Assembly: GCA_017545095.1 (NCBI GenBank)
Contig: JAFYCU010000171.1
Span: forward strand, 1 to 10,078
DNA: 10,078 bases
Origin: Muribaculaceae bacterium
GTDB taxonomy: Bacteria > Bacteroidota > Bacteroidia > Bacteroidales > Muribaculaceae
Direction of reading: 5' to 3'
Part shown: one piece after another, positions 1 to 10,078 of the stretch
Layout: each line of letters starts with the position of its first letter
How positions within the stretch are numbered: position 1 is the first letter of the stretch
Made by a program: the position numbers and the translations under genes
The notes under the pieces: generated by a model
The model's input: only the letters and a program-made list of their open reading frames with translations
The model's database searches: none
Told to the model about the DNA's origin: nothing

Positions 1-436
1 CACCTCGGATGTTGACCTGCCTGACTTCTTCGACATGAAATTTAAACTCGTAATTGCCACTGTCATCCATCAGTGTGACCACATCGCCCACTTCCGCACT
101 AAAGTCATAAAGCAGCTTCGTCGTCCCATCATCCCTAACCTGGAACACTTTCCCATCTTCATCATAAATTCCACAGTTGAATGCTGCAACCCCAGAGTTT
201 TCCCAATTGTAGCGATACATCTTTTTGCAGGGCAATCCCGCAATCACGGTGTCGCCCTTGATGAAGTATTCGTATAGGAAATCGGTCTCGAATTCTTCGT
301 AATCCGGCGGGAGAGGGTGTTGCTTGACCATGTGCCACACCTTCCCCTCCTCGGCAAAGGGGGCATAGTCGGCATTCTGCGCACCGCACCACAGCAGCGG
401 CAGCGTCGCCAATACAAAGCATAGAATCTTCTTCAT
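1..436 (-). CDS. Exported hypothetical protein, 3' end beyond the window
   Basis: Reading leftwards from the ATG at 436-434 there is an open frame of 145 codons with no stop before the window edge, so the C-terminus is missing. The protein begins MKKILCFVLATLPLLWCGAQ, a typical signal peptide; cleavage is likely near residues 18-20. Cys17 follows Trp, so a lipobox is not convincing. The mature part starts with a segment around residues 21-35 (ADYAPFAEEGKVWHM), followed by YFIKGDTVIAGLPCKKMY and a GIYDEDGKVFQ stretch. From memory, this layout (an 'EEGKxW' start, 'YxIKGDT' and 'EDGKVF') is common in exported proteins of unknown function in gut Bacteroidales. A TAACTTTG promoter element sits about 40 bases upstream. 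No enzyme motif is visible and I assign no function. Confidence 0.8.
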   Translation of the reverse strand, partial: MKKILCFVLATLPLLWCGAQNADYAPFAEEGKVWHMVKQHPLPPDYEEFETDFLYEYFIKGDTVIAGLPCKKMYRYNWENSGVAAFNCGIYDEDGKVFQVRDDGTTKLLYDFSAEVGDVVTLMDDSGNYEFKFHVEEVRQVNIRG

Positions 437-477
437 AAGCACATGTGATTTAAAAGTTAGACAATCAATCTATGCCG

Positions 478-485
478 CAAAGTTA
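478..485 (-). promoter_or_regulatory. Bacteroidetes-type -7 element upstream of the exported hypothetical gene
   Basis: On the minus strand the octamer TAACTTTG matches the Bacteroidetes -7 consensus TAnnTTTG exactly and would put the transcript start near 471, about 35 bases before the ATG at 436. I see no good TTTG -33 element 19-21 bases upstream, so this is a one-element match. A short AT hairpin (518-533, ATTATT / AATAAT) lies further upstream. Confidence 0.55.
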
Positions 486-571
486 TGCACTAATTTTGAA
501 CATTCCGCTACCCCCCTATTATTTAGTAATAATTAACCATTTTGCGCCAATTCGGTAACTATTCAGCCAAA

Positions 572-661
572 TCCTGTAGAGCCGCTGCTGCAGCGGCTTG
601 TAACTTCGTTTGCGCCAGCCCTACCAGCTTCGGCCATCAGCCGCATTGATGCGGCTCTACA
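572..661. repeat. REP-like pair of GC-rich palindromes
   Basis: Two hairpins face each other: AGCCGCTG (580-587) pairs with CAGCGGCT (591-598), and AGCCGCAT (639-646) pairs with ATGCGGCT (649-656). The outer edges are also complementary: TGTAGAGCCGC at 575-585 and GCGGCTCTACA at 651-661. This head-to-head layout resembles REP/BIME-type intergenic elements. The left end, TCCTGTAGAGCCGC, recurs with one change at 7591-7604. No transposase is present in the window. Confidence 0.6.
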
Positions 662-670
662 TGACGCGCA

Positions 671-697
671 AAAGAAAGCCCCTCCTAGGAGGGGTTT
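671..697 (-). terminator. Likely terminator of the dockerin operon
   Basis: A perfect 16-base palindrome (679-694, CCCCTCCTAGGAGGGG) is followed, in the minus direction, by CTTTCTTTTG. It starts about 50 bases after the stop codon of the cohesin-like/dockerin gene at 744. A GC-rich stem followed by a U-rich tail fits rho-independent termination. The tail is interrupted by C, and four bases of self-complementary core leave almost no loop, so the folded form probably opens at the centre. Confidence 0.55.
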
Positions 698-743
698 AGG
701 GAGGCGACCTTGGCGTTTTGGGGAAGCCTTTTAGGCCCTCACC

Positions 744-1838
744 CTACAGACCCAGCATGATGTTGATGAGGGCGTTGATGTCGCTCACGTCAATCACATC
801 GTCGTCGGTGATGTAGGCCCGGCGGTCGTAGTTCTCGGCGCGGTCGAGCGTGAGGGTGATGTTGATAAGGATGTTCAGGTCGGTGATGTCGACGTTTCCA
901 TCCAGGTTGATGTCGCCAATCAGGTACTGCGGTGCCGACTCGGTGGTGACGGTGCACTGCGTGTCGGGCAGGTCGAGCTGCACGGCGGCAGCGGTGGTGG
1001 CCTTCACGCCGGTGACCTGGATCACACGCGGACCGCTGAAGTCGCTGGCAGCGGTGACGGGGAAGGTGACCACCGCTCCCGAGCTGCCCGCGAAAGGCTG
1101 GCTAGTGATGGATGCCGTCAGCACACGCACCGCACCATTCGACAGGCGTGCCGAGGCCAGCGTGTGGTCGGCAGCGCAACGGTTGGCAAGCGCAAACTGG
1201 TAGCTGTTGTCGGCATTCTGGCCTATGGTGAGCCCGTCGGGCAGGATGATGTCGGCCTGGATGGCGCTTAGCTGCGTGGGGTTGTCGAGCAGCAGAGCCA
1301 CCTCGATCGTCGCGCCGGGCTGGATGGTGAAGTCCTCGATGTAGAGTCGGTCTTCGCTGGGCACTTCGGTGGTGACAGTGCACTGCGTGTCGGGCAGACC
1401 GAGCTGCACGGCATCGTTGGTGGTGGCCTTCACACCGGTGACCTGAATCACACGCGGACCGCTGAAGTCGCTGGCAGCGGTGACGGGGAAGGTGACCACA
1501 GCACCAGTGTTGCCCGCAAAGGGCTGGCTGGTGATGGATGCCGTGAGCACACGCACGGCACCTGTCGACAGCCGCGCCGAGGCCAGCGTGTGGTTGGCAG
1601 CGCAACGGTCGGCAAGCGCAAACTGGTAGCTGTTGTCGGAATTCTGGCCTATGGAGAGTCCGTCGGGCATGACGATGTCGGCCTGGACGGCGCTGAGCGG
1701 CGTGGCGTTGTCGAGCAGCAGAGCCACCTGGCGCGTCTCGCCGGCACGGATGTTGAAGTCCTCAATGTACAGGCGGTCTTGCGCCACCATGGTGGCGCAC
1801 AGCAGCGCAAATATGAGGGTGATAAAATACTGTTTCAT
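744..1838 (-). CDS. Exported protein with two duplicated cohesin-like modules and a C-terminal dockerin
   Basis: This is a 364-residue product. I chose the ATG at 1838 because it gives a clear signal peptide (MKQYFITLIFALLCATMVAQ); a longer frame to 1922 would bury it. Residues 21-158 and 163-300 are two copies of one module (about 117 of 138 residues identical by hand count), each beginning DRLYIEDF and containing PDGL.IGQN, NSYQFAL and a G-VRVLTAS core. They resemble the cohesin/CBM-like beta-sandwich seen in Bacteroidales exported proteins. Residues 305-364 are a type I dockerin: the first calcium loop is intact (D309, N311, D313, D320), while the second (YITDDDVIDVSD, 342-353) has Tyr at position 1 and Asp in place of the usual Gly. 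It is the last gene of the three-gene set, 90 bases after the protease gene. Role inferred: extracellular adaptor or binding protein. The cohesin label rests on pattern only. Confidence 0.85.
   Translation of the reverse strand: MKQYFITLIFALLCATMVAQDRLYIEDFNIRAGETRQVALLLDNATPLSAVQADIVMPDGLSIGQNSDNSYQFALADRCAANHTLASARLSTGAVRVLTASITSQPFAGNTGAVVTFPVTAASDFSGPRVIQVTGVKATTNDAVQLGLPDTQCTVTTEVPSEDRLYIEDFTIQPGATIEVALLLDNPTQLSAIQADIILPDGLTIGQNADNSYQFALANRCAADHTLASARLSNGAVRVLTASITSQPFAGSSGAVVTFPVTAASDFSGPRVIQVTGVKATTAAAVQLDLPDTQCTVTTESAPQYLIGDINLDGNVDITDLNILINITLTLDRAENYDRRAYITDDDVIDVSDINALINIMLGL
939..1778 (-). repeat. Tandem in-gene duplication, two copies 426 bases apart
   Basis: The two module copies, 1365-1778 and 939-1352, encode the duplicated cohesin-like domain. 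DNA identity is very high in their second halves: 1021-1073 and 1447-1499 are identical over 53 bases. The low divergence, including silent sites, points to recent duplication or ongoing gene conversion. Confidence 0.85.
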
Positions 1839-1865
1839 GACGCACATGGGTTGAATTGTAGGCCT

Positions 1866-1918
1866 CCGAACCTCCTCAGCCGCCCGCAAGGTCGTGGGAC
1901 GGTTGAGGAGGCTTTCGG
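1866..1918 (-). other. Intercistronic hairpin between the protease and the double cohesin-like gene
   Basis: Positions 1871-1882 pair with 1900-1911 (12 pairs, one G-U). The stem extends outward through 1866-1870 and 1914-1918 across a two-base bulge. It begins about 10 bases after the stop codon at 1929. No T-run follows in the direction of transcription, so a strong terminator is unlikely; an mRNA-stabilising or attenuating structure is more likely. Confidence 0.55.
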
Positions 1919-1928
1919 CCATTGGTGG

Positions 1929-4900
1929 TTACTGACGAAGCACGCTGTCAATCACCTTGTTCAGGTCGGTGACGCTCACGCGGCCGTCGTGGTTCACGTC
2001 GGCGCGGTCAGCCCACTGCGTGGTGGTCTCTAGAATGAGGTTGATCACCGCATTGGCGTCGGCAGCATCAACGAAGCCATCGTTGTTCACGTCGTAGCCG
2101 GCCAGGAACTTCACGCGGGTGAGCGGCACATAGTCGGTAAGGGTGCCAATGGTGGCCACTGTGTTCTCGAAGGTGGTATATTTCACATATATCATCATGT
2201 CGCGTTCGCCGCCGGTGAAGTTCTCGGTGGGCGTCACATTCATCGTGTACACATGGCAGGGGTTGGTGGTGGTCTTCACCTTGCTGGCGTTCACGCCAAG
2301 CACGGTGTAGTTGGGCCAACGCGTTTCATCGTCGAAATTGTCGTTGAACGAAACCACCGGCACGCGGTTCCGCTTGGCCACGCCGTCACCCACATAGCCG
2401 TAGTAACCTTCATCATCGGCCATGGGCTTCAGCCCCTCGGGGAAGGTGAGCAAGAACTGAATGTTGGTGAAGTTGCCACCTTCGGGCATGGTGAGCGTGA
2501 GGGGCATCTCAATGAGCTTGCCCAAGTCGCAATACGACAGGGTGAGCTCTGGGCTGGCGATGGTGGAAGGCTCCGTCACCACAGCCTCGGTGGCCGTGGC
2601 GGTGAGCTGCACAGACACGGGCTGGCTCACGCCGCCGCCCGAAATCACAAGCTGTGCCGTGTGGCTGCCAGCCGCCGTGGGGGCATAGGTGATGGTGACC
2701 GTCTTGCCCTGCATGGCCGTGGAGGCGGTTATGCTGCTCTGCGACAGGCTGAACATCGAGGCGTTGTCGCCGCTCAGGGCCAGCGTGACAGGAGCAAGGA
2801 GGTTGGTGCCGCGCACAGTCACGGTCTGCGTGGTGGTGGCACCGGCCTCTATCGAGCCGAAGGCCACGGTGCTGCCCGCTGTGGGCGAGGTGATTGTCGG
2901 CACCACGGCCTCGGTGGCCGTGGCAGTGAGCTGCACGGTCGCGGGCTGGCTCACGCCGCCACCCGAAATCACGAGCTGTGCCGTGTGGCTGCCAGCCGCC
3001 GTGGGGGCATAGGTAATGGTGACCGTCTTGCCCTGCATGGCCGTAGAGGCGGTGATGCTGGTCTGCGACAGACTGAACATCGCGGCGTTGGCTCCACTCA
3101 GGGCCAGAGTGACGTTGCCCGTCAGGTTGGTGCCGCGCACGGTCACGGTCTGCGTGGTAGTGGCTCCAGCCTCTATCGAGCCGAAGCTCACCGTCGAGCC
3201 ATCGGCCGGCGAGGTGAAGGCCGGCACACTGGGCAGGGTCACTGTCTTGGTGTTGCTCCAGTCGCTCTCGGCGGCCTGCGTGGCGTTCACGGGCACGGCT
3301 TTGACCTTGAAAGTGTAGGTCTTCCCGGCCTCAAGTCCCGTCACGGTGTAGTTCTTGGCGGTGATGCCGGTCTGGTTGAGCACCGTGGTGGTGCCCTGGG
3401 TCACGTTGAGCGTGTAGGTGCAACTCACCGTGGCGGTGTGGGTCCACGAGGCGGTGAACGCGCTGGTGGTGACATCGGTGGCATCGGCCAGCACGGGAGC
3501 GGTGAGCGTGGGTGTGCTGCCTTTCATATACCACAACGAAGCGGTGCCATCGCTGTTGAGGGTAATCTCGGTCACAGGTTTGTTCACCGTGCCAGCGCCA
3601 CCGGTGCTCGAGGCCAGCGTGCCGTTGGCCTTCATGTTGGCCTTCATCGCCGGACTCGATGTGGTGGTGAAGGCGTGGTTGGTCTCACCAAACAGGTCTT
3701 TGTTCTCGTTGTTATCACTCAGCGAATTGTCGGCGGGGATAATGGTGGCCAGCTGGATGGCCTCATCGTTCACAGTGTTGGCGTCCCAGCGGCTGGCCAC
3801 GTAGGTGAAATGGGTGATGAGCACACCCTCGTCGGGGATGTAATAGTCCCAACCTTGTTTCTTGCGATTCTCAAGAATCCAGTATTCGTTCTCGTTCAGT
3901 GCCGTGATTTTGATGGCCTGATCGTTGGCAAGGGTCTTGCTGTTGAACACCGGCAGGGTGTACTGGGTGTTCTCCACCGGGGTGATTAAGTCGATCCAGC
4001 CCATGAAGTTCTTCTCATAGGCACTGTAGCCAATGGGGGTGTCGCCATCCACACTGCCGCCGTTGTAGCAGGCAGCGTCCATCAGGCTCCAGTTGCCCAT
4101 GCCATAATAGCCGTGGCTGTAGGTGGTCTCATAGAAGTCGGGCAGACCTAGGCAGTGCGAGAACTCGTGGCAGAAGGTGCCGATGCCGTCCAACGTTGAG
4201 CCATAGTCGCTGCTGCCCGAAATCTCGTTGAACACGGCAAACTTGTTGATGGTGGTGCCGTTGCGCGTCACCGCGCCACTGCCATCGCCGTAGCTGGCTG
4301 CATCCGACAGCGACCACTGGCACGGCCAAATCGCATTGGTGACGCTCGACTGGGCCTCGCCTACGCCGGCATACACCACGATGCACACATCGGCCTCACC
4401 GTCGCCATTGTTGTCATACTGGCTCCAATCGATGTTGTTGCCGGCCTTCTCGATGGCCTCGCCCACCATCTTGGCCACGCCCTTGTCGTAGCCGTTGGTG
4501 TCGTTGGCACCATAGGTGGAACGGTTGGAATTGAGCGTGTAGATGCCGTAGATATCGAATTGCGGTGTGTAAAGCCCGTTCGACTGGTCGGTGAAATACT
4601 GAAGCACGCTCTTGGCATTGGTCTTGTAGTGCGCCTCGAATTGAGTCTTGGTGTTCGACATCTTCTTGTCTTTGTACTGCACCAGGATGATGGGCACGCG
4701 GGGCGAGCCGTTGTTGGGCACCTGGGTGGCGCGGCGCAAGCCCTGCACGCGGCGAGCACGGGCACGCTGCGACGGGGCGGGAACAGACGAGAAAGCAAAC
4801 TTGCCCTCGTTTTGCGACAGGAAGGCTTTCTCGGCAGCCGAGCGCGATGCCAGGTCGTGGGCACGCTGCGTGGTGAGGGTGCCTTGCGACTGGTAATAGT

Positions 4901-5099
4901 AGTAGCCATCGGCTCCTTGCGCGATGGTCAGCCCATCGGCAGTGGCCAGGCTGTGGTGGAACTCATCGCCCAGCTGGCGCACCTGCAAGGTGGTGCCGTC
5001 GCCAAGCGCGATGGTGAACTGCCCCGGCTTGGCCGGTACAGCATTAGCTGAAATGCATAGCAACGTCAGTGCACATGCAAGAAGACCGAATCGTTTCAT
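1929..5099 (-). CDS. Secreted M6-like zinc metalloprotease with Fn3, Ig-like repeats, cohesin-like module and dockerin
   Basis: This is a 1056-residue product. The ATG at 5099 is chosen because MKRFGLLACALTLLCISANA is a good signal peptide; in-frame starts at 5120 and 5156 only add residues before it. Residues 21-120 resemble the propeptide of M6-family proteases (VPAKPG start, DG-YYYYQ). The catalytic domain spans about 133-525. It carries HEFSHCLGLPD (311-321), which gives zinc ligands His311 and His315, base Glu312 and a probable third ligand Asp321, followed by GYYGMGNWSLMD (330-341), a family signature after the zinc site. Then come Fn3 (about 531-622), two near-identical Ig-like repeats of 108 residues (626-733, 734-841; SPD-2/HYDIN-like by pattern), a cohesin-like module (about 849-1000) and a dockerin (1001-1056) with two intact calcium loops (D1003-D1014, D1034-D1045). 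It is the middle gene of the operon. Expected role: extracellular proteolysis of host or dietary protein; the substrate cannot be told. Confidence 0.9.
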   Translation of the reverse strand: MKRFGLLACALTLLCISANAVPAKPGQFTIALGDGTTLQVRQLGDEFHHSLATADGLTIAQGADGYYYYQSQGTLTTQRAHDLASRSAAEKAFLSQNEGKFAFSSVPAPSQRARARRVQGLRRATQVPNNGSPRVPIILVQYKDKKMSNTKTQFEAHYKTNAKSVLQYFTDQSNGLYTPQFDIYGIYTLNSNRSTYGANDTNGYDKGVAKMVGEAIEKAGNNIDWSQYDNNGDGEADVCIVVYAGVGEAQSSVTNAIWPCQWSLSDAASYGDGSGAVTRNGTTINKFAVFNEISGSSDYGSTLDGIGTFCHEFSHCLGLPDFYETTYSHGYYGMGNWSLMDAACYNGGSVDGDTPIGYSAYEKNFMGWIDLITPVENTQYTLPVFNSKTLANDQAIKITALNENEYWILENRKKQGWDYYIPDEGVLITHFTYVASRWDANTVNDEAIQLATIIPADNSLSDNNENKDLFGETNHAFTTTSSPAMKANMKANGTLASSTGGAGTVNKPVTEITLNSDGTASLWYMKGSTPTLTAPVLADATDVTTSAFTASWTHTATVSCTYTLNVTQGTTTVLNQTGITAKNYTVTGLEAGKTYTFKVKAVPVNATQAAESDWSNTKTVTLPSVPAFTSPADGSTVSFGSIEAGATTTQTVTVRGTNLTGNVTLALSGANAAMFSLSQTSITASTAMQGKTVTITYAPTAAGSHTAQLVISGGGVSQPATVQLTATATEAVVPTITSPTAGSTVAFGSIEAGATTTQTVTVRGTNLLAPVTLALSGDNASMFSLSQSSITASTAMQGKTVTITYAPTAAGSHTAQLVISGGGVSQPVSVQLTATATEAVVTEPSTIASPELTLSYCDLGKLIEMPLTLTMPEGGNFTNIQFLLTFPEGLKPMADDEGYYGYVGDGVAKRNRVPVVSFNDNFDDETRWPNYTVLGVNASKVKTTTNPCHVYTMNVTPTENFTGGERDMMIYVKYTTFENTVATIGTLTDYVPLTRVKFLAGYDVNNDGFVDAADANAVINLILETTTQWADRADVNHDGRVSVTDLNKVIDSVLRQ
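2577..3224 (-). repeat. Tandem in-gene repeat, two 324-base units
   Basis: Units 2901-3224 and 2577-2900 encode the two Ig-like repeats of the protease (about 95 of 108 residues identical by hand count). Long stretches are almost unchanged at the DNA level, for example around 2630-2710 and 2954-3034. Such near-identity favours unequal recombination, so copy number may vary between strains. Confidence 0.85.
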
Positions 5100-5145
5100 A
5101 GTGATATGTGATAAGATCATGTTGTCGATATATTGATTGTTATGT

Positions 5146-7035
5146 TCAGAGGGCAAATTTCGCGGTTTGTCCGTTCACGCGCACAATCACCACGCCCTGC
5201 AAGCCGCTCAGCGTGTTGCGGCCGGCCTTGATGGGCAGGGTGCGACTCATGCCGTTAGCCAGCACGATTTGCGTCATGGTGTCGGCATCGGCCTCCACCA
5301 CGATGTTGCCAGCCTCGGCGGTGATACGGGTGCCGGCGTGGGGCTTGGCCACTGCGGTGGGCTCGTCGCCACCCAGGGTGAGCGTCACGTTGTCCAGGCG
5401 GTGCAGCGTGGCATTGGTCTCGGCGGCCAGGATGCTTGTGATGGCGACCGTGCCGCTGCCCTCGCCGTCGATGACCAGCGTGAGCAGGTCGCCACACGAG
5501 CCAGCAAGGGGTGCGTTGGCCGGCGAGGCGGTGAGCACACGCCACACGCCGTCGCCACACTGAGCGGTGCCCACCATGTGGCTGCCGCTGGCGCGGTTAG
5601 TGAGCGTGGCCTGCTCCAGCGTCATGCCTTCGGGCAGGGTCAGGTCGAGCTGCAACGCGGTGAGCTGGGTGCTCCCGTCGAGGGCGATGGTCACCACCTG
5701 CTTGCCGCCCTGCGGTGTGCTGGCAGCGGTGAGCGTGAGCGCGTTCTCCACGGGGGCCTGCGCCACACGGCGAGGCGCACCCTCGTAGTGCACGGCAATG
5801 TCGGCAATGCCCACCAGGTCGCTCACGTTGATGTCGCCACTGCGGTCCACATCAGCGGCGATAAACACAAAAGGTTGCGGGTCGCGGTCGAGGATATAGT
5901 TGGCCGAGGCCACAAAGTCGGTCACGGTCACCGTGCCGTCGGCATTGGCATCGCCCATGATGTAGTCGAGCACGGTGAGCTGGCAGGTGGCACGCAGGGT
6001 GGCGTTGTCGGCCACGGCGGCGGTGATGGTCACTGTGCCGGGAGCGATGGCGGTGACCTGGCCGTTCTGGTCCACGGTGGCCACGGCGGCATTGCTCGTG
6101 CTCCACGCCACGGCGTTGTTGCTGGCGTTGGCGGGCTGCACGGTGGCCGTGAGGGTGAGCGTTTCACCTTTATATATAGAAGCCGTGGTCTTGCTGATGG
6201 TGATGCCGGTGGCCGGCTGGAGCACGGTCACCTCGCAGGCTCCGCTGGCTCCACTGCCGTCGGCGGCCGTGGCGGTGATGGTGGCAGTGCCGGGAGCCAC
6301 GGCGGTGACCAAGCCGTTGGCATCCACGGTGGCCACAGCGACATTGCTCGTGGTCCACTCCACCGACTGGTTATAGGCATTGGCGGGCTGCACGGTGGCC
6401 GTGAGCTGCTGGGTGGCATTGGGAGCCAGCGTGATGGTTCCGGGATCCACAGCCACGCCGCTCACCAGTACCTGCTGCAGCGTCACCGTGCAGGGGCGGT
6501 CGGTGCCCATCATGCCATCGTTGGTGTTGGCATCAATCAACTCAAGATTCTGCAAAGCCAGCGTGAGCGTCTGCGTAGCCATATCGGCATCGGCAGTGAT
6601 GGTGATGTCCATGATATGCAGGTTGTCGCTGGCGGGGATGCTCTGCGTCTTGGTGCTGTTGTAGAGCAAGATGCGGTAGCCACTATTCACCACACCCGAG
6701 TAAAGCGAGTATTGCGACGCTGCGGGCAAAGCCTGAAAGTCGCTGGCGAGGTCCACACCATCGATGGTGAGTCCGTCGGGCGCGGCCACATCGAGCTGAA
6801 GCATCCACACGGGCACCGTGGTGTGGAGATACACCGGAATGGTCTGGGTGTCGCCCGAAGTGATGGTGAAGTCGTCGATGTAGAGGTAGTTCTGCTGGGT
6901 CTCACCCGCTTTTTTCACGAAGTTGACCCCTTCAACACGCAGCCGCTCGCGGTTCACCCGCAGCGGCGACGACCATGCTCCAGCAGCGAGACACACGGCC
7001 AGAAGCAGGAAGAGTGATTGACGTTTTGATAACAT
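5146..7035 (-). CDS. Exported cohesin-like / BIG2 / dockerin protein with T9SS-like C-terminus
   Basis: This is a 629-residue product. The ATG at 7035 is chosen because MLSKRQSLFLLLAVCLAAGA makes a signal peptide; a GTG at 7077 would add 14 unlikely residues. Modules in order: a first cohesin-like domain (about 50-187, opening LYIDDFTITSGDT and matching the LYIEDF modules of the last gene in the set); two BIG2 Ig-like domains (about 190-272 and 273-356, with W-TSN-AVATVD and APGT-TITA motifs); a dockerin (358-416) with two calcium loops (D362, N364, D366, D373 and D395, D397, D401, D406); a second cohesin-like domain (about 431-555, with VWRVLTAS); and a tail (566-629, ITAEAGNIVVEA to VVIVRVNGQTAKFAL) resembling a type A T9SS sorting domain. 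It is the first gene after the promoter. Inferred role: surface-attached scaffold or binding protein. No catalytic motif is seen. An internal dockerin is unusual. Confidence 0.85.
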   Translation of the reverse strand: MLSKRQSLFLLLAVCLAAGAWSSPLRVNRERLRVEGVNFVKKAGETQQNYLYIDDFTITSGDTQTIPVYLHTTVPVWMLQLDVAAPDGLTIDGVDLASDFQALPAASQYSLYSGVVNSGYRILLYNSTKTQSIPASDNLHIMDITITADADMATQTLTLALQNLELIDANTNDGMMGTDRPCTVTLQQVLVSGVAVDPGTITLAPNATQQLTATVQPANAYNQSVEWTTSNVAVATVDANGLVTAVAPGTATITATAADGSGASGACEVTVLQPATGITISKTTASIYKGETLTLTATVQPANASNNAVAWSTSNAAVATVDQNGQVTAIAPGTVTITAAVADNATLRATCQLTVLDYIMGDANADGTVTVTDFVASANYILDRDPQPFVFIAADVDRSGDINVSDLVGIADIAVHYEGAPRRVAQAPVENALTLTAASTPQGGKQVVTIALDGSTQLTALQLDLTLPEGMTLEQATLTNRASGSHMVGTAQCGDGVWRVLTASPANAPLAGSCGDLLTLVIDGEGSGTVAITSILAAETNATLHRLDNVTLTLGGDEPTAVAKPHAGTRITAEAGNIVVEADADTMTQIVLANGMSRTLPIKAGRNTLSGLQGVVIVRVNGQTAKFAL

Positions 7036-7101
7036 AATGCTATAGGTGTTATTTGATTTGTCGAATCCTATCGCCACACCCTTTGTGACGATTCAGAGCC
7101 G

Positions 7102-7133
7102 CAAAGTTACACCTTCATTTTTAAATATGCAAA
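7102..7133 (-). promoter_or_regulatory. Promoter of the three-gene dockerin operon
   Basis: On the minus strand TTTG (7130-7133), exactly 20 bases, then TAACTTTG (7102-7109): a full match to the Bacteroidetes primary sigma promoter. The transcript start would be near 7095, about 60 bases before the ATG at 7035. No comparable element lies in the 46- and 90-base gaps further down, so this promoter probably serves all three genes. Confidence 0.75.
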
Positions 7134-7140
7134 TTTTGCA
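7128..7140. promoter_or_regulatory. Palindrome overlapping the -33 box, candidate operator
   Basis: TGCAAATTTTGCA is a palindrome around a central T and covers the -33 TTTG of the dockerin operon promoter. The core TTGCAA recurs at 7151-7156, 7182-7187 and 7257-7262. A regulator binding here would block the promoter. AT-rich sequence makes chance palindromes likely, so this is a weak call. Confidence 0.25.
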
Positions 7141-7339
7141 AACGTTCAAATTGCAACCCAAACCGCCCAAAAGCCGAAAATTTGCAACAGAACCACCCCA
7201 CCGGCGGACAAATGCCGACATTTCATCAATGAAAAAACAAAAGCTCATCGCAGATTTTGCAATCGGCCAAGAAGCCGTCACCAGACTGCGAGCGAGACGT
7301 AGAATGAAAAACAACAAGGTTCTATAATGAAGCGTGTGA

Positions 7340-7564
7340 GTGGTTGATTAGACTAAAAGGACATGAGCAAAATGTCATCAAGCCATAGGAGTCGAGCATT
7401 CTCACTTCAAATCTAACTTGTGGCTCGCAGCTGAAATACTTATGTCCTTATGTCAACCACAGTCAAGGGCTTATGTTCTTTTGTCTATCTTTCCTTAATT
7501 CCTGAACCTTTTAAGACGTAAGTCGGATGCAAACGGGCTTGCCTAACACTTGTGGCTCGCAGCT
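7340..7564. repeat. Intergenic stretch with short direct and inverted repeats
   Basis: A 17-base direct repeat, ACTTGTGGCTCGCAGCT, occurs at 7416-7432 and 7548-7564. An interrupted inverted repeat joins 7340-7364 (GTGGTTGA and AAGGACAT) with 7442-7460 (ATGTCCTT and TCAACCAC). Degenerate CTTATGTCC / TTCCTTAATTCC runs lie between 7437 and 7590. I find no supported gene here, nor in 7141-7339 apart from an unconvincing 32-codon frame. Confidence 0.5.
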
Positions 7565-7588
7565 CATCTTTCTGCCTTCATTTCCTTA

Positions 7589-7620
7589 AGTCCTGTAGCG
7601 CCGCGCGGCGCTACAGGACT
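7589..7620. repeat. Perfect 32-base palindrome, REP-like
   Basis: The two 16-base halves are exact reverse complements (AGTCCTGTAGCGCCGC and its complement) with no spacer. It shares TCCTGTAG, one variable base, then GCCGC with the element at 572-585, so both belong to one family of palindromic intergenic repeats. It lies 98 bases upstream of the ribosomal-protein operon promoter, so it is not clearly a terminator of either neighbour. Confidence 0.7.
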
Positions 7621-7717
7621 CCGTTGTTTCGTGGCCGTGCATGGAGATTCGAGCATTAACCAACCTTAACACATTGCACCCGCAATCGCTGAAAATTTCA
7701 AAAAAGATGGGAAAAAC

Positions 7718-7749
7718 GTTGATGGTTAGCAAGATTGTTTATACCTTTG
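7718..7749 (+). promoter_or_regulatory. Promoter of the DUF177-rpmF-fabH operon
   Basis: GTTG (7718-7721), 20 bases, then TACCTTTG (7742-7749) fits the Bacteroidetes promoter with one mismatch in the -33 box. The transcript would start near 7756, about 25 bases before the GTG start at 7780. Confidence 0.7.
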
Positions 7750-7779
7750 TGCCGTTTTTACGCAAAGTGACTGGGAAAA

Positions 7780-8316
7780 GTGGCTTCATTCAAGTTGAAT
7801 CTGAAGACGTTGCCCTTTGGCTCTCAGTCGGTTAACTATCACCTTGGGGCAGATTTCTTCCTTGGTGATGAGCCGACTCAGGTGAGCGAGGCCAACGTGG
7901 ATGTGGAGGTGACGGTGACACGCACCGGCGACAGCGACTATAAGCTGGCCATGACGTGTCGCGGCACGCTTGCCATACCCTGCGACCGATGCCTCGACCC
8001 CATGGTGCACCACGTCGACACCGCCTATGAGCTGAGCATCACGCAAGCGGGCGAGGAGTTCGACGACAGCCGCGAGCACCTGCTCATCGTGCCCGAGGCT
8101 TGGCGCGAGCTGGACCTGGCACCCATCGTGCGCGACACCGTGCTGCTCACCATACCCATCATGCACGCCCACGCCCCAGGGGAGTGCAACGAGAGCATGA
8201 TGGCGCGACTCGATGAACTGGCTGCCGGTGAACCCGACAACGGCGACGATGACAACGACAACGAGACCACCGACCCCAGATGGGACGCTTTGCGACAACT
8301 CAAGAATAACAACTAA
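7780..8316 (+). CDS. yceD: DUF177 / YceD-family protein
   Basis: This is a 178-residue cytoplasmic protein. It must start at the GTG at 7780: an in-frame TGA lies 12 bases upstream and no ATG fits before the conserved N-terminus (FKLNLKTLPFGSQ). Family features visible are the CDRC motif (Cys68, Cys71) after a basic/hydrophobic strand, the DLAPIVRDTVLLTIP block (112-126), an acidic linker (152-163) and the terminal DPRWDALRQL (165-174). DUF177 proteins are encoded directly before rpmF in most bacteria and have been linked to 23S rRNA maturation and ribosome assembly. Here the stop is 22 bases before rpmF, so the pair is co-transcribed. The acidic linker is of Bacteroidetes type and is not a sign of damage. 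Confidence 0.92.
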   Translation: MASFKLNLKTLPFGSQSVNYHLGADFFLGDEPTQVSEANVDVEVTVTRTGDSDYKLAMTCRGTLAIPCDRCLDPMVHHVDTAYELSITQAGEEFDDSREHLLIVPEAWRELDLAPIVRDTVLLTIPIMHAHAPGECNESMMARLDELAAGEPDNGDDDNDNETTDPRWDALRQLKNNN

Positions 8317-8338
8317 ACAATAAACATAATCAAAGAAA

Positions 8339-8524
8339 ATGGCACATCCTAAACGTAGACAATCCAAGACCCGCACGGCCAAGCGTCGCACGCACGACGT
8401 GGCTGTGGCCCCCACCATCGCACAATGCTCCAACTGTGGCGCATGGCATGTTTATCACACCGTTTGCCCCGAATGCGGTTACTACCGTGGCAAGAATGTG
8501 ATGGGCGAGGAAGCCGCTGTGTGA
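8339..8524 (+). CDS. rpmF: 50S ribosomal protein L32
   Basis: This 61-residue protein has the universal L32 start MAHPKRRQSKTRTAKRR, which is strongly basic for rRNA contact, and a zinc-ribbon with Cys30, Cys33, Cys43 and Cys46 (CSNCGAWHVYHTVCPECG). Length and layout are normal for a Cys-containing, zinc-type L32. It follows the DUF177 gene after an A-rich 22-base gap without a Shine-Dalgarno, as usual in Bacteroidetes, and is followed by a hairpin with a T-run before fabH. Confidence 0.97.
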   Translation: MAHPKRRQSKTRTAKRRTHDVAVAPTIAQCSNCGAWHVYHTVCPECGYYRGKNVMGEEAAV

Positions 8525-8549
8525 CACCACGCGGCACATGACAACAGTG

Positions 8550-8610
8550 TATCCTAAATAAAAGCTGCCGCAACACCGACATCCTTTTATTTAGGATATG
8601 CAATTTTTTT
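8550..8610 (+). terminator. Hairpin and T-run between rpmF and fabH
   Basis: A perfect 15-base-pair stem joins 8550-8564 (TATCCTAAATAAAAG) to 8584-8598 with a 19-base loop. Seven T residues follow at 8604-8610. This looks like a terminator or attenuator 26 bases after the rpmF stop. I see no complete TAnnTTTG promoter between it and fabH, so fabH is probably expressed by read-through, which would set it below the ribosomal protein. Confidence 0.55.
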
Positions 8611-8653
8611 GCGGGGTCACGGCCCCCAAACAATCAACCATTTCCTGAACAAT

Positions 8654-9643
8654 ATGCTGAATGCAAAGATTACGGGCATCGCTTCCTATGTTCCCGACTA
8701 TATCCTCGACAACGAGGAGATGTCGCGCATTGTCGATACCAGCGACGAGTGGATTACCAGCCGCGTGGGTATCAAGGAGCGACGCATACTCAAGGAAAAC
8801 GCCGGGTCGAGCCTGCTGGGCATCAAAGCTGTGAAGCTCTTGCTCGAGCGCACCGGCACCAAGCCCGAAGAGGTGGAGCTGCTCATCTGCCCAACAAGCA
8901 ACCCCGACTACCGCTTCCCCTCCACGGCCTCGATCATCGCACACAACTGCGGCATGGACAACACCTGCTATGCCTACGACATCCAGGGTGCCTGCGCAGG
9001 ATTTCTCGTGGGGCTCCAGAGCGCCAGCGCCTATATCAAGGCGGGACTTTACAAGAAAGTGATTGTGGTCAGCGCCGAGAAAATGTCGAGCATGACCAAC
9101 TATGAGGACCGCACCACCTGTCCGCTCTTTGGCGACGGGGCGGGAGCCATGATGCTCGAACCCACCGACAACCCCGATGAGGGCATCATCGACGGCGTGT
9201 TCCACATCGACGGCTCGGGACTCGACTATCTGGTTTACAAAGCCGGAGGGTCGGCCATTCCCACCAGCCAGGCCACCCTCGACTCGCGCATGCACTACCT
9301 GTATCAAGAGGGACGCGCGGTCTACAAACACGCCGTTCTCGACATGCTCACATCCACGCAAGACGTGATGAAGCGCAACCACCTCACCAACGACGACATC
9401 GACTGGTTTGTGCCGCATCAGGCCAACCTCCGCATCATTGAGTCGGTGGGCGAGCGCTTGGGCATTGACCCGGAGAAAACGCTCGTGAACATCCAGGTGC
9501 GCGGCAACACCAGCGCGGCCTCGATACCCATCTGCATGGACGAAAACCGCGACAAGCTGCACAAGGGCGACAAAATCGTCCTCACCGCTTTCGGCGCCGG
9601 CTACACCTGGGGAGCCATCTACCTCACTTGGTCGCTGGACTAA
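8654..9643 (+). CDS. fabH: Beta-ketoacyl-ACP synthase III
   Basis: This is a 329-residue product, a normal length for FabH. It condenses acetyl-CoA (or a branched acyl-CoA primer) with malonyl-ACP to start type II fatty acid synthesis in the cytoplasm. The catalytic triad is complete: Cys114 in QGACAGF, His255 in WFVPHQANLR, and Asn285 in VRGNTSAAS. Also typical are ITGIASYVPDYIL at the N-terminus, the TSDEWITSRVGIKERR block (29-44) and the glycine-rich C-terminal GAGYTWGA. I chose the ATG at 8654, which gives the standard N-terminus; a frame from a TTG at 8609 adds 15 residues unlike the family. It lies 129 bases after rpmF without plsX between them. A long hairpin follows the stop. Confidence 0.96.
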   Translation: MLNAKITGIASYVPDYILDNEEMSRIVDTSDEWITSRVGIKERRILKENAGSSLLGIKAVKLLLERTGTKPEEVELLICPTSNPDYRFPSTASIIAHNCGMDNTCYAYDIQGACAGFLVGLQSASAYIKAGLYKKVIVVSAEKMSSMTNYEDRTTCPLFGDGAGAMMLEPTDNPDEGIIDGVFHIDGSGLDYLVYKAGGSAIPTSQATLDSRMHYLYQEGRAVYKHAVLDMLTSTQDVMKRNHLTNDDIDWFVPHQANLRIIESVGERLGIDPEKTLVNIQVRGNTSAASIPICMDENRDKLHKGDKIVLTAFGAGYTWGAIYLTWSLD

Positions 9644-9657
9644 ACCCTGTTGACCCA

Positions 9658-9740
9658 AAGAAATCTAAGGCCTTTAGGGATTCTAAGTGAATGCGCATTT
9701 CGCCACTTAGAACCCTTAGAGGCCTTAGATTTCTTATTCA
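9658..9740 (+). terminator. Long hairpin after fabH built from nonamer repeats
   Basis: Positions 9658-9689 pair with 9704-9735: 32 positions with only three imperfect pairs, two of which are G-U on the plus strand. The 14-base loop contains the palindrome ATGCGCAT (9691-9698). It starts 15 bases after the fabH stop and ends in a T-rich stretch (TTTCTTATT), which fits termination. The right arm is a tandem of CTTAGANNN units (9706-9735), so it is also a repeat element. Confidence 0.65.
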
Positions 9741-10078
9741 AGTTTCGCAGGTTGCATAGCTTTGACAATGAGCGAATTGTTCGTTTGTTGGCCCTCTACA
9801 AGACCCGTCGCAGAGTGTGACCGCCATCCCCAGGCACCCGAAGGTGTATCAAAAGTGTGGAACATTGGATTCATACCACTGATAGCGGTAGGCATGGTTT
9901 GCCCGGAGGGCAATATCTGGATAACCCGGAACACCGCGCAGCGGTGGCCCGGAGGAATGCGGCCAACTGGCAGAAATGCCTCTGGAAGAGGCTACTTTGG
10001 CTACAGCCATTTGCTCTTGTGTGGCCTCCTCCAGAGGCGTTGCGGTTGTTTCCCCCCAACCCCTGGGCCACCGCTAGC
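9741..10078. repeat. Structured non-coding stretch with nested inverted repeats
   Basis: I find no convincing gene in this 338-base stretch. Hairpins in order are 9899-9913 (TTGCCC / GGGCAA), 9932-9946 (CACCGC / GCGGTG), and 9978-9993 with 10023-10038 (14 of 16 positions) enclosing 9998-10009 (TGGCT / AGCCA). The whole is bracketed by AGCGGTGGCCC at 9940-9950 and its exact complement at 10065-10075. Overlapping minus-strand frames of 66 codons exist but show no known family. It may be a multi-copy intergenic element or an RNA gene running past the window edge. Confidence 0.45.
9757..9764 (+). promoter_or_regulatory. Candidate -7 element reading into the structured stretch
   Basis: TAGCTTTG matches TAnnTTTG, and a start near 9771 would place the structured region 9899-10075 in the transcript. 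The -33 position carries CTTA, a poor match, and overlaps the tail of the fabH terminator hairpin. Confidence 0.25.

Follow-up and report, generated by a model that had tools for sequence, protein, structure and literature searches.

A candidate cohesin-dockerin scaffold in Bacteroidales, apparently tied to the T9SS, with dockerins in the place of secretion tails

Locus and protein modules

The three adjacent genes described here probably encode the scaffold parts (C and A) and one passenger (B) of a predicted cohesin-dockerin system in which a dockerin stands in the place of a T9SS tail, at the surface of a Bacteroidales cell that, to judge by its relatives, probably belongs to the Muribaculaceae. 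The genes lie on the minus strand of the window (the whole stretch of 10,078 nucleotides that was analysed), are transcribed in the order C, B, A and are separated by gaps of 46 and 90 bases. They are, with one nearby promoter-like element:

5146..7035, minus strand: gene C, candidate anchoring scaffoldin (signal peptide, cohesin C1, two Big_2 domains, internal dockerin, cohesin C2, T9SS-like tail)
1929..5099, minus strand: gene B, candidate docked enzyme (M6 metalloprotease, fibronectin type III, two choice-of-anchor-D domains, cohesin-like module, C-terminal dockerin)
744..1838, minus strand: gene A, candidate adaptor scaffoldin (signal peptide, two cohesins, C-terminal dockerin)
7098..7109, minus strand: TAACTTTGCGGC, weakly -7 box-like

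A second exact copy of TAACTTTGCGGC, which resembles the Bacteroidetes -7 box, precedes the gene at 2-442; the repeat is weak, at least two matches with at most two mismatches being found in 41 of 200 shuffles. The yceD and fabH genes are divergent to the trio, and the ORF between them is read as rpmF.

The modules of the three proteins, in the order of transcription, are as follows:

6514..6891, minus strand: cohesin-like module C1, residues 49-174 (77.3 bits, model rows from homologues only)
6001..6465 (limits approximate), minus strand: two Big_2 Ig-like domains of C (PF02368, 130 bits, two stretches)
5791..5961, minus strand: internal dockerin of C, residues 359-415, second class (PF00404, 26.9 bits, and class consensus)
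5398..5745, minus strand: cohesin-like module C2, residues 431-546 (67.9 bits, homologue-only model)
5149..5397, minus strand: T9SS type-A-like C-terminal tail of C (54.8 bits, E 3.7e-16, with a C-like tail model from which the window sequence was left out)
3810..4688, minus strand: M6 metalloprotease domain of B (TIGR03296, 184.1 bits, cut-off 110.8; PF05547, 68 bits)
3255..3491, minus strand: fibronectin type III domain of B (PF00041, 35.7 bits)
2592..3200 (limits approximate), minus strand: two choice-of-anchor-D domains of B (NF012200, 61 bits, two stretches)
2148..2528, minus strand: cohesin-like module B1, residues 858-984, divergent subtype (15.7 bits, homologue model)
1938..2102, minus strand: C-terminal dockerin of B, residues 1000-1054 (PF00404, 40.0 bits)
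1401..1778, minus strand: cohesin module A1, residues 21-146
972..1352, minus strand: cohesin module A2, residues 163-289
753..923, minus strand: C-terminal dockerin of A, residues 306-362 (14.5 bits with Pfam, below cut-off)

These profile matches bear out the earlier note, made on this DNA from the sequence alone, which had reported three adjacent genes with dockerins, cohesin-like modules and one M6 protease. Protein B exceeds the TIGR03296 cut-off and carries the HExxH motif as HEFSH. The dockerins are real: those of B and C score above the PF00404 cut-off of 22.9 bits, and that of A, which stays below it and has a degenerate second calcium loop, reaches 63.5 bits with an iterated model whose training includes this same dockerin. 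The dockerins of some homologues have one calcium loop only, which counts against the explanation preferred here.

The claim that the modules are cohesins by fold held clearly for A, weakly for B and, for C, by sequence only. None of the three proteins is matched at E up to 0.1 by the Pfam cohesin model PF00963 (cut-off 24.1 bits). In the structural comparison, cohesins score well above other folds for A, in line with a cohesin beta-sandwich. For B1 the best structural row is a cohesin, level with a pilin domain, and by Foldseek alone other folds rank first and a cohesin comes at rank 10, so that the module of B is only weakly identified as a cohesin; its subtype also occurs on C10 proteases, LRR proteins and Big_2 proteins. 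The Pfam cohesin model does match the homologues P0032, P0035 and P0036, and it scores above cut-off in 32 of 48 related genomes, where some matches coincide with hits of the cohesin family described here (e.g. G006:C10 and G003:C67).

Conservation of the C-A pair

A single search of genome contigs returned 68 loci with A-like proteins; their titles name Muribaculaceae, Prevotellaceae, Bacteroidales and similar groups, and many come from ruminants. A cohesin-bearing ORF lies directly upstream on the same strand in 43 of 49 A-like ORFs, within 200 bases in 42 of the 43; the pair is missing in six, one of which is at a contig edge. This count refers to loci retrieved by means of the A family, a few of them within one genome, and not to loci L074-L093, which were picked by eye for neighbouring hits. 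All 43 upstream proteins have an internal dockerin, as in C, and none of the 43 paired loci has an ORF of at least 150 aa between the C-like and A-like genes. B therefore looks like a local addition, and the conserved unit is the C-A pair, not the trio. A closed complex of the three proteins, as suggested in the earlier note, was dropped for the same reason; the other part of that suggestion, an extracellular docking complex, stands as the best reading.

The C-terminal dockerin class of A and B is also carried by secreted proteins of other kinds at other places in related genomes, so that C and A have the look of scaffold components of a genome-wide system and B that of one passenger. A-like proteins have one to six cohesins followed by a C-terminal dockerin; among ORFs with this layout a single cohesin is the rule (52 of 72), and six are found in two proteins of 914 residues, in genomes G006 (89 dockerins) and G105 (at least 40). 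A polycohesin scaffoldin together with many dockerins per genome was thus found in relatives only, in these two genomes.

There are also hints of specificity. One consensus (NISDVTaLIN type) is shared by the 76 C-terminal dockerins on cargo and the 46 on cohesin proteins, and a different one (VTVTDVV.TA type) characterises the 73 dockerins that lie inside C-like proteins. The cohesins fall into three groups by position (A-like, before the internal dockerin and after it), and the nearest neighbour from another locus is in the same group for 67 of 82, 46 of 51 and 66 of 68 modules, respectively; window C1 has its nearest neighbour in another group. The two dockerin classes and the cohesin groups resemble type I and type II pairs, and may indicate which cohesin binds which dockerin.

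A T9SS-like tail on C-like proteins

A held-out profile found a T9SS-like C-terminal tail in 67 of 72 complete C-like proteins, in none of 80 dockerin cargo ORFs and in 12 of 645 background ORFs; half of the tails served for training and the remaining half for testing, and the tails of C10 proteases from dockerin-poor genomes and those of C-like proteins were trained jointly, so that these two groups are not independent. Compared directly with hhalign, the C-like and C10 tails gave a probability of 97.1 (E 7.8e-11), and five control comparisons gave 0.0 to 3.2. The joint tail profile matches C alone among the three window proteins. The curated T9SS model TIGR04183 gave no match to C at E up to 0.1 and two matches at 14-15 bits (cut-off 23) in eight homologues; a profile built on the C10 tails by themselves recovered 28 of the 72 C-like tails and missed that of window C. 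The C-like tail family is homologous to T9SS-like tails, and window C belongs to that family. A loose tail pattern was dropped, as it fits 67 of 72 C-like and 53 of 56 C10 proteins, yet also 59 of 80 dockerin cargo ORFs, 21 of 41 dockerin-ended C10 proteases and 253 of 645 background ORFs; the tail calls therefore rest on profiles. The T9SS translocon protein SprA is present in 58 of 60 genomes. Counts of T9SS tails by the curated model are lower in dockerin-rich genomes (median 9.5 vs 16, p 5e-4), with wide overlap.

Dockerin cargo and the exchange with the tail on C10 proteases

We scanned 32 dockerin proteins from two genomes, G018 and G159 (32 of 43 complete ORFs, near copies having been dropped; the ORFs come from the surroundings of strong hits, 18 of 20 such regions being represented). 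They include BspA-type LRR proteins (LRR_5, six), C10 proteases (three), CotH (three), subtilases (S8, two), NAGPA (two), Omp28 (two) and one each of GH53, GHL10, amylase and a Porphyromonas-type peptidyl-arginine deiminase; plant-fibre glycosidases, as expected for a cellulosome, are not the main cargo among these 32. By a simple pattern, 79 of 80 complete cargo ORFs have a signal-peptide-like start, compared with 195 of 645 background ORFs in any frame.

The C10 proteases show where the dockerin is placed. There are 3 to 29 C10 matches per genome in 30 dockerin-rich genomes (median 15) and 1 to 6 in 27 dockerin-poor ones (median 2). Among complete C10 proteases, 41 of 49 from rich genomes end in a dockerin, compared with 0 of 56 from poor genomes (p 2e-21, kinship ignored). 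The held-out profile detects a T9SS-like tail on 46 of the 56 poor-genome proteases and on all eight dockerin-less ones of the rich genomes (three of them the C10 proteases of G049), and on none of the 41 dockerin-ended ones. Of 58 C10 proteases that lack a dockerin (50 of the 56 from poor genomes and all eight from rich ones), 25 match the curated T9SS model at E up to 0.01. From these ends it follows that dockerin and tail are alternatives at the same place, and the dockerin seems to replace the T9SS tail on cargo and to take over surface delivery of the enzyme.

The rich genomes were drawn from the family sample (12) and the A-like set (18) described below. For the poor genomes, those with 0 or 1 dockerin were gone through in the order of their handles, and any with cohesin-like matches was skipped, G073 being the one exception; G088, G098 and G101 were covered by the searches and excluded from the test. 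Only ORFs that reach a stop codon within their locus were kept, and where proteins agreed over the last 150 residues the duplicates were removed. The rich set comes from 70 loci, which represent some of the matches listed, and the poor set from matches of at least 100 bits except G073:C53, weaker ones being mostly left out.

Dockerins and cohesins across genomes

In the 48 genomes with A-like loci, which were chosen for holding them, Dockerin_1 matches range from 1 to at least 107, and 38 genomes have at least 49; the remaining ten, with only 1 to 28, count against the preferred explanation. High counts per genome are lower bounds here and in the family and order-wide samples, since at most about 105, 40 and 21 candidates per genome, respectively, were scored. 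Among 148 genomes of the G018 family (titled Muribaculaceae), 12 have at least 31 dockerins, 43 have 1 to 9 and 93 have none. Cohesin-like modules occur in 11 of the 12 compared with 30 of the 136 others (Fisher p 2e-6), and in 33 of the 55 genomes that have at least one dockerin compared with 8 of the 93 that have none (p 2e-11), kinship being ignored in both tests. These eight dockerin-free genomes with cohesin-like modules do not fit our explanation well, and neither does G049, in which 31 dockerins were scored and neither cohesin model gave a match. Of 294 genomes sampled across the order, 27 have the cohesin family described here, and 26 of these have a dockerin; among the 15 genomes with at least ten scored dockerins, seven have this family and eight have 11 to 34 Pfam cohesins. 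Because most genomes are MAGs, misbinning may add noise. For the scaffolds, misbinned Firmicutes contigs are unlikely, since one ORF unites cohesin, dockerin and T9SS-like tail.

Proposed model and alternative explanations

The sequence comparisons show the parts, the linkage of C and A and the co-occurrence of cohesins and dockerins; from them we infer the following arrangement. C would be exported by the T9SS and held at the surface as an anchoring scaffoldin; A would dock into C via its dockerin and, as an adaptor, add its own cohesin sockets; B, the M6 protease, would be held via its C-terminal dockerin, and other dockerin proteins would fill the remaining sockets. The same dockerin class tags dozens to more than 100 other proteins in related genomes.

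The dockerin could instead fold back onto the neighbouring cohesin-like module of the same chain and merely stabilise it, with no intermolecular partner. Such an arrangement would suit the short linkers that precede the dockerins of A and B, the one-loop dockerins of some homologues and the fact that three C10 proteases (P0165, P0166 and P0169) and one Big_2 protein (P0167) likewise have the B-type module beside a C-terminal dockerin. We consider it unlikely, as no cohesin module is detectable in the 80 complete dockerin-ended ORFs of the fetched loci, nor in 40 of 41 dockerin-ended C10 proteases, and as it gives no reason for the linkage of C and A; the 80 ORFs likewise weaken the suggestion of the earlier note that the dockerins act as structural caps. 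Alternatively, the C-terminal dockerin could itself be a secretion or sorting signal for the T9SS or another exporter, with the cohesin-like modules as unrelated sandwiches. The dockerin indeed occupies the position of the T9SS-like tail of dockerin-poor relatives, and tail profiles match none of the 80 cargo ORFs. The cohesin fold of A, the co-occurrence of cohesin and dockerin across genomes and the internal dockerins in proteins that also bear a T9SS-like tail speak against such a signal, which we regard as improbable.

We give still less credence to a reading of the modules as beta-sandwiches with a carbohydrate-binding or structural role, and of A, B and C as ordinary adhesin-like surface proteins. 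Big_2, fibronectin type III and anchor-D domains, which are common in surface proteins, are present in the set, the Pfam cohesin model misses all three proteins, and the B module is level with a pilin domain. Against this stand the structural comparison of A, in which cohesins are well above other folds, the homologues with Pfam cohesins and the Pfam cohesins of related genomes, partly at the same places as family hits. The surface cohesin-dockerin system remains our preferred reading. Further points that count against it are the six A-like ORFs without the pair, the weak assignment of the B module to the cohesins, the failure of the curated T9SS model to match C, and the lack of a known route over the outer membrane for dockerin cargo without a tail.

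Relation to known systems

The predicted system resembles the clostridial and ruminococcal cellulosome in its cohesin and dockerin modules, a multi-cohesin adaptor with a dockerin, a tail-bearing possible anchor, many dockerin-tagged secreted proteins and more than one dockerin class. Cellulosome anchors are SLH or sortase. Here, in contrast, the organisms are Gram-negative Bacteroidales with a T9SS-like tail in place of such an anchor, the sampled cargo is mainly LRR proteins, peptidases and others with few glycosidases, and no CBM is among the Pfam matches of A, B and C. A classical cellulosome was dropped because cargo and tail differ. From T9SS type A cargo (TIGR04183), with which it shares C-like tails that align with C10 protease tails, and SprA, the system differs in that cargo bears the dockerin and the tail sits on the cohesin protein. 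The cohesin-dockerin protein of Archaeoglobus fulgidus (2xdh) is archaeal and has no T9SS tail.

The Limousia mucinolysome (PMC12997984) is likewise a cellulosome-like gut system beyond cellulose, but it belongs to Firmicutes, has mucin-degrading CAZymes and was found with the Pfam cohesin model that misses A, B and C. The scaffoldin-like proteins of ANME (PMC9012536) are archaeal, commonly have transporter substrate-binding proteins as cargo and lack a T9SS tail. In human pathogens, T9SS cargo reportedly has its own C-terminal domain invariably (PMC8545088). What dockerins do in the polysaccharide utilisation loci of rumen Bacteroidetes was given as "not defined yet" (PMC7480376). In camel rumen, dockerins were abundant in three Bacteroidetes bins, one with 11 dockerins and no cohesin (PMC6071333); another study reported its own genome to be without cohesin or dockerin, consistent with other Bacteroidetes-affiliated genomes (PMC5831590). 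With Pfam models, a rumen MAG survey found 9 of 25 to have dockerins alone (PMC9763041), and in cockroach cells dockerins were found in Bacteroidales and a cohesin in one Christensenellales genome (PMC10266427). The mucinolysome paper (PMC12997984, 2026) notes 78 Bacteroidetes MAGs with cohesin and dockerin, and states that descriptions of cellulosome systems are confined to Firmicutes. Nothing on a Bacteroidales cohesin-dockerin system was found in the excerpts of PMC12871809, PMC12484212 and PMC8865330, and no description of a T9SS-linked cohesin scaffold in the open-licence literature, as far as titles and the beginnings of abstracts go.

Bacteroidales thus apparently have cohesin-dockerin complexes of their own, tied to the T9SS. 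The dockerins of rumen Bacteroidetes gain a candidate cohesin partner that is mostly missed by Pfam, and the finding supplies a pair of scaffold genes that is conserved in relatives, a set of cargo proteins among which LRR proteins and peptidases are frequent, and the exchange of dockerin and T9SS-like tail. It raises the question of how tail-less cargo passes the outer membrane. One tentative answer, to which we give a limited chance, is T9SS-coupled docking, in which tail-less dockerin enzymes would bind tail-bearing cohesin scaffoldins in the periplasm and cross the T9SS translocon folded and preassembled; if this were true, one export signal would serve many cargos.

Surroundings of the gene cluster

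The three-gene cluster of cohesin-like modules and dockerins lies among the following features of the window:

2-442, (-) strand: secreted-looking protein gene, truncated by the window end
570-700: GC-rich palindromes on one flank of the cluster, spotted by eye
7589-7620: GC-rich palindrome on the opposite flank, found in sequence analysis

The palindromes, whose CTGTAG ends looked similar by eye at the two locations, resemble REP elements. The protein encoded at 2-442 had no match in Pfam or NCBIfam; its gene is preceded by the same 12-base promoter-like sequence (474-485) that stands at 7098-7109 before gene C, the candidate anchoring scaffoldin.

Cohesin and dockerin modules in related genomes

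In other Bacteroidales, several to at least nine cohesin modules stand together in single ORFs whose lengths lie between approximately 1200 and 5600 residues (those listed first below, with numerous dockerins alongside), and runs of adjacent dockerin-tagged genes also occurred:

G371:C35:376723-387447; G233:C85; G192:C25: multi-cohesin ORFs
G159:C3:28000-44000: seven adjacent dockerin-tagged genes
G018:C33:222000-238500: five such genes, one subtilase-like

Genome G049 has 31 dockerins, a genome search with either of two models found no cohesin in it, and all three of its C10 proteases retain T9SS-like tails. In several cohesin-like proteins (P0002-P0006, P0012, P0014-P0016 and P0023) a Big_2-type stretch is followed at the end of the chain by just one calcium loop, about 26 residues long and equal to half a dockerin.

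The B-type cohesin-like module (that of the M6 metalloprotease, gene B) plus dockerin is common to the M6 protease and to C10 proteases (P0165, P0166 and P0169). This pair is a C-terminal cassette that is exchangeable between M6 and C10 proteases.
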